From the NCBI RefSeq assembly GCF_027942295.1, contig NZ_CP101416.1:1821501-1885500 (forward strand): a DNA stretch of 64,000 bases, given 5' to 3'. This document shows, one piece after another, positions 1 to 64,000 of the stretch. Position numbers and translations under genes: made by a program. The DNA comes from Pseudanabaena sp. Chao 1811 (GTDB taxonomy: Bacteria; Cyanobacteriota; Cyanobacteriia; Pseudanabaenales; Pseudanabaenaceae). The notes beneath the pieces are model-generated. The model was not told the DNA's origin, did no database searches, and saw only the letters and a program-made list of their open reading frames with translations. Position 1 is the first letter of the stretch; the number at the start of each line of letters is the position of its first letter.

Positions 1-1
1 T

Positions 2-106
2 AACCAAAGTGGGAAAAGCGCTCATAAATCAAATTCCTCTAAGAAACCTCATCTCAATGAAAAACAAGGTTGGTTAACTAACCTGTTCACATGGTTTTCC
101 TCCTAA
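2..106 (+). CDS. C-terminal end of an unidentified protein (cut by window start)
   Basis: An open frame enters at base 2 and stops at TAA 104-106. It gives a 34-residue tail rich in Ser, Lys and Asn that ends in the aromatic stretch GWLTNLFTWFSS. No domain can be recognised in so short a piece, and the frame could be open by chance. A polar linker followed by a short amphipathic end is compatible with the tail of a larger protein. A MITE-like hairpin follows at 192-269. Confidence 0.35.
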   Translation, partial: NQSGKSAHKSNSSKKPHLNEKQGWLTNLFTWFSS

Positions 107-191
107 GTTTCTCTTGCATTCAGTAGTTAGGGGTAGTACTAAATAGGTAAGTATGGGCTTATTGAATCTGTGCTGTCAGTTTTGTCCGTTC

Positions 192-269
192 ATCAATGTC
201 ATTTCGACAACGCCATTTGCGCGGCGCTTCGCGCGGCGCAAATGGCGTTGTCGAACTCACGTTAAATTA
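192..269. repeat. MITE-like palindrome, family A copy 1
   Basis: The arms around 203-227 and 231-255 form a long hairpin with the core cgccatttgcg / cgcaaatggcg, and the right end reads tcgaactcacgttaaatt. The same core and right end recur at 3514-3580. Similar ends occur at 35968-36053 and 54642-54753. The left outer end is degenerate. No coding capacity is seen, so it looks like a non-autonomous element or REP-like palindrome. Confidence 0.7.
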
Positions 270-333
270 GAAATAGTAGACTATTGTAGAATTGTGTCAG
301 AGATTGATCACTGTGTAATCCTCAAGTGAAGTG

Positions 334-2739
334 ATGCTAATACCAAACAGCATTTATATAGATTTGGCGATTAATCCCCAACCCATCATCGTTGCCCCCG
401 ATGTATCACTATTTGATGTTATTTGTTTAATGAATCAATTGGTTCATGCTGTCAATTTAAGTCAGCCCATGGACTATAGATTCTTAGAGTCGCGAACAAG
501 CTGTGTTTTAGTTGTTGACAAGGACAATCTGCTTGGTCTATTTACAAAGTGGGATGTGCTGAATCTAGTTGCAGAGCAAAAAGATACGCAGAAATTAAAG
601 ATTGGAGATGTGATTACTCCACCTTCCATTGTAATTAAGCGATCGCAGATTCAAGATTTGGAGTCAATGCTCAGGCTCTTAGAAGAGTTTCGTTGTTATC
701 AGTTACCTATAGTCAACGACTTTAATCAAACATTTGGTGTTGCTACGCAAGAAAGTATTCTCTTTGCTAAGGATAAGCAAACTGAAGACACTTTAAATCA
801 AGTTGAAGCTCAAAAAAGAGCAGTTTTAATGGCAATTCCAGACTTAATCTATCGTGTAAGTGCCAATGGAACTTACTTAGAATGCTTTTCTAGTAATTAT
901 GTCGCAGATTTGCTACCCGCTGACATGAATATAATAGATAAGCAACTGTCTGACGTTTTACCAGCAGATCTAGCCTTTCGCAAATTGCAGGCGATTCAAA
1001 GAGCGATCGCTACTGGGATAATTCAGACCTTTGAGCAGCAATGGAATATTGATGGAAAAGTGCAGTACGAAGAGGTGCAAGTCGTTAGAGTTAGTGATCA
1101 GGAAGCTTTAACAATTATCCGCAATATTAGCGATCGCAAACAAGCTGAAGAAGCTTTGCGAGAATCAGAAATGCGCTTTAGAAGTGTATTTGATACAGCC
1201 GCAGTAGGTATTTCGATTGCGGCTCCTAATGGTAATCATCTTGCGGTTAATCAAGCGCTATGTAATATGTTGGGGTATTCTGAGGAAGAACTACGAAAAT
1301 TGACCTTTCAAGATATTACCCATCCTGATGATCTCGAAATTGATCTCTATCATCATCAAAAATTACTTAGCAATGAGATTGATAGTTTCCATATTGAAAA
1401 GCGATTTCGTCATAAAAATGGTCAATTCATTTGGGGACTGATGAGTGTCTCCCTTGTATGGGACTCACAAAATCATCCCCTGTATGATATTGCTTTAATT
1501 CAAAATATTAATGATCTTAAAAATACTCAACAGGAATTATCAAAACTCAATCAAGAATTAGAAGTTAGAATTCAGCAAAGAACTGCTGATCTAGCAGAAA
1601 GTGAAACTCGCAAACAACAGTTAATCAATGCAATTCCCGATTTGTTACTAAGACTGAAGCGTGATGGCACATGTATCGACTGTATCTTGCCTAATACTCC
1701 CGATAAAGAAGCCTTTGTTCCTATTCATAATCATATTTCCGAACTTTTATTACCCCATGTTTTAGAAGAATTACTTCAAGTATTTAATCGGGCGATCGCT
1801 ACAGGAGAGGTGCAATTTTATGAACATCAACTCCAAAAATATAACAAATCAATTTATGAAGAAGTACGGATCAGTCCCTGTGGTGAGGATGAGGTATTGG
1901 TCTTGGTACGAAATATTAGCGATCGCAAACAAGCAGAAGCTGAACTCCAGTTGAGTAACGAAAAGCTAATATCAGCTAACCAAGAGTTGGAAAGGGTTAC
2001 GCGCCTCAAAGATGAATTTCTTGCCACAATGAGTCATGAATTACGAACTCCTCTCAATGCCATTTTAGGGATTTCGGAAGGACTGCAAGATCAAGTTTTT
2101 GGAGAACTCAATCAAAAGCAAAAAAACTCATTAGCAACCATTCAAAAAAGTGGTCAACATCTCTTAGAACTAATTAATGATATTTTAGATGTTGCCAAAA
2201 TTGAATCAGGAATGTTTATTCTAGAGCTAACGTCAGTATCACTAACCTATTTATGTGAAAGTAGTCTGAGCTTTGTTAAACACCAAGCGGCACAGAAAAA
2301 TATTCAATTAAATCTCATAATTCATCCCGATGTCCCCTATGAGATCGTGGTAGATGAACGCAGAATGCGTCAGTTATTGATTAATTTATTGAGTAATGCC
2401 GTGAAGTTTACGCCTAAAGATGGCAAAGTAACGTTAGAAGCTAAATTAGTCCATTCACAACCAGAAGAATCCCCTGAATGCTCTATAGAGCAATTGAGAA
2501 CTGAACTTTGCTTTGTTGTATCGGATACGGGGATTGGGATATCTCAGGTAGATATTGGGAAGTTATTTCAACCCTTTGTCCAAATTCATAGTAACCTCAG
2601 TCGTCAGTATGCGGGTACTGGACTGGGGCTAAATTTAGTCAGAAAACTTGCAGAGCTGCATGGGGGCTATGTAAATGTTGAGAGCAAAGTCGGTGTAGGT
2701 AGCTCCTTTACTGTTAGTCTGCCCTATGATGCAACCTAA
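334..2739 (+). CDS. CBS-PAS sensor histidine kinase
   Basis: This is a cytoplasmic sensor kinase of about 801 residues. An N-terminal pair of CBS domains (about 10-150) is followed by three PAS-type regions (about 160-270, 280-400 and 425-535), each ending near a DRKQAE-type linker, with a coiled coil between the second and third. A HisKA domain carries the H-box SHELRTPLNAIL, with the phospho-accepting His near residue 568. The HATPase domain shows the N-box LLINLLSNAVKF, DTGIGIS and GTGLGLN. CBS domains usually bind adenine nucleotides, so the kinase may sense energy state (inference). No receiver or transmembrane segment is seen. GTG 331 and ATG 334 are adjacent candidate starts and ATG is preferred. 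The 3' end overlaps the convergent hydroxylase gene by 26 bp. Confidence 0.9.
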   Translation: MLIPNSIYIDLAINPQPIIVAPDVSLFDVICLMNQLVHAVNLSQPMDYRFLESRTSCVLVVDKDNLLGLFTKWDVLNLVAEQKDTQKLKIGDVITPPSIVIKRSQIQDLESMLRLLEEFRCYQLPIVNDFNQTFGVATQESILFAKDKQTEDTLNQVEAQKRAVLMAIPDLIYRVSANGTYLECFSSNYVADLLPADMNIIDKQLSDVLPADLAFRKLQAIQRAIATGIIQTFEQQWNIDGKVQYEEVQVVRVSDQEALTIIRNISDRKQAEEALRESEMRFRSVFDTAAVGISIAAPNGNHLAVNQALCNMLGYSEEELRKLTFQDITHPDDLEIDLYHHQKLLSNEIDSFHIEKRFRHKNGQFIWGLMSVSLVWDSQNHPLYDIALIQNINDLKNTQQELSKLNQELEVRIQQRTADLAESETRKQQLINAIPDLLLRLKRDGTCIDCILPNTPDKEAFVPIHNHISELLLPHVLEELLQVFNRAIATGEVQFYEHQLQKYNKSIYEEVRISPCGEDEVLVLVRNISDRKQAEAELQLSNEKLISANQELERVTRLKDEFLATMSHELRTPLNAILGISEGLQDQVFGELNQKQKNSLATIQKSGQHLLELINDILDVAKIESGMFILELTSVSLTYLCESSLSFVKHQAAQKNIQLNLIIHPDVPYEIVVDERRMRQLLINLLSNAVKFTPKDGKVTLEAKLVHSQPEESPECSIEQLRTELCFVVSDTGIGISQVDIGKLFQPFVQIHSNLSRQYAGTGLGLNLVRKLAELHGGYVNVESKVGVGSSFTVSLPYDAT

Positions 2740-3478
2740 ATGGATAAAGCATTTGTTGCCAATAAGTATTAGGTACAGTCTCATCAACTCCATAGGTCTG
2801 AGGCATCTTGTTTTTGGGTACATAGTAAGTGCCGAACATTAAATCGATAAGCGGAAACCCAGAGAAATTCTTATCACGAGCTTCTAAATCATTGCTATGA
2901 TGCCAGTGATGGAAGTCGGGGGTGGCAATTATGCGATTGAGAATAGGAAATTGAAATCTGGTATTAGCATGATTCAAAACTGATAAAACTGTACCAAATA
3001 CAAGATAAGCGCCGAAGGTTTCTCTAGTAAATCCTAATAGGAATAGAGGAATACCTACGGCAATATTCACCACAATTGTTTCTACAGGATGTAACCTTGC
3101 AGATGCTAACCAGTCGAGTTCGGCACTACTATGATGAATGGCATGAAATCGCCATAACCAAGGGACTGTATGGGCTAGGCGATGTACCGTATAAAATGCA
3201 AGTTGAGCAATCAAAAAAGCTTCGGCAAATTGGAAGAATGCGGGTTGACTCCTGATCGCTGTTTGTAATGATGGAGAAATCCAGCCTTTAAAAAAGATAT
3301 ATAGAAATGCTACGACTAGATATGTGCCTACGTTGGCAAAAATGTGATTAAAGAAAAAATGGGCAACATCCGTAAGCCAGCCTTGACGAAAGTGTTTCTG
3401 CTCTTTTCTAAGGGGAAAGAACCATTCAAGTGTGCCGAATACAAGCCAGAGCAATAAAAAGGCGATCGCAAATTTCAT
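2714..3478 (-). CDS. Sterol desaturase / fatty acid hydroxylase family membrane protein
   Basis: A 254-residue polytopic membrane protein of the fatty acid hydroxylase superfamily (non-haem di-iron oxygenases). The histidine clusters that bind iron are visible as HRLAH, FHAIHHS and FHHWHHS, spaced as in the family, among hydrophobic segments. Members hydroxylate or desaturate sterols, carotenoids or fatty acids, and the substrate cannot be read from sequence. ATG at 3476-3478 starts a membrane-type N-terminus. The 3' end overlaps the convergent kinase gene by 26 bp. A family A palindrome lies directly upstream and may influence expression. Confidence 0.88.
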   Translation of the reverse strand: MKFAIAFLLLWLVFGTLEWFFPLRKEQKHFRQGWLTDVAHFFFNHIFANVGTYLVVAFLYIFFKGWISPSLQTAIRSQPAFFQFAEAFLIAQLAFYTVHRLAHTVPWLWRFHAIHHSSAELDWLASARLHPVETIVVNIAVGIPLFLLGFTRETFGAYLVFGTVLSVLNHANTRFQFPILNRIIATPDFHHWHHSNDLEARDKNFSGFPLIDLMFGTYYVPKNKMPQTYGVDETVPNTYWQQMLYPFRLHHRAD

Positions 3479-3513
3479 GGCAATGTCTCCACATTCTCCA
3501 ATCTATGCAATCT

Positions 3514-3580
3514 AATTGTAACGTGGTTCGATAACGCCATTTGCGCCGCGCAAATGGCGTTATCGAACTGACGTTAATTG
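3514..3580. repeat. MITE-like palindrome, family A copy 2
   Basis: A near-perfect hairpin with inverted ends: left aattgtaacgtggttcgata, and right tatcgaactgacgttaatt, whose complement matches the left. The centre cgccatttgcg..cgcaaatggcg is shared with copy 1 at 192-269. It lies in the 5' region of the hydroxylase gene (3478) and downstream of the coiled-coil gene on the same strand. Confidence 0.8.
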
Positions 3581-3628
3581 TATAGCCCTTGTCTCAGAAA
3601 TTCGGCACGCTGTCTTGCTTAGATATTT

Positions 3629-4801
3629 TTAGCGATGTCTGACTAAAAAAGATGGTAAATCAACCTTGGATGAGGGAAAAGGCGATCGCGCAGGTACAGG
3701 TCTTGCTTCGGCTATTGGTTCTCGTTCTAGTACATATTCCTGTTCAGCTTGTCGATCATGAATTTGAGGTGATGATGTCGGTGTTAAATGCTTAACGGGT
3801 TTTTCTGCTAGTAAGCGCTCTAACGCACCACTTAGTTGCAGCGCATGATGTTGATGACGCACTGACTGTTCTTTCCAATGTTGGATAGCGGCTTCATATT
3901 CGGAAGCCTTAGATGCTTGTTGGAGAACTTGATTTTGTAATTCTTCGATTTGCTGTTCTAGGTCTTGGACTCGGTTGAGATCACTAACATATTCATTTTC
4001 TAGACCACGCAAAGACTGATGTAATTGCGCTTGATTAGAGAGATGTTTAATTAATTCTTCTTCAAATTGATCGCGTTGAGCTTGTACTTCTGATAATTTT
4101 GTTTGGGCAATTTCTAGAGTTTTAGTTGATTCTTTGAGGAGTAATTGTGTCGCTTCTAACTCTTCGGTTAAGGTTTGTTGGGAAATATCAAGGGCAGTAT
4201 TTTGACATTGCAATTGATTAATCAACTCATTTTTATCGGTAATTTCTTGTAAATATTGCTGAGTAATTTTTTGCGTTTCAATTTCCAAGGCGATCGCTAA
4301 ACGATGCTGAAATTCTTCCTCAATTTGTAAAACATGAACGGCTAAGCGATCGCTTAATATTTTGTCATCAACAGGTGGATTGGCGCTTAGTTCAGTAACT
4401 TGTTTTTGTAGTTGTTCTAATTGCTTGGTGAGTTCGGCGACTTGGCGATCTCGATCATGAGTGACGCTAGTAATTTCTTGTTCTAGCTGATCGACATATT
4501 CACATTCAAATTGATGTTGCGATCGCAGTTCCTCTAACTCATTGTGCAGGCGATCGCGATCAGCAATTACTTCATGGATGTTTGGTTGCTGAATATCCTG
4601 AGTCCCATGACCATCCGATAGCCAATCATCGGAGAAGGCATCAAGATTATCAAGATTACCGAGCATATTCGTAATTTCAGCGATCGCTTGTGCGTCTAGC
4701 AGTCCGCCATCTAAGAGCGCATCTAGATCATCGTCATCATTAACGGTTTCTGCTTTAACCAAAACTTCTCGTAGAGCTGCTTCGCGTTTCAATTCACTCA
4801 C
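3629..4801 (-). CDS. Coiled-coil protein of unknown function
   Basis: Not assigned to a named family. The chosen GTG start (4799-4801) is preceded by GAGG six bases upstream and gives 390 residues. An upstream TTG at 4862-4864 is in frame but adds an unlikely leader. The N-terminus is acidic (DDDDLDALLDGGLLDAQ and NLDNLDAFSDDWLSD). About residues 90-330 are heptad-rich Gln/Glu/Leu coiled coil. The tail is basic-proline and ends in SFLVRHR. No signal peptide or transmembrane segment is evident. The pattern resembles cyanobacterial coiled-coil-rich filament or scaffold proteins, but that is only an analogy. Confidence 0.75.
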   Translation of the reverse strand: MSELKREAALREVLVKAETVNDDDDLDALLDGGLLDAQAIAEITNMLGNLDNLDAFSDDWLSDGHGTQDIQQPNIHEVIADRDRLHNELEELRSQHQFECEYVDQLEQEITSVTHDRDRQVAELTKQLEQLQKQVTELSANPPVDDKILSDRLAVHVLQIEEEFQHRLAIALEIETQKITQQYLQEITDKNELINQLQCQNTALDISQQTLTEELEATQLLLKESTKTLEIAQTKLSEVQAQRDQFEEELIKHLSNQAQLHQSLRGLENEYVSDLNRVQDLEQQIEELQNQVLQQASKASEYEAAIQHWKEQSVRHQHHALQLSGALERLLAEKPVKHLTPTSSPQIHDRQAEQEYVLEREPIAEARPVPARSPFPSSKVDLPSFLVRHR

Positions 4802-4891
4802 GGACAACCTCACCGAACAATACCGAGGTATTTTTACAAGACAAACATTAACAGACTTTGTCAAGTTTGCAAGTTTTTTTCTTAGTAATTC

Positions 4892-5512
4892 TCATGGCTT
4901 GCGGGGAAGGTTGCGAATAAAGGTTTGGATTTCCTTGTAAGGGTTTTGAGCAACTATTTCCTTATCAGTCTTTTTGAGGACAGTTTTGTCAGGTAATTTT
5001 TTGTTCTCAAATTGCTTACTCACAATGACTGCGGGGATCGTGTTGTCAATTACATCCACATCACATCGCACAGTAAAGGCAGGAATTTTTTCATTGGTTC
5101 TTTCGTTGATATAGTCTCCCTCCCGAAAATTAAAACAGTTGATCTGTACAACTGTCTTTACTTCAGCAACTGAGTTGGCATAGAGTTGACCCAAGGCTGC
5201 ACGATCTTCTGGGAGAAATTCACTCTTGTTGTTGGCTCGTTTATAGACAAAAATCACTTTTCCTTTAATATAGGGTTGATCTACTTCTTGCACTGGTGGG
5301 GCAAGAGCGGCAAATTTGTCACTTTGGGATTCCAACTCGTCTAATGCTTTTTTCTTTGCTTGCTCTGCTTGAGCTTTTTTATCTGCAAGCTCTTTATCCA
5401 GTTTTGCCTTAGCGGTTTCTTCGGGCGATTGACAGCCTGAAACGATAGTTAGGCAAAATAGTGAAATTAAGAGAAGCCATTGGTATGGGGTATTTTTGAG
5501 AGGCATTTTCAT
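4892..5512 (-). CDS. Putative lipoprotein of unknown function
   Basis: A 206-residue secreted protein. The N-terminus has a hydrophobic segment ending in the lipobox IVSGC, so lipid attachment at about Cys27 is expected. A lysine/alanine-rich helix (about 35-65) follows. The remaining globular part contains two internal cysteines, in QINCFNF and TVRCDVD. No family is recognised. ATG 5510-5512 is the only sensible start. It follows the start region of the coiled-coil gene on the same strand, with about 90 bp between them. Confidence 0.75.
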   Translation of the reverse strand: MKMPLKNTPYQWLLLISLFCLTIVSGCQSPEETAKAKLDKELADKKAQAEQAKKKALDELESQSDKFAALAPPVQEVDQPYIKGKVIFVYKRANNKSEFLPEDRAALGQLYANSVAEVKTVVQINCFNFREGDYINERTNEKIPAFTVRCDVDVIDNTIPAVIVSKQFENKKLPDKTVLKKTDKEIVAQNPYKEIQTFIRNLPRKP

Positions 5513-5675
5513 GGGTTTCTCTAAAATTGGCTTGTTTGGATAAATTGTTTAGGTAATCATGATGCGATCACTTTAAAGCGTGGAAAACTAATTGCCCAAA
5601 TATATCAGAATAATTAAATAGATTAATATAATATTGCTCGACAAATGATTAGTATTCAGTCAAACAAGAATCACC

Positions 5676-5819
5676 ATGTTTACAAAACTACGCATTCAGA
5701 ATTTTAAGTCATGGGCAGATACAGGAGAATTTCGGATGGCTCCTTTGACTAGCTTTTTTGGTACAAATAGTTCTGGAAAAACGGCGATCTTGCAATTTCT
5801 AAAATCTGTTAATGATTAA
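5676..5819 (+). pseudogene. Truncated AAA-family ATPase, N-terminal fragment
   Basis: ATG 5676 to TAA 5819 encodes 47 residues: an N-terminal strand MFTKLRIQNFKSW, then a perfect Walker A GTNSSGKT (29-36) and FLKSVND before the stop. This is the opening of a RecF/SMC-like AAA ATPase of the AAA_15/DUF3696 type, which normally runs to several hundred residues. The Walker B, signature and C-terminal domains are absent. The next gene at 5912 is a different ATPase with its own complete N-terminus, so this is not its frameshifted start. It is best read as a remnant of a second ATPase gene. Confidence 0.7.
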
Positions 5820-5911
5820 ACTAACTGTTGTATGATTCCATTTAACCGTAACAACTATAATAGATTAGCAACGATGTAGCTAATAATATTTAGGTCATTC
5901 TAGATCAATAT

Positions 5912-7027
5912 ATGTTAAATAGAATATACATAGATAATTTTCGCTCTCTTGTAAACTTTGAGATTTCATTTAATTCTATTAACCTATTCCTAGGAGGAAA
6001 TGGATCAGGTAAATCCACAGTTTTTGATGCGATAAATAGAGTTAAAGATTTAATTTCTGGTGTATTTAAGGTAGAGAATCTATTTACCATCTTTGATTGC
6101 TGTCGTTGGCAGACACTTAAGGAACATAACTTTGAGATCGAAATAGATGGTAATGGAGGTAAATACAAATATGACCTTGCAATACTATATAACGAACAAC
6201 AGAAGCCATTTATTGCTCATGAAAGATTATGGTTTAATAATCAACCATTATTAAAATTTGAATTAGGTGGTGTATATATATATGATGATGATTATTTGGA
6301 AATATCAAAAATCTCCTACTTTGATTCTTCTCAATCATTTCTATCTCTTTTACCACCAACTAATACTAATAAGAAGCTAACTTGGTTTAGAAATTGTATA
6401 TTGCGTCTCTTAGTTATACAGATTACTCCTTCTCTAATGACTGGAGTTAGCGAACAAGAACTTTCTTACATATCTCCAAGAATGGAAAACTATGTATCTT
6501 GGTATCGTCATCTTTCACAAGATCAAGGTAAGGTTCTTAAGATTACAAATGTATTGCGAGAGGTTTTAGATAAATTTACATATTTTAAATTTGATAGGTT
6601 TAGTGAAACCAACTATGGATTAAAGCTAATATTTGAAAATGAGATTGACAATAAAAAACCAATTGAATACTACTTTAATGAATTATCAGATGGACAGAAA
6701 GTTATTATTGCTTTATACACTTTAATCTATAGTACTCAAGATGAAGACTATACATTATTTATTGATGAGCCAGAAAACTTTTTAGCATTACCAGAAGTAC
6801 AACCTTGGCTAGATCAGTTGTACGATCTTTGTAGTGAGAAAAAACTGCAAGCTATTCTCATTTCTCATCATCCTAAACTTATTAATTTTCTAGCTGCAGA
6901 TTCAGGTTACTGGTTTGAGAGAAAGGGCAATTCTCCAGTGCGAGTTAAGAGAATTAAAGACGAGGATGATACTGGATTACCTATATCTGACCTAGTAGAG
7001 CGTGGTTGGCTTTATGACCCAGAATAG
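5912..7027 (+). CDS. AAA-family ATPase (RecF/OLD-like), partner of the TOPRIM-like protein
   Basis: A 371-residue ABC-type ATPase of the AAA_15/AAA_21 group. It opens with the typical IYIDNFRSL strand and Walker A GGNGSGKST (28-36). It shows a signature-like LSDGQKVIIAL near 265-275, Walker B LFIDEPEN (Asp285, Glu286) and the H-loop ILISHHPKL. Such ATPases drive antiphage systems together with nuclease partners, including OLD/Gabija-type and PARIS-type. The next gene overlaps its end by 14 bp, a sign of tight co-expression. The coding region is AT-rich, contains no HIP1 octamer and lies in a HIP1-free stretch of about 3.8 kb, suggesting transfer. Defence function is inference. Confidence 0.85.
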   Translation: MLNRIYIDNFRSLVNFEISFNSINLFLGGNGSGKSTVFDAINRVKDLISGVFKVENLFTIFDCCRWQTLKEHNFEIEIDGNGGKYKYDLAILYNEQQKPFIAHERLWFNNQPLLKFELGGVYIYDDDYLEISKISYFDSSQSFLSLLPPTNTNKKLTWFRNCILRLLVIQITPSLMTGVSEQELSYISPRMENYVSWYRHLSQDQGKVLKITNVLREVLDKFTYFKFDRFSETNYGLKLIFENEIDNKKPIEYYFNELSDGQKVIIALYTLIYSTQDEDYTLFIDEPENFLALPEVQPWLDQLYDLCSEKKLQAILISHHPKLINFLAADSGYWFERKGNSPVRVKRIKDEDDTGLPISDLVERGWLYDPE

Positions 7028-7541
7028 ACAAACTATCGTAATTTTGTGTGAAGATCGTCAACAATATGTCTTTGCTCGTTACTTTCTTCAGAAAAAAGGA
7101 TTAACTGGAAATTTTATTGATAAAAGTTGTCCTAGTGGTAGGCAAGCTGGAGAGCAATATGTTCGCGAACGTTATGCAGCAGAAGTTAAGGCTCATCGGA
7201 GTAAAAACTATCTTAATATTTGCTTGATAGTAGTTATAGATGCTGATAGAAACACTGTAGCCGAACGCATAAAACAGTTAGACTCAGTTCTTGAGGAAAA
7301 ACGTCATCGTAAAGAAAAAATTGCAATATTTGTTCCGAAGAGAAATATTGAGACTTGGATACATTATCTACAGTCAGGAGAACCTATTGATGAAATTGTT
7401 GCGTATAGCAAACTTGCAAACCAAGGAGAATGTAAACCATTTGTTGAAAAGCTTGCCGATCAATGTGTACTAGGTTTACCTACCAATGCACCGCCATCAA
7501 TGCATGATGCTTGCATTGAAATAAAGAGAATCATTGAGTAG
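7014..7541 (+). CDS. Small TOPRIM-like putative nuclease, partner of the AAA ATPase
   Basis: ATG 7014 lies inside the last codons of the ATPase gene, in overlapping frames, and gives 175 residues. A GTG at 7002 is the other possible start. The sequence shows the elements expected of a minimal TOPRIM fold. There is an acidic residue after the first strand (VILCED, Glu13). There is a DxD at VVIDADRN (Asp76, Asp78). The late motif KRNIETW (Glu113) resembles the FExW-type motif of RloB- and DUF4276-like proteins. It lacks the extra domains of the larger DUF4435 partner in PARIS. Metal-dependent nuclease activity controlled by the ATPase is inferred, and no exact family is claimed. Confidence 0.7.
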   Translation: MTQNRQTIVILCEDRQQYVFARYFLQKKGLTGNFIDKSCPSGRQAGEQYVRERYAAEVKAHRSKNYLNICLIVVIDADRNTVAERIKQLDSVLEEKRHRKEKIAIFVPKRNIETWIHYLQSGEPIDEIVAYSKLANQGECKPFVEKLADQCVLGLPTNAPPSMHDACIEIKRIIE

Positions 7542-8306
7542 TTATTTGGTTCTTTTGGGACTTAATATATTTATATATCTTTCCAAAGCACCTAAAACCT
7601 TTTCAGCAATTAGTAAAATAAAATCTTCTTTATTATTCTCAGATTGCACCTTTTCTAAAGCATCATAATAAGCCATCCGACTATCATAATCACCACCAAT
7701 AATTGCTAATGGAAAACCATATTGCAACAGAATTAAATTCATAATTAAGCGAGCAGTCCTACCATTACCATCAATAAAAGGATGAATATTTACTAACCTT
7801 TCGTGCATTTCGGCTGCTAAAACTACTGGATGTAAATGATCTTTCGATTGAATATAAAATTGGAAATAGCCATCCATCAAATCCTGCAATAAATAGGGTT
7901 GTGGAGGTAAATGCTTACTTCCTGCGATAGCTACAGGTAACTTACGATAAACTCCTGCATTTTCGCGATCGATACCGTACAGGACAATTCCATGAATTTG
8001 TTTAAGGACATATTCTGATAAATCTACCTTTTGAGAAACAAGATCATCAATAAATAAAATAGCCTCTTTATGATTAATTGCTTCTAAATGCTCGCGCATA
8101 CTTTTGCCACTAATCGTCATTCCCTCATTAATGACTAATTGAGTTTCACGCAAAGTTAAAGTATTACCTTCGATGCGATTACTTTCGTACAAAAACTCAA
8201 CTTCTAACGCTTCTTTAATCGTGGCATTGTCTAAAGATTGGCGCAAAATATCTAGCTCTGCTTTGAGTTGATCAATATCAGCAAGGATTGATTCTATTGT
8301 TCTCAT
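7542..8306 (-). CDS. Fic-family AMP-transferase with N-terminal inhibitory helix
   Basis: A 254-residue Fic protein that transfers AMP (or another nucleotide part) to a target hydroxyl. The catalytic loop is HPFIDGNGRTAR with the catalytic His at residue 175, a complete active motif. The inhibitory motif (S/T)xxxE(G/N) is present as SNRIEGN (Ser42-Glu46) ahead of the Fic fold, marking a class II, self-inhibited enzyme. No separate FicA-type antitoxin gene is expected or seen. Its stop codon abuts the stop of the convergent TOPRIM-like gene with no spacer. ATG 8304-8306. The cellular target is unknown. Confidence 0.9.
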   Translation of the reverse strand: MRTIESILADIDQLKAELDILRQSLDNATIKEALEVEFLYESNRIEGNTLTLRETQLVINEGMTISGKSMREHLEAINHKEAILFIDDLVSQKVDLSEYVLKQIHGIVLYGIDRENAGVYRKLPVAIAGSKHLPPQPYLLQDLMDGYFQFYIQSKDHLHPVVLAAEMHERLVNIHPFIDGNGRTARLIMNLILLQYGFPLAIIGGDYDSRMAYYDALEKVQSENNKEDFILLIAEKVLGALERYINILSPKRTK

Positions 8307-8320
8307 AAATTGAATGTAAA

Positions 8321-9844
8321 TTAAATTGCGCCCAAAGCCTTTAACAAAGCTGCAAACTTAATCGTGGTTTCACTTTGTTCATTTTCCACTTGCGAATTTG
8401 CCACAATCCCTGCACCCGCAAAAATTCTTGCCCGATCGCCTTGAATATATCCCGCTCTAATCCCCACACCAAAAGTTCCTTCACCATTACCATTTAGCCA
8501 ACCAATGGGGGCAGCATACCAACCGCGATCGCAGGCTTCCCATTGCTGCATGAAACAGACGGCGCGATCCCTTGGCTCACCACCGACTGCGGCAGTTGGA
8601 TGTAACTGCTGCAAAATATCTAAGGCAATCAACCAATCAGGATCATCAATTTGAGCAGTAATCGGTGTATGTAAATGCTGCACATTCGACAGTTTCAACA
8701 GGCTAGTATTTACATGTGGATCGACTGAAGCCCCCATACTTTGCAAGCGATCGCAGATCGAGCGAATTACAATTTGATGTTCGCGCATATCCTTTTCACT
8801 ATTAAGTAATAGCTCACCCAGCATTTGATCTTCCTGTACCGACTTACCCCGCTCGATCGACCCCGCAAGGGCATCACTGCGTAACCAAAGGCGATCGCTT
8901 TGGGCTTTAAATTGCAACACCACTTCAGGAGTCGCACCCAAAAAGGTTTTACCTACGCCATAGTCAAGTAAAAAGGAAATACATTCAGGATATTCGCACC
9001 GTAATACATGCAGTACCTGAAATGGATCAAAATCGCGATCGGCTAACACATCTAAAGCTCTAGCCAAGACCACCTTTTCAAAATGCCCTTGATGAATCAA
9101 AGTTAAGGCACGCTCGACGATCTCTGTCCAGATTTGTTGTCCCTGTACCTCAATGATTTTATTAACTTCATGGACTGTGGGGGATTCATAATGGGAGCTT
9201 TCGGACAAATGCGATCGCAAATTTAGAATACGATCCATGACCTCATCAGCATGATCCCAAGGTTGAATATAGTCATTGAGAGTCAAGGTACAAGCTTGTT
9301 GCGTATACCTGACCATCCAACGGGGAATGAAAAATAGTAAAGTCGGAAATTCGATCGCTGGCTGATAGTCCTGTTGATATTGAGATTGATAGTCACTAGG
9401 TACAGCTAAATCAACCCACTCGTTAGGGTTGCTACCATTTCGATAAAAAGAAAAAGCACCGAAAATATGTATAGAAAGTTCAGAGCGCTGTAGATCAAGT
9501 TCTGGATGCTTCGCGATGATTGCATCCTCTAGATGTGTCCTAATAAACTTTTTGGCACAATCAAAGCGATCGCTCAAATCATGATTTGGCACTGAGACTT
9601 CGGCAACCGAACCCGCCGCCGCTAATACCAAATCGGCATTCGGTTGTTCCCAATAAAACTTTGGTTGTTGGGGATCAGACTTACTTGCCAACAACAATAG
9701 AGGATTCATGCACTCCCAACTCTGGGAGTAACTAAATAAGATCGGTGATCCCGTGACCTGCGCTTTAGCGATCGCTTTAACAATCCAATCGTGCAGAGAT
9801 TTAGAATCGATGCTGCTATAGGTGACACTCTGACGAACTTGCAT
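8321..9844 (-). CDS. menF: Isochorismate synthase
   Basis: A 507-residue enzyme converting chorismate to isochorismate, in cyanobacteria the entry step to phylloquinone (vitamin K1, the photosystem I quinone). The C-terminal chorismate-binding domain (about 240-505) shows FLGATPEVVL, LHPTAAVGGEPRD and FGVGIRAGYI with the conserved His/Glu positions. The less conserved N-terminal half fits the plant and cyanobacterial MenF/ICS type. It lies 14 bp downstream of the Fic start on the same strand, so menF is transcribed towards fic and read-through is possible. No other men gene is in the window. Confidence 0.92.
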   Translation of the reverse strand: MQVRQSVTYSSIDSKSLHDWIVKAIAKAQVTGSPILFSYSQSWECMNPLLLLASKSDPQQPKFYWEQPNADLVLAAAGSVAEVSVPNHDLSDRFDCAKKFIRTHLEDAIIAKHPELDLQRSELSIHIFGAFSFYRNGSNPNEWVDLAVPSDYQSQYQQDYQPAIEFPTLLFFIPRWMVRYTQQACTLTLNDYIQPWDHADEVMDRILNLRSHLSESSHYESPTVHEVNKIIEVQGQQIWTEIVERALTLIHQGHFEKVVLARALDVLADRDFDPFQVLHVLRCEYPECISFLLDYGVGKTFLGATPEVVLQFKAQSDRLWLRSDALAGSIERGKSVQEDQMLGELLLNSEKDMREHQIVIRSICDRLQSMGASVDPHVNTSLLKLSNVQHLHTPITAQIDDPDWLIALDILQQLHPTAAVGGEPRDRAVCFMQQWEACDRGWYAAPIGWLNGNGEGTFGVGIRAGYIQGDRARIFAGAGIVANSQVENEQSETTIKFAALLKALGAI

Positions 9845-10026
9845 GGTTATATTTTATAGCAGTCGCCAGCACAGTTAATGTCTGAATAAAATATAAAAAG
9901 TTATTTGCTTATTCGCTTAGCTAATCAAAATTTTTTCTATGATTAATTGTAGAGTGTTTGTAAAAGTAATCTTCACTCTACACGCACTAAAATACAGCAT
10001 TAAGTAAATTACGTGAGTTTTAGATA

Positions 10027-11133
10027 GTGAGATTTAACATTGGGTTTACACTATTAGGTTTATTGGGTTTAGCGACCGCTTTAAACGGATGTTTTTCTGC
10101 GTCTCAGTCTAAATTAACTACAAACATCAAAAATTACCAGCACATTGTCTCTAAAACTCAAGCAGTAGCTATTTCAACAAGTTTGTCAAGTAAATTGGGT
10201 GAAAAATGCTCCGAACCCAGAAACAAATCACCGCTTCAAAAATTCAAACTGCGAAAATGTAGGCTCGATCATCAATTTAAAGACATATTTATTCTTGAAA
10301 AGGATAACAAGGAAATAGCTAAATGGAATGCGGCTACTTACTCTATGGGGTTCAATGCGTTTGAAGCGGATTTGGATGGAGATGGGAGGCAGGAATTAAT
10401 CGTTGCAAGTCATAATGGCACTAGCAATGGACTAGGAGTTTCCTATTGGACTATTTATGTTCTTGCCGATCCATCGGTTTATCCGATTCAAACACCAATG
10501 CGTTTCTCAACTCAGGATTACGGTGGTATACATGGAACTTTTGTGCCTGATGGCGAGCAATTTGAAATATGGACGACAGCATGGGAATGGACGGGTACTG
10601 ATAACACTCTTGGGATTATCGGACAGCAATGGCGATATCAAGAAGGAGAGTTAATATCAACTACCCACCCAATCTTAAAAAGGTGGTATTCCTATAACTT
10701 TCAGTCCGAACGCTCTAAAACTCACGATAATCCACTCATTCCTTACTTATGGTTAGCGAATTCAAAAGTACAAGCCTATGAAGAACATCCACTATTTCAA
10801 ACAACTACAATTCTCAGTATTGAGGATGGAACTATTCAGAATATTAATGAAAAATGCACCGATGATTTTACTTGTCAATTTACGGTGGATTTGAATCCAA
10901 ATCAAGGCGTTTTTCAAACCTATATTTACTTTGAGCAGAAAACTGGGTTACCACAAGAATCGGATAAAAACAAAAAATATTTCTCTTATTTTGGTGATTG
11001 GTCGAGTAAGAGAATTTATCCAACGGGTTATCTACCATCAGATCCAAACAAATGGCTGAAAAATAAGCAGTATAAAGTTATTACATATACAGACAAATAC
11101 TCTAGTAAATTCAAAGTACTGTGGATAATGTAA
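10027..11133 (+). CDS. Putative lipoprotein with a DxDxDG metal-binding-like loop
   Basis: A 368-residue protein with a GTG start. The N-terminus is a signal peptide ending in the lipobox ALNGC, so a lipid-anchored exported protein is predicted. About residues 118-128 contain DLDGDGRQELIV, the calcium-binding-like loop seen in FG-GAP/VCBS repeats, but only one copy is clear. The rest is Trp/Tyr-rich and has no recognised domain. Paired cysteines occur at KCSEP/KCRLD and KCTDDFTCQF. It stands alone, with about 180 bp upstream (divergent from menF) and prfA convergent downstream. Confidence 0.7.
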   Translation: MRFNIGFTLLGLLGLATALNGCFSASQSKLTTNIKNYQHIVSKTQAVAISTSLSSKLGEKCSEPRNKSPLQKFKLRKCRLDHQFKDIFILEKDNKEIAKWNAATYSMGFNAFEADLDGDGRQELIVASHNGTSNGLGVSYWTIYVLADPSVYPIQTPMRFSTQDYGGIHGTFVPDGEQFEIWTTAWEWTGTDNTLGIIGQQWRYQEGELISTTHPILKRWYSYNFQSERSKTHDNPLIPYLWLANSKVQAYEEHPLFQTTTILSIEDGTIQNINEKCTDDFTCQFTVDLNPNQGVFQTYIYFEQKTGLPQESDKNKKYFSYFGDWSSKRIYPTGYLPSDPNKWLKNKQYKVITYTDKYSSKFKVLWIM

Positions 11134-11180
11134 AAATATTACAAAAAATGAGTCAAGCTAAGCATCAAACTTCATAACAT

Positions 11181-12287
11181 TTAGCTAACCAGATCATCAC
11201 CTGTAGCGATCGCCAATTCCTGCAAGCGCTCCTGTTGATCCTTAGAAATACAGCTTTGAATTACTTCTTCGAGATCACCTTCTAAAATCGGCTGCAATGT
11301 AAAGTTCTGACCTAAACGATGCTCAGTTAAACGGCTGTCTTTGTAATTGTAAGTGCGAATTTTTTCAGAACGAGAACCTGTCCCTACCTGCGATCGGCGC
11401 ATTGACGTAATTTCGGCTTGCTGTTCCCGCAACTTTATTTCATAGAGCTTAGCCCGTAAGATCTGCATGGCTCGCTCTTTGTTTTGGAGCTGCGATCGCT
11501 CTTCCGTACAGAAAATTCTAATCCCCGTCGGTTTGTGAAATAGGTCGGCAGCCGTCTCCACCTTGTTGACGTTCTGACCACCAGCTCCGCCCGATCGCGC
11601 CGTAGACATTTCAATATCTTTCGGATCGATGTGAATTTCCACTTCATCGACCTCAGGCATGATCGCCACTGTTGCTGTCGATGTATGCACACGTCCCTGT
11701 GATTCTGTCGCAGGAACCCGTTGCACGCGATGCACGCCCGACTCAAACTTGAGTTTGCTATAAACGCGATCGCCCTGTACTTCAATGATTGCTTCTTTGA
11801 ATCCGCCCATTTCGGCGAGGGTCTCACTGACCATCTTCACGCGCCAACCCTGACGCTCGGCATAGCGTGTGTAGAGGCGTACTAAATCTCCAGCCCAAAT
11901 ACCAGCTTCATCACCACCCGTACCCGCACGAATTTCCAACATGATGTTCTTGTCATCATTAGGATCTTGGGGCAGTAGCAGGATCTGTAACTTTTGCTCT
12001 AATTCTTCTAGCTTGTTAGATAACTCTTCGACCTCTAGAGCCGCCATCTCCTTTAGTTCAGGATCATTGGACTCTTTGAGGATTTCTTGAGCTTCCTTAT
12101 AGTCTTGTTCTGCCTTGCGAAAAGTATCGTAGGTTAGAACCGTCTCTTCCAAGGACGCACGCACCTTCGCAATGCGCTGAAACTCGCCGTGATCGGTCGC
12201 CACGTCAGGATCACCCATCCGACGAGTCAGTTCATTGAAAGTCTGTTCAACAGATTCAAGTTTCTTAATTAGATAAGCAGCAGGCAT
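11181..12287 (-). CDS. prfA: Peptide chain release factor 1
   Basis: A 368-residue RF1 that recognises UAA and UAG stops and triggers peptide release on the ribosome. The catalytic GGQ loop is present (residues 236-238, in [10 protein letters not shown]). The stop-codon-reading PxT motif is PATESQGR, the RF1 form rather than the SPF of RF2. Length is normal. It lies about 90 bp downstream of rpmE on the same strand, the usual cyanobacterial order rpmE-prfA. Confidence 0.97.
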
Positions 12288-12377
12288 GGGTTTGGAAATA
12301 CCACAAAAGAACGTGAAAAATTAGTAAGCCAACAAAATAATGAATTAATCCTAAAATTAATTCTAATGTGGCTATAA

Positions 12378-12605
12378 CTATGCGTCTTTAGCGTTTTCAT
12401 CAAACATGCCGTATTTACGCAAGAAGCGCTCTACACGACCTTCGGTGTCAATAATCTTTTGTGTGCCTGTATAGAAGGGGTGGTTGCCCGACCATACGTC
12501 AACATTAATTTCAGGATGGGTAGAACCAATAGTGGCTACCACTTCGCCGTTGCAAATTACCTTTGCTTCAGGATACCAAGTCGGGTGAATTCCAGCTTTA
12601 GGCAT
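12378..12605 (-). CDS. rpmE: 50S ribosomal protein bL31
   Basis: A 75-residue protein from ATG 12603-12605 (MPKAGIHPTWYPEAK), with the hallmark SGNHPFYTGTQK and FLRKYGM. It has a single cysteine (VICNG), so it is the zinc-free C-minus form of bL31. A seven-codon upstream extension in the open frame is disregarded because the family starts at MPK. It is probably co-transcribed with prfA downstream. Confidence 0.96.
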   Translation of the reverse strand: MPKAGIHPTWYPEAKVICNGEVVATIGSTHPEINVDVWSGNHPFYTGTQKIIDTEGRVERFLRKYGMFDENAKDA

Positions 12606-12671
12606 AGTCTTAGCTATAAAAATCAAAAATTAAGCTTTTCTAGACTAACACAGAATTATGCAATCTGAAAC

Positions 12672-12698
12672 AAGATGTAGAGCGAAGCTCTACATCTT
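12672..12698. terminator. Hairpin after the GNAT gene
   Basis: A perfect 12-bp stem with a gaa loop (aagatgtagagc / gctctacatctt). It lies 3 bp beyond the stop of the minus-strand acetyltransferase gene and upstream of rpmE, so it probably ends that transcript. On the minus strand no strong U-tract follows, so the mode of termination is uncertain. Confidence 0.55.
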
Positions 12699-12701
12699 AC
12701 T

Positions 12702-13585
<884 letters not shown>

Positions 13586-14302
13586 ATGACATTTGGTCTA
13601 AAAACCTCAACGATCGAATTACTAAAACGTTTTAATACGAGTTTTCCACAATTTTACGAGCAGTTTGTTAGTAGTGACATTCAACTGCAAAACTTGCGCT
13701 TGGCTTATCAACTTTATCAAACCAAAGAAGCGGTCATTGAACTCAAGTCTGAGAGTAGCAAAAGCGTCCTGTACTTTGCCTATCGAAATCAGTCGTTTCT
13801 ATTAAATGATATTTTTGGAGTCCTAGCCGCCTATGGTTTAACGATCCATAGCTTGAGCTTGTATGGACAGATCCATACGCCAATGTTGGTATTTATTAAG
13901 CTGGTAATTTCCCGTGGTGGGAAAGCTTTGCCGCAGAAGACTGCTGAAAATGTACGGAAGGCAATCAAAGAGACTCTATTAGGGCGCTTTGAGGTTGAGG
14001 AAATGCTAGCTCTAGAGTTTAACCTCGATAGTGGACTCAAGAAAGTAGAAACGAATTTTTATGTCGATCGCGTGTTTCATTTGCCTGCATTGCTCGTCGA
14101 AGCAGATAGCCAACCGGGGTTGTTTTATAAGGTGATGAATGCGATTTGGCAGGAAGATCTGTTGGTGGTGAATGCCAATTTATTAGTTTGGCGCGGACGC
14201 ACAAGGTTGATTTTGTACTTATTAGGTCCCAACGAAAATTTAATTCCTGAGTATTTAGGGGTAAAAATTGCTGAGAGTCTGAAACAACGCTTGTCTGATT
14301 AA
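13586..14302 (+). CDS. ACT-domain protein of unknown ligand
   Basis: ATG 13586 is preceded by AGGAGG at a six-base spacing, which decides the start over TTG 13580, and gives 238 residues. Two ACT-like regions are visible. One is about 70-110 (FLLNDIFGVLAAYGLTIHSL), the other about 165-225 (LPALLVEADSQPGLFYKVMN then DLLVVNANLLVWRGRTRL). ACT domains bind amino acids or other small regulators. The DxPGLL-like pattern recalls the C-terminal part of GlnD, but no enzymatic domain is attached. It may be a stand-alone regulator (inference). It is convergent with the aminotransferase gene. Confidence 0.75.
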   Translation: MTFGLKTSTIELLKRFNTSFPQFYEQFVSSDIQLQNLRLAYQLYQTKEAVIELKSESSKSVLYFAYRNQSFLLNDIFGVLAAYGLTIHSLSLYGQIHTPMLVFIKLVISRGGKALPQKTAENVRKAIKETLLGRFEVEEMLALEFNLDSGLKKVETNFYVDRVFHLPALLVEADSQPGLFYKVMNAIWQEDLLVVNANLLVWRGRTRLILYLLGPNENLIPEYLGVKIAESLKQRLSD

Positions 14303-14335
14303 TTTAAAAGCGGCGCAAAAGCGGCGCTTTCAAAT

Positions 14336-15448
14336 TTATTTCAAAATATCTTTCAAGGTTATAACGACTCGTTCCTGTTGGTCTTCGCTTAGTTCTGGAA
14401 ACATGGGTAGAGATAAAACCCGATCGCAAATATCTTCAGTAACAGGAAAATCTCCCCTGTGATAGCCCAAGTTTTGGTAAACGGATTGTAAATGGAGAGG
14501 TAGGGGATAGTAGATCATCGTGATGATGTTTTGTTCGCGCAATTGAGTTTGGACATCATTGCGCTTACCATCACCGATACAGATGGTGTATTGATTCCAA
14601 ACGCTTCCAGGGCAGTGGTGAGGGGGGACTAAATGCGAAATATTTGCCTCTTTGAGCAGATGGGTATAGCGATCGCTAATTTCTCGACGTTGATGGTTCC
14701 ATTTATCGAGATAGGGCAACTTCACTTGCAATAGGGCAGCCTGTAAACAATCAAGGCGTGAGTTCATCCCAATATATTCATGGTAATAGCGCTGAGGACT
14801 GCCATGTTCACGCAAAATCCTGAGCTTTTTATCAATTTCTGGATTATTGGTGGTCATCATCCCCCCATCGCCACAGCCTCCCAAATTTTTGGTCGGATAA
14901 AAGCTAAAACAGCCTACATCACCAATATTACCGACTTTTTCGCCGTTGGAGATGGCTCCTGTGGCTTGAGCGCAATCCTCGATTACATAGAGATTATGCT
15001 TTTTCGCGATCGCCATTAGCTTTGGCATATCCACAGGACGACCGAACAAATGTACGGGCATAATTGCCTTTGTGCGATCTGTAATTGCTGATTCAATTAA
15101 CTCAAGATTGAGATTAAAGCTATGCGCCTCAATATCTACAAAGACAGGCTTTGCCCCAGCCATGCTGATTGTCTCGGCACTAGCAAAAAATGTGAATGGT
15201 GACGTGATTACTTCATCACCCTCTCCAATATCTAAGGCTCGCATAGCCAAGTACAAAGCATCAGTACCTGAGTTACAAGCGATACCATGCTGTGAGCCAA
15301 TATATTTGGCAAACTCACTCTCAAACTGACCTACAGTTTGTCCGCCAATATATTGCCCCGATGCTAGTACGTCTAATGCAGCCTGATTTAAGAGATCGCC
15401 AATTTGTTGATACTGCTGCGATACATCAAAGGGAGGGATTTTGTTCAC
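14336..15448 (-). CDS. DegT/DnrJ/EryC1/StrS family aminotransferase
   Basis: A 370-residue PLP-dependent sugar aminotransferase. Landmarks are GTDALYLAM near residue 60, VIEDCAQATGA (Asp binding the pyridine nitrogen) and SFYPTKNLGG with the PLP-binding Lys187. It ends in LSLPMFPELSEDQ, typical of the group. Members add an amino group to a nucleotide-linked keto sugar for cell-surface polysaccharide. No sugar-nucleotide genes are adjacent, so the product is unknown. The start is GTG 15446-15448. Confidence 0.93.
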   Translation of the reverse strand: MNKIPPFDVSQQYQQIGDLLNQAALDVLASGQYIGGQTVGQFESEFAKYIGSQHGIACNSGTDALYLAMRALDIGEGDEVITSPFTFFASAETISMAGAKPVFVDIEAHSFNLNLELIESAITDRTKAIMPVHLFGRPVDMPKLMAIAKKHNLYVIEDCAQATGAISNGEKVGNIGDVGCFSFYPTKNLGGCGDGGMMTTNNPEIDKKLRILREHGSPQRYYHEYIGMNSRLDCLQAALLQVKLPYLDKWNHQRREISDRYTHLLKEANISHLVPPHHCPGSVWNQYTICIGDGKRNDVQTQLREQNIITMIYYPLPLHLQSVYQNLGYHRGDFPVTEDICDRVLSLPMFPELSEDQQERVVITLKDILK

Positions 15449-16120
15449 GTTGAAACGATTCTAGATTGCCTTAATTATTTTAAACGTTATCAAGCAACAA
15501 TAGAAATTTCTAGAAATTTTGAGAAATCTTCGAGGCAGTATGGAGTTTTCTCAGTGTTTGCGATCGCATCTTTCTCCTTTGTTGTTTAAATTCAGCATTA
15601 TGACGCTTGCATCCAACGATATATTTAAACTTTATTCTTACCTATAGCGTTTCCCAGTCTAGTGAAATAACTCTGTACTCTGCTCACTTGAAAAGTGCTA
15701 TAGGTTCCAAATTATTTATAGATTTTAGGATTTGTAGAAGTGATCCTTCAGAATACTCTTCGATAGATAATTTAGGATTTCCATAGGGAGATTTCTGTTA
15801 TTTTCCATTTTGTTGAAGTACGGTTTTTCTCGGTAAAGGTGAGAATAGGAGGCTTAGCTCTCCTACTAATTAAGAAATGCTATATGACTGCGAAACCGCT
15901 AGATTTATAGCCTTTGCAACGTTATTGATAATGTCTATAACATCTATATAACTTCTATATACCTTTTCAGTAACGAATTGTTCTCAAAAATGCTTTTTAA
16001 ATCATTAAAACTGTGAATAATATCTATATGAGTAATTTACAGATACTCTCTCAAACTTAACCATCTCAAAATTTTAGGTTTTGAGAACTGCTATACAATA
16101 TTTGGAAGAATGAAATTACC
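15449..16120. other. Long AT-rich intergenic region
   Basis: About 670 bp with no convincing ORF. It holds a 64-bp CTATAGC-bounded palindromic element (15641-15704), scattered AT-rich tracts and a HIP1 site near 15561. The divergent promoters of the aminotransferase gene and the 16121 gene are expected here. A small RNA cannot be excluded. Confidence 0.5.
15641..15704. repeat. CTATAGC-ended short element (family B)
   Basis: The ends are cctatagcgtttcccagtct and, on the complement, cctatagcacttttcaagtg, giving a partly matching terminal inverted repeat around a 64-bp body with no ORF. The CTATAGC ends recur at 47010-47102 and 51430-51536. Confidence 0.55.
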
Positions 16121-17428
16121 ATGTTCTGGACAGCAGATCGAATTTACTCTCAAGGCATTGAACAAGCTCAGCAAAGAATTTATGAATTCTTTTTAGAAAC
16201 TGTACGTCATAAATCTCCAGATGCAGTACTTATAGACTTTAAAGACTTATTTATCAACTTTAACGATCAACATAATCTAGAAATTGCCGCAGCATTCGAT
16301 CAAATTTTAACTGCCTATAACGAAAAAGAATTTTTTTATACCTTAAAGCGCTGTTGCTATATTCTCATTAACAATTGGACTGTTAGTAATCATCGAAGTT
16401 ATGTCCAATCATTGATTGATCTTTTTGATGATGATTCAATTCACAAAAAACCTAAATCTATCAAGTTGAAAACTTTGAGGATTTGGCTACAAATTTTTAT
16501 TAAGAGTGAGGATTTTAAATCGTTAAAGTTGTTTGCCATTAGTGTTAATCCATTGTCTGGTGTAGATCAAAATTGGAGTAATCGTTTTGCTTCCTACTTA
16601 TTAACTGATCAATATACAAATCCTCATAGTTCTTTAGAGCAAAGACAAGCGGCTAACATACTTGCTCAAGAAATGAAGGAAAAGTTTCAGTTTGATTTAG
16701 CTATGTACACAGCAAGATTAGGGCATCAATTATCAACACCAAATCCCCATAGCAATCCTACTAGCTTAAGTGATAATGTTCTCAATCTTGTCACACTGAT
16801 GTTGACAAAAAATAGTATGCTTAATTGTCAAGCACAGGCAGAAAAATTTCTCGCAAGTATTGAAAATTCAACCTACTATGAATTCAAAGTTAAGTTGTTG
16901 CAGTATTTAGATTTTGCGATCGCCGATCCAGAAGTGTCTGAAACATTACAAACACAGATATCTGATGGTTTATTTAACTTAAAGTCAGAGCATCATGATC
17001 ATCTTACTAATCCATATTTGATTTTAAAAACTTCTAAGTACTTAATCTCCCAATTTACAAGTAGTGATCATGAGCATTTAACAGAGCTATTTAACATTTT
17101 ACTACACCATACAAATCCTTTGAATTTTGTAGTTCTGCTGCTAAAACTATTACTAATTAATGGTTCTGTTCGCTCTCATCTGGAACTCAAAATTGCTTTA
17201 ATTATTAAGTATTACAGTAAATATAGTGAAGCAAAATGTAAATCGGTAATAGCCTTTATCGATATGCTCAATATTGCCCTTGCCATCTATGCCGGGGAAA
17301 CAAGATATAACCTTGTATGTATGTATCCCTATGCTGATTCATCTTCGCAAGATCTAGATGTTCGGCAAGATCTACAGATTTCCCAATTTGATAAAAAAAA
17401 TTATCGAATTTTTTCACAGCTTCGATAA
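16121..17428 (+). CDS. Helical protein of unknown function
   Basis: A 435-residue protein that I do not recognise. Predicted character is almost wholly alpha-helical and Leu/Ile-rich without transmembrane runs or a signal peptide, resembling helical-repeat scaffolds. The N-terminus (MFWTADRIYSQGIEQAQQRI) and SDGLFNL/YLISQFTS segments show no catalytic motif. The C-terminal 40 residues are polar. ATG 16121 has a weak GGAAGAA sequence upstream. It stands alone between two long non-coding spaces. Confidence 0.7.
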   Translation: MFWTADRIYSQGIEQAQQRIYEFFLETVRHKSPDAVLIDFKDLFINFNDQHNLEIAAAFDQILTAYNEKEFFYTLKRCCYILINNWTVSNHRSYVQSLIDLFDDDSIHKKPKSIKLKTLRIWLQIFIKSEDFKSLKLFAISVNPLSGVDQNWSNRFASYLLTDQYTNPHSSLEQRQAANILAQEMKEKFQFDLAMYTARLGHQLSTPNPHSNPTSLSDNVLNLVTLMLTKNSMLNCQAQAEKFLASIENSTYYEFKVKLLQYLDFAIADPEVSETLQTQISDGLFNLKSEHHDHLTNPYLILKTSKYLISQFTSSDHEHLTELFNILLHHTNPLNFVVLLLKLLLINGSVRSHLELKIALIIKYYSKYSEAKCKSVIAFIDMLNIALAIYAGETRYNLVCMYPYADSSSQDLDVRQDLQISQFDKKNYRIFSQLR

Positions 17429-17450
17429 GCTATAGCAATGTCAGTTTTGC

Positions 17451-17594
17451 TTAGAACTGGTGTTACGTGGAAGCTTCTACAGCCCTCACCCCTAGCCCCT
17501 CTCCCGCAGGAGAGGGGAAAAAGAGATTTTGCTCCCCTTCTCCTGCGGGAGAAGGGGTTGGAGGATGAGGGTTGCATGTAACATCAGTTAGAAC
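17451..17594. repeat. MITE-like element with G/C-rich inner palindrome
   Basis: The outer ends ttagaactggtgttacgtg and catgtaacatcagttagaac are inverted copies (about 15 of 19 match). Inside, 17483-17571 forms a second large inverted repeat built from ccctcacccctagcccctct and its complement, with cctgcgggagaagggg. The inner CCCTCACCCC...CTCTCCC type of repeat is found in many bacterial genomes. The element sits between convergent genes. Confidence 0.65.
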
Positions 17595-17613
17595 ATAAAG
17601 CCCAAAAGATGAG

Positions 17614-17634
17614 GGGCAGCGCTTTGCGCTGCCC
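17614..17634. terminator. Hairpin between convergent genes
   Basis: A perfect stem gggcagcgc-ttt-gcgctgccc. It lies 15 bp beyond the stop of the minus-strand aldehyde dehydrogenase gene and about 185 bp beyond the plus-strand 16121 gene, so it may terminate both. Confidence 0.5.
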
Positions 17635-17649
17635 ATTCTAGATTAGCAA

Positions 17650-19041
17650 TTATTTGATAAATTTCTTTAAAGCATCGAGAGTCATGGTGTAGGGAGGATA
17701 GCGAAACTTGAGATCGAAGCGGAAAGAGTTTTTGAGGATACTCTTGCGGTGAGAGAAGGTGTCAAAGGTTGCTTTGCCATGATAGCTACCGATACCACTA
17801 TTGCCAACGCCACCAAAGGGAAGTGCAGGATTTCCTAAATGCATAATCGTATCGTTGAAACAGCCGCCACCAAAGGATACTTCTTGGAGAATCTGTTCCT
17901 GTTTCTGTTTGTTATTGGAGAATAGGTACAGAGCGAGGGGATTAGGGCGACTGTTGATCAAGGCGATCGCTTCAGAAATATGTTCATATTCTAAAATTGG
18001 CAAAATTGGTCCAAAGATTTCCTCTGCCATAATTTTCGATTGGAGCGAAACTTCATCAATGATTGTGGGAGAGATAAAAAGATCGCTTTTATCGCTGTTA
18101 CCACCAATCAAAATTTTACCTTCATCAAGTAAACCCACAAGGCGATCAAATTGGCGATCGTTCACGATTCTTGCTAAGTCTGGACTTTGTTGAGGCTTGT
18201 CTCCAAAAAAGATGTTGATATAGGCGATTAACTTCTCAATTAGTACAGGTTTAATACTTTTCTGAACTAAGAGATAATCAGGTGCAACACAGGTCTGTCC
18301 CGCATTGTAGAATTTACCCCAAACAATACGCTTAGCCGTTATGTCCAAATCGCATTCTGCATCAACAATACAGGGACTTTTACCACCAAGTTCCAATGTT
18401 ACAGGAGTCAGATGTTTCGCCGCAGCTTCCATCACAATTTTGCCGATCGCCGTTCCACCTGTGAAGAAGATATGATCAAATCTTTCGGCAAGTAGAGCTT
18501 GATTAGTTTCGATACCGCCTTCAATGGCAAGAATAAAATTAGGATCGAAGTTATCGTTGATAAGTTTGGCGATCGCACTGGAGGTGTGGGGTGTATGCTC
18601 AGAAGGCTTGAGAATTGAGCAATTACCTGCGGCGATCGCACCGATGAGAGGTTGAATTGTGAGAGCAAAGGGATAGTTCCAAGGTGCAATGATTAGGACT
18701 ATACCTAGAGGCTCAGCATAGATATAACTAGAATTTGGAAATAAATTGATGGGAGTACCTACCTTTCGTGGTTTCATCCAAGTTTTGAGATGTTTGAGCG
18801 TATATTTAATTTCTGCTAGAGTGATTAAAATTTCACTGCCATAGCCTTCGATCGCAGGTTTTCGGAGATCCGCATAAACAGCATCGAGAATTAACTGCTC
18901 ATTCTCTTGAATCAAATCTAAGAGTTTATGGAGTTGCGCTATCCGAAAATCATAGCTTTTGGTCTTTCCTGTGGCAAAAAAAGCGCGTTGATTAGCGATC
19001 GCTTCTTGAATATTGACATTGCTAATGAAGCTGGCAACCAT
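17650..19041 (-). CDS. Aldehyde dehydrogenase (class 3 / fatty aldehyde type)
   Basis: A 463-residue NAD(P)-dependent enzyme oxidising aldehydes to carboxylic acids. The catalytic residues are visible: Glu217 in VTLELGGKSP and the nucleophile Cys251 in NAGQTCVAPDY. The Rossmann glycine motif is FFTGGTAIG. The C-terminal KFRYPPYTMTLDALKKFI is typical of class 3/fatty aldehyde dehydrogenases, as in cyanobacterial enzymes that oxidise fatty or apocarotenoid aldehydes. The short N-terminus agrees with that class. ATG 19039-19041 is divergent from the GIDE-like gene by about 90 bp. Confidence 0.93.
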   Translation of the reverse strand: MVASFISNVNIQEAIANQRAFFATGKTKSYDFRIAQLHKLLDLIQENEQLILDAVYADLRKPAIEGYGSEILITLAEIKYTLKHLKTWMKPRKVGTPINLFPNSSYIYAEPLGIVLIIAPWNYPFALTIQPLIGAIAAGNCSILKPSEHTPHTSSAIAKLINDNFDPNFILAIEGGIETNQALLAERFDHIFFTGGTAIGKIVMEAAAKHLTPVTLELGGKSPCIVDAECDLDITAKRIVWGKFYNAGQTCVAPDYLLVQKSIKPVLIEKLIAYINIFFGDKPQQSPDLARIVNDRQFDRLVGLLDEGKILIGGNSDKSDLFISPTIIDEVSLQSKIMAEEIFGPILPILEYEHISEAIALINSRPNPLALYLFSNNKQKQEQILQEVSFGGGCFNDTIMHLGNPALPFGGVGNSGIGSYHGKATFDTFSHRKSILKNSFRFDLKFRYPPYTMTLDALKKFIK

Positions 19042-19132
19042 AAATTTGTAAATTCCGTAAAATTGAGTTTGATCTATCAGGCTCCTATGCTAATTTTAAT
19101 CCATAGCAAAAGCTTGTAAGTACTGCAAACCT

Positions 19133-19930
19133 ATGGCAATTTTTGGCGGCATTCTCATTGTAATTGGCATCATTCTCTTCTTTGTGCAGAAGAACTACAG
19201 CACAAAGTTACAAAGTATTCGTTTAGCAACTTCCTCAACTATTGCGGAATTACAACGAATTGCCAGTGAAATTGCTGGGGAAATCGGAAGTGGGAATTTA
19301 CGAGAATATGTGAAGGTGCGTGGCATTATTCGTAGCGATCGCCCATTGATTTCAGAATTAAAACAAGAACCCTGTGTGCATTACACCATGCGCGTTGTTA
19401 GGGAATATGAGGAACAGCAGACAGTTACAGATAGTGAAGGGAAAAGACGTACTGAGACGCGCCGTAGTTCTGAAACAGTTTCTAGTAATACTCAATCAAT
19501 TCCCTTTACTTTGCAAGATTCTTCGGGCGAACTGATCGTCAATCTTGATGGTGGCAATATTGATACTGTCCAAGTGTTAGATGAGTTTCGGAAAGAGAAT
19601 GCTAACGGCTCATCGATATCTTTTGGAGGATTTAGTTTAGCCATTGGTGCAGGTATTGGTGGTAGGCACACGATTGGCTATCGCTATACCGAGTCAATTT
19701 TGCCTTGCGATCGCGAGGTATTAGTAATTGGTACGGCAGCAGATGAAGGAGGTAAGTTAACACTTCGTAAACCGATTCAATCTGACAAAAAATTTATCAT
19801 TTCCCTCAAGAGTGAGGAGGAACTTGCTAAGTCCACCGCAAATGCAGCAAAAGGCTTTTTCTATGGCATGGTTGGGTGCTTTGCAGTAGGTGTAATCTTA
19901 TTAATTATTGGTTTAGTTTTGAAGAAGTAA
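19133..19930 (+). CDS. GIDE/MUL1-like membrane protein (BAM domain, no RING)
   Basis: A 265-residue protein with a transmembrane helix at each end (about 2-18 and 240-262) and a soluble region between. That region resembles the BAM domain of mitochondrial ubiquitin ligase MUL1/GIDE: VKVRGIIRSDRPLISELKQEPCVHYTMRV near 60-90, a basic STRR-like loop, then IPFTLQDSSGELIVNLDG. The eukaryotic RING finger is absent, so no ligase activity is implied. Prokaryotic members are annotated E3 ubiquitin ligase family only by this shared domain. Function is unknown, probably envelope or thylakoid membrane. Confidence 0.72.
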   Translation: MAIFGGILIVIGIILFFVQKNYSTKLQSIRLATSSTIAELQRIASEIAGEIGSGNLREYVKVRGIIRSDRPLISELKQEPCVHYTMRVVREYEEQQTVTDSEGKRRTETRRSSETVSSNTQSIPFTLQDSSGELIVNLDGGNIDTVQVLDEFRKENANGSSISFGGFSLAIGAGIGGRHTIGYRYTESILPCDREVLVIGTAADEGGKLTLRKPIQSDKKFIISLKSEEELAKSTANAAKGFFYGMVGCFAVGVILLIIGLVLKK

Positions 19931-19948
19931 GTAGTTAAGCACACCCAT

Positions 19949-19985
19949 ATTTCTGTATCTTCCTCCTAGCGGGCGATACAGAAAT
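19949..19985. terminator. Hairpin between convergent genes
   Basis: The arms atttctgtatc and gatacagaaat enclose a 15-base loop. It starts about 18 bp after the GIDE-like stop and about 40 bp before the stop of the opposing hydrolase gene, so a bidirectional terminator is likely. Confidence 0.5.
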
Positions 19986-20025
19986 ACATGTTTATAACTA
20001 TGCCGAGCTACTTAGTTGCTTATTG

Positions 20026-21573
20026 CTACAGTTTACAAAATTGGCGCGATCGCGAAAAAGCTAATTCTCTAGTTTGCCAACCAAAAGAAAAATGACTAAT
20101 GGAGTTAATGGCAGCAAATTCTTGATGGATTGCTTGCATCTGTAACTCTAAGGATGGGCGATCGCGAAAAGATTCGTTCCATTGTCCTAGCAGGATTGGA
20201 GAGATTTCTGCTCCCTCAGGGGCATATTGGAATACACGACGGATTTGAGCCACGATACATTCTGGCTTGCCACAGATCGCATAAGCCATCGGTCGCCACT
20301 CATAGGTTGTCGGTAATAGATGCCAAGGCTGCATCCGCGAATCAAAGCCATCCCCGACAGGTTGATTGCCATCGGAGAAAAAGGCGACACTAGCAGGAAT
20401 ACCTTGCTGCAAAACGGGCTTAGAGACAATCTTAAGATAATGGATAACCCCCATAAAGGCATGACCAACCACCAGTCGCCATAGTTCATTTTGCCAATAG
20501 GCGATCGCAGGATTTTTGTCAGAGATACTTTTGCCAGTGGGACGGCGACCTTGCCATAGGGGTTCTAATTCTTCGGGATAGAGCTTTTTTACCGCTTGGA
20601 GATCCGTCGGTGTGACATAACCCTGTTTGAGAAATCGATTAATCAGTTCTCTGCCCTGAAAATTCTCAGCGCGATCGCGTAATGCTGCTAATGAGGCTTG
20701 CCCATAAATCCATAGGTAGCGCACATTACTGACTACTGAAGCTGCTCCTGCACCACGCTTGTAGCGTACATAGTCAAAGGCTACGCCATCGGGTTGCCGC
20801 TTCGCCACTTCATAGGCAGCTAAATATAAATCGCTCTGAGCTTGATAATTATAGGGATCGATAAATAGTTGATTCTTTGTTGGGACTTCCCCATTAGGAT
20901 TTTTGCCTAGATTTTCAACAATAGATATGGTGCTGTCTCCATTACCATTACGAGCGAGTGCCTGTTGTCGCGCTACTGTTTGCCGTGATACCCCGTTGCG
21001 CTCAAAACCTTGTCCATAGCCAATACCAACATTCATTGTAAATAGCCAAGCATGAACCTTGATTCCCCTTTCTCTTCCCTTATCGATCGCCAATTTCAAT
21101 AAATCGGCATTTTTATACTGTTCTGATTGGACAAGAGAGTTCCATGCTGTAGCATTAGATGTCATTGGTAAGAGAATCGTGCCATTGGAAATAACTTCTA
21201 CAAATACTTGGTTATAGCCCCGATTGACAATTCGATCCATCACTTCCTCTAGCTTTCCCGATTGCAGATCACAGGGATAGAGACGTAGCCAGATCCCTTG
21301 AGTTTTTAGCCAAGATTTTTGACGACAGGTATTGAGATCTTGGTTATGCTGTTGGACAAGCGCCTGATATTCCTTCCTTGCCGCAATTTTGTCACTATTC
21401 CCCCTCTTGTCATTTTCTTGAAAAGCCGCCATTCGCAACTGGTCTTTATGCGCGATCGCCTCCTTTTCAAATTGACAATATTCTCCCACCTGAGCAAAGG
21501 CTGGCTGGGTAAAGATTCCTGTTAAAGTAAATAGGGTGAGGGCTAAAAGACGAGAGATACGGTTTACTGGCAT
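20026..21573 (-). CDS. Family 10-like glycosyl hydrolase (GHL10/DUF187 type), secreted
   Basis: ATG 21571-21573 starts a clear signal peptide (MPVNRISRLLALTLFTLTG, cleavage after AFA) and gives 515 residues. An in-frame upstream start at 21726 would bury it. The catalytic barrel begins at KTQGIWLRLYPCDLQSGKLE and includes GYNQVFVEVISNG, KVHAWLFTMNVGIGYG and DGVAFDYVRYKRG, a pattern of the glycosyl hydrolase-like 10 family. Export and fold suggest action on cell-wall or extracellular polysaccharide, with unknown substrate. The N-terminal 60 mature residues are helical and charged. Confidence 0.85.
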   Translation of the reverse strand: MPVNRISRLLALTLFTLTGIFTQPAFAQVGEYCQFEKEAIAHKDQLRMAAFQENDKRGNSDKIAARKEYQALVQQHNQDLNTCRQKSWLKTQGIWLRLYPCDLQSGKLEEVMDRIVNRGYNQVFVEVISNGTILLPMTSNATAWNSLVQSEQYKNADLLKLAIDKGRERGIKVHAWLFTMNVGIGYGQGFERNGVSRQTVARQQALARNGNGDSTISIVENLGKNPNGEVPTKNQLFIDPYNYQAQSDLYLAAYEVAKRQPDGVAFDYVRYKRGAGAASVVSNVRYLWIYGQASLAALRDRAENFQGRELINRFLKQGYVTPTDLQAVKKLYPEELEPLWQGRRPTGKSISDKNPAIAYWQNELWRLVVGHAFMGVIHYLKIVSKPVLQQGIPASVAFFSDGNQPVGDGFDSRMQPWHLLPTTYEWRPMAYAICGKPECIVAQIRRVFQYAPEGAEISPILLGQWNESFRDRPSLELQMQAIHQEFAAINSISHFSFGWQTRELAFSRSRQFCKL

Positions 21574-21753
21574 AGAAAAACTGCGATAATATTTGTTGGT
21601 GATGATGTCCTGTGCGGATTGTGGAATACCATCAATTCCTATAGATGAAATTGCGACAATGTTTTGGGGAAATATGGTATTAAATTTTTGACATAGCGCC
21701 AAGCACTGTAGCAGAAATCCGACCACCTATCTGAATATTTGACTGTAATTGCC

Positions 21754-22710
21754 ATGAGTGATGCTAGCCGTTCGATCAGCCCATCCGTTGATTCTCCCGA
21801 AACCTATGTGCAATTTGGCGATCGCTATCTTGCCTCTAGCAATATTCCCCTCGCGCTGAAAAATTATCAACGGGCTTTAGCGATTAATCCAGATTTTGCG
21901 GCTGCCCATGAGCGTATTGGCTCAATCTATCACCAGCAAGGTAATTTCATGGAGGCGATCGCTAGTTTTAGTAAAGCCTTGCAACTCGATCCGCAATCCT
22001 TAGAATCTCAATTAGGTTTAGGAAATGCCTATCAACAAATGGGATGGAGCGAATTAGCAATTACCCATTTTCAGAAAGCCCTAGAACTACATCCTGATCG
22101 CTTCATCGCCGAATATCATTGCCGATTGGGGGATAGTCTCAAGGAACGGGGCAGACTTACCGATGCGATTGCTAGCTATGAAAGAGCAATTTCTACAAAT
22201 CCTGATTACGTTGATGGTTATCGAGCGATCGCCCAATTATATTTCCAACAGAACCAGCCCGAATTAGTCCATGCTATCTATGAACGGGCTGAAAACCACA
22301 ATTTAGAACTATTACAAGCCAAGGATTACAATGCTCTAGGTGTGGCGTATTTGCAAAAAATTACGTTCATTGACTCGGATGACCAATCTCTAAAAGAAGA
22401 TTTAGAAACTAAAGCGATCGCCTGTTTTGAAAAAGCAATTCAGAGCGATCCCACCTATGCCGATGCCCATTGCAATCTTGGCAGTACCTTCATTCGCAAA
22501 AATCAACTTAAAGATGCAATTTTAGCCTACAAAGAAGCGATCGACATTGACCCAAATTTTGCGCAACCCTACTTCAATCTTGGCATTATTTTAAATAATA
22601 TTGGCAAGGTTGACGAAGCGATCGCCTGTTTTCAATCCGCCGTTGATCTTGTTCCCAATTGGGTTGAGGCAAAACAATATCTCGGTAAGCTTCTAGAACG
22701 TCAACTATAA
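21754..22710 (+). CDS. TPR-repeat protein
   Basis: ATG 21754 is preferred to an in-frame TTG at 21739 and gives 318 residues. From about residue 15 the protein consists of 34-residue tetratricopeptide repeats with the classic pattern (ALKNYQRALAINPDFAAAHE, AIASFSKALQLDPQSLE, AILAYKEAIDIDPNFAQPYF). One irregular insertion lies near 185-215. No enzymatic domain, signal peptide or membrane segment is seen, so it is probably a cytosolic protein-interaction scaffold. Its 3' end overlaps the convergent CHAT gene by 6 bp. Confidence 0.88.
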   Translation: MSDASRSISPSVDSPETYVQFGDRYLASSNIPLALKNYQRALAINPDFAAAHERIGSIYHQQGNFMEAIASFSKALQLDPQSLESQLGLGNAYQQMGWSELAITHFQKALELHPDRFIAEYHCRLGDSLKERGRLTDAIASYERAISTNPDYVDGYRAIAQLYFQQNQPELVHAIYERAENHNLELLQAKDYNALGVAYLQKITFIDSDDQSLKEDLETKAIACFEKAIQSDPTYADAHCNLGSTFIRKNQLKDAILAYKEAIDIDPNFAQPYFNLGIILNNIGKVDEAIACFQSAVDLVPNWVEAKQYLGKLLERQL

Positions 22711-25260
22711 CCCATTGCCAATCACCACAAAGGCAGACCAGAAATAAGGGTGATTGTAATTTATTTCACGCTCTTTCATCGGTCGGCGAATCATGCTGAG
22801 TTGGGCATCTCGCAGTGCCGCAGAAGTTGCCATATTTCCCTTTTGCACGTTCTTATAGAATTCCTGCATGAGTAGCTTTGTACCATCATCGGATACTATC
22901 CATAAAGAAGCAATAGAAGCTTTTGCCCCTGCGCGTTGGACTTGATAGCCAAAGCCTAAGATTTCTGCACCCGTGCCTAATGTACCACCGAGTCCTGTCT
23001 GACAGGCACTTAGCACTACTAACTCTGTATTCTTTAAAGGTAAGTCACTAATCTCGGCAAGGGTGATTTTGCTGCCATCACCAAATAGCACATAGGAATC
23101 AAAAGGGTTGTCAGAGTTGAATAAAGCATGGGTGGCAAAGTGAATAATCGTGTTGCCAGCTACTTTTTCCTTAGTTGTTTTATCAGTGAAATTTTGTTCG
23201 ATATATTTTTGACTATTGGGAAAAATAGAAGTTATCAGTTCAACTTCAGGAATAGAAGCGGGAAGCGTATTTTGCCCAAATTTTCTCTCCCCCGCTTTGC
23301 CGCCAAATGCACCAGCATAGATGCGGACGTTAGAGATTGCTTTTTGATTGCCGTCAAAGAGGCTATAGGCGATCAAGTTATTAATACGGTATTTCTCTAC
23401 TAAGTACTGTTTGCCATCATAGAGTGCAGCAAGAGGTATATAGCGTAGAAACCTATCAGGGGCATAGAGAATAGTCATCGTATTGGACTGTTGGAGTTCA
23501 GCTTCGATAGGTTTGATCAGGAGGTCGTAGAGTTTTTTACCTGATGTTTTGATGTCTTCAGAACCATAATCTTGTAGAGTACCCCGAAATTCATTTACTA
23601 GTTGTTGGAGTTCTTCTTTTTTAATGGGAATGGTGCGATTGATTGGTAAGGTGTTGGGGGTATAGATGATTAGTTCGAGACGATCATCAAGAATAAATGG
23701 ATAAATTAGGGCTGTGCCTTTGGGGATATTTTGGAAGTATGGGGGGACTTTGTTGATTTCTGATTTGGATAGTTGTTGAATCTGGCTAGCTAGTTGTTGA
23801 TTTAGTTCAGGAATCTGCTCCAAGCTAATAGCTAATAGCTTATTGCTAATAGCCTTTTCTGGCTCTAAAAGTCTCAATCCTTGTGCAGTGATGTCGTTAC
23901 CTTTGATATTTTTGAGATAATCTTCAAGTTCTTGAATTTTTAGCAGATCTAGAACTTGTAATGCTTCTGTGATACGTCCTTTTTCGATGAGAAGATCAGC
24001 TAAATTCAGATAGGTATAGGTAACAGTACTAGTAAAAGATTGCTGACTTTCTTGAGTGAGATTCTTAATATCTTTGCGAATTGCTTCATAAGTATTGACA
24101 GATTTTTTGTAAAAGAGGATTGCGAGTTCTGGTTGTGATTGTAGAAAGAGAACAATGCTCATATTGGCTAGATTATTAGCCTCACTATGGCGATCGCCAA
24201 CTTTTTGATTAATAGCAATAGCTTGCTGATAAGACTCTATCGCCTTGTTATATTGCTTAAGCTCTCTATACGTGATACCAATATTACCGAGGGTAACACC
24301 TTCACCATCGACATCACCAATTTCCTTGGAAATTACAAGAGCTTGCTGGTAAGCATTTAAAGCTTGATCCGATTTTTTAAGATTCCTGTAAGTCCAGCCA
24401 AGGTTATTTAGGACTGTACTTTCACTAGAGCGATCGCCAATTTTCTGCGCGATTACAAGGGCTTTTTGATAAAAATTTAGAGCTTGATCATACTTTTCGA
24501 GATTACTATAAGCCGAACCTATGTTGGTGAGAGTTGAGGATTCAGCAGCAAGATTTTTAACTTGTTTGTTGATTTCTAAAGCTTGTTGGTAAATATTTAA
24601 GGCTTTAGTATACTGACCAAGGTTTTCGTAAATTGAGCCAATTCCATTGAGAATTATGCCTTCAGCATTGCCATCTTTAATTTCCTTAACGATTACAAGA
24701 GCTTGCTGATAAGACTCTAAAGCTTTGGCATATTGTCCAAGTTGTTTGTAAGTTGATCCAATATTATTAAGGACAATACTTTCACCAGAGCGATCATTAA
24801 GGGCTTTTTTGACTACAAGAGCTTGTTGGTAGAACTCTAGCGCTTTTAAATATTGTCCAACACCTTCGTAAACTACACCAATATTGTTTAGAGTTGTCCC
24901 TTCTCCAGATTGATCACGAACTTCTTTCCTAATTCTTAGAGACTGCTGATAAAATTCTAATGCTTTGTTGTATTGTCCAAGGCTGTCATAAACTAAACCA
25001 ATATTGTTAAGAGAACGCCCTTCTCTAAAGCGATCATTAATCTGTTTGCTAATAGATAAAGCCTGCTGAAAGTTTTCTAATGCCTTCTGGAATTGCCCTT
25101 GACGATATTGTTGAAGTCCTTGTTTATTTAACTTCTCAATCTCAGCCTTGCGATCGCTTACTGTTTGTGTCCAGCCATACTCTTGTCTTACCCCAAATAT
25201 AGGTAAACCAGACAAAAAAATTCCTAACCCTAATAAGCCCAAAACTCTCCGCATAAACAT
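22705..25260 (-). CDS. Secreted TPR-CHAT caspase-like protein 1
   Basis: 851 residues. A signal peptide (VLGLLGLGIFLSGLPIFG) is followed by about nine TPR units of the 40-residue kinesin-light-chain type (about 40-400). A conserved linker contains EALQVLDLLKIQELEDYLK. The C-terminal CHAT domain (about 560-851) is a caspase/separase-fold protease. The predicted catalytic dyad is complete: His711 in HFATHALF and Cys753 in VLSACQTG. CHAT proteins cleave partner proteins after a trigger. Here the TPR array is the likely sensor and export is predicted. It is one of three paralogues in the window (also 29380 and 48225). Confidence 0.9.
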   Translation of the reverse strand: MFMRRVLGLLGLGIFLSGLPIFGVRQEYGWTQTVSDRKAEIEKLNKQGLQQYRQGQFQKALENFQQALSISKQINDRFREGRSLNNIGLVYDSLGQYNKALEFYQQSLRIRKEVRDQSGEGTTLNNIGVVYEGVGQYLKALEFYQQALVVKKALNDRSGESIVLNNIGSTYKQLGQYAKALESYQQALVIVKEIKDGNAEGIILNGIGSIYENLGQYTKALNIYQQALEINKQVKNLAAESSTLTNIGSAYSNLEKYDQALNFYQKALVIAQKIGDRSSESTVLNNLGWTYRNLKKSDQALNAYQQALVISKEIGDVDGEGVTLGNIGITYRELKQYNKAIESYQQAIAINQKVGDRHSEANNLANMSIVLFLQSQPELAILFYKKSVNTYEAIRKDIKNLTQESQQSFTSTVTYTYLNLADLLIEKGRITEALQVLDLLKIQELEDYLKNIKGNDITAQGLRLLEPEKAISNKLLAISLEQIPELNQQLASQIQQLSKSEINKVPPYFQNIPKGTALIYPFILDDRLELIIYTPNTLPINRTIPIKKEELQQLVNEFRGTLQDYGSEDIKTSGKKLYDLLIKPIEAELQQSNTMTILYAPDRFLRYIPLAALYDGKQYLVEKYRINNLIAYSLFDGNQKAISNVRIYAGAFGGKAGERKFGQNTLPASIPEVELITSIFPNSQKYIEQNFTDKTTKEKVAGNTIIHFATHALFNSDNPFDSYVLFGDGSKITLAEISDLPLKNTELVVLSACQTGLGGTLGTGAEILGFGYQVQRAGAKASIASLWIVSDDGTKLLMQEFYKNVQKGNMATSAALRDAQLSMIRRPMKEREINYNHPYFWSAFVVIGNGL

Positions 25261-25426
25261 CCTTCCTTAAACCAAATTCAAAGGCGATTTACGATATTTT
25301 AAATTAAAAATAAACGTAAATATCTTGAAATAATGTATTTGTTATCCTCGAACCATAGTCAGACTGAAAGCCTTGCTAAAATATGGCAAGATCAACTAAC
25401 TCAAGATAAAAATCAAGTGAAGACCT

Positions 25427-25684
25427 ATGCAAAAAACAATAACTATCAACCTAACCCCTGAAGGAAACTTACAACTTCCCCTAGAGATTCGCGAGCAGTT
25501 CTCTAATGGTGAACAGTACTTGGTTATTACAAGCGAAAATACAATTACATTTAAAAAAGCCACTAAGTTTAATTGGGATGTATGGGAAAGCTCTCTTGAG
25601 CAATCAGGAAGTGATCTTAACGAAATTACTACAGAAGAAATTTGTGAACTTGTAAGAGAAGTACGCAGAGAGAACAAAATATGA
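25427..25684 (+). CDS. AbrB/MazE-type antitoxin
   Basis: An 85-residue protein with an N-terminal swapped-hairpin AbrB-like DNA-binding region (TITINLTPEGNLQLPLEIRE). The C-terminal tail is acidic and helical (about 45-85), suited to neutralising a toxin. The stop codon overlaps the toxin start as ATGA, the usual antitoxin-first arrangement. Autoregulation of the promoter at about 25330-25420 by the complex is expected from the family. Confidence 0.82.
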   Translation: MQKTITINLTPEGNLQLPLEIREQFSNGEQYLVITSENTITFKKATKFNWDVWESSLEQSGSDLNEITTEEICELVREVRRENKI

Positions 25685-26100
25685 AAGTGGTTTTGGATAC
25701 AAATGTCTGGGTGTCAGCTTGGCTGTGGCGAGGATTACCTAACAATCTAATTCACTTAGCTAGAAGAGAAGAGATTCAGATTTGTATATCTGAGTCTTTA
25801 TTAGCTGAACTAGAAAACACGTTGTCTTACAAAAAACTTCAGCAAAAAATACAATCACTTAATTTGACAAAAGAGCAATTATTGATAGGAACCAGAGAAA
25901 TTACTTATATCTATCCAATTGAAGAATTAATTGTTCCAGATCTGCGAGATCCAGATGATACTGTTGTTTTAGCTACGGCGATCGCAGCTAGCGTTGAAGT
26001 CATTATTACAGGCGATCGCGATTTGTTGATCTTGCAGGAATACCAAAACATGCAGATTATGACTGCTACAGATTTTTTGGAACAGTATTTTAGTTTGTAG
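25681..26100 (+). CDS. PIN-domain toxin (putative RNase)
   Basis: A 139-residue PIN-fold ribonuclease of the COG1569 type. The four acidic positions that bind Mg2+ are present: LDTNVWVSAW (Asp6), ELENTL, DPDDTVVLATA and ITGDRDLL. Translation is coupled to the antitoxin through the ATGA overlap at 25681-25684. Free toxin would cleave RNA and stop growth. Length is normal with no sign of decay. Confidence 0.88.
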   Translation: MKVVLDTNVWVSAWLWRGLPNNLIHLARREEIQICISESLLAELENTLSYKKLQQKIQSLNLTKEQLLIGTREITYIYPIEELIVPDLRDPDDTVVLATAIAASVEVIITGDRDLLILQEYQNMQIMTATDFLEQYFSL

Positions 26101-26120
26101 AGATGGCGATTGCCATCTGC

Positions 26121-27797
26121 TTAAAAAGGAACAGGTATTTGCAAATGGATATACTCTTGCGATCGCGGATGTTTGAACGTTAACTCCCGCGCATGGAGAT
26201 GTAGGCGACTTGTTGCTGCATGACAACCATACAGGCGATCGCCTAAAATTGGTACACCTAAACCTTGAGGATCAGCAGAGTGAACTCGCAATTGATGAGT
26301 TCGTCCTGTTAAAGGAATAAATTCTATCCGTGAATAATTCCCGACCTGCCCTAGCAAGCGAAACTTGGTCACGCTAGGCTTACCCCTCTGCCAGTCTACC
26401 TGTTGATAGGGGCGATTTTCGGGATTACCCCACAGAGGTAAATCAATTGTCCCCTGCTCACGATCAATCTTTCCTGATAGCAATGCTTCATAAATTTTGT
26501 GGATTTCTCGCTTTTGAAATTGTTTACTCAAAGAGCGAAGAGCTTCCAAATCACGGGCAAATAATAAAACACCTGAGGTTTGGCGATCGAGGCGATGTAC
26601 TGGATAAATGGGAACATCTGTACCGAAGGATTGCCGTAATCTACTTAGCACGCTGTCTTGAGTATCGAAATACCGTCCAGGGATAGAGAGAAGTTCGGTC
26701 GGTTTCGCGATCGCAATTAGGTACTCATCTTCATAGATGATTGACAAAGGCTGCTTCGCAGTCTTTGTCGCAGGTGGGATAGTTGAGGCTCTTCTTCCTG
26801 ACAATAAAAATCCCATTAATGGCTGACATCTCTCTACACAAGCACCATAAAACTCACCTTGGATTTTATAACCATCGGGGGAAGGGTGTCCCCACCAAAA
26901 CTCTGCCATTGCCAAAGGTATCAGGTCATGGGTTGCGGCATAGTGCAGTAACTTTGGAGCGCAGCAATCTCCCATTCCTGTGGGCATTACTCCTTCCGTA
27001 ATTAATTCCCGTAGCGATCGCGTTTCTCCTGCGAAATTAGTTAACACATAGGCATTGTGCATTTGGGTTTGCAAAGTGCGCGATAACTCTCGCCGCTGTT
27101 GTTTAAGAATTTGCATTTTGCTGTCAGCCTCTACAATCATTGCTTTTAAGGGCAACAAAACCCGATCGCGATCGCGTCTAAAATCGCGCCTTGTTATCTT
27201 TTCTTGTTGACTTTCCCTATCCAAATCCTTGAGTGCAATTTCCAACTCTTTTCCTGTTAAGGATGCTAATAATTGCGATCGCTTAACTTGTCGTTCTTGT
27301 TTAGAAACTTGATGGCGATCGCGCAAAGCTTGCAACTGGACGGCATATTCCTGAGATTTCTGCTCATATTCTCGACGTTCAGGAATTTCACTTAACTCGA
27401 TTAATTCCCGTTTAATTGCCGCTAATTTACTTAAAGTAATAGATTCCTCAATGGCAACTTTCTCTCGACCTGCAATGGGAGGAACCCATCCTTCGAGATG
27501 GCTTTTGCCATTTAACAACCCCGAAAAAGCCTTTAGAACTAATCTTTCACCCCTTGATGATTTTGCTAGTAGCACTCCATACATTTTCCCTTCTGCATTT
27601 TTGGGAGAAATGTGACCAAGTTCCTGCATCAGCCTTTTAGCGATCGCCTCCGCTTGCAAAGTTCGTGGTAAACGCAATAATTCACCGCTATAGGGGCAAA
27701 TTCCTTCATACCAATAGCTTACCTGATCGCCCTCTGAACCAAGTATCATGGCAGAAGCATCTAATATTTCTCCGCTTATTTCCTCGATATGAGTCAC
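26121..27797 (-). CDS. RluA-family pseudouridine synthase with long N-terminal extension
   Basis: 558 residues. The C-terminal part (about 345-555) is an RluA pseudouridine synthase with the catalytic Asp404 in VHRLDRQTSGVL, plus GRTHQLRVHSA and GDRLYG. It isomerises uridine in rRNA or tRNA. The N-terminal 340 residues contain a long charged coiled coil (about 125-250) and a cysteine-bearing MGDCCAPKLLHYA segment. This extended architecture occurs in a subset of bacterial RluA proteins. The GTG start (27795-27797) overlaps the divergent selO start by 9 bp. ATG 27747-27749 is an alternative. Confidence 0.88.
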   Translation of the reverse strand: MTHIEEISGEILDASAMILGSEGDQVSYWYEGICPYSGELLRLPRTLQAEAIAKRLMQELGHISPKNAEGKMYGVLLAKSSRGERLVLKAFSGLLNGKSHLEGWVPPIAGREKVAIEESITLSKLAAIKRELIELSEIPERREYEQKSQEYAVQLQALRDRHQVSKQERQVKRSQLLASLTGKELEIALKDLDRESQQEKITRRDFRRDRDRVLLPLKAMIVEADSKMQILKQQRRELSRTLQTQMHNAYVLTNFAGETRSLRELITEGVMPTGMGDCCAPKLLHYAATHDLIPLAMAEFWWGHPSPDGYKIQGEFYGACVERCQPLMGFLLSGRRASTIPPATKTAKQPLSIIYEDEYLIAIAKPTELLSIPGRYFDTQDSVLSRLRQSFGTDVPIYPVHRLDRQTSGVLLFARDLEALRSLSKQFQKREIHKIYEALLSGKIDREQGTIDLPLWGNPENRPYQQVDWQRGKPSVTKFRLLGQVGNYSRIEFIPLTGRTHQLRVHSADPQGLGVPILGDRLYGCHAATSRLHLHARELTFKHPRSQEYIHLQIPVPF

Positions 27798-29216
27798 CCT
27801 AGCAACCCTTTCCTTAATCTCAACTACGAACCTGCGATCGAATCCCTAGCAGACTATCACGATGTCGTTACTGCTGCCGAATTTCCACTTCATAAATTGA
27901 GGTGGCGTAATGATGATATTTTAACAACTCTAGGGCTTGAAAGCTCACGGGTAAGTGATGATGACTTTATCGAAGCCTTTGGGCATTTTCGGGCTGTACG
28001 CCCATTCTTAGCCCTACGTTATCACGGCTATCAATTTGGCGAATATAATCCCCAACTCGGCGATGGGCGGGGCTTTATCTATGGACAGGTGCGTGGCATT
28101 GATGGTGAACTCTATGATTTTGGAACTAAAGGATCAGGTCGTACTCCCTATTCCCGTACTGCGGATGGTCGGCTCACCCTTAAGGGAGGTGTGCGTGAAA
28201 TCATTGCCTCAGAAGCCCTCCATCGGATGGGTGTCAAAACTTCTCGATGCCTTAGCCTCGTTGAGACTGGTGAAGAACTCTATCGTGGCGATGAACCATC
28301 ACCTACTCGATCATCGGTGATGGTGCGCTTTTCGCGATCGCATATTCGTTTCGGTACATTCGAGCGATTGCGCTGGATTGGACGCGATGATCTTGCACGG
28401 AAACTACTCGACCATGTTTTGCAGGTTTACTACCCCCATATCTGGGGCAAAGAAAATCAAGATAGTATCTTTTATCTGGAACTAGTGGAACGAGTTGCTA
28501 GGCTTTGCGCTCAATGGATGGCAGTAGGATTTTGCCATGCAGTTCTCAATACCGATAATATGTCGATTACGGGTGAAAGTTTTGATTATGGGCCTTTTGC
28601 CTTCATTCCCACCTACGATCTGCGTTTTACGGCAGCATATTTTGACTATGCAGGACGCTATAGCTATGCCAATCAACCTGCTGCTTGCTATTGGAACTTA
28701 GAAAAGCTACAAGATCCTCTCAGTATGGTGATGGATAAGGATGACATGCAATCCTCATTACAAAAATTCAAAGACTTCTATCGGGAAGCCTATTGCGAAA
28801 TGATGCTGAAGCGATTGGGTTTTGCCAGTCTCTCTGAACCTGAAACCGAAGATTTAATCGGCGCAACCTTAGAACTATTGTCAAGTGTGCAAGCGATCGG
28901 TTATAACCAGTTCTTCGTCAAGCTCCGTCAATCTTTTCAACCCAATTGGCGCGAAGATGCAGGTAATATTTTTGCTGATCATGATTGGGAACTTACGGAG
29001 GCGCAGTTACCTTTGTTAGAGAAATGGCGCGAGGTTTATCATCAACTACTGATCCGTCAACCGATCACCGAATTAGAAAATATCGCCAAGCAACTCCAGC
29101 AAGCTAATCCTACAGTTATTTTCCTCCGTCCCAAAATTGAGGAGGTTTGGGAACGGATTACCGTTGATGATGATTGGCAACCTTTTTACGATGCGATCGC
29201 CCAATTAAAAATTTAG
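27789..29216 (+). CDS. selO: Protein adenylyltransferase SelO (YdiU/UPF0061)
   Basis: A 475-residue pseudokinase-fold enzyme that transfers AMP from ATP to Ser, Thr or Tyr of target proteins, linked to redox stress. Family landmarks are RPFLALRYHGYQFG, QLGDGRGFIYGQV, DFGTKGSGRTPYSR, GGVREIIASEALHRMG and the metal-binding NTDNMSI followed by DYGPFAF. The protein lacks the C-terminal selenocysteine or redox cysteine tail of eukaryotic SelO and is of the shorter cyanobacterial type. It starts within 9 bp of the divergent RluA-type gene, so they share regulatory DNA. Confidence 0.95.
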   Translation: MSHPSNPFLNLNYEPAIESLADYHDVVTAAEFPLHKLRWRNDDILTTLGLESSRVSDDDFIEAFGHFRAVRPFLALRYHGYQFGEYNPQLGDGRGFIYGQVRGIDGELYDFGTKGSGRTPYSRTADGRLTLKGGVREIIASEALHRMGVKTSRCLSLVETGEELYRGDEPSPTRSSVMVRFSRSHIRFGTFERLRWIGRDDLARKLLDHVLQVYYPHIWGKENQDSIFYLELVERVARLCAQWMAVGFCHAVLNTDNMSITGESFDYGPFAFIPTYDLRFTAAYFDYAGRYSYANQPAACYWNLEKLQDPLSMVMDKDDMQSSLQKFKDFYREAYCEMMLKRLGFASLSEPETEDLIGATLELLSSVQAIGYNQFFVKLRQSFQPNWREDAGNIFADHDWELTEAQLPLLEKWREVYHQLLIRQPITELENIAKQLQQANPTVIFLRPKIEEVWERITVDDDWQPFYDAIAQLKI

Positions 29217-29232
29217 CGAATCCGCAAAACCC

Positions 29233-29271
29233 AAAAAAGAGTTGCGACGTTTTGCATCGCAACTCTTTTTT
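29233..29271. terminator. Bidirectional terminator after selO and CHAT 2
   Basis: A stem of about 15 bp, aaaaaagagttgcga / tcgcaactctttttt. The A and T runs sit at the outer edges, so each strand has an intrinsic-terminator shape. It begins 17 bp after the selO stop and lies downstream of the opposing CHAT gene. Confidence 0.75.
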
Positions 29272-29315
29272 GACTTTCTTACTGGCATAGCGATCGCTAT
29301 GCAAGTAAGAAAGTC
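29272..29315. repeat. Hairpin nested around a HIP1 palindrome
   Basis: The arms gactttcttac and gtaagaaagtc enclose a second palindrome, gcatagcgatcgctatgc, which contains HIP1. It directly abuts the preceding terminator hairpin. The nested structure suggests a small repeat element or a reinforced terminator. Confidence 0.55.
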
Positions 29316-29379
29316 AGGTAGATTCTTTTGTGGCGGGTTAGATCTGAATTTGCTGTAAATCGCGACTCTATCAAATAAT

Positions 29380-32300
29380 TTACAATCCATTTCCGATCGC
29401 AAAGAAAGCAGACCAGTATTTAGGATGGCTAAATTTCTCTGATTTAATTAAACTAACTTGCGCCCTATGGAGTGCTTCAGTAGTTGAGACATCGCCTTTT
29501 TTGAGTTCCTTATAAAAAACTTCCATTAAAGCCTGTGTACCTGCATCATCAACAGACCAGAGTGAGGCGATCGCCTGTTTTGCCCCTGCCTTCTGTACTT
29601 GATAACCAAATCCTAAAATTTCTACGCCACTACCAAGTTTGCCTACACCAGTCTGACAAGCACTGAGTACAATCAATTCCACATTAGGGATTTGCCAATC
29701 AGTAATTTCACTCAAACGGATTTTATCACCATTGCCAAAGATGATAAATGAATCGTCGGGTTCACCAGTATTAAACTCGGCATGGGTAGCAAAGTGAAGA
29801 ATATTATGATTTTTGAATTTAGCTTCAGTGCTTTGACGGCTAAAGTTATTTTCTAGCAATGTTACTGCATCGGGGAATGAACTGGCGATCGCTTGTACTT
29901 CCTTAATCGTGGCAGGTAAACCCGCTTGTCCCAACTTTCTTTCACCAGCTTTACCGCCAAAGGCTCCTGCTAGAATACTCGGCTGCAATTTGGGCTTAGG
30001 GGCAAAGTCAGACAGAGTATAGGCAACCAAGTTATTGATTCGATACTTCTCGCTAAGCCACTGTTTACCATCAGAGAGTGCCGCAAGGGGAACATAGCGA
30101 AGAATACCATCGGGAGCGTAGAAGATAGTTTGCGCTTGAGCTTGGGCTAGTTCTGACTCAATCGGTTTAATCAGCAAATTGTAAAGAGCAATGGCTGATA
30201 CTTGATAATCCTCTGAACCACCATCAATCAGTGTTGCTTTAAACTCACTTACCAAAGCTTCAAGTTTTTCTTTAGTAATTTTAACGGTACGACTAATTGG
30301 CAATGTGTTTGGTGAAAAGAGAATCACCTCAAGCCGATCATCCAAGATCAAAGGATAAATGAGAACAGTGTTTTTTGGGATTTTCTGGAGGTAATCAGGA
30401 ACTTTGTTGATTTCTGATTGAGGAAGCTTTTGGATCTGATTGGCAAGTTGGCTATTGATTTCTTGGCTATTGTCAAAGCTCGCTGATAGTTTATCGCTAA
30501 TCGCCTTCTCTGGTGCTAATAGGCTTACTCCCTGCGCCGAGCGATCGCTACCTTTAATATTTTTAAGATAATCTTCCAATTCTTGGACTTTCAGCAAATC
30601 GAGAACCTGTAAGGCTTCCATGATTCGTCCTTGTTTTAGAAGTAGATCCGCAAGGCGACGGTAAGTAACCTCGACAGTATTTAAGTAGGATTTTTGTTCT
30701 TCTTTGGTAAGTCCGCGAATATCTTTACGAATCGATTCGCGGACATTAATTGACTGTTTGTAAAAAAGAATTGCTAATTCCGTTTGATTGAGGTTAGAAA
30801 ATGTATAGCCCAGATTACTCAGCGATATACCTTCCTTACTGCGATCGCCAGTTTGTTTAAAAATACCTAGAGCCTGTTGATAGAATTCGGCTGCTTTAGA
30901 AAACTGATTGAGGCTAATATAAGAATTACCTAGGTTGCCAAGGGATATACCTTCACCATCACGATTACCATTGTTGCGATTAATTGCTAAGGACTGCTGA
31001 TATAGCTCGATCGCTTTGGGGACTTGTCCTAAACTACGATAGATATTACCAAGATTATTGGATGCCTTAGCTTCGCCCTGTGTATAGCTAAGTTGCTTAG
31101 ATATGGCTAGGGATCTTTGATGAAAGTCGATCGCTTTTGGATAATCGCCCAAATTACTATAGGAAACGCCGACATTGTTTAGCGATTTGCCCAGCCCTTC
31201 ACGATCGCCTATTTTTTCAAAGAGCGCGATCGATTGCAAGTTGAACTCGATGGACTTCTTGTAGTTACCAAGGTACTCATAGGTGCTAGCCAAGTTACCG
31301 AGTATCTTCGCCTCACCTTGCTGATCACCCTCTTGCTTTTTCAGCGCTAAGGCTTGTTGATAAAACTCAATTGCTTTTTGATATTGACCGAGACTGTTGT
31401 AGCCATTTCCAATACCAATCAACGAATTTCCTTCACCGTTGAGATCTTTAACCTGCTGTGCAATTACTAAGGAACGTTGGTAAAAATCAACTGCTTGTCG
31501 ATAATTCCCTACGATCATATAAGCAGTTCCCAAATCGTTGAGCAAGTTTTTTTCACTATTGCGATCGCCCAACTTGCGCACAACGGCTAAAGCCTTTGTA
31601 TAGGAATCAATTGATTGCTGATACTGTCCCAAACTACGATAAACATCTCCTAGATCGCTAAGAGCATAGCTTTCGCCTTGCGGATTACCAAGTTGCCGAA
31701 ACAGGGCTAGCGACTGCTGATAGAGATCAAGCGCTTTTTGGTACTGTCCAAGATTTCTATAGGTACTGCCTAAATCACCAAGCGCACCACTTTCACCATC
31801 GCGATCGCCAATTTGTTGAAACACAGCTAAAGCTTGCTGGTAGAAATCGGCTGCTTTTTGATATTGCTTGAGATTTCTATAGGCACTCGCTAAATTATTG
31901 AGTGAAGTTCCCTCAGCCTTGCGATCGCCAATTTGCTGTCTAATCACTAAAGACTTCTGAAAGAAATCAATTGCTTTTTCGTATTGTCTAAGGCTGTTAT
32001 ATGCCGCACCAATGTTGCTAAGGGAAGTCCCTTCCCCTTTGTGATCGCCAATTTGCTGTTTGATCACTAAGGATTGCTGATAGAAGTCAATCGCTTTCTG
32101 ATACTGTCTCTGTCGGAAATGGCTTAACCCGATATTATTGAGCATTACTGACTCAGCACTGCGATCTCTAAGCTCTCGATAAATCTGTAGTGCTTGTTCG
32201 TAAGCTTGTAAGGCTTCTGGATAACGGTTGGTGCGAAATAGTTGACTCCCTTGAGTTGCCAATCGATCTGCGTCCATTTGGCGAGATTGGGTAGATTGCG

Positions 32301-32382
32301 CTTGAGCTAAATCTGTTAATACCATCGGCACAGGAAACCCCAATGCCAAAGTCAAAATTGCCGCACTACAAATCTTCTTCAT
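29380..32382 (-). CDS. Secreted TPR-CHAT caspase-like protein 2
   Basis: 1000 residues with a signal peptide (about 1-28, ending LAQAQS). About 13 tandem 40-residue TPR units fill about 35-560, visible in the DNA as a roughly 120-bp periodicity. The linker is EALQVLDLLKVQELEDYLK. The CHAT protease domain (about 710-1000) has His867 in HFATHAEF and Cys909 in VLSACQTG, so the dyad is intact. The trypsin-like protease gene lies 26 bp upstream on the same strand, so the two are probably one operon. A proteolytic relay outside the cytoplasm is a reasonable hypothesis. Confidence 0.9.
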   Translation of the reverse strand: MKKICSAAILTLALGFPVPMVLTDLAQAQSTQSRQMDADRLATQGSQLFRTNRYPEALQAYEQALQIYRELRDRSAESVMLNNIGLSHFRQRQYQKAIDFYQQSLVIKQQIGDHKGEGTSLSNIGAAYNSLRQYEKAIDFFQKSLVIRQQIGDRKAEGTSLNNLASAYRNLKQYQKAADFYQQALAVFQQIGDRDGESGALGDLGSTYRNLGQYQKALDLYQQSLALFRQLGNPQGESYALSDLGDVYRSLGQYQQSIDSYTKALAVVRKLGDRNSEKNLLNDLGTAYMIVGNYRQAVDFYQRSLVIAQQVKDLNGEGNSLIGIGNGYNSLGQYQKAIEFYQQALALKKQEGDQQGEAKILGNLASTYEYLGNYKKSIEFNLQSIALFEKIGDREGLGKSLNNVGVSYSNLGDYPKAIDFHQRSLAISKQLSYTQGEAKASNNLGNIYRSLGQVPKAIELYQQSLAINRNNGNRDGEGISLGNLGNSYISLNQFSKAAEFYQQALGIFKQTGDRSKEGISLSNLGYTFSNLNQTELAILFYKQSINVRESIRKDIRGLTKEEQKSYLNTVEVTYRRLADLLLKQGRIMEALQVLDLLKVQELEDYLKNIKGSDRSAQGVSLLAPEKAISDKLSASFDNSQEINSQLANQIQKLPQSEINKVPDYLQKIPKNTVLIYPLILDDRLEVILFSPNTLPISRTVKITKEKLEALVSEFKATLIDGGSEDYQVSAIALYNLLIKPIESELAQAQAQTIFYAPDGILRYVPLAALSDGKQWLSEKYRINNLVAYTLSDFAPKPKLQPSILAGAFGGKAGERKLGQAGLPATIKEVQAIASSFPDAVTLLENNFSRQSTEAKFKNHNILHFATHAEFNTGEPDDSFIIFGNGDKIRLSEITDWQIPNVELIVLSACQTGVGKLGSGVEILGFGYQVQKAGAKQAIASLWSVDDAGTQALMEVFYKELKKGDVSTTEALHRAQVSLIKSEKFSHPKYWSAFFAIGNGL

Positions 32383-32408
32383 AAAACAAACCTCTAACTC
32401 AACTTTTA

Positions 32409-33353
32409 CTAACGATTTCCCTTACTCAAAGCCGCCTCAATCCGACTGATGCGGACTGCATAGTTCTCAATGCCTCGACCACGGCGATCTTTGCGTCCTG
32501 CGGCATGAAGTCCCACAATATGATAAGCACCATCGATTTTACTAATCAGAGCTGAACCTGAAGCCCCAGAATTAGTATCGCAATCATGAACGAGCATTCC
32601 ATCGGTTTCTCCCAAGATACTGCATTGCCAATGGACACCTGCGGTGTTGCCCTTACCCGTGGTTAGATTGCGGTAGACTTTGGGATCAGGGTAGTCGCCT
32701 GAATAACCTGCCACAGATATTTTATTCTTGGCATTCTTTAAAACTGCTAAAGGAAGCGATCTCCATTTGAGAAAGCCATACTTGTTACCTAAAGGCTTAT
32801 CCAATTCCAAAATTGCCCAATCATCTTCGCTTTCAAGGGCTGGATTTTTGGTTCCCGTGAAAATATTTTTGACTATTGCAACATCAGCCCTTGTGCGTAA
32901 ACGACCATTGATCAAGTTTGGTAAAAAGAAAATTCTGCCAAAAAATTTATTTTTTTCATAGACACAGTGGGCATTGGTTAGTACCAGCGATTTACTGATC
33001 AAGGTTCCTGTGCAGGAATACTCTTTGCCCAGTTCACCAATCATTACAATTTTGCCTACCGTAGACCAAGGGTATTCACGGCTGAGCATGGGCAAACGTT
33101 GATCTACGCCAATTACCGCCCGATCTTGTCCGATTGGAGACTCCACCTCCTGCAATTTGGTGGGAATAAATCCATCGAGATTTGTCTGTATCTCCTTAAG
33201 GTCATTAATCTGGGTGGGGGCGATCGCCTCCTTGGGTAACAAATCTGAAAGAGGCTGTGCCACAACAGGAGCATAGGCTAGCCAGTTTAATAGCCCAGCC
33301 ATCACCATTCCCAATACCAATCCGATCCCAACTTTCCACTTCCTGATTTTCAT
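32409..33353 (-). CDS. Secreted trypsin-like (S1/V8-type) serine protease
   Basis: About 314 residues from ATG 33351-33353; GTG 33354-33356 is adjacent. A signal peptide or membrane anchor (VGIGLVLGMVMAGLLNWLAY) is followed by a pro-like region and a chymotrypsin-fold domain. The triad is complete: His129 in LTNAHCV, Asp178 in EDDWAILELD and Ser265 in NSGASGSAL. The fold and GTLISKSLVLTNAHCV resemble bacterial glutamyl endopeptidase/V8-like enzymes. The gene precedes CHAT 2 by 26 bp. No PDZ domain is present, unlike HtrA/Deg. Confidence 0.88.
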   Translation of the reverse strand: MKIRKWKVGIGLVLGMVMAGLLNWLAYAPVVAQPLSDLLPKEAIAPTQINDLKEIQTNLDGFIPTKLQEVESPIGQDRAVIGVDQRLPMLSREYPWSTVGKIVMIGELGKEYSCTGTLISKSLVLTNAHCVYEKNKFFGRIFFLPNLINGRLRTRADVAIVKNIFTGTKNPALESEDDWAILELDKPLGNKYGFLKWRSLPLAVLKNAKNKISVAGYSGDYPDPKVYRNLTTGKGNTAGVHWQCSILGETDGMLVHDCDTNSGASGSALISKIDGAYHIVGLHAAGRKDRRGRGIENYAVRISRIEAALSKGNR

Positions 33354-33486
33354 CACTTTAAGCTCTGTTTCTTTTCAGTTAGTTATTGCTTAGTTTAAGC
33401 CAAGACTGAAAAAAACAAATTTAGGTTGCAAATTTTGCAACCATCACAAATATGCAATCTGATATAGCTATAGTCACTTGTATAGG

Positions 33487-33513
33487 GAGTGGCGGCGTAA
33501 AACGCCGCCACTC
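33487..33513. terminator. Hairpin after the PAS-pentapeptide gene region
   Basis: A perfect 12-bp stem gagtggcggcgt-aaa-acgccgccactc between the stop of the minus-strand PAS-pentapeptide gene (33556) and the start of the protease gene (33353). It is flanked by ctatag-like sequence (about 33468 and 33547), so it may also be a family B element. Confidence 0.5.
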
Positions 33514-33555
33514 GTCTTCTGGGTTTGTGGCTTAAGACTGGCGACAGCTATACTT

Positions 33556-35790
33556 TCAAACCGATAAAAGCGCCCCTAAAAAGTTGCTTTCGTCAGTAAC
33601 CGTCCCTGAGATGTCAGCATTGCGTAAATCTGCCCCACGTAAGTCTGCTCCACGCAAGTCTGCCCATTTTAAATCTGCATGTTGCAAATTTGCCCCGCGC
33701 AAGTCTGCCCCACGCAGATTTGCATGTTGGAGATTGGCATGACTGCAATTGGAGCCATTCAGGGCAGCACCACTAAAATCTACCTGCGACAATTCGGCTT
33801 CCACAAGATAAGCACCTCGCAAGTTCAAACCTGCAAAGTTACGCTGTCCAATTTGGTATTGATTGAGCAAGGTATTGGCAAGGTTTGGAATAGGGGACGC
33901 GGCGAAATTAGCGATCGCATCGGTTCCTGATGACACTATTGCAGATGTTGTCGATGGCTCAAAATGCAATCCATTCGATAAAATGTGAGAGAGGCGATCG
34001 CCTAATTCTTCAATAATTCGTAATACGCCAATAATCTTGCCCTCAGCATCATGGACGAGGACCGTGGACATACTAATGCTGATCCAACTACCATCACGAA
34101 TTTCAATATCCATCTGCACCCGATCTAGGGGTTTACCAGCCAAGGTATCAAGGATCGCGGCTTGTAAGCCCATCACCTGAGAGTCAGAATTACCTTGAAA
34201 TGGATAACCCAAAGTGGCGATCGTATTTAATGAGAAGAGCTTTTCAGCCGCCGCATTACATAACAATATTTTCCCCTCAGGACTTACAATATCGATCGCC
34301 ACAGGCACTGCCTTAATTACCGCTCTCAATAGTTCATTAGTGCGTTGCAAGCTCGATTCAGCTTCACCTCTTTCACTAATATCAATACATACGCCATCCG
34401 CCAGCACATCCCCTGAGTCTGTACGATAATAGCGCGTGATATTTTGCACCCATTTCACTTCACCAGAGAGTGTAATAATCCGAAACTCATGGCGGAAGGT
34501 CGCTAGTTTATCAAAACCTGCCTGAATCAGAGCTTTAAATTGATCGAAGTCTTCAGGATGAATGAAATCCAGCAGTTGGTAGGGATTAGAAATCGCATAT
34601 CGGGGTGCAATGCCAATCAGATCGATTAAGCCATCATTAATAAATGGAATCGCAATAGTTCCATCAGGTTTCATCGCTAGACGATAGATAGTCGCAGGCA
34701 TACTAGAAGCGATCGCATCTAATCGCAGATTACTTTCTTGCAATGCTGACTCTGTACGCTTTCGTTCTGTAATATCGCGGGAGTTAATCACTAATCCCTG
34801 CACATTCGCATCCTGCAAAAGATTACAGCAAACTGACTCTAGATAAACCCAATTACCATTAATATGCTGATGGCGCATCACAATCGGCGTAGATACAGAT
34901 AGAGAATCAACTGATTGGGCCAAAAATTCTTGAAAAATTGGGAGGTCTTCAGGATGGATGAATTTGATAAATTTCTTGTCCATCACATCTTCAGGGGCAT
35001 ATCCTAAGGTTTTAAAGATCGCAGGACTACAATAGTGAATTGTTGTATCAATATCGAGAATATTCACGATATCTGAAGAATGCTGCATCATTGCGCGCAG
35101 TTTTGCTTCATTACGGGCAAGGTTGCGAGAAATACGTCGTTGTTCTTCTCTCTCTACCCGAACTTGACGATCCATCAGGTTGAGTTTGGCATTCATTTCT
35201 GCAACCCGAATCTCTAGGCGTTGATGTGATTGCTGGATTTTGTCAGCTTCCTGTTTGCGTTGGGTCATGTCTTGAATCCACCAACGCATTCCAATCACTT
35301 TGCCATCAAGAGCGCGAATGCTAATAATCGTAAAGCTGGCATCAAAGGGTTGACCTGTCGGAAACTGCATCCGAAAGTCCAAGCTTTTAATATTTTGTCC
35401 TCTTTGCAACTGTCCAATCAGGCGTTGGAATTGCTCTTTATAGGAAGGATAAACGAAGTTTTCTAGGTTTTTGCCAATCGGTTGCGAACCAAACATCAAG
35501 GTTGCGGCACGGTTAGCAGCAGTGATATCGCCATTCGCATCGGTGACAAAATAGCCATCAGGGGCAAAGTCAAAGAGTTCACGGTAGCCCTCTAATTCTC
35601 CTGCCAGTGATCGATAGGAATTTTCTAGTTCTGTTAAGCTAGATTGCAGAACGTTAATAGTGTTGCTAAAAGAAAGATTTTTCTCCTCAATTTCGATAGA
35701 AGATGTTGCGGGTAATGCTGCAATATTCTCTAGCTCATGCAGTTGCTGAATCGAGTTTGCAAGTAATTCAAGACTAAGGTGCATTCCCAT
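33556..35790 (-). CDS. Multi-PAS protein with C-terminal pentapeptide repeats
   Basis: 744 residues. An N-terminal helical stretch (1-70) is followed by four PAS-type domains (about 75-185, 235-355, 360-480 and 490-610), with a coiled coil near 185-235. At the C-terminus about 80 residues (about 660-740) are pentapeptide repeats of the A(D/N)LRGA type, for example ANLQHADLKWADLRGADLRG. No kinase, cyclase, GGDEF or other output domain is present. PAS domains sense ligands or redox. Pentapeptide repeats form a right-handed beta helix used for protein contacts. It is probably a soluble scaffold-type sensor whose partner is unknown. Confidence 0.85.
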   Translation of the reverse strand: MGMHLSLELLANSIQQLHELENIAALPATSSIEIEEKNLSFSNTINVLQSSLTELENSYRSLAGELEGYRELFDFAPDGYFVTDANGDITAANRAATLMFGSQPIGKNLENFVYPSYKEQFQRLIGQLQRGQNIKSLDFRMQFPTGQPFDASFTIISIRALDGKVIGMRWWIQDMTQRKQEADKIQQSHQRLEIRVAEMNAKLNLMDRQVRVEREEQRRISRNLARNEAKLRAMMQHSSDIVNILDIDTTIHYCSPAIFKTLGYAPEDVMDKKFIKFIHPEDLPIFQEFLAQSVDSLSVSTPIVMRHQHINGNWVYLESVCCNLLQDANVQGLVINSRDITERKRTESALQESNLRLDAIASSMPATIYRLAMKPDGTIAIPFINDGLIDLIGIAPRYAISNPYQLLDFIHPEDFDQFKALIQAGFDKLATFRHEFRIITLSGEVKWVQNITRYYRTDSGDVLADGVCIDISERGEAESSLQRTNELLRAVIKAVPVAIDIVSPEGKILLCNAAAEKLFSLNTIATLGYPFQGNSDSQVMGLQAAILDTLAGKPLDRVQMDIEIRDGSWISISMSTVLVHDAEGKIIGVLRIIEELGDRLSHILSNGLHFEPSTTSAIVSSGTDAIANFAASPIPNLANTLLNQYQIGQRNFAGLNLRGAYLVEAELSQVDFSGAALNGSNCSHANLQHANLRGADLRGANLQHADLKWADLRGADLRGADLRNADISGTVTDESNFLGALLSV

Positions 35791-36121
35791 ATACGATCCA
35801 TCTTTTAATCAGTCTTCTAAGACTTATAGTATAGCAATATCAAATCTCAAGATTAGAAGGAGTCTTTGTCCAGAGCCTTACAACATTTTGTGATGAAGTC
35901 AACCCCAAACTTTGATTAGAAGTGCCACCAAGTGGCATTTCCTCCCAAAATCTTCGGCTCTATTCTGAATTAACGTAAGTGCGATATAGCCATGCCCAAA
36001 GTGGTAAGCATCACTTTGCGATTCTTACCACTTTGGGCAAACTGACGTTGATTAGGAATTTTTACTTATTAAGGTATGTATGGATGGTGTTTGGCATCAT
36101 CCATACTCAACCTGTTGATGC
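35791..36121. other. Intergenic region with family A element
   Basis: About 330 bp between the helicase stop and the PAS-pentapeptide start, both on the minus strand. It contains the family A palindrome at 35968-36053 and otherwise no ORF. The promoter of the PAS gene is expected at 35800-35900. Confidence 0.5.
35968..36053. repeat. MITE-like palindrome, family A copy 3
   Basis: The ends are aattaacgtaagtgcgata and, on the complement, aatcaacgtcagtttgc. Both match the family A terminus. The inner stem gcccaaagtggtaag / cttaccactttgggc differs from the other copies, so the family keeps its ends while the interior changes. Confidence 0.7.
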
Positions 36122-37558
36122 CTAACGATTGCGATTATGGTGAGAATCTATATGCTCGGATCTGTTGGCTTGAACAGGCTTGGCAACAGCTCTACTAGAT
36201 TGTTTCTTCTGTGGTTGATTAGGTGATTTGCTTGGTGCAGATGACGTTGATTTGGCGATCGCACTATCCCTTTGTCCACGACGAGGTTGATGCTTCTGTT
36301 GCCGTCCCATAATGATTGGCTCAGGCTTAGCACGAGGATCAGGATCAAAGCCATCAACGACTTCTTGGGGTAGCGATCGCTTAATGAGCTTCTCGATATC
36401 TGCCAGAAACTTACGCTCATCGACACAAACCAATGAGATCGCCTCCCCTGACAAGCCAGCACGTCCTGTACGACCGATGCGATGCACATAGTCCTCTGGC
36501 ACATTGGGCAACTCATAGTTAACCACATGGGGAAGTTCGCTAATGTCTAAGCCCCGTGCGGCGATATCAGTGGCGACTAATACTTGCAAGCTACCATCCT
36601 TAAATTTACCAAGGGCACGAGTCCGAGCAGCTTGACTCTTGTTCCCATGAATCGCCATCGCGACGATGTCATCTTGGTGCAATTGCTTCACAAGGCGATC
36701 AGCTCCATGCTTAGTGCGCGTAAACACTAAGACCTGATACCAGTTATTAGTTTTGATCAGATGGGTGAGTAACTCACGCTTGCGATCGCGATCGACAGGG
36801 AAAATTCGCTGCGTCACTAAATCGGCAGTGGCATTCTGACTAGCAACTTCGACGAGAACAGGTTGATTGAGTAAGGTACTGGCAAAAGCTTTAATCTCAT
36901 TGGAGAAAGTTGCCGAGAAGAGGAGATTTTGGCGTTGTTTTGGTAATAGTGCCAAAATTCGCTTGATATCACGAATGAAGCCCATATCCAACATGCGATC
37001 GGCTTCATCTAATACTAAGATTTCGACCTTGGACAAGTCCAATCGTCCTTGCTGGACATGATCCAAGAGACGGCCGGGGGTGGCGACTAAAATCTCCACC
37101 CCACCTCTTAGGCGATTAATTTGAGGATTAATATTCACCCCACCATAGATCACCATCGATGTGAGGGGCAGATGTCTGCCGTAGGTCTGGACACTTTCTT
37201 CGACTTGGGCAGCGAGTTCACGGGTAGGCGTGAGGATCAGAGCGCGGATCGGAATTTTGCCAGTTGGCGATCGCTTAACTGCTTTGTTAGACAATAAATG
37301 CAAAATTGGCAGTGTAAATCCTGCGGTTTTGCCCGTACCCGTTTGAGCGCCCGCTAGTAAATCTTGCCCTGAGAGAACAACGGGGATCGCTTGCGACTGA
37401 ATCGGTGTGGGCTGGGTATAGCCGCGTGCAGCGACAGCACGGACAATTTGCTCAGATAAACCTAGAGCTGAGAAACCTTTGGCTGATGCGGTTGGGTCAG
37501 AAGATTTATGGGGTACAGAAGATTTCTTGACAGGAAAGGTAATTGAAGAAGAAGACAT
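36122..37558 (-). CDS. rhlE: DEAD-box RNA helicase (RhlE-like)
   Basis: 478 residues. ATP-dependent RNA unwinding is indicated by all the motifs: Q motif [10 protein letters not shown], motif I AQTGTGKT, Ia PTRELA, II DEAD (in [14 protein letters not shown]), III SAT and [12 protein letters not shown]. The C-terminal 90 residues are a low-complexity basic tail ([11 protein letters not shown] and onwards), typical of RhlE and cold-induced cyanobacterial helicases, that adds non-specific RNA binding. A long upstream leader (37559-37880) could hold cold-responsive regulation, as known for the cyanobacterial crhR gene; that is inference. Confidence 0.92.
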
Positions 37559-37924
37559 AGAACTCCAAATTTTTGATTCGGTCTGTCGCTGTTAGCGTTG
37601 CCATTTGTAGTCGTACCAATTCCTAGAGGTGTTGCGACATTTCTAAGAATCTAAAACCTTACAGAAAAATTAATCAGGGGGATTTTAAAGCTTCAACAGG
37701 AATGCTCCCATTGTTGAAAATTGGTGTCAGACGGATCAGAGACAGAAATATATAACGTGTCAGCAGTATCAATAATTGGGAGCCGATACTGTAGATTTAG
37801 ATTTTAGCAGAGGTTTGGGGTTTATAGTGACTTTGCTGCATCATCTGCCACGATTTGACGTTCAGGAAAATAAAGAACTGATTTTTGTGGCACGGCGAAG
37901 CCGAGCCACAAAAATTAAAGCTTT
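37559..37924. other. Helicase leader region and terminator
   Basis: About 365 bp. The part next to 37558 is the upstream region of the helicase gene. The part near 37881-37915 is a hairpin behind the hybrid kinase gene. No ORF or larger repeat is seen. Confidence 0.5.
37881..37915. terminator. Terminator of the two-component cluster
   Basis: An 11-bp stem atttttgtggc / gccacaaaaat with an inner cggcgaagccg palindrome. It lies 9 bp beyond the stop of the last kinase gene on the minus strand. The descending arm ends in a T run on that strand, which fits intrinsic termination. Confidence 0.65.
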
Positions 37925-39916
37925 TTAGGCGATCGCATTAGTCTGCGTGATTTTGAGGAGAGCCGTAGTGAGTTCCTCAATGCGAATTGGCTTACTAATG
38001 TAATCATTCATTCCTGCTTCTAGACAGTCTTCCCGCGCTTCACCTACAGCATGGGCAGTCATCGCGACAATCCAAGGCTGGGACTTGTAATTAAGACGGA
38101 TGATTTTTGTTGTTGCTATTCCATCCATATCAGGCATTTGGATATCCATAAAAATTACATCATAAACCTTTTGATTGAGCTGCTCTAAAACTTCCAATCC
38201 ATTGCTAGCGAGGTCAATGTTGTAACCAATCTTTTTGAACATAAAGAGAGCCAACTTTTGATTTACTTGGTTGTCCTCAGCAACTAAAATCTTTAAAGCT
38301 GATTTCTCAGCAGTAGCGATCGCTAATTTTGCCCTTTGGTATGGAGAATCAAAGGGGGATGATAATTCCGCAGCATCCATCAAAATCCTGAAGTAGAATG
38401 CAGAACCCTGCGCTAAGTTTCCATTTGAAACCCAATTTAAAGGTGGATTGCCCCCAATATTACCAAGACTCTCCACCCAGATTGTTCCTTCCATCAATTC
38501 CACTAAGCGTTTGCAAATCGCCAAACCGAGACCAGTACCACCATATTTACGACTAATCGAAGCATCGGCTTGGGTGAAGGGTTGAAATAGTTTATTTAAG
38601 AGATTACGTTCGATCCCAATCCCCGTATCCGTAATCGCAAATGTGAGTTCTTGTTTGCCCTGTGAATGTTTTTGGCTACTAACTGCGATCGCAATATTAC
38701 CTTGCTGCGTAAATTTAATCGCATTCCCAACCAAATTCAGTAAGATTTGGCGCAGGCGGGAATTGTCTCCCAGTAAGGTGTTAGGAACATTTTCGTCTAT
38801 ATGGTAGCTAAGATTAATCTCTTTTTGTTGAGTTTGTCCAGTGAGAAGGCTGCATACAGATTTCAAGTTATCTTCTAGCCCAAAGACACGTTCTTCTAGC
38901 TCTAACATTCCTGCTTCAATCTTAGAGAGATCGAGAATGTCATTAATTAGCGTCAAGAGAGCATCACTACTATATTGAATAGTCTGCACTAAATCCTGCT
39001 GTTCCTCCGTCAAAGTCGTCATTGACAGCAACTGGGTCATCCCCATCACCCCATTCATCGGAGTCCGAATTTCATGACTCATATTCGCAAGAAACTCACT
39101 CTTGGCTTTGGTGGCGGCTTCAGCATCTTCTTTTGCCTGAGCTAAAACAATCTCAGCAGCCTTGCGATCGGTAATATCGCGAATCAAACCCACTCTAATC
39201 CGTTTCTCTCCGTCTTGAATAAAGGATTCTGAGAGTAAGGCAGGGAATGAACCGCCCTGTGCTTTCTGCATCACAATCTCGGACTCGATCGCACAGTTTT
39301 GTCCCCGACATGGATCGCCTATATCGACCTTTAGGTCTGGTTGTCCCAAGATCTGCATGGTTTGTCCTATGAGGTCTTTGTCCTCAAGGTTACAAATTTG
39401 TTTAAGGGATTCATTAATAAACAGTAATTTCCCTTCTAGATCAGCAATATAAATGCTGTCTTTGGCACTTTGCATCGCATGATTGAGAATTCGTAACTGC
39501 TCCTCTGATTGCTTACGGACAATTACCTTCGATACAGTAGCAGGCAAAATTTTGAGGTACTTGAGTTCGGGGTCTTTAATCAAATAATCATAAGCACCTT
39601 CATTCATTACTTTGGCAGCAGTTTCCTCATCACCAGTCCCTGTAGCGATGATAAACGGGCAGTTTTTTGCCTTAAGCAGATCAAATAGTTCTAGCGATGT
39701 TCCATCCTTTAAGGAATGATCAAGGATGGCAATATCAAAGGAATGTTCCGCTAAAATACTCTTGGCTTCCGATAGAGAACGTGCTGCTACATAGTCATAG
39801 GGCAATCCCTCTTGCTTGACAATTCGGGCAAAAGCGAGGCGATCAATCTGATCATCCTCAACGAGGAGCACCCTGATCAGTGGAGATAGTGAGTCATTAC
39901 AATCTGGGGTCAGCAT
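37925..39916 (-). CDS. Hybrid sensor kinase (REC-PAS-HisKA-HATPase-REC)
   Basis: 663 residues, soluble. An N-terminal receiver (about 10-130, phospho-acceptor Asp66 in ILDHSLKDG) is followed by a PAS domain (about 140-255). HisKA has [14 protein letters not shown] (His281). The HATPase domain has [18 protein letters not shown] and GTGLGLA. The C-terminal receiver has [13 protein letters not shown] (Asp591). Having receivers at both ends makes it a phosphorelay node able to accept and pass on phosphate. It is the last gene of a five-gene minus-strand cluster that starts at 44088. Confidence 0.93.
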
Positions 39917-40013
39917 TTTTACCTTGTCTTATGACATAGATAGAGGTATCCATTAGTGGTAGTCATGGTTAGGCAGTACAAAACACTACCTAACCCTAAA
40001 ATTCTCTTTAGCT

Positions 40014-40436
40014 CTATACAATTGAGAGTGGAGACTCGCTCAAACTCCAGTATTGATATATTACCTTCAGATGTTCGACAAATTCAGGGTAGCTTAATGG
40101 TTTGACAATATATCCTGCTACACCTAATGCAAAACTTGCTAAACGGTCTTGCTCTTCTTGAGAAGTTGTGAAGACAACAACGGGAATAATCCGCCAATGG
40201 GGATCATTTTTAATAATTTGCAGAAATTCAATACCATTCATCCGTGGCATATTCAAATCCAGAAAGATGAGCGCTGGTTTCGGTTCTTTGGGGTCTCGTA
40301 AAAACTCTAGAGCTGCTTCACCATCATGCCTCACATAGAGTGGGTTATGGACATGAATTTCTTTTAACCCACGTTTGAGGGTCATGATATCAATGAGATC
40401 GTCTTCTACTAACAAAATCGGGTCGCAACTTCTCAT
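40014..40436 (-). CDS. CheY/Rcp1-like single-domain response regulator
   Basis: 140 residues consisting only of a receiver domain. The acidic pocket is LLVEDD, the phospho-acceptor Asp60 lies in LIFLDLNMPRMNG, and VVFTTSQEE and YIVKPLSYPEF carry the conserved Thr and Lys. The LDLNMP(R)xxG signature and short length resemble Rcp1, the partner of cyanobacterial phytochrome Cph1. There is no output domain, so it probably shuttles phosphate between kinases of this cluster. Confidence 0.92.
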   Translation of the reverse strand: MRSCDPILLVEDDLIDIMTLKRGLKEIHVHNPLYVRHDGEAALEFLRDPKEPKPALIFLDLNMPRMNGIEFLQIIKNDPHWRIIPVVVFTTSQEEQDRLASFALGVAGYIVKPLSYPEFVEHLKVIYQYWSLSESPLSIV

Positions 40437-40453
40437 TGTTTTAGCCTTAATCC

Positions 40454-41563
40454 TTAGTATGTATCAAGCAATCTGGGTATTGTGAAGAAGAACGTACTAC
40501 CTTTACCATACTCTGAAGCTACCCAAATTTTACCACCATAAATTTCGATGATCTTCTTGACGATCGCTAGACCAACACCTGTACTTTCAGATGAGTCACG
40601 GGTAGTCAGCGTTTGAAAAATTTGAAAAATCTTATCAAAATGTCTTGCTTCAATGCCAAGCCCCGTATCGCTAACGTAAAATTCCCAGAAGCCCTGTCTT
40701 TCAGTATGACCCAGCCGAATTTTTCCCTCTGGCTTACCCATATACTTGACAGCATTACTTAGTAAATTTTGAAATACTTGTTGCATTTGCGTCTTGCCTG
40801 CGAACACCATTGGCAACTCTGTTTCGATCGCAATCTCTATGCCAACGGGCAGTGCAATTAGATCAATCACCTCTATAAGCAAATCTTGGAGATTGACGAC
40901 ACTTTTCTCTTCTTGCACCCTGCCTACACGGGAATATTGCAAAATGCCATCGATCAGGTCACTCATCCGTCGCACCCTTCCACCTAACAGATGCAACATC
41001 TCTTGTCCCTCTGAGTCAAGGCGATCGCCATAGTCCTGTTCTATCCAAGTGGCGATGGAAGCTATCCCCCTTAGAGGAGCCTTGAGATCATGGGAGACAA
41101 TGTAGGCAAAGTCTTTGAGTTCTTGGTTAGCTGTGGCAAGCTCAGACATTAGTTCGAGTTGGCGGTTTTCAAACTGTTTGCGATCAATGGCATGGAGAAT
41201 TGCTCGCTCCAATAAAATTGTGCTGAGCATATGTCCTTTTTCGAGATAGTCCGATGCGCCACTTTTCATCGCCTGTTGATCAATCTCGTGATCACCAAGT
41301 CCTGTGAGCAACACAATCGGCTTATTACATCCGATTTTAATTGCTTCTTGCAACAGTTCTAGACCATTCTCTTTCCCAAGACGATAATCGAGCAGATAGA
41401 CATCATGCTGATTTTTGCTAATCTCTTGCAGTCCTAATTGAAAGTTGTCTACCCAGTCAAGCTGGAAATCAAACTGTTCTGCCTCAACTAAAAAGTCACG
41501 AGTAACAACATAGTCATCCTCGTCATCATCTACTAATAAAACTCTGCACTTTGCTCGCACCAT
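40454..41563 (-). CDS. REC-HisKA-HATPase histidine kinase
   Basis: The start is ATG 41561-41563 (MVRAKCRVLLVDDDEDDY), giving 369 residues. The longer open frame to 41776 is rejected because it reads through an intergenic palindrome. A receiver at the N-terminus (Asp59 in VYLLDYRLGKENG) is joined to HisKA with IVSHDLKAPLRG (His158) and a HATPase domain (NLLSNAVKY, DTGLGIE, GVGLAIV). The SHDLKAPL form is typical of phytochrome-like cyanobacterial kinases. Its receiver is a candidate phosphate acceptor from the upstream kinase or regulators. Confidence 0.9.
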   Translation of the reverse strand: MVRAKCRVLLVDDDEDDYVVTRDFLVEAEQFDFQLDWVDNFQLGLQEISKNQHDVYLLDYRLGKENGLELLQEAIKIGCNKPIVLLTGLGDHEIDQQAMKSGASDYLEKGHMLSTILLERAILHAIDRKQFENRQLELMSELATANQELKDFAYIVSHDLKAPLRGIASIATWIEQDYGDRLDSEGQEMLHLLGGRVRRMSDLIDGILQYSRVGRVQEEKSVVNLQDLLIEVIDLIALPVGIEIAIETELPMVFAGKTQMQQVFQNLLSNAVKYMGKPEGKIRLGHTERQGFWEFYVSDTGLGIEARHFDKIFQIFQTLTTRDSSESTGVGLAIVKKIIEIYGGKIWVASEYGKGSTFFFTIPRLLDTY

Positions 41564-41601
41564 AGTTTTTTGAATAGCTATAGCCCCATAAGTGAAGCAA
41601 T

Positions 41602-41654
41602 AAAACCGAGAAGAGAGTTGCGGCGCTTTGCGCCGCAACTCTCTTCTCGGTTTT
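41602..41654. repeat. 53-nt near-perfect palindrome
   Basis: A stem of 25 bp with a ttt loop: the left arm starts aaaaccgagaagagagttgc and the right arm mirrors it through gcgccgc to ctcggtttt. ctatag-like sequence lies at 41578 and tatag-like at about 41683, as in family B. It lies between a response regulator stop and the next kinase start, so it may reduce read-through within the cluster. Confidence 0.7.
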
Positions 41655-41699
41655 GGTTTTGTCTTAACATAACTGGCTACTACTATATCTCTGCTATTT

Positions 41700-42152
41700 C
41701 TAGTTTTTATCGGGCAATTCCACAATCTCAAACCAATATTTCCCAAGTGCTTTAATAATTTGCACCATAGACTCAAAGATCACGGGCTTGGCAATAAAGG
41801 AGCTGACACCAAGATCGTAAGTGCGGAGAATGTCCTCCTCAGCCTTTGATGTGGTCAACACCACTACAGGAATTTGTCTTAGTGCGGGATCGGACTTAAT
41901 TTCTTTTAATGCTTCCCTGCCGTCTTTGCGGGGCATATTTAAATCCAACAAAATTAAACTGGGTCGTGGGGAAGTTTTGGGATCGTGATATTGACCACGA
42001 TGCTGTAAATAATCCATCAGCTCTTCCCCATCACAAACAAAATGGAGATCGTTTGCAAGGCGATTTTCTTCTAGGGCATCTTGCATCAGCATCCGATCAT
42101 CTTCATCGTCTTCAGCAACCAAAATTGTGACTGCTTTGCCTTTTTTAGTCAT
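41700..42152 (-). CDS. CheY/Rcp1-like single-domain response regulator
   Basis: A 150-residue receiver: LVAEDDEDD acidic pocket, Asp70 in LILLDLNMPRKDG, VVLTTSKAEED and FIAKPVIFES. It is similar to the 40014 regulator but distinct. Its ATG overlaps the stop of the upstream kinase gene by 8 bp, so translation is probably coupled and the kinase is its likely phosphodonor. Confidence 0.93.
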   Translation of the reverse strand: MTKKGKAVTILVAEDDEDDRMLMQDALEENRLANDLHFVCDGEELMDYLQHRGQYHDPKTSPRPSLILLDLNMPRKDGREALKEIKSDPALRQIPVVVLTTSKAEEDILRTYDLGVSSFIAKPVIFESMVQIIKALGKYWFEIVELPDKN

Positions 42153-44088
42153 AATCTTCTATTGTGGCTTGTTTGAGGGGTAGGGTAATAATAAAGGTTG
42201 CGCCTTGGTCGATTTGGCTTTCGACTGAGATCATACCACCATGCCGTTCGACGATTTTTCGACAAATTGCCAGACCAATTCCTGTACCTTCGTAGGCATT
42301 GCGTCCATGCAGACGTTGAAACATCTGAAAAATGCGATCGCTATATTTTTGGTCAAGTCCGATCCCATTATCAATAACACGGATCTCGCAAGCATCCCTA
42401 TCATCTTGGTGAGTTTGGCTAGCACGAATCTGGATAATCGGAGCAACATTTTCCTTCCGAAACTTGATTGCATTACTAATCAGGTTTTGCAGCAGTTGCC
42501 GCATTTGGCTTGGCTCCGCTTCAATCACTGGTAATGAGTCAAACTCCACAATTGTTCCTGTTTGCTCGATCCTTACCTCTAGATCCGAAAGCACGCCTTC
42601 GAGGATCTCGTTGAGGTTAATCGCCACAAAGGACTGTGCCTTAGTAGTCACCCGTGAAAAGGCTAATAGGTCATTGATCAACACTTGCGCTCGGTTAGCG
42701 GCATTGAGCATCCTTGCTAGGTAATCTTTTCCTTTGTCGTTGAGGATATCTCCGTTAGTGGTTTTGAGCCGATCGCCAAAGGCTTGAATTTTGCGGAGTG
42801 GTTCCTGCAAATCATGGGAGGCGACATAGGCAAAGTCCTGCAACTCTCGGTTATTTAGCTCTAAGCGCTCGGTCAATAACCGCATTTCTTGCTCTGCCCG
42901 TTTGCGATCGCTAATGTCTTGGCTAATTGCCAAAAACTGATAGGGAACACCTTGTAAATTGAGTAATGGCACAATCGTGGTATCGATCCAATATAGTGAT
43001 CCATCTTTGGTGCGATTACGGATGTCTGATCGCCAATCTTGTCCACTGGTAATGGTTTGCCACATCTCGGCAAAAAACGCTGGGGGATGATATCCCGAAT
43101 TGAGAAGGCGATGGTTCTGACCGATTAATTCTTCACGGTTGTATTTAGAAACCTCACAAAATTTATCATTTACATAGGTGATTTCACCTCTAATGTCGGT
43201 AATAGCAACAATGGCACTGCGATCGAGGGCATATTTCATGTCCTGCAAATTGAGCAAGACGGCATCGAGGTAGCGACTCTTCTCCCGTAACTCAAGCTCT
43301 ACAACCTCTAGCTCCATCTGTTTATAAGCTCTGAGTTGACCAAATACCGCCGCAAAGTTATTGCCTAAAAAACCGATTTCATCGCTGGGTAAATCTGGTA
43401 GAGCAAAGTCTTCGGTTTGAGTACTTTGGATGATCGCTTCGTTGAGATTGGCTAAAGGACGCAATACTAATTGTTGAATCAACCAAACGAGAAAGAGCAA
43501 AATTATGCCCGTACCAATTGCCATCGTCAGTGTAGAAGATAGAAAACTCTGTCTCGTATCCTGCTCCATTTGATTGAGATCCATAATGGCGATCGCTACA
43601 CCTCGCTTTCCCTTTTTCCCAAATAGCAAACTACTAAAGGGTAAAACCTCCACCACGACAGGTTTACCCTGTAAGGTGGTGCGCAGATGCAATTCTTTAC
43701 CCAGTTGTGAGGATTGGTTGACATCCGCTGCGAGGGATGGGCGCATCTCAGCATAACGAGTACCCATACTAAAGGACCGACTATGGGCGATTAAAATCCC
43801 ATCGGGATCAACAATGGAGACTTCAAGCACCGTGGGCAGCGTGGCATAGTTTTGGACAATCCGTCCTAATAAAATTGTTTCCTTGATTTCAATTAATCCC
43901 TCAGAGGCAAATTCTAGTCCTCGTGTAATCGATTCGGCACGTTGTTGTACCTGTTTCTCTAAATCCTGCCGCAGAGATGAGTAAGTTACCCACAATGTCC
44001 CTAACCCAATCGTAACTAGAGACAAGCCAAAACCAATCAACAGTTTTTGCGCTAAATTTCGTTTAATGAGGGACGGCAGCTTTTTCAC
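42145..44088 (-). CDS. Membrane sensor histidine kinase (HAMP-PAS)
   Basis: 647 residues from GTG 44086-44088. There is a transmembrane helix near 15-33, a periplasmic sensor region (about 35-185), and a second helix near 186-208 (LTMAIGTGIILLFLVWLIQQ). A HAMP domain (about 208-260), coiled coil and PAS domain (about 280-395) follow. HisKA has YVASHDLQEPLRKIQAFG (His425), and the HATPase domain has QNLISNAIKF, DNGIGLD and GTGIGLA. The periplasmic part is Cache-like in size. It is the first gene of the two-component cluster and probably its environmental input. Confidence 0.93.
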   Translation of the reverse strand: MKKLPSLIKRNLAQKLLIGFGLSLVTIGLGTLWVTYSSLRQDLEKQVQQRAESITRGLEFASEGLIEIKETILLGRIVQNYATLPTVLEVSIVDPDGILIAHSRSFSMGTRYAEMRPSLAADVNQSSQLGKELHLRTTLQGKPVVVEVLPFSSLLFGKKGKRGVAIAIMDLNQMEQDTRQSFLSSTLTMAIGTGIILLFLVWLIQQLVLRPLANLNEAIIQSTQTEDFALPDLPSDEIGFLGNNFAAVFGQLRAYKQMELEVVELELREKSRYLDAVLLNLQDMKYALDRSAIVAITDIRGEITYVNDKFCEVSKYNREELIGQNHRLLNSGYHPPAFFAEMWQTITSGQDWRSDIRNRTKDGSLYWIDTTIVPLLNLQGVPYQFLAISQDISDRKRAEQEMRLLTERLELNNRELQDFAYVASHDLQEPLRKIQAFGDRLKTTNGDILNDKGKDYLARMLNAANRAQVLINDLLAFSRVTTKAQSFVAINLNEILEGVLSDLEVRIEQTGTIVEFDSLPVIEAEPSQMRQLLQNLISNAIKFRKENVAPIIQIRASQTHQDDRDACEIRVIDNGIGLDQKYSDRIFQMFQRLHGRNAYEGTGIGLAICRKIVERHGGMISVESQIDQGATFIITLPLKQATIEDYD

Positions 44089-44206
44089 GATTTTTCGATG
44101 ATGTTGGTTATGTTTGCCAAGGGGCGATCGCTGTAGTCAGTGGTATCGCATTAATTGCCACAAACATAGCAGAAGTTTGTAATTTACCCACGCAAAACTA
44201 CAGACT

Positions 44207-45094
44207 TTAAATCGCAGTTGTCTCATGAAAATAGTTGTAATCTAGATAGCGATGTCCATCTTTGCCCATGTGAATTACATCCACAAAACGGCGATCGCAT
44301 AAAATTTGCGATGCTGAATACATATGCCGCGCATGAATCGTTCCCTCAATCGTTTCATCAACACCCGTCAGCGAAACCAGAACTTGAGCATTTAATCGCA
44401 ACATTGTTTCCTTATCCATACTGTAGAGAGGACTAGTTTGGTCAATGGTATGCATTACTGTCCATGACAGCAAAAATACAGGGGAATGATCGCGAACTAA
44501 TTTCAGTTCATGTAAGCGTCGCATCATTTGCCCCTCCGCCGTGATTTCATCAATCATCAAATAAACTCTTAATCTCGCCTCTAGAATGTTATTACGCCGT
44601 TCATTAGCAGTGCGGAACATGAGTGTCGGAACGCCATTGTAGTTATGAATAGTTACTACATGGCTAAACATCACGCGGGAAGAGGATTTGGCAAATCGAG
44701 TAAAGGCAATTCCCGTAATCACAGCAAACAACATTAAGCTAGCGATCGATTCTAAGGTGACAATGAGATTGGCATAAAGAGTTTGAGGATTCATTACTCC
44801 ATACCCAATGGAAGCAAGGGTCTGCACACTAAAGAAAAAAGCTTCCCCAAAATTTACTTCTTTCATACCAGCGATCGCATTTCCATCTAGTAAATAGAGG
44901 ACGGCAAATACAGCATTAAGAAAGATGTCAAATCCGACCACGATCCCCAAAAAGCCAATCCAAGGAACTGTCAACAAAAGATGATAGGGATCGCGCAAAT
45001 AGGATGACCAATTATTACCACCGACAACTTGGAGAACGCCATCACGTTGTTCTAGTTTGAGTAAAGGTCGATGCAGCTTACGTTTGATTCCCAT
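44207..45094 (-). CDS. Inward-rectifier potassium channel (KirBac type)
   Basis: A 295-residue prokaryotic Kir channel. A slide helix near WSSYLRDPYHLL precedes TM1 (about 42-70). The pore loop has the selectivity filter SIGYG (95-99), with Ser in place of the commoner Thr. TM2 (about 105-135) is followed by the cytoplasmic immunoglobulin-like domain (MFRTANERRNNILEARLRVYL onwards). It forms a tetramer passing K+ across the membrane. It lies 118 bp upstream of the sensor kinase on the same strand, so co-expression with the signalling cluster is possible. Confidence 0.93.
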   Translation of the reverse strand: MGIKRKLHRPLLKLEQRDGVLQVVGGNNWSSYLRDPYHLLLTVPWIGFLGIVVGFDIFLNAVFAVLYLLDGNAIAGMKEVNFGEAFFFSVQTLASIGYGVMNPQTLYANLIVTLESIASLMLFAVITGIAFTRFAKSSSRVMFSHVVTIHNYNGVPTLMFRTANERRNNILEARLRVYLMIDEITAEGQMMRRLHELKLVRDHSPVFLLSWTVMHTIDQTSPLYSMDKETMLRLNAQVLVSLTGVDETIEGTIHARHMYSASQILCDRRFVDVIHMGKDGHRYLDYNYFHETTAI

Positions 45095-45185
45095 ATTCTG
45101 AATTGCCTCCAGAGGCTAAGTAGAACTCACACAACCATGTTAAAGCTAACAATGAGAAGTGGCACAATATACCACCTCCCAAAAA

Positions 45186-45230
45186 CCATATTGTTGTGCC
45201 ATTCGAGTAGCAGGTGGCACAACAATATGG
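45186..45230. repeat. Hairpin with ccatattgttgtgcc core, copy 1
   Basis: The arms ccatattgttgtgcca and tggcacaacaatatgg enclose a 13-base loop. The same 15-base core recurs in the hairpin at 51597-51645 with a different centre, so the two are related repeats. Confidence 0.7.
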
Positions 45231-45282
45231 GTTTGGTTGATAGCTATGCGGAGACACTTAATTTATTTTGATTTATTTTGCC

Positions 45283-45395
45283 TTCTGCCTGTGGGGCAAA
45301 ATGGCTTTGTTGTCCAACAGAAGCGTTGGGTAGTTGAACGTACTTTTGCTTGGTTTTCTGGCTTTTGGAGGTTGACTAGGGAATCTGAACTTTTA
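45283..45395 (+). pseudogene. IS5-family transposase remnant
   Basis: The frame here encodes NGFVVQQKRWVVERTFAWFS followed by GFWRLTRESEL. This is the conserved C-terminal segment around the catalytic Glu of IS5-type DDE transposases (the RWVVERTFAW signature). Nothing upstream in the open frame encodes the N-terminal or first two acidic motifs, and a palindrome interrupts the sequence straight after. It is a dead fragment about 35 codons long. The 45095-45516 interval otherwise holds only the two hairpins listed here. Confidence 0.75.
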
Positions 45396-45428
45396 AATGA
45401 TGTGAGGCGCTTTGCGCCTCACATCATT
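45396..45428. repeat. Hairpin inserted in the IS5 remnant
   Basis: A 15-bp perfect stem, aatgatgtgaggcgc-ttt-gcgcctcacatcatt. It has the same gcgc-ttt-gcgc centre as the palindromes at 17614 and 41602. It directly follows the transposase-like codons, so the hairpin may have inserted into the remnant. Confidence 0.65.
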
Positions 45429-45516
45429 ATTCTTCCTAAAAGAAAAGGTCTAATCCTGATTCTGTGCAGGCAGTTTCTAACAACTCGCTGCTGAGGTTGA
45501 GTTCCATTGCCCATTT

Positions 45517-46326
45517 TTATAAATAATCAAAATCTAAGCGATCGCCTTGTAATTTCAACACACCCAAAACATCGCGCCATTGTCTCTGTGACTCATTCTT
45601 AGTCATGCGATACCAGACTAATTTTTGTAAAATAATATCTTCTGGGGTTGGTAACACCAACATTTGATCTGGATTTTGTCTGACTAATTGAGATCGGCGA
45701 CGTTGAAACTCCATTTGAGGGAAGGGGCTATCTTGAAGAATAAAAAGATCTACTTTGCCGAGAGATTCATTATCAATCAAATTAAATGAGCGTTTGAATC
45801 TAATTGCATCCCGAACTGCGTTTTCAGAGACATAAAATCTTGGTTGTAGAGATTGTAGCAATGGAACTACTTTTTCTATTTCTAGATCAACAAAAATATC
45901 AACTCCTTCAGTAGATCTTATTTCACCAAATAGCACACTTGCTAATGAGCTACCGACAAAGTATTGAATATCTAGTTTCTCAAGAATTGAAGTGATCTCT
46001 AGAGCTAGCTCAATCGGATTGAGTAGATTGAGAAATCTTCTATTTTGAGCAATATCATGATATGTAGAATTTGGAAAAGCTGATTTTAGGGTAGCTCTAG
46101 CAAATTCATAGCGTAGTGTCTCAATGCTTGCATCGGGACATCTCTGCTGGATGCCGCCTAAACAAATTTCTAGAAGTCTTTGATACCAATTTGTAAATCC
46201 TTCAACTCTTTGCACTAGCGTCAAAGACTTCCGCAAATTAAATAGATATATTTCTGCATCAATACTAGTATCGATAGATTGAGCTTCTTTATAGCCAATA
46301 GGTAATGACGCAGCTTTATCGAGCAT
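45517..46326 (-). CDS. Nucleotidyltransferase-fold protein of unknown function
   Basis: 269 residues. The C-terminal 160 residues resemble the minimal nucleotidyltransferase fold used by AbiEii/DUF6036-like proteins: VGSSLASVLFGEIRSTEGVDIFVDL (GS motif then DxxxD), LGKVDLFIL and LPTPEDIILQKLVWYRM. The N-terminal 90 residues are helical and match nothing I know. A partner gene, as in AbiE or HEPN-MNT toxin-antitoxin pairs, is not seen. It begins 5 bp after the purN stop on the same strand. Activity is not certain. Confidence 0.7.
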   Translation of the reverse strand: MLDKAASLPIGYKEAQSIDTSIDAEIYLFNLRKSLTLVQRVEGFTNWYQRLLEICLGGIQQRCPDASIETLRYEFARATLKSAFPNSTYHDIAQNRRFLNLLNPIELALEITSILEKLDIQYFVGSSLASVLFGEIRSTEGVDIFVDLEIEKVVPLLQSLQPRFYVSENAVRDAIRFKRSFNLIDNESLGKVDLFILQDSPFPQMEFQRRRSQLVRQNPDQMLVLPTPEDIILQKLVWYRMTKNESQRQWRDVLGVLKLQGDRLDFDYL

Positions 46327-46331
46327 AGACT

Positions 46332-46907
46332 TTAGAAGGTACTTATATATTCAGCGATCGCCTCTGGATAAATGATATGTTCTTGAACTTGGATGCGTTT
46401 TTGTAAATCTGCGAGAGAGTCTTCAGGGAGTACAGGAACTGCTGCTTGTTTGAGGATTTTGCCACTATCGACTTCGAGGCTCAGCAAATGCACTGTACAG
46501 CCCGTGATTTTCACACCATAGTTAAAGGCTTGCTCGATCGCATGAATACCTTTGAAACTTGGTAACAAACTGGGATGAATATTCAGAATTCGTTCGGGAA
46601 AGGCATCGATTAACACTTGGGTGACGATTCGCATCCAGCCTGCCATAATCACTAGCTCGACATTGTATTGCTTGAGAATATCGATGATTGCCAGATCGAG
46701 AGCTTTGCGAGATTTGTAATCGCGATGATTGACTAGAATCGCAGGAATACCAAACTTTTCTGCACGTTGACGCGCAAAAGCATCAGGTTCGTTATAGATC
46801 ACGACAGCAATTTTGGCTTTCAGCTTTCCATCATGGATGGCTTGCGCGATCGCCTCCAAATTACTACCACTTCCCGAAGCTAATACGGCTAACACCTTTA
46901 CGCTCAC
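46332..46907 (-). CDS. purN: Phosphoribosylglycinamide formyltransferase
   Basis: A 191-residue folate-dependent GAR transformylase of de novo purine synthesis. It has the N-terminal LASGSGSNLEAI phosphate-binding loop, the catalytic NIHPSLLPSFKG and the end of the active site in GCTVHLLSLEVDSG. Here SLEVDSG replaces the commoner xxxxDxG, and the Asp is kept. The start is GTG 46905-46907. The nucleotidyltransferase-like gene follows by 5 bp. Confidence 0.95.
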   Translation of the reverse strand: MSVKVLAVLASGSGSNLEAIAQAIHDGKLKAKIAVVIYNEPDAFARQRAEKFGIPAILVNHRDYKSRKALDLAIIDILKQYNVELVIMAGWMRIVTQVLIDAFPERILNIHPSLLPSFKGIHAIEQAFNYGVKITGCTVHLLSLEVDSGKILKQAAVPVLPEDSLADLQKRIQVQEHIIYPEAIAEYISTF

Positions 46908-46964
46908 AAATCTTCGATGCCTCTAAACAAGTCCAAACAAAAAATGCAGACACAAGTTTATACC

Positions 46965-46998
46965 AATTCATGAAAGTGTGGTCACACTTTCATGAATT
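46965..46998. repeat. Perfect 34-nt palindrome upstream of purN
   Basis: aattcatgaaagtgtg and its exact complement meet at a two-base centre. It lies 58 bp upstream of the purN start and next to the family B element at 47010-47102. It could be an operator or a small mobile hairpin, and no protein partner is known. Confidence 0.55.
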
Positions 46999-47009
46999 AA
47001 AAACCAAAC

Positions 47010-47102
47010 CTATAGCAGTCTTAAATCATTTGTAGATTTTGGGGTTTGTGGAAGCGCACCCCTTCGGGGTGCGCTTCCACAAACCATTTAGGATTGCTAT
47101 AG
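47010..47102. repeat. CTATAGC-ended MITE (family B, clearest copy)
   Basis: The terminal inverted repeats ctatagcagtcttaaatcat and (complement) ctatagcaatcctaaatggt match at most positions. They enclose a 43-nt hairpin ggtttgtggaagcgcacccc-ttcg-arm at 47043-47085. The total of 93 bp has no ORF, the form expected of a MITE. It lies between divergent purN and dusA. Confidence 0.75.
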
Positions 47103-47169
47103 TCAGCTTTGGTACTATATAGGAGCAGAGCTTCATTTTTAGCTGCCACTATAACGCTTTGATCTTGCC

Positions 47170-48216
47170 ATGACTACCCTATCGGAAATGCCAATTTCTA
47201 CACAGAAATCAGGCGATCGCCATCCTACTTATCCCCTCAGCATTGCGCCTATGATGGATCGCACCGATCGCCATTATCGATATTTCATGCGCCAGATTAC
47301 GCGACGAACTTTGCTCTATACGGAAATGGTGACGAGTGCCGCAATTAAGCATGGCGATAAAGACTATCTTTTGGGCTTCTCGTCTGCGGAAAATCCCCTT
47401 GCCTTACAGGTTGGCGGCGACAATCCTCAAGACCTCGCTGAATGTGCGCGGATTGCCGCAGCGATGGGCTATGACGAAATTAATTTGAATGTGGGATGCC
47501 CAAGCGATCGCGTCCAGAGTGGACATTTTGGCGCTTGCTTAATGAAAACTCCCCATCTAGTTGCGAAATGTATTGAGGCAATGGTTGCGGCGACGCAGAT
47601 TCCTGTATCGGTCAAGCATCGGATTGGGGTTGATGATTTAGACGGCTATGAGGATATGCAGAACTTTGTACGCATTCTCTCAGAAGCTGGTTGTCAGCGT
47701 TTCTCAGTCCATGCGCGAAAGGCATGGTTACAGGGGCTTAGTCCCAAGGATAATCGCGAAATTCCACCTTTGCGTTATGCCGATGTGCATCGATTAAAGC
47801 AAGAGTTTCCACATTTATTTATTGAAATTAATGGTGGGTTTACGACTCTAGAGCAAGCCCATGAGCATTTGCAGTACGTTGATGCGGTGATGATTGGTCG
47901 CGCTGCCTATGACAATCCTTATCTCTTTGCAACTAGCGATCGCGAGTTCTTTGGTGATGAGTCACCGATTCGTAATCGAGTGGAAGTTGCTGAGGCAATG
48001 ATTCCCTATATCGATGCATGGACTGGTAGGGGCTTGAAGTTAAATAAAATCACGCGCCATATGTTGCAACTGTTTCATGGTCAAGCTGGTAGCCGCCTTT
48101 GGAAACGCATTCTCACCGATAAATCCTGCATTACTGGCGCAGGTTCTGAGGTAATCCGCGAGGCAATTAGAGCAGTTACGGATTTAGATTCATCCTCCCG
48201 CGTAGCGGGAGGATGA
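47170..48216 (+). CDS. dusA: tRNA-dihydrouridine synthase A
   Basis: A 348-residue FMN- and NADPH-dependent enzyme reducing uridines in the tRNA D-loop. Landmarks: APMMDRTDRHYR, TEMVTSAAI, LNVGCPSDRVQSGHFGACLM (catalytic Cys123), VKHRIGVDD, SVHARKAWLQGLSP and INGGFTT, the DusA subfamily pattern. The final residues DSSSRVAGG and the TGA stop are encoded inside a palindrome (48186-48220), so a repeat element has replaced the original end of the gene. Confidence 0.95.
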   Translation: MTTLSEMPISTQKSGDRHPTYPLSIAPMMDRTDRHYRYFMRQITRRTLLYTEMVTSAAIKHGDKDYLLGFSSAENPLALQVGGDNPQDLAECARIAAAMGYDEINLNVGCPSDRVQSGHFGACLMKTPHLVAKCIEAMVAATQIPVSVKHRIGVDDLDGYEDMQNFVRILSEAGCQRFSVHARKAWLQGLSPKDNREIPPLRYADVHRLKQEFPHLFIEINGGFTTLEQAHEHLQYVDAVMIGRAAYDNPYLFATSDREFFGDESPIRNRVEVAEAMIPYIDAWTGRGLKLNKITRHMLQLFHGQAGSRLWKRILTDKSCITGAGSEVIREAIRAVTDLDSSSRVAGG

Positions 48217-48220
48217 ATCT
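48186..48220. repeat. Hairpin providing the dusA stop codon
   Basis: A perfect 16-bp stem, agattcatcctcccgc-gta-gcgggaggatgaatct. The dusA TGA (48214-48216) lies in its right arm. It is also 3' of the convergent CHAT gene (stop 48225), so it can terminate both transcripts. Confidence 0.75.
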
Positions 48221-48224
48221 ATGC

Positions 48225-51200
48225 TTAAAATCCATTGCCAATTAGAATAAAGGCTGACCAGTAATAGGGATGATTGAATTCAGATTTGGGACTGCGAATT
48301 AGAGATAGTTGCGCTTGGCGCAAGCTCTCCACTTTGGAGAATTTCTCTTTTTGTAATTCTCCATAAAAAATATCCATCAGGGCTTGAGTACCGCCATCGG
48401 AAACAGTCCACAACGATGCGATCGCGGCTTTTGCCCCTGTTCTTTGCATTTGATACCCAAAGCCTAAAATCTCTTCGCCGCCGCCCACTACGCCGCCTAA
48501 AGCCGTTTGGCAAGCGCTTAATACCACTAAATCTACCGCAGGCATTTTCAGATTTTGGATTTCGCGGAGACTGAGGCGATCGCCATTGCCGAGAAGAATA
48601 AAAGATTCTTCGGGTTTGCCACTGACAAATGCTGCATGGGTAGCGAGATGGATAATGTTGTAACTGCTCTTTGGTTCGATGATTTCATTGCGCTGAAACG
48701 ATGAGTTAAATAACTTGGTCGTATTAGGAATAATCGCACCTAAATTTTCAACTTCTTTCCCCGCAAAGGGTAAACCTGTAAAGGCAAATTTTTGCTCGCC
48801 GACATTAAACTCATACTTGCCTTGACTAAAGGCAGCCGCAATTACATTGGGCTTGAAGGCAGTTTGCGAACCGAGGCGGAATAAATTAATTGCCGTGATG
48901 TGATTAATGGCATAATTCTCAATCAACCATTGCTTGCCGTCGTAGAGAGCGGCTAGGGGAATATAGCGTAACTGTCCATCGGGGGCGTAGATAATTGTTT
49001 GGATTTGATGTTTTTGCAGATCTGCGGCAATCGGCTTAATCATCCATTCATAAAGTTTCTTGCCTGAATCTTGAACGTCAAAGGAATTGGCATCTTGGAG
49101 GTCATTGCGAAAAGTAGCGATCGCACTTTGCAATTCAGTTTGACTAATTTTGATGGTGCGATGGATAGGGGGAGTATCGGGAATAAATAGAACGAGTTCG
49201 AGGCGATCACCTAAAATTAAGGGATAAAATAAGGCTGTCCTTTGGGGAAACTGGGCTGTTTGAATGAGGCTTTTTAAACGTTCTTGGAGACTGAGATAAG
49301 CCTTAAGTTTGAGGTTGTCTGCGATCGCATTTTGTTGCAGATTTTTCTCGATGGTCTGCACATTATTGCTATCAAATAAACTGACCAATTTTTGATTTGC
49401 CTCTAGTTGGATTTTGCTGATTTCCGCAATTCTTGCTTGTTGAGTGTCATTGGGATTGGGCAGCTTACGCAGTGAGTCCAATTCATTATTAAAACTATTG
49501 GCTTGGGATTCAACTTCAGCAATTAGTTTGGATAGAGATTGTTCCTGTGGCAATAGTTCGATTCCCTGAGCGGTGATGTCATTGCCCTTAACATCTTGGA
49601 GATAGTCTTGCAATTCTTGGACTTTGAGCAGATCTAGTACCTGTAAAGCTTCCATGACTCGCCTCTGTTCTAACAGCATACTTGCTAGACCTCGATAGAT
49701 GTCAGACACGGACTGTTTAAATGCGTTCTGATCTTCACGGGAGAGACTGCGGATATCTTTACGAATTGACTCACGGACATTCACTGACAGCTTATAGAAA
49801 TAAATGGCAAATTCCATACGTCCCTGCTCTGCCATTAAACCACCCATATTCCCAAGGGCAATACTTTCACCACGCCGATTTCCTGTTTGGCGATCCAATT
49901 GTAAGGATTGCTGATAGGTGGCGAAGGCTTGGTTGGGCTTGCCTTGGTATTTGGAAACTAGACCAATATTATTGAGGATGGTGGCTTCAGTGACGCGATC
50001 GCCAACTTTTCTGACCACTACTAGAGCTTTTTGGAGGAAATCCATCGCATCGGCATACTTTGTCTGATCGATCGCGATCGAAGCAAGGTTATTGAGGGTG
50101 ACAGACTGGGAGCCGAGATCCCCTGTATCTAAGGCTAATTGAAAAGCTTGGAAGTATGATTCTAAGGCTTTGTCAATTTCCTTGAGGCGGCGATAGGCGA
50201 GACCGATATTACTGAGAATTGATGATTGAGCGCGTAGATCTTTTCTTTGCTTAGCGATCGCCAATGACCGACGGAAAAAATCTAGTGCTTTGTTGGGTTG
50301 AGCTAAGTTGTTATAGAGTAGTCCAATACTATTCAGGGTATTGCCCTCATTGCGGCGATCTCCAATTTCTTGGTTAATCGCTAAGGCTTGTTGATAGAAC
50401 TGGAGCGCTTTGGCATAGTCACTGAGCTTCCGATAGACTGCCCCGACATTGCGTAAAGTATTTCCTTCTTCTTTACGATTCCCCTGTTCGCGCCAAATTT
50501 TCAGAGACTGCTCATAAAATTCTAAAGCTGTTTTCGGTTGCCCAATCGTATCGTAGGCATAGCCCAAATTATTCAAAGTTACACCTTCCCCCAATGGATC
50601 GCGAATGGATTTGCGGGTAGATATTGCCTGCTCATAAGAGGCGATCGCACTGCGAAAGTCTCCAAGTTTTTCGTAGGTTTTGCCAATATTATTGATTATT
50701 CTTCCTAATTGTTTGAGATCCCCCATTTGTTTAAAAAGAGTTAGGGTTTGCTGGCGATAGTTCAGGGATTCGGAATATTTCTCTAAATCACTATAAATAT
50801 CACCAACTGTTTTTAGTGTAAGTGCTTCCCAATAGGTTCTACCCATAGACCGAAATATGGGTAAAGCTTCGAGATATTTAGCGATCGCCTGCTGCTTTTG
50901 CTGACTATTGCCATCATTAATTTTTGTCGCTTCCATAAAAGCAACTTCCGCCGCAATATATTTACGATCTGCATCGGTTGCAATGCGTAAGTCCTCAATC
51001 GCAAAGCTAAATTTCCCCGATAATTTCGGATCTAAAGTCTTGATAACTAGTTTATATTCCCCTGAAACCTTCGCGATCGCGGATATCACCTCTGTACCTT
51101 CATCTTCATTCGGACTATCGGAATTAGCGATTTCTTTCCCCTCTGGGCTGAATAGCGTCACCACTAGATCAATTCCCTGCTGTTGTACCAGAATCCGTAC

Positions 51201-51407
51201 AAACTGCCCAGACTGCAAAGCGATGGGAAAACTACGGGACTCACCATTTTGAATTGTTTGAGTTGTTGCTGTTTGGGCAGTTGTTGGTGATGGAGCAATA
51301 ATTACTGACGGCAAAAAGGAACTAGTTACAATAATTGAGGTGGCGAGAAGGTTATGGAGATAAGTTCTCTTGATTTTGAAGTAATTAGTTCTAGGCTGCT
51401 GAATCAT
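48225..51407 (-). CDS. Secreted PPC-TPR-CHAT caspase-like protein 3
   Basis: 1060 residues. After a signal peptide (about 1-45) comes a pre-peptidase C-terminal (PPC) beta-sandwich (about 55-150: SRSFPIALQSGQFVRILVQQ to SGEYKLVIKT). About ten 40-residue TPR units fill about 155-550. The linker is EALQVLDLLKVQELQDYLQ. A Gln-rich insertion near 630-690 is absent from the other two paralogues. The CHAT domain has His924 in HLATHAAF and Cys966 in VLSACQTALGG, both intact. PPC domains are found in secreted bacterial proteases, supporting export. The gene is monocistronic as far as seen. Confidence 0.9.
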   Translation of the reverse strand: MIQQPRTNYFKIKRTYLHNLLATSIIVTSSFLPSVIIAPSPTTAQTATTQTIQNGESRSFPIALQSGQFVRILVQQQGIDLVVTLFSPEGKEIANSDSPNEDEGTEVISAIAKVSGEYKLVIKTLDPKLSGKFSFAIEDLRIATDADRKYIAAEVAFMEATKINDGNSQQKQQAIAKYLEALPIFRSMGRTYWEALTLKTVGDIYSDLEKYSESLNYRQQTLTLFKQMGDLKQLGRIINNIGKTYEKLGDFRSAIASYEQAISTRKSIRDPLGEGVTLNNLGYAYDTIGQPKTALEFYEQSLKIWREQGNRKEEGNTLRNVGAVYRKLSDYAKALQFYQQALAINQEIGDRRNEGNTLNSIGLLYNNLAQPNKALDFFRRSLAIAKQRKDLRAQSSILSNIGLAYRRLKEIDKALESYFQAFQLALDTGDLGSQSVTLNNLASIAIDQTKYADAMDFLQKALVVVRKVGDRVTEATILNNIGLVSKYQGKPNQAFATYQQSLQLDRQTGNRRGESIALGNMGGLMAEQGRMEFAIYFYKLSVNVRESIRKDIRSLSREDQNAFKQSVSDIYRGLASMLLEQRRVMEALQVLDLLKVQELQDYLQDVKGNDITAQGIELLPQEQSLSKLIAEVESQANSFNNELDSLRKLPNPNDTQQARIAEISKIQLEANQKLVSLFDSNNVQTIEKNLQQNAIADNLKLKAYLSLQERLKSLIQTAQFPQRTALFYPLILGDRLELVLFIPDTPPIHRTIKISQTELQSAIATFRNDLQDANSFDVQDSGKKLYEWMIKPIAADLQKHQIQTIIYAPDGQLRYIPLAALYDGKQWLIENYAINHITAINLFRLGSQTAFKPNVIAAAFSQGKYEFNVGEQKFAFTGLPFAGKEVENLGAIIPNTTKLFNSSFQRNEIIEPKSSYNIIHLATHAAFVSGKPEESFILLGNGDRLSLREIQNLKMPAVDLVVLSACQTALGGVVGGGEEILGFGYQMQRTGAKAAIASLWTVSDGGTQALMDIFYGELQKEKFSKVESLRQAQLSLIRSPKSEFNHPYYWSAFILIGNGF

Positions 51408-51429
51408 GGCAATTGCTATCCTAATGTGC

Positions 51430-51536
51430 TTATAGCGGTTTTCATTTTGCCGTAGTCAAAATGAAAACCGCAAACCCTTACTGTGATTCTTTTTCGTTTT
51501 ACAAATGAGTGCATATTCATTTGTAAAACGCTATAG
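51430..51536. repeat. CTATAGC-ended element with two hairpins (family B)
   Basis: The ends are cttatagcggttttcatttt and (complement) ctatagcgttttacaaatg. Inside are two perfect hairpins: 51435-51471 (cggttttcattttg stem) and 51495-51530 (cgttttacaaatga stem). It lies upstream of CHAT 3. Confidence 0.65.
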
Positions 51537-51596
51537 GAGACGAATCAAGTGATGGCATCTAAAAATTCTAAGTAGCTCAGCATCGTTAGCAACTAA

Positions 51597-51645
51597 ACCC
51601 ATATTGTTGTGCCGTCCGCTACGCGGACGGCACAACAATATGGGT
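51597..51645. repeat. Hairpin with ccatattgttgtgcc core, copy 2
   Basis: A 23-bp perfect stem with a tac loop, acccatattgttgtgccgtc followed by cgc and the mirrored arm. The outer 15 bases are identical to the hairpin at 45186-45230, 6.4 kb away. The 51408-51709 interval otherwise contains only the family B element and the promoter side of the next gene. Confidence 0.75.
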
Positions 51646-51709
51646 TGTAAGCTTACTTATGCTTAACTACTTATAATCTTTGCAGCTTTTTATTATATCG
51701 GTGGTAATT

Positions 51710-52141
51710 ATGACAATATCTTCATCATCTCGTATGGAGATTCTCTCAGATCTAATGTCAGAATTAATCGAAATTTTGCGCGATCGCCAAGGTGATACAT
51801 GGGCAGCAATCGTCCGTATTGCCTCTGGTAAATCTGCCACCATTGCGATCGATGATACTCGTCTTTATCTACAAGCAGAAGGTGGTCAGGACTTAAAGAT
51901 CACAATTACTGAAGCCGAACCTGAAGCGAATAATTCCTTTGAGAGTACAGGTGAAGCTTTGCGTGATGTTATGTTTGGTAGATCTTCCCTTGATAAAGCT
52001 GTTGCCTCTGGCAAAATCTTTATCCGTGCTGGTTTTGGTGACTTATTGAAGATCCGTGCGGTTGTGGCTTCAGTTCTGACAGATGCTACTAATGAGCCAA
52101 GATTACAAAATCTGTGGGAAAGGTTTGAGCGGGAATGGTAG
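51710..52141 (+). CDS. Small protein with possible SCP2-like fold
   Basis: ATG 51710 follows GGTGG at suitable spacing and gives 143 residues. An upstream in-frame ATG at 51680 is less likely. The body (IASGKSATIAIDDTRLYLQA, DLKITITEAE, GEALRDVMFGRSSLDKAVAS, GKIFIRAGFGDLLKI) follows the order of an SCP2 sterol-carrier domain. That order is strands, then an acidic loop, then a helix with the G.SL..A...G.i...G pattern. The first 30 residues are a helix. SCP2 assignment is tentative. It is convergent with ccdA. Confidence 0.6.
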   Translation: MTISSSSRMEILSDLMSELIEILRDRQGDTWAAIVRIASGKSATIAIDDTRLYLQAEGGQDLKITITEAEPEANNSFESTGEALRDVMFGRSSLDKAVASGKIFIRAGFGDLLKIRAVVASVLTDATNEPRLQNLWERFEREW

Positions 52142-52184
52142 TCCCAAAAGAGAGTTACACCACAACTCTCTTTGAGAAGAGGGA

Positions 52185-52931
52185 TTATGTAATCTTACTC
52201 AAAATGGAAAGAGTTCCAAATCCAATGAGAATGATCCCGCTTCCCCAGTTGAGCCAACTTGACCAACGCCGCAATTCTAAAAACTGTTTGATGATGCCCG
52301 TAAATGTTCCTGCGATCGCTAAAGGTAGTACTGAGCCGATCGCATAGGCTAACAAAAACTCTGTGCCGACAAGTAAGTTGCCTGAGCCTGAAACCCAAGC
52401 TAAAAGTGTGACTAATACTGGTGTGCTGCAAGGGGAAGCGACAAAGCCAAAGGATAAACCGATTAATAGCGATCGCAATCCCTTGGGCAGATTTTGCGAT
52501 ACTTCCCAATTACCAAAGCTGGGCAAGCGCAAAGAAATTACTTCCAATAGCTGTAATCCCATCGCGATCGCAATTATTCCCATCACCACTGACCAGCCCC
52601 AAGCCGTCTGCCCATAGATTTTGCCAAGCAAAGCCGCCGCTAGTCCAAAACCTGTCAGAGTGATCGCAAATCCTAAACAGAACCAAGCGGACTGTAGCGC
52701 CGCTTTCCATGTGCTTTTTGACTCATAGCCGCCAATATAGCCAATGGTGAGTGGCAACATCGATAGGGTGCAGGGGGTGAGACTAGTGACTAGTCCTGCT
52801 AAAAATACGACTCCCACACTTGTCCATGAGGCTTGATTGAGTTGGCTATTTACCAAAGCATCGGCCCATTGCTCAAGTTGATAAAACCAGTTGGGTAGCG
52901 ATCGCGCTAAAGTTTCGATAAATTGCAGCAT
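52185..52931 (-). CDS. ccdA: Cytochrome c biogenesis protein CcdA
   Basis: A 248-residue membrane protein with about six helices that carries reducing power from thioredoxin across the thylakoid or plasma membrane for haem attachment to c-type cytochromes. The two transport cysteines sit in TSLTPCTLSMLPL and FVASPCSTPVLV, the family motifs. ATG 52929-52931. The partner Ccs1/CcsA and CcmG-like genes are not in the window. Confidence 0.93.
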   Translation of the reverse strand: MLQFIETLARSLPNWFYQLEQWADALVNSQLNQASWTSVGVVFLAGLVTSLTPCTLSMLPLTIGYIGGYESKSTWKAALQSAWFCLGFAITLTGFGLAAALLGKIYGQTAWGWSVVMGIIAIAMGLQLLEVISLRLPSFGNWEVSQNLPKGLRSLLIGLSFGFVASPCSTPVLVTLLAWVSGSGNLLVGTEFLLAYAIGSVLPLAIAGTFTGIIKQFLELRRWSSWLNWGSGIILIGFGTLSILSKIT

Positions 52932-53015
52932 ATTCGGGTAGTGATCTAGTAGGCATGATGGATAGAGTCAAGTGCTAACCATCATGCTTTGAAAATATAT
53001 TGTTAGAAAATATTG

Positions 53016-54509
53016 TTAGAAACGATCTATTAATTTGTACTTGGTATCATGATTCGGTTTTGCGCCTTCACCACAGGTGCGCGGAGTTGGCAAAATTTTG
53101 GTGGGATTAGCAATCCCTTGTGGGTCAAATGCCTCACGCACCCATTGCATCGTTTCTAAGTCTGACTCGCTAAACATCTCTGGCATATAGCATTTCTTAT
53201 CCGCACCGATGCCATGTTCGCCCGAAATGCTACCACCTACGCGCACACAGAGTTTGAGGATCTCACCGCCTAATTTTTCTACGGTTTCTAAAGCACCAGC
53301 TTCGGCATTGTTATACAAAATTAATGGATGTAAATTCCCGTCTCCTGCATGGAAGACATTGGCAACATAGTAGCCATATTCTTCACTCAGTCTGGCAATC
53401 TCTTGTAACACATAGGTCAACTTGGTGCGGGGAATCACACCATCTTGCACATAGTAGTCAGGACTGAGACGACCCATCGCTGCAAAGGCTGCCTTTCTAC
53501 CCTTCCAAAGTCTGAGCCTTTGTTCAGGATCGCTAGCCGTAGTCACATTCCTAGCTCCATTTTGATAACAAATAGCTTCGACTCGTTTTGCATTTTCAGC
53601 AACTTCACTCTCTAAGCCATCAATCTCAATTAAGAGAATGGATGCTGCGTCACGGGGATAGCAATTGGTGGCAACTGTATCCTCTACGGCATTGATGCTC
53701 ATGTTGTCCATGATTTCCATTCCCCCCGGAATGATGCCAGCACTGATTACGTCAGACACAGTTGAGCCTGCGGCTTCTACGGTGGTGAAATCTGCTAAGA
53801 GTACTTGGATGGATTCCGCCGATTTGAGAATCTTTAATGTAACTTCGGTGGTAATGCCAAGGGTTCCTTCGGAACCAACGAAAATGCCCGTGAGATCATA
53901 CCCCGGACTTTCGGGGATTTTGCTGCCGATATCTTTAATTGAGCCATCGGGTAATACTATTTTTGCCCCCAGCACATGATTGGTCGTCACCCCATATTTT
54001 AAGCAATGCACTCCCCCTGAGTTTTCGGCAACATTACCACCGATAGAGCAGATGATTTGGCTAGAAGGATCGGGAGCATAGTAGAAGCCTGCACCACTGA
54101 CAGCTTGCGTCACCCAGTTATTGATTACCCCCGGTTGCACGACTACGCGCTGGTTTTCGAGATCAACTTCTAAGATCTTTCGCATCCGTGAGGTAATAAT
54201 CAGTACGGATTCAGGTAAGGGTAACGCGCCCCCTGATAGCCCTGTCCCCGAACCCCGCGCCACAAAGGGAAGTTTGTAGCGATCGCATATTTTTACAACT
54301 GCTGCTACTTCCTCAGTAGTATTCGGCAAAACAGCGATCGCAGGTTGTTGTTTGTAGCTGGTCAGTCCGTCACACTCGTAGGCGATTAGCTCTTCGCGAG
54401 TACGGACAACATAGCGATCGCCAACAATCTCGATAAAGGCGTTAGCGATCGCTTGCCAATCAATAGGTTGTGATGATGCGGTTTGAGGAATAGTAGCGAT
54501 CGCAGTCAT
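53016..54509 (-). CDS. glcD: Glycolate dehydrogenase FAD subunit GlcD
   Basis: A 497-residue FAD-linked oxidoreductase of the photorespiratory pathway, oxidising glycolate to glyoxylate. The FAD-binding PCMH domain includes PFVARGSGTGLSGGALP and CSIGGNVAENSGGVHCLKYG. The C-terminal cap includes DGNLHPLI and GSISGEHGIGADK. Length is typical of GlcD. The GlcE and GlcF subunits are not adjacent. The mostly polar 25-residue N-terminus argues for a cytoplasmic or peripheral location. Confidence 0.93.
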   Translation of the reverse strand: MTAIATIPQTASSQPIDWQAIANAFIEIVGDRYVVRTREELIAYECDGLTSYKQQPAIAVLPNTTEEVAAVVKICDRYKLPFVARGSGTGLSGGALPLPESVLIITSRMRKILEVDLENQRVVVQPGVINNWVTQAVSGAGFYYAPDPSSQIICSIGGNVAENSGGVHCLKYGVTTNHVLGAKIVLPDGSIKDIGSKIPESPGYDLTGIFVGSEGTLGITTEVTLKILKSAESIQVLLADFTTVEAAGSTVSDVISAGIIPGGMEIMDNMSINAVEDTVATNCYPRDAASILLIEIDGLESEVAENAKRVEAICYQNGARNVTTASDPEQRLRLWKGRKAAFAAMGRLSPDYYVQDGVIPRTKLTYVLQEIARLSEEYGYYVANVFHAGDGNLHPLILYNNAEAGALETVEKLGGEILKLCVRVGGSISGEHGIGADKKCYMPEMFSESDLETMQWVREAFDPQGIANPTKILPTPRTCGEGAKPNHDTKYKLIDRF

Positions 54510-54561
54510 GTTGTAAGGTCAAAGTAACAACTAAATTTTATCCTACAGCGCTTTTAGACAT

Positions 54562-54611
54562 AAAGCCCAAAAGAGAGTTATAGAGCATACCGCAACTCTC
54601 TTTTAGGCTTT
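54562..54611. repeat. Hairpin upstream of glcD, between glcD and clpS
   Basis: The arms aaagcccaaaagagagtt and aactctcttttaggcttt pair with one bulge around a 14-base loop. The sequence acataaagcccaaaaga is shared with 17594-17609, and the flanking ctacagcg and ctata resemble family B ends. Confidence 0.55.
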
Positions 54612-54641
54612 GGGTTTCCTAACACAATTGGCTACCGCTAT

Positions 54642-54753
54642 AATTAACGTCAGTTCGACGAAGGCGGAAAATGGTAAAAATCGCTAAGCGATTTTTACCA
54701 TTTTCCGCCACTTGTGCGGCGCGAAGCGCCGTTATCGAACTCACGTTATAATT
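54642..54753. repeat. MITE-like palindrome, family A copy 4
   Basis: The ends aattaacgtcagttcga and (complement) aattataacgtgagttcga are the best-conserved family A termini in the window. The interior carries a 46-nt hairpin (ggcggaaaatggtaaaaatc stem, 54664-54709) and a gcggcgcgaagcgccg segment. The right end lies 25 bp before the clpS start, so it occupies the clpS promoter or leader. Confidence 0.8.
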
Positions 54754-54778
54754 AACACATAGAGCGTTAGTTGAGATT

Positions 54779-55087
54779 ATGGCTATTTTTGCTGCTGTGC
54801 AAACTCCCGAAAAAGTTAAAGATACCGTGCGGGAAATAGTACGCAAGCCTTACCCCAAATATAAGGTCATTGTGTTGAATGACGATTTCAATACTTTTGA
54901 ACATGTTTCTGAGTGTTTAATGAAATACATCCCAAACATGACGGATGATCTTGCTTGGGAATTAACCAATCAAATCCATTTTGAAGGCTTAGCGATCGTT
55001 TGGGTGGGACCAATGGAGCAGGCTGAGCTTTATCACGCGCAGTTAAAGCAATCGGGCTTAACGATGGCTCCTCTCGAAGCTGAGTAA
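54779..55087 (+). CDS. clpS: ATP-dependent Clp protease adaptor ClpS
   Basis: A 102-residue adaptor that delivers N-degron substrates to the ClpAP/ClpCP protease. The N-end-rule binding pocket is visible in VIVLNDDFNTFEHV and the family pattern runs through CLMKYIPNMTDDLAWEL, with ...AIVWVGPMEQAELYHAQL. The N-terminal 25 residues are the flexible part. A family A element sits immediately upstream and may carry or replace part of its promoter. Confidence 0.95.
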   Translation: MAIFAAVQTPEKVKDTVREIVRKPYPKYKVIVLNDDFNTFEHVSECLMKYIPNMTDDLAWELTNQIHFEGLAIVWVGPMEQAELYHAQLKQSGLTMAPLEAE

Positions 55088-55105
55088 GCCAATAATCTTT
55101 TGAAG

Positions 55106-55582
55106 CTAGTTCGGATAAAAATCTTGATTAAGAATTTGCACGGTGTTATAGGGACATATTGATGGTAAGTCCTTCTTGTCGAAAGGTGTTTCTTTGACAA
55201 CAAGAGCGATCGCTTGTTTGTAGGATCTAGCGATCGCTTCTTCGACATAGGGCTTGAGACTAGGGTTATCAACTAAAAGCTCTTGAATTTCCTCGCGCTG
55301 TAAGTCAATGGTGATACGCCAACTTTTGCCTCGTAGTTGGGGTTGGTATTCCCACTTGAGTAAATGCCCAATCAAAACTCCAAAGCGATTGCGTAATTCC
55401 TGTTGCTGTTGCTTACCCAAGGATTCAATCTCCTCCGCCAAATTCTCTAAATCTAAACCCTGTAATTGTCCAAGACGTAGCAATTTTGCTTGTTCCTGTG
55501 TCCATCCGTAAAAGTCTTGTTCGTAACTATTGACAGAGTGATGAGAAGTCAGATTAGGCAAATCACTTGTATTTAGCATCAT
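55106..55582 (-). CDS. DUF29 family protein
   Basis: The start is ATG 55580-55582 (or 55577-55579), supported by AGAGGTG just upstream, giving about 158 residues. The open frame extends to 55633 but without a better site. The sequence is typical DUF29, a cyanobacteria-enriched helical family: YEQDFYGWTQEQAKLLRLGQ, LDLENLAEEIESLGKQQQQEL, LLKWEYQPQLRG, SWRITIDLQREEI and CPYNTVQILNQDFYP. Biochemical function is unknown. Confidence 0.9.
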   Translation of the reverse strand: MMLNTSDLPNLTSHHSVNSYEQDFYGWTQEQAKLLRLGQLQGLDLENLAEEIESLGKQQQQELRNRFGVLIGHLLKWEYQPQLRGKSWRITIDLQREEIQELLVDNPSLKPYVEEAIARSYKQAIALVVKETPFDKKDLPSICPYNTVQILNQDFYPN

Positions 55583-55757
55583 GACACCTCTGTTAGTCGT
55601 TTTTTGGCTGAGATTGCGAGAAACACCACCCATACTTATATTCTAATGACTTTTATGCTAAGGACTTTGTAGAACTTGGGTTTCAGTTAATAGTGACCCA
55701 ATGGTATCATTTCTGCTTTGATATAGATCTTCCATTCCAAGATTGAATTTACCAGAA

Positions 55758-55919
55758 CTATCCGTGCTTCTGTGTTTTGCGACGACGGGCAGCAATGCGC
55801 TTTGCAAGAGCAAGCATTTGATCGTTAACAATTGCTCCGCCAGCGTCGATCTCTTCTAGGAGTTTCTTCGCAGCAAGCCCTGAAACAGGTTTAGATTGGG
55901 TATGGAGAGGATATTTCAT
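55758..55919 (-). CDS. Small basic protein, possibly frameshifted
   Basis: ATG 55917-55919 opens a 53-residue frame that begins MKYPLHTQSKPVSGL, continues with a Leu/Ala helix, then AKRIAARRRKTQKHG before TAG. A one-base shift at the end of this frame joins it to a further open stretch to TAG 55658 that reads like protein (SGKFNLGMEDLYQSRNDTIG). A frameshifted gene of about 86 codons is therefore possible. It lies upstream of the DUF29 gene on the same strand. No family is known to me. An antitoxin-like role is only a guess from size and charge. Confidence 0.4.
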   Translation of the reverse strand: MKYPLHTQSKPVSGLAAKKLLEEIDAGGAIVNDQMLALAKRIAARRRKTQKHG

Positions 55920-56010
55920 GACAGGGTGATAATCTCTACAGGTTCATCATAACAAGTGAAAAAAGCAGCAAATGCCCAAAAGTTGAAGGCGATCGCAAAA
56001 ATCGTCACGA

Positions 56011-56442
56011 TTATTTGTCAATAGGTGGATGTAGCCCTGCCATAAGGAGCAATCTTCGCATATTGAGAACTCCAGATCGATTCAATTGAAGCGCGTTGAT
56101 AGTAGCCCTTGCGATCGCGGTTAATCCAACCACCCGAAGAAAGTCATCACTCCAAACAAAATTATCTCGCCAATTTTGCCGTCTTGGATTGTAAAGAGAT
56201 ACAACTTCTCTACTGACTGGATCTAGCGCTTGGATTTTTGTATATTTGTGTCCGTTTCATCCACCACAGGAGAAGGCTAAGTTCTCTAAATCTGTTTTTC
56301 CATCTTCAGCGATCAGAATAATATGGTCAATCACAAATGGCTGTGCGGAATAGTCCATAGAACTTCGACAATATTCACAGAGACGATTGGCGCGTTCTAT
56401 GATTTGACGCTCCTCTATGGCAGTGATGTATCGTCTAGACAT
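56011..56442 (-). pseudogene. HNH endonuclease gene interrupted by one in-frame TGA
   Basis: The reading frame from ATG 56440-56442 to TAA 56011 is 143 codons with one internal stop, TGA at 56257-56259. Before it: RANRLCEYCRSSMDYSAQPF, VIDHIILIAEDGKTDLENLA, FSCGG. After it, in the same frame: NGHKYTKIQALDPVSREVVS, LYNPRRQNWRDNFVWSDDF, LRVVGLTAIARATINALQLN. HNH homologues carry Cys at this site (CxxCN.HK), so TGA replaces TGC or TGT of a zinc-binding cysteine. A single nonsense mutation or sequencing error explains this. Selenocysteine is possible but unlikely. It overlaps the upstream 56435 gene by 8 bp. Confidence 0.8.
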
Positions 56443-56845
56443 GGACTGGTTGAGGATGAATATCTAACTGTTGCATCAGTTCGGGTAAGGAAATATTCCG
56501 TAATTGTGCTAGTTGGATCAGATGTTGTAGGCGATCGGCATCATTTTGTTCAACAATGTCGATAAGTTTGAGTAGTTCTTGATGTTCGTTAGGGGTGATC
56601 ACTCCCAATCGCATTTTTTCGCTTAAGCCGTTGTATTGCTGTTGTACTTCGTCGGGTAAGGTTTGATTAATCTTTTGCAGTAGTTCGATTTCTATTGCAG
56701 GTAGATTAGGCTTTTGGCGATGTGCAAGCACCTGTCGAACTTGAATGAGTAGTTTTTCTAAGTCAGGTGTATCTAGTTGCGCTACTCCAGCAAGTAGTTG
56801 ATCGAGTTCTATGCTGATCTCTGATTTAAACTGAACTGTAGCCAT
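56435..56845 (-). CDS. Helical protein paired with the HNH gene
   Basis: 136 residues, no named family. Nearly all helix: SIELDQLLAGVAQLDTPDLE, LLIQVRQVLAHRQKP and LPELMQQLDIHPQP. The 3' end overlaps the HNH gene start by 8 bp, so the two are translationally coupled. Such small helical proteins are commonly encoded just before an HNH nuclease gene in cyanobacteria. A regulatory or immunity-like role would be speculation. ATG 56843-56845. Confidence 0.7.
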   Translation of the reverse strand: MATVQFKSEISIELDQLLAGVAQLDTPDLEKLLIQVRQVLAHRQKPNLPAIEIELLQKINQTLPDEVQQQYNGLSEKMRLGVITPNEHQELLKLIDIVEQNDADRLQHLIQLAQLRNISLPELMQQLDIHPQPVHV

Positions 56846-57237
56846 GTGTGCTGACCTTTGACAGGTTGTAGATTACATATTCTTGTTGAACATTATAGCA
56901 AGAGTGCTATTTTATCCGTGCGATCGCATTTCCAAAAATTGAAAGCGATCGCCTCCAGTGTATTTAAGTGTGATCGCATAATAAGTATTAGTCTTTGCGG
57001 CGGAACACATCTTGAAAGCGATCGCCGATAACTTCTCGGAACTCAACAAAGAAACAACCCATTTTTGACAGCCTAATCTTGACTCGAAACAGACAACTTT
57101 AACGGTCGTATCGATTCGGTATAAAGGTTCTCTTGAGCGCCTGAAAACATATTTTATAACAGTACACCAAGTTCTTTAGCCAGTGCGCTCCAAGTAAATT
57201 GTTAGACTGCTGATCACACTCAAAATACAAGGCAGAA
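56846..57237. other. Degenerate-looking intergenic region
   Basis: About 390 bp rich in HIP1-like sites (around 56930-57030). On the minus strand there are only a 24-codon frame at 56988-57062 and a 65-codon frame at 57099-57296 that overlaps the next gene's tail. Neither resembles a known protein. The region may hold decayed coding sequence. Confidence 0.45.
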
Positions 57238-57816
57238 TTAAGACTTATTCTTATCCTTTTTAGATAAGAGGGAAGCACCGAAACTCCACACAGCACCAGC
57301 TACTTTTGCCGCACCATCTGTCAATGGGCTTTTTTCATGCCATTCTAACTGACTCTCAAGTGGTTTTAGCAAATTATCTAGTTGCTTGATGGGTGCATCA
57401 AATTTGCTTGGTAGGTCTTTGTTGTTTTTGTATAGTCTTTCAAGATCCCATGTAGCGTGTTTTATCCTTGCATCAATACTCCAATTTACTCCTTCATTGC
57501 TCGCGTTAAAAGCAGCTTCCATAATTCCCTTTCCTAGAGCCTCCGAGAACGTTTCATCGGAGGTTGTCAGTAGTTTGCGAATCTCGTCAGGATTCTTAAT
57601 GAGAGCCTGAATTTCAGAGAGTCTTCTCTCAACTGATGATTTAAGGTAGCGAATATCTGATCGAATCTTGTCTACTTCCCAATACTGCTTCTTCGCTTCA
57701 TCCTTATCTGAAACAGGTTTCAGGTAGCTGGGCACGTTTACAGTATTGCCTTTCGATGATGCTTCGCTGAATTCTTGCGAAATCTTTTTAGTTAAATCCT
57801 CAAAACGGCTTCGCAT
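57238..57816 (-). CDS. Protein of unknown function next to the IS
   Basis: ATG 57814-57816 with AGGAG twelve bases upstream gives 192 residues. The longer frame to 57867 lacks a better site. It is a soluble, charged, mostly helical protein (RFEDLTKKISQEFSEASSKG, VDKIRSDIRYLKSSVERRLS, NKDLPSKFDAPIKQLDNLL) ending in a small hydrophobic patch (AAKVAGAVWSFGASLLS) and a lysine tail. No family is recognised. The IS at 57890-59146 begins 74 bp upstream of the start, so its native promoter has probably been displaced. Confidence 0.65.
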   Translation of the reverse strand: MRSRFEDLTKKISQEFSEASSKGNTVNVPSYLKPVSDKDEAKKQYWEVDKIRSDIRYLKSSVERRLSEIQALIKNPDEIRKLLTTSDETFSEALGKGIMEAAFNASNEGVNWSIDARIKHATWDLERLYKNNKDLPSKFDAPIKQLDNLLKPLESQLEWHEKSPLTDGAAKVAGAVWSFGASLLSKKDKNKS

Positions 57817-57889
57817 TGACCTACTCCTATTCAGGATTCTAAACCCAGAGTTCCTTTGAAAAGTCAAACTTTATCAAGATGAACTTTAA

Positions 57890-59146
57890 CTGAGATCTTG
57901 CAGCATTCGTGAAAGAGTCAAGTGGGAATGGGTTTGAGAATAATTTCAAAGCCATGACGAGCAGCAATATCGGCACTAATTTGAAGATACCTGAGAAGTT
58001 TCAACCAAAGGACAGAAGGGAATAAAACAGAAAGGGTTAAATCACAGGTAGCTTTCCAGTCCAAGATGGGAGGAAACGACCATTGATCAATCCAATGAGC
58101 CAAAAGATAAGAAAGCAGAGAGAGGATAAGCCAACGATAAACGCCAAGTTTTGTAGATTGCCCAAAACAATGCAAACCAAAGCGATGTTTGATGGTTTTG
58201 AAGAATCCCTCAATCGCCCAACGCTTACGACCTAACATCACCAGATAAGCGCCAGAATAAGGATGAGAAGAGACCACAAAGCGTAACTCCCGTTTACTAT
58301 CGGCTCTTTTGAGCCAGAACCAAGAGATCGTCAAAGGCGTACTTAGCCCTTCCAGTAAAATTAGTTGTCCACGTTTGCCATGGGGATAAAGTTGTTTGAC
58401 GGTACGTCCATCTTGAAGTTTACGATTGTTGCGGACACCGACAACGATGCGCCAAGACTTGGCGCGGACAGCATTGAAAAACTTCACCGTACTAAACTCA
58501 GTATCAGCAAGGACAATCACAGTCTTGCCTTGGGTTAGTTGCTTGGGTACTGTCCCCAATAACTTACAAGCTAAGTCAGAGGGACTGGAGTATCCTTTGC
58601 CGCGCCATACTCTAAAACTCCATGGTACGCGCCACTCTCCATAGACCAGATACAGTACAACCAGATGTAGTCCTCGCTTTCCGTTGAGGATTCTCACCCA
58701 TGGGTCTGGTTCGTTTGGGGTGGGATTGCTCAAATGTAAAAACTTGCCGCTTTTTTCTAAGGTGGTCAGGTCTATCAGTATCTTTAATGGCACTCTCTTC
58801 GATGGGCGATGCTTGGCGATTTGCCCCAAAATTGACAGCCTTGTTGCTCGAATTAGTCCTCTTGTTGACCAGTTATAGTGATTGAGAAATCGGCTTAATG
58901 CACTCGCTGATTTTACCTGTGTATGTTCTGGATAGGGATGCCCTTGCGCTTCCAGAAATAGCCCTAATATTGCATTCAGACTTGCTTTTTGATACACACT
59001 TGGCATCAGACAAATTAGGCTATACACTAAACCTTGGGCGTGCTTAACGATGCTTTCCATAATCGTTATTTAATTTACTACTACGCCCTTTTTTTCACAT
59101 CTTTACTCTCTTTGCAACCCCTTTCCAGAATGGTGCAAGTTCTCAG
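57890..59146 (-). mobile_element. Intact insertion sequence, IS4/IS701-like, 1257 bp
   Basis: Terminal inverted repeats of about 26 bp: left ctgagatcttgcagcattcg, and right (complement) ctgagaacttgcaccattct. They are bordered on both sides by TTAA (57886-57889 and 59147-59150), a 4-bp target duplication of the YTAR kind seen in the IS701 group. The single transposase gene fills the element. The intact ends, target duplication and undamaged ORF indicate a recent, possibly active insertion. Confidence 0.85.
57918..59060 (-). CDS. DDE transposase of the IS (IS4/IS701-like)
   Basis: A 380-residue DDE-type transposase. Candidate acidic residues: Asp in ILIDLTTLEK, Asp in VIVLADTEFST and Glu in KRWAIEGFFKTIKHRFGL, the last matching the Y/R-x-E-x-F pattern of IS4-like enzymes. 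It excises and inserts the element by cut-and-paste. ATG 59058-59060, with no frameshift or internal stop. The C-terminal stretch is hydrophobic (LILSLLSYLLAHWIDQW). Confidence 0.9.
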   Translation of the reverse strand: MESIVKHAQGLVYSLICLMPSVYQKASLNAILGLFLEAQGHPYPEHTQVKSASALSRFLNHYNWSTRGLIRATRLSILGQIAKHRPSKRVPLKILIDLTTLEKSGKFLHLSNPTPNEPDPWVRILNGKRGLHLVVLYLVYGEWRVPWSFRVWRGKGYSSPSDLACKLLGTVPKQLTQGKTVIVLADTEFSTVKFFNAVRAKSWRIVVGVRNNRKLQDGRTVKQLYPHGKRGQLILLEGLSTPLTISWFWLKRADSKRELRFVVSSHPYSGAYLVMLGRKRWAIEGFFKTIKHRFGLHCFGQSTKLGVYRWLILSLLSYLLAHWIDQWSFPPILDWKATCDLTLSVLFPSVLWLKLLRYLQISADIAARHGFEIILKPIPT

Positions 59147-59503
59147 TTAACATAGTTAACTTGCTTGCTTTAAATGCTAACATGACAAGCCTTAAAGACC
59201 ATCTCAACCTAAAGTAGTCTAACTAATAATCGTACTGAAATTTTTGCATAATCACTTTGATCACGACAACTATATAGAAATTTTCTGGATAACACAACTA
59301 TTTCGCTTACTATAAAGGATTTGTCTGGATAAAACCCCATATTGGTTAGTTATCTAGACAAATGCTGGTTAATACGAGATAGCAAAAGCCAAAAAATTTC
59401 TAGCCCGATCGCACAAAACAATCCGCATAAAACTCCAAACAAAGCTAAACATTCGTGCATTGCTTGTACCATAGTTTCGCGATCGCTGTAATATCGTTGA
59501 CCA
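59147..59503. other. Region between the IS and the Uma2 gene
   Basis: About 355 bp. It holds the right TTAA target duplication, an AT-rich stretch (59200-59320), a hairpin tttgtctggataa / ttatctagacaaa (59320-59362) and the small ORF at 59350-59472. A HIP1 site lies at about 59479. Confidence 0.5.
59350..59472 (-). CDS. Possible 40-residue single-pass membrane protein
   Basis: The frame ATG 59470-59472 to TAA 59350 encodes MVQAMHECLALFGVLCGLFC, then AIGLEIFWLLLSRINQHLSR: one hydrophobic helix with a basic C-terminus. It begins 31 bp after the Uma2 stop on the same strand and its stop lies in a hairpin arm. There is no clear ribosome-binding site, so it may be chance. Confidence 0.3.
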   Translation of the reverse strand: MVQAMHECLALFGVLCGLFCAIGLEIFWLLLSRINQHLSR

Positions 59504-60076
59504 TTAACAATTTTGTAAAACTTGAGCAGCCGTTAACTGAAGTTCGGGAAATATCGGCGAAGCGATCGCTTGATCACCCTCATAAACTCTCTCTTCATAA
59601 AACCCTTCCACCCATTCTAATACTGTTACCTTTTGGGCGATCGCATCGACAATCCAATATTCAGCAATACCCCTCGCCGCATACTCTGTGCGCTTATAGC
59701 GATAATCTCGACTTGCTTGATTAGGGCTGACTACCTCAACTACTAACAACGGTGGTGGCATATCTAGTAATATTAGCGATCGGGTTGCACCTTGCATAGC
59801 GATCGCCAATTCTTCAGAATAAACCACTAAATCAGGGATGCGTACATTTACCTGTCGGCTATGCACCGCTATTTCTGCCTTCATTCTGAGACGATTAGCG
59901 GGAATTCCTATTTGAGAAAAATAGATCAATAAAAATACAGCAATTAGTTGATTAATATCACTTTCCGAAGACACTGGAATTAGTTCTCCATTTTCTAACT
60001 CATATAAAGCATCTGTCCCATCGCTATATTCGAGGAACTCCTCAAAGGTCATTTTGGGTGTAGTTGCAACAGTCAT
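59504..60076 (-). CDS. Uma2 family (DUF820) PD-(D/E)XK nuclease-fold protein
   Basis: ATG 60074-60076 is preceded by GGAGA and gives 190 residues. The start MTVATTPKMTFEEFLEY is typical of the family, and the frame to 60124 is not needed. The restriction-enzyme-like core shows IPDLVVYS (Asp), PLLVVEVVSPNQASRDYRYK (Glu and Lys) and AEYWIVD. Uma2 proteins are present in dozens of copies in cyanobacteria. Their biological role is unsettled. Confidence 0.9.
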   Translation of the reverse strand: MTVATTPKMTFEEFLEYSDGTDALYELENGELIPVSSESDINQLIAVFLLIYFSQIGIPANRLRMKAEIAVHSRQVNVRIPDLVVYSEELAIAMQGATRSLILLDMPPPLLVVEVVSPNQASRDYRYKRTEYAARGIAEYWIVDAIAQKVTVLEWVEGFYEERVYEGDQAIASPIFPELQLTAAQVLQNC

Positions 60077-60224
60077 TGTTATTTCTCCAATGGTTTTGCT
60101 TAGACTAATTATCACCGATCGCATCGATAGTTGTTGCCCTCAAAATGGTATGTTGATGAGCCTGCCTCTTTTGGTTTTTAAATGCAAGTAACCTGCCAGA
60201 ATTCTCTTTCAGTCATGGGGCATC

Positions 60225-61004
60225 ATGGCTGATCAAAATCATCAAGTTTATATAGCTCGTGAGATTGTTCATCACTATAGCCAATTACGCCAATTACAAC
60301 CTGCTGAACAAACCATCCTCGATTTGCTTCGCAATGAATGGTCAAGTATGAAAATGCTGGATATTGGTGTCGGGGGAGGACGTACTACTCAACATTTCTC
60401 TAGAGTTGTTCAGGAATATACTGGCATTGATTATTCAGAAGAGATGATTGCAGCTTGTCAGAAACGCTTTCAGACTCAAGCAAAACTGTTTGAAGTGGTC
60501 GATGCTAGGGATATGAGCCAGTTTCCCGATAATTCCTTCGACTTTATTCTATTTAGCTTCAATGGTATTGATGTGCTTTCCCATCCAGATCGATTGCAAG
60601 TGCTGCAAGAAATTAGCCGAATTGGTAAATCGGGAGGATATTTCTTCTTCTCAAGCCATAGTCTCCAAGGGCTAGAAAGAGAATTTAACTGGAAGAATAA
60701 GATTAGCTTAAATCCTCTAACAACCTACGTTAACTTGATCATGTTTGGTCTTTTGCGCTTTTTCAACCGTTCAATTTCTCGACAGCAGATCAAAGATGCT
60801 GACTATGAAATCATTCAAGATGAATCTCACAATTTCCGTTTAAAGCAATATTACGTGAGACCACAAGAGCAATTAAAGCAATTACAAGCAGATTTTGATA
60901 ATGTTAAAATGTATTCTTGGCAAAGTGGATTAGAACTGATAACAGAACAGGATTTGAGTAATAACACTGATATGTGGCTTTATTACCTCTGTGAGATTAA
61001 GTGA
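60225..61004 (+). CDS. Class I SAM-dependent methyltransferase
   Basis: 259 residues with a Rossmann-type SAM-binding domain (Methyltransf_11/25 type). Motif I is MLDIGVGGGRTT near 45-56, an acidic end follows in YTGIDYSEEMI, and DFILFSFNGIDVL is the post-motif region. The substrate is unknown. The 3' end overlaps the convergent SMI1/KNR4 gene by 8 bp. Confidence 0.88.
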   Translation: MADQNHQVYIAREIVHHYSQLRQLQPAEQTILDLLRNEWSSMKMLDIGVGGGRTTQHFSRVVQEYTGIDYSEEMIAACQKRFQTQAKLFEVVDARDMSQFPDNSFDFILFSFNGIDVLSHPDRLQVLQEISRIGKSGGYFFFSSHSLQGLEREFNWKNKISLNPLTTYVNLIMFGLLRFFNRSISRQQIKDADYEIIQDESHNFRLKQYYVRPQEQLKQLQADFDNVKMYSWQSGLELITEQDLSNNTDMWLYYLCEIK

Positions 61005-61584
61005 ATGCCACATCTTCGGCATTGACTATGCCATTATATTCATCTGAAAAAACGAACTTTCCTGACTCTAATCCCTCTGCATAGCTCTGTAACCAATCTC
61101 GAAAACTCGGTGCAATAATCTTTCTCCCAGGATCATCATGCCACATTGAGATAATCTGTCCTACTTTTCCACCTTCCGCAGGAGCTAAATCTAAGCAATC
61201 ATGATTACCACAACCGTCATAGGTCAGAGGTATCCATTTTGCACTCCACCAAACATTAGCCACTCCTAAATCAGGGTCACATCCTTGATCTTGCCCATCT
61301 TCAGACTGAAAGGTTCCACTATTTAGAAGATCTTTCCAAATCTGCCATTCATCTTTAATCCGTTCTAGAGACAAGAATTCACACCCATTAATTAATCCAT
61401 ATTCATAGGCTGTTTGTCCATTATGAATGCGATAGGATGCCTTGACATCTTCAGGGAGTTGGATAGAGAGGTATTCCTCTAATTCACTGATTTGAATGTC
61501 AGAGGCTCCTGATCCTAGTACGTCAATACATTTGGGAGCATTAACTCTCAACCAATCTTCAATTCTTAACCAGATTTCTTGCAT
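60997..61584 (-). CDS. SMI1/KNR4 family protein
   Basis: A 195-residue SUKH-type (SMI1/KNR4) fold: SELEEYLSIQLPEDVKASYRIHNGQ, then CEFLSLERIKDEWQIW, WIPLTYDGCGNHDCLDLAP and ISMWHDDPGRKIIAPSFRDWLQ. In bacteria the superfamily is rich in immunity proteins against polymorphic toxins. No toxin gene is beside it, so it is an orphan immunity protein or has a housekeeping role. ATG 61582-61584. Confidence 0.88.
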   Translation of the reverse strand: MQEIWLRIEDWLRVNAPKCIDVLGSGASDIQISELEEYLSIQLPEDVKASYRIHNGQTAYEYGLINGCEFLSLERIKDEWQIWKDLLNSGTFQSEDGQDQGCDPDLGVANVWWSAKWIPLTYDGCGNHDCLDLAPAEGGKVGQIISMWHDDPGRKIIAPSFRDWLQSYAEGLESGKFVFSDEYNGIVNAEDVAFT

Positions 61585-61904
61585 ATTTCTCTATCAAACT
61601 TGAGCATTAGATGGAAAATTTCTGTCTAATCTGAATATATGGCATACAGGCTGAAAGTCAAGAGGATATCTCCTGCGGCAATGGTTAGTTAAAGCGTGAT
61701 TGGCGTATTTGCATCAATTTTGTCGGCATGAAATGGTCGTTTCAGACCCTATCCCTGCTTAGCTGACCAATGCCGAGCAAGTCAACAAAGCGATCTCCAT
61801 TCAGTCTGATCAAACTATGCCAAAATAGTCTCAAGCTAACGAGTTTAGTCATCATCATCACCAAAGAAAAATTAGCGTTCTTATGTTACTAATCCCTTAA
61901 GCGC
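61585..61904. other. Intergenic region between SMI1/KNR4 and sbcD
   Basis: About 320 bp with no complete ORF. A plus-strand stretch at about 61740-61830 reads as possible decayed coding sequence with an internal stop. Divergent promoters for both neighbours should lie here. Confidence 0.4.
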
Positions 61905-63191
61905 ATGGCGATAAAAGTTTTACATCTTTCTGATATCCATCTAGGCAGCACGACTCACGGTAAAGTCAATCCTCAAACAGGACTGAACACCCGCCTAGAG
62001 GACTTTGTAGCTGCACTGACCATCTGTATCGATCGCGCAATTAACGAACCCGCCGATATCGTTCTTTTTGGTGGTGATGCCTTCCCTGATGCCACACCAC
62101 CACCATTAGTCCAGCAAGCCTTTGCCAAGCAATTTCGCCGCCTCGCCGATGCAGGAATTCCTACAGTGCTATTGGTAGGCAATCATGACCAACATTCACA
62201 GGGGATTGGCGGCGCGAGTCTTGCCATCTATCGCAGTCTCGCCGTGCCGAACTTCACCGTCGGCGACATGATCGCTACCCATCGGATTGCCACCAATGCA
62301 GGGGATATCCAGATTATTACGTTACCTTGGATTACGCGATCGACATTGCTTACGAAGTCGGAAACAGAAGGATTTTCCATGAGTGAAGTCAGTCAATTTC
62401 TGATCGATCGCTTACAAGTAGTTCTAGAAGGCGAAATCCGTCAACTCGATTCTAAATTACCGACGATTTTATTAGCCCATGTAATGGTGGACACCGCAAC
62501 CTACGGTGCAGAGCGGTTTCTCGCCGCAGGCAAAGGCTTCACAATTCCTCTATCTATGCTCACTCGTGAAGCTTTTGACTATGTAGCCCTCGGTCATGTG
62601 CATCGCCATCAAATTCTTGCCACGCAACCACTTGTGGTTTATCCGGGGAGCATTGAGCGTGTGGATTTTGGAGAAGAAAATGAATCTAAGGGCTATTGTT
62701 GGCTAGAAGTAGAAAAGGGGAATGTCAGGTTTGAATTTTGTCCTATTCCCACTCGCGCCTTTCGGACGATGGAAGTTGATGTTACTCAATCCGAAGATCC
62801 GCAGGGGAAATTACTCAAGGCGATTCAGAAAGGAAAAATCGACAATGCGATCGCCCGTTTAATTTACAAAATCAAAGCCGAACAGTTAGCCCTGATTGAT
62901 GATCGCATCTTGCATGAGGCAATGGAAAGCGCCCATAACTATTCCCTAATCCCTGAAGTCGTCAGCCAAAATCCACGCACTCGCCTACCCGATCTCAGTA
63001 CCGCCGAGGCACTCGATCCGATGACTGCTCTCAAAACCTATCTCAGTACTCGCGAAGACCTCAAAAATCTCGAACCTGAAATGCTCAATGCTGCTCAAGA
63101 ATTGCTCAGTGAAATTGGGGTAGGAATGGATAGCATCGATCCTGTTCCTGACTCAGCTCAATCTAGTCAATTGGTGATAAGTTTCGAGTAA
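61905..63191 (+). CDS. sbcD: Exonuclease subunit SbcD / Mre11-like
   Basis: A 428-residue metallophosphoesterase, the nuclease half of the SbcCD complex that processes DNA hairpins and double-strand ends. Metal-binding motifs are KVLHLSDIHLGS, LFGGDAFPD, LLVGNHDQHSQ and ALGHVHRHQI. The C-terminal half (about 270-428) is a capping region. The ATPase partner sbcC is not in the window. Its 3' end overlaps the convergent TatD gene by 39 bp. A hairpin nuclease is of interest given the many palindromes here. Confidence 0.92.
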   Translation: MAIKVLHLSDIHLGSTTHGKVNPQTGLNTRLEDFVAALTICIDRAINEPADIVLFGGDAFPDATPPPLVQQAFAKQFRRLADAGIPTVLLVGNHDQHSQGIGGASLAIYRSLAVPNFTVGDMIATHRIATNAGDIQIITLPWITRSTLLTKSETEGFSMSEVSQFLIDRLQVVLEGEIRQLDSKLPTILLAHVMVDTATYGAERFLAAGKGFTIPLSMLTREAFDYVALGHVHRHQILATQPLVVYPGSIERVDFGEENESKGYCWLEVEKGNVRFEFCPIPTRAFRTMEVDVTQSEDPQGKLLKAIQKGKIDNAIARLIYKIKAEQLALIDDRILHEAMESAHNYSLIPEVVSQNPRTRLPDLSTAEALDPMTALKTYLSTREDLKNLEPEMLNAAQELLSEIGVGMDSIDPVPDSAQSSQLVISFE

Positions 63192-63815
63192 TTGCGTTTG
63201 CAAAGTTTCAAGGGATACTTGACGCAATGTAGCAGTGCGATCATAAATTTGCTTGATACTTATATCCTGTCGATCATCGGTTTCGAGGAGAAATCTACCA
63301 TCGGGAACATTAGCGATCGCCTGAATCACAGGAGAGCGATCACTTAAAATTGCTGTCCCAAAAGAGAAGTAAAAATCATGCTTGAGCAATTGCTGAAAGA
63401 CTTCCATCTTTTTATGAAAGCCATGAATAATCCAAGGAACTGAAGATTTAGAGCTTTTCTTAAGCGCAATTAATTCAGCAAAGGCTCTTACACAATGAAT
63501 TACTAGAGGCTTCCGCAATGATTCGGCAAGGTGAATATGTTTCTGGAAAATTTCAATTTGGAAATCTATAGGTAATGTAATTTGGCGATCGAGTCCACAT
63601 TCCCCGATCGCGATTACCTGTGGCAATTTTGCTAATACTTCAATGTTTTCCCAAGCATCTTGCCATGAAGTCGCTTCCACAAACCAAGGATGCAAACCCA
63701 AACTGCAAATCTGCGGCAACTCTGCACTTCGCAATTCAGCAGTCACATGCAGAGTCTGTACATTTATCAGATCAGGAACGATCCGATCATGATGTGTATG
63801 AAAATCCACCAACAT
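63153..63815 (-). CDS. TatD family hydrolase
   Basis: 220 residues of the TatD/amidohydrolase TIM-barrel family, metal-dependent DNases or related hydrolases. It starts LVDFHTHHDRI (metal ligands) and includes CSLGLHPWF, IGECGLDR, KPLVIHCVRA, WIIHGFHK and FLLETDD. It is shorter than E. coli TatD (about 260), a compact variant. The preceding gene's stop lies 10 bp before its start, so they form an operon. Confidence 0.88.
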   Translation of the reverse strand: MLVDFHTHHDRIVPDLINVQTLHVTAELRSAELPQICSLGLHPWFVEATSWQDAWENIEVLAKLPQVIAIGECGLDRQITLPIDFQIEIFQKHIHLAESLRKPLVIHCVRAFAELIALKKSSKSSVPWIIHGFHKKMEVFQQLLKHDFYFSFGTAILSDRSPVIQAIANVPDGRFLLETDDRQDISIKQIYDRTATLRQVSLETLQTQLLETYHQLTRLS

Positions 63816-63825
63816 CTGCCTTCCG

Positions 63826-64000
63826 CTAATTTTTTCTCAGTAGATCAACTTTCCAAATAGCTGTAGCAATTCCAGCAAAGTACATTTGTCGAGATGAGAT
63901 TTTTGCTTCATTCCATTGATCGTACTTTTCAGGAATGGCAGAGGTAATTTTGAAGCAAATTTCCTGAAATACCTCAATCTTTTCCGAGTAACCCTCATTA
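63826..64000 (-). CDS. C-terminal part of an unidentified protein (cut by window end)
   Basis: The minus-strand frame is open from the window edge to TAG 63826-63828 and gives 57 residues: GYSEKIEVFQEICFKITSAI, IPEKYDQWNEAKISSRQMYF, AGIATAIWKVDLLRKN. It looks like real protein, soluble with mixed helix, but no family can be named. It is 10 bp upstream of the TatD gene and presumably co-transcribed. Confidence 0.6.
   Translation of the reverse strand, partial: NEGYSEKIEVFQEICFKITSAIPEKYDQWNEAKISSRQMYFAGIATAIWKVDLLRKN

Follow-up and report, generated by a model that had tools for sequence, protein, structure and literature searches.

Two overlapping genes of Pseudanabaena sp. Chao 1811, here called A and B, form a co-inherited and patchily distributed unit of an ABC/SMC-type ATPase and a small protein that is probably of the TOPRIM type. 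We cautiously favour the reading that they constitute a two-gene immune module in which A would restrain and trigger the putative nuclease B. Gene A (5912..7027, + strand) encodes a 371-aa ABC/SMC-type ATPase, the putative sensor and regulator, as assigned by Pfam, AlphaFold, Foldseek and VIA, and gene B (7014..7541, + strand) a 175-aa small TOPRIM protein, the putative nuclease effector, as assigned by AlphaFold, VIA and profile-profile comparison. All positions are those of the window, i.e. the whole 64,000-nt stretch analyzed, around which the genome measures 4.73 Mb. The ATG of B at 7014 lies upstream of the end of A at 7027, giving an overlap of 14 nt. The coordinates, overlap, protein lengths and motifs are all as described in the original prediction, which had been made from the letters of the DNA alone. 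The AT-richness and lack of HIP1 sites that it had reported were also borne out. The GC content is 32.8% in the pair and 41.6% in the window as a whole, which places the pair within the lowest 2.6% of same-size stretches, and the stretch 4680-8525 is free of HIP1, of which the window contains 122 sites; at this density the chance of such a stretch is about 7e-4. Judged by B, the nearest named relatives are in two Pseudanabaena strains (96 and 94%).

The protein A had been taken for a RecF-like ATPase with intact Walker A, Walker B and H-loop, and the Pfam results, fold matches and conserved key positions agree with this. Both AAA_21 (63.3 bits) and AAA_15 (52.4 bits) matched above cut-off. The key positions of Walker A (GGNGSGKS, residues 28-35, 5993..6016), the ABC signature (LSDGQ, residues 258-262, 6683..6697), Walker B (DEPEN, residues 285-289, 6764..6778) and the H-loop (SHH, residues 318-320, 6863..6871), all on the + strand, are conserved in at least 90% of the 74 aligned rows, Gly29, Ser32 and Glu288 falling outside this set. 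With the AlphaFold model of A (pLDDT 89.5), Foldseek returned Rad50 as the best match followed by OLD and PtuA, with E-values of 4e-13 to 2e-9 among the 50 matches listed (6.1e-12 for OLD 6p74), and VIA gave Z-scores of 18-20 to the heads of cohesin, SMC, Rad50 and the retron protein PtuA. A is an ABC/SMC-type enzyme. It is acidic, with a pI of 5.0 (family median 5.2), and ends in an RGW motif of which each residue is kept in 72 or 73 of the 74 rows; our guess is that this motif docks B.

In the family scans, B stayed below every Pfam and NCBIfam cut-off, and the annotation of such genes will therefore probably remain 'hypothetical'. The TOPRIM domain is an alternating alpha/beta fold with a Glu ending strand 1 and a DxD motif ending strand 3. 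This layout is present in the AlphaFold model of B (pLDDT 90.9), where strand E7-12 is followed by Glu13 (7050..7052, + strand) and strand E69-74 by Asp76-Ala-Asp78 (7239..7247, + strand). All 66 aligned rows share Glu13 and both Asp, and Arg62 and Glu169 are equally invariant. The acidic residue Glu113 lies in the motif PKRNIETWI (residues 108-116, 7335..7361, + strand), which is also the same in the 66 rows; as KRNIETWI was one of the search patterns for relatives, this is partly an effect of ascertainment and full invariance is not claimed. Among the profile-found relatives listed, IETW is kept in 13 of 13, while the Lys of the motif varies in four (L089, L095, L096, and L097), and IETW is present in four RloB/DUF4276-like relatives as well. 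Rows with odd ends (L047, L054, L061, L078, and L080) were dropped from the B alignment, L036 was lost to dereplication and is also absent from that of A, and the near copy L003 as well as L037 were left out. The latter has Lys at position 13 of B, and the ATPase in the same locus is also broken. The relatives in L095, L096, and L097 form a distinct B subfamily of 190-202 aa with an A of its own, in which E13, D76/D78 and IETW are kept and GEQYVR is absent.

The three best VIA matches of the B model were TOPRIM domains of OLD proteins, 6p74 (Z 8.1; 3.8 Å over 132 residues), 6nk8 (Z 7.5) and 6njv (Z 6.9). GajA stood lower (Z 5.4 and 5.0), and unrelated folds appeared from Z 6.5 down (an isomerase at 6.5); a Z of 8.1 is close to the background for middling models, making the structural match alone a modest one. 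Foldseek found no match at E ≤1e-3 among 1086, the top rows being common alpha/beta folds, and a sequence search with B against solved structures yielded no more than three matches, all of chance quality (E 0.28-2.1). Among the 50 VIA matches listed, neither AriB nor RNase M5 appeared as a solved structure, which is uninformative, because VIA only re-aligned Foldseek's own ranking. Profile-profile comparison resulted in probabilities of 89.5% for DUF3226, 85.3% for DUF4276, 85.5% for an unnamed sister family, 67.6% for DUF4435 and 3.4% for RloB, with controls (the ATPase profile, response regulators and a reversed profile) below 1%. Of the families that had been named for this comparison, DUF4276, DUF4435 and RloB, B nevertheless qualifies as a member of none (see below). 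In the alignments, Glu13 and the two Asp face acidic residues in DUF3226, DUF4435 and the sister family; with DUF4276, Glu13 and the first Asp alone match. A TOPRIM fold is therefore supported by three partly independent lines, i.e. the matches of the AlphaFold model, the profile-profile comparison and the invariant acidic residues, and B is probably a TOPRIM-type protein and a putative nuclease. The small TOPRIM partner of the original prediction, with acidic residues at Glu13, Asp76/Asp78 and Glu113 (in NIETW), has held up: the residues are located as claimed and conserved, OLD TOPRIM domains are the best solved matches, and the probabilities to DUF3226/DUF4276 are 85-90%. B is basic (pI 8.7), the family median being 8.4 and the range 5.1-9.8.

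To see how regularly the two genes occur together, 109 relatives of B were collected and 80 loci kept. In 78 of them, B is preceded on its own strand by a homologue of A that is either whole or broken, the exceptions being L051, which is cut by a contig end, and L076, which has a broken B; B is thus not routinely found without the ATPase. When the search was started from the ATPase, with the five best candidates scored per genome, a B match adjoined 16 of 16 hits at 1.4e-128 or better as judged from their coordinates, in two of which B carries a stop or frameshift. Counting weak hits, B had matches in 24 of the 386 genomes searched within the phylum, and in 15 of 142 genera. A and B overlap in 63 of 67 loci, most often by 14 nt (27 loci) or 8 nt (22 loci). 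The distances of A and B are correlated (r 0.896, 64 loci), and none of 1000 permutations was as high (maximum 0.248). Compared with three relatives, dN/dS was 0.08-0.13 for A and 0.07-0.14 for B (overall 0.065-0.143), and the pair is under purifying selection. Both genes are full-length in 69 of the 80 loci, only A in four, only B in four and neither in three; one of the B-only loci and one of the three with neither gene are cut by contig ends. The loci with full-length B and a broken A that are uncut by a contig end are L037, L038, and L047. Among these, L038 is the sole clean case of B without A, L037 having Lys13 and L047 an odd N-terminus. The pair recurs in ten phylum-level groups, and the phyla are mixed on the ATPase tree (17 changes vs. 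a minimum of 9), counts that are rough because the tree came from a quick search and has long branches. Between L003 and the window dS is 0.92 for A and 0.22 for B, and this inequality suggests recombination within the module.

The Pseudanabaena site preserves traces of an earlier occupant. Upstream of A, a stump of an HEC-03-type ATPase gene comprises 47 codons and a stop (5676..5819, + strand), and it is 95% identical over 42 aa to open ATPase genes of 470 and 471 aa at the same site in two congeners (L294 and L295). PADLOC, whose library model is the form in which we know HEC-03, recognizes the L294 module as HEC-03, at 1.2e-123 for the ATPase (model HEC-03B) and 2.2e-32 for its partner. 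Downstream, a Fic protein is encoded on the opposite strand (7542..8306, - strand; Pfam Fic 3.4e-20, PADLOC SoFic 1.1e-32). It contains HPFIDGNGRTAR plus an N-terminal SNRIEG stretch, which we take to fit the class II Fic inhibitory motif. The next gene (8321-9844) is presumably MenF, and 14 regions adjoining it in congeners were compared. A, B and Fic are found together in L293, and A and B without Fic in L299. In L294 and L295, Fic is accompanied by the open ATPase gene and a partner of 162 or 160 aa, respectively, in place of A and B. None of these genes is present in L300 and L301, where a coiled-coil gene adjoins MenF, and L292, L296-L298, and L302-L305 contain neither A nor B nor Fic over the length read, a short one in L297. 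The stump precedes A also in L002 and G193, is split over two frames in L003/L293, and is decayed in L004 and L299, where it ends at apparently the same junction. The stump in several strains, together with the open HEC-03 at this site in congeners, indicates that A and B replaced HEC-03, a replacement that probably happened once. The second broken ATPase gene noticed earlier is therefore real; it is the remnant of this candidate defence module, not a second copy of A. The Fic gene that had been counted as a flank of the pair likewise exists, but it is separable cargo outside the module, since it occurs without A and B in L294 and L295 and is missing beside them in L299.

In other lineages the pair has unrelated neighbours. 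A second insertion place is found in six Nostocales loci (L007, L009, L010, L014, L022, and L027), between genes for a P-type ATPase and a MerR-CbiC regulator (domains scanned in L007, the rest by tblastn), which we take to be coaT- and coaR-like, respectively. In five of the six, the regulator gene starts 7 nt past B and may therefore rely on the promoter of the pair for its expression. At 24 other regulator loci, coaT is divergent within 64-188 nt in nine, farther apart in seven and not seen in the available flank in eight. In the Chlorobiaceae, the copies (L057, L059, and L071) are inside an exporter operon with MacB-type permeases, and in L059 the pair lies between the gene for the transporter's ABC subunit and its permease genes. 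The outer-membrane factor and adaptor of this operon were assigned by look only.

The neighbourhood was surveyed systematically by reducing the 80 loci to the 73 with a B ORF of at least 170 aa and, after dereplication, to 59. In place of a gene finder, a script that greedily takes the longest ORF delimited the neighbouring ORFs, and 198 of 262 near ORFs (111 first and 87 second neighbours) and 98 of 105 far ORFs were scanned. The scans count families and not their individual members. Among the families listed, which are the best 25 of 32, 31 and 52, the near ORFs gave a few BREX, PsyrTA, HEC-01 and SoFic matches, and the far ORFs included Cas3, HEC-02 and PD-T4-6. PADLOC matches were sparse in all neighbour sets, those to mad3 resembling cross-matches of ABC ATPases, and the Pfam families of the first neighbours were mostly ordinary (best 25 of 88). 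No clear defence enrichment near the pair was thus seen among the families listed for 198 near vs. 98 far ORFs. Such a survey had been proposed as a means to recognize defence islands, and we rejected the neighbourhood as proof of defence, as the near hits are scattered and not more evident than the far ones. Searches of phage, plasmid and viral collections yielded no relatives; in one of them, 35 stretches fitted a pattern, but not one could be confirmed.

How might the pair work? The SMC/OLD-like ATPase A would probably dimerise on ATP, keep B inactive in a complex and sense an infection cue. The trigger would lead to an ATP-driven rearrangement of A by which B would be released or activated, and the site formed by Glu13, Asp76, Asp78 and Glu113 of B would bind Mg2+ and cut nucleic acid, and the cleavage would stop the phage or the infected cell. 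In PARIS, a phage protein is sensed by the ATPase, which in turn switches on a tRNA-cleaving TOPRIM RNase (PMC12409363 and PMC12839542), and by analogy A would restrain and trigger B. We lean weakly towards a PARIS-like RNA (tRNA-like) substrate of B and away from DNA, the substrate in OLD. A role in defence appears on balance the better assumption because of the exchange with HEC-03, the patchiness and, by analogy, the kinship in design with PARIS, OLD and HEC-01. Counting against it are the Nostocales and Chlorobiaceae copies that sit among ordinary genes, the merely scattered defence hits near the pair, the mostly ordinary families listed for the first neighbours and the lack of relatives in the phage, plasmid and viral collections. 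In PARIS, the ATPase and TOPRIM protein are both needed, and deletion of either is harmless and abolishes defence (PMC9122126). The loci with one broken gene fit such harmlessness, L038 alone being clean for B without A.

Restriction of the OLD or Gabija kind, in which a stable A-B complex would cut or nick incoming DNA with ATP as the sensor and with no release of an RNase, is in our opinion unlikely, even though OLD TOPRIM domains are the best solved matches of B, GajA is also among its matches, and A itself matches OLD. B is a separate, basic protein with no fused domain, just as AriB is separate in PARIS (PMC9122126), and no helicase-looking cluster is present among the seven neighbour clusters listed. 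Rather improbable is also an accessory cassette that serves the host in some way other than against phage, for example by repairing nucleic acids or regulating the genes next to it. The mostly ordinary first neighbours, the closely spaced coaR-like gene in the Nostocales and the exporter operon in the Chlorobiaceae would suit it, but the neighbours differ between lineages, presence, absence and the HEC-03 swap occur within one genus, and broken copies exist.

A classical toxin-antitoxin pair, with A neutralising the toxin B, would explain the two overlapping genes, the description of Pfam AAA_21 as 'putative AbiEii toxin, Type IV TA', and the four loci that keep A with a broken B, as expected of an antitoxin outliving its toxin. 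On the other hand, full-length B stands beside a broken A in L037, L038, and L047, of which L038 alone is clean and draft assemblies can err, and deletions in PARIS, the closest tested analogue, excluded a toxin-antitoxin system (PMC9122126); we regard this explanation as very improbable. The reading of A and B as an immune module with a restrained nuclease remains the one we favour.

With the pair, ATPase/TOPRIM immunity would gain a small branch that is widespread but unannotated, and whose effector is of a size suited to simple biochemistry. We tentatively propose, well short of conviction, that no member of this separate and still unnamed ABC-ATPase/TOPRIM branch has been described before, and that the branch spans about ten phyla, apparently often sits outside defence islands, has an effector with a distinct motif, and replaces other ATPase-nuclease modules. 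If so, the PKRNIETWI motif of the 175-residue effector would imply a substrate and trigger of its own, island-based surveys would have missed the branch, and its life cycle would consist partly of head-to-head replacement, at sites used in common, of ATPase-nuclease modules such as HEC-03 here. In Pseudanabaena, the replacement of one such module by another has left a clear fossil, at which cassette exchange outside defence islands is testable.

Among known systems, PARIS (AriA plus AriB/DUF4435) resembles A and B in having separate genes for an ABC ATPase and a TOPRIM protein. It has been recognized by a match to AAA_15 of at least 32 or to AAA_21 of at least 27 bits plus an adjacent DUF4435 protein at no less than 27 bits (PMC9122126). 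The bit scores of A exceed both ATPase thresholds; B, however, does not match DUF4435 even with the E-value limit set to 1, and none of the 66 family members does so at 0.1. At 175 aa, B is also shorter than the 285-336 aa of 11 DUF4435 proteins with a separate adjacent ATPase; several other DUF4435 proteins, of 488-674 aa, may be fusions. In OLD, Gabija GajA and HEC-04/IbfA, the ABC ATPase and TOPRIM domains are fused in one protein (PMC10568477 and PMC12111858), whereas A and B are two genes. HEC systems are described in PMC12111858 as embedded in Hma loci and as shown to confer phage resistance, a description that does not cover HEC-03 itself.

HEC-01 (AAA_21 ATPase plus DUF4276 in PADLOC) is likewise an ATPase of ~370 aa followed by a small TOPRIM-like protein. 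The HEC-01A model matches A at 6.4e-21 and 72.8 bits, compared with 454.9 bits for a member, and such models cross-match other ABC ATPases. HEC-01B matches B of the window at 1.3e-3 and the best of the B family at 1.7e-7, while true HEC-01 members score 1e-75 (B) and 4.6e-137 (A). DUF4276 matches at E ≤0.1 were obtained for 7 of 66 B members (best 7.7e-4), where a match of 1.1e-4 corresponds to 23.0 bits vs. a cut-off of 30.2. B is shorter than the HEC-01 partner and has its own PKRNIETWI motif. HEC-01 directly follows A and B in L006. Elsewhere in the genome of the window lie an HEC-01 pair (L120; ATPase plus DUF4276) and a DUF3226 protein that has an ATPase beside it (G000:C1:3329101-3329745 and 169975-170670).

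The two-gene systems of an ATPase and an RloB-type partner, RloAB (as we call the ATPase plus RloB-like system) and AbiL, are similar in plan, and the AbiLi model matches A at 1.5e-19. In this case 2 of 66 B members match RloB at E ≤0.1 (best 9.6e-4), a match of 7.5e-6 being equivalent to 26.7 vs. a cut-off of 31.5, and the ATPases adjoining RloB are larger than A (424-450 aa). The best PADLOC match of A is the A model of the candidate PDC-M25 (3.3e-25, 87 bits), but none of the PDC-M25 partner models matches B. The next family found by the A profile (7.7e-70 and weaker) is an unnamed sister pair of a ~370-aa ATPase and a ~162-aa LPEDD...LLIDFD protein, the latter being the sister family at 85.5% to B mentioned above. 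It lacks PKRNIETWI, unlike B, and belongs to no Pfam or PADLOC family as tested in L168; apparently it is another small TOPRIM-like partner. It follows the sister ATPase in 10 of 13 loci (L156, L158, L159, L161-L163, and L165-L168).

In the cyanobacterial loci returned, an ATPase found with the A profile stands next to DUF4276 in 27 of 30 cases, next to RloB in 16 of 20, next to DUF3226 in 21 of 25 and next to DUF4435 in 11 of 18, indicating that the architecture itself is common. The A and B family was not recognized in literature searches, the reach of which ended short of the Aravind-group ABC-ATPase classification and bioRxiv preprints. The suggestion that the compact module is new would hold for the family, which is unnamed, but not for the design, as pairs of an ATPase and a small TOPRIM-like protein (DUF4276/HEC-01, RloB, and DUF3226) are frequent in cyanobacteria. 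Two-gene ABC-ATPase/TOPRIM modules are already known from PARIS, HEC-01 and RloAB/AbiL, and the pair described here is an unnamed relative of these systems.
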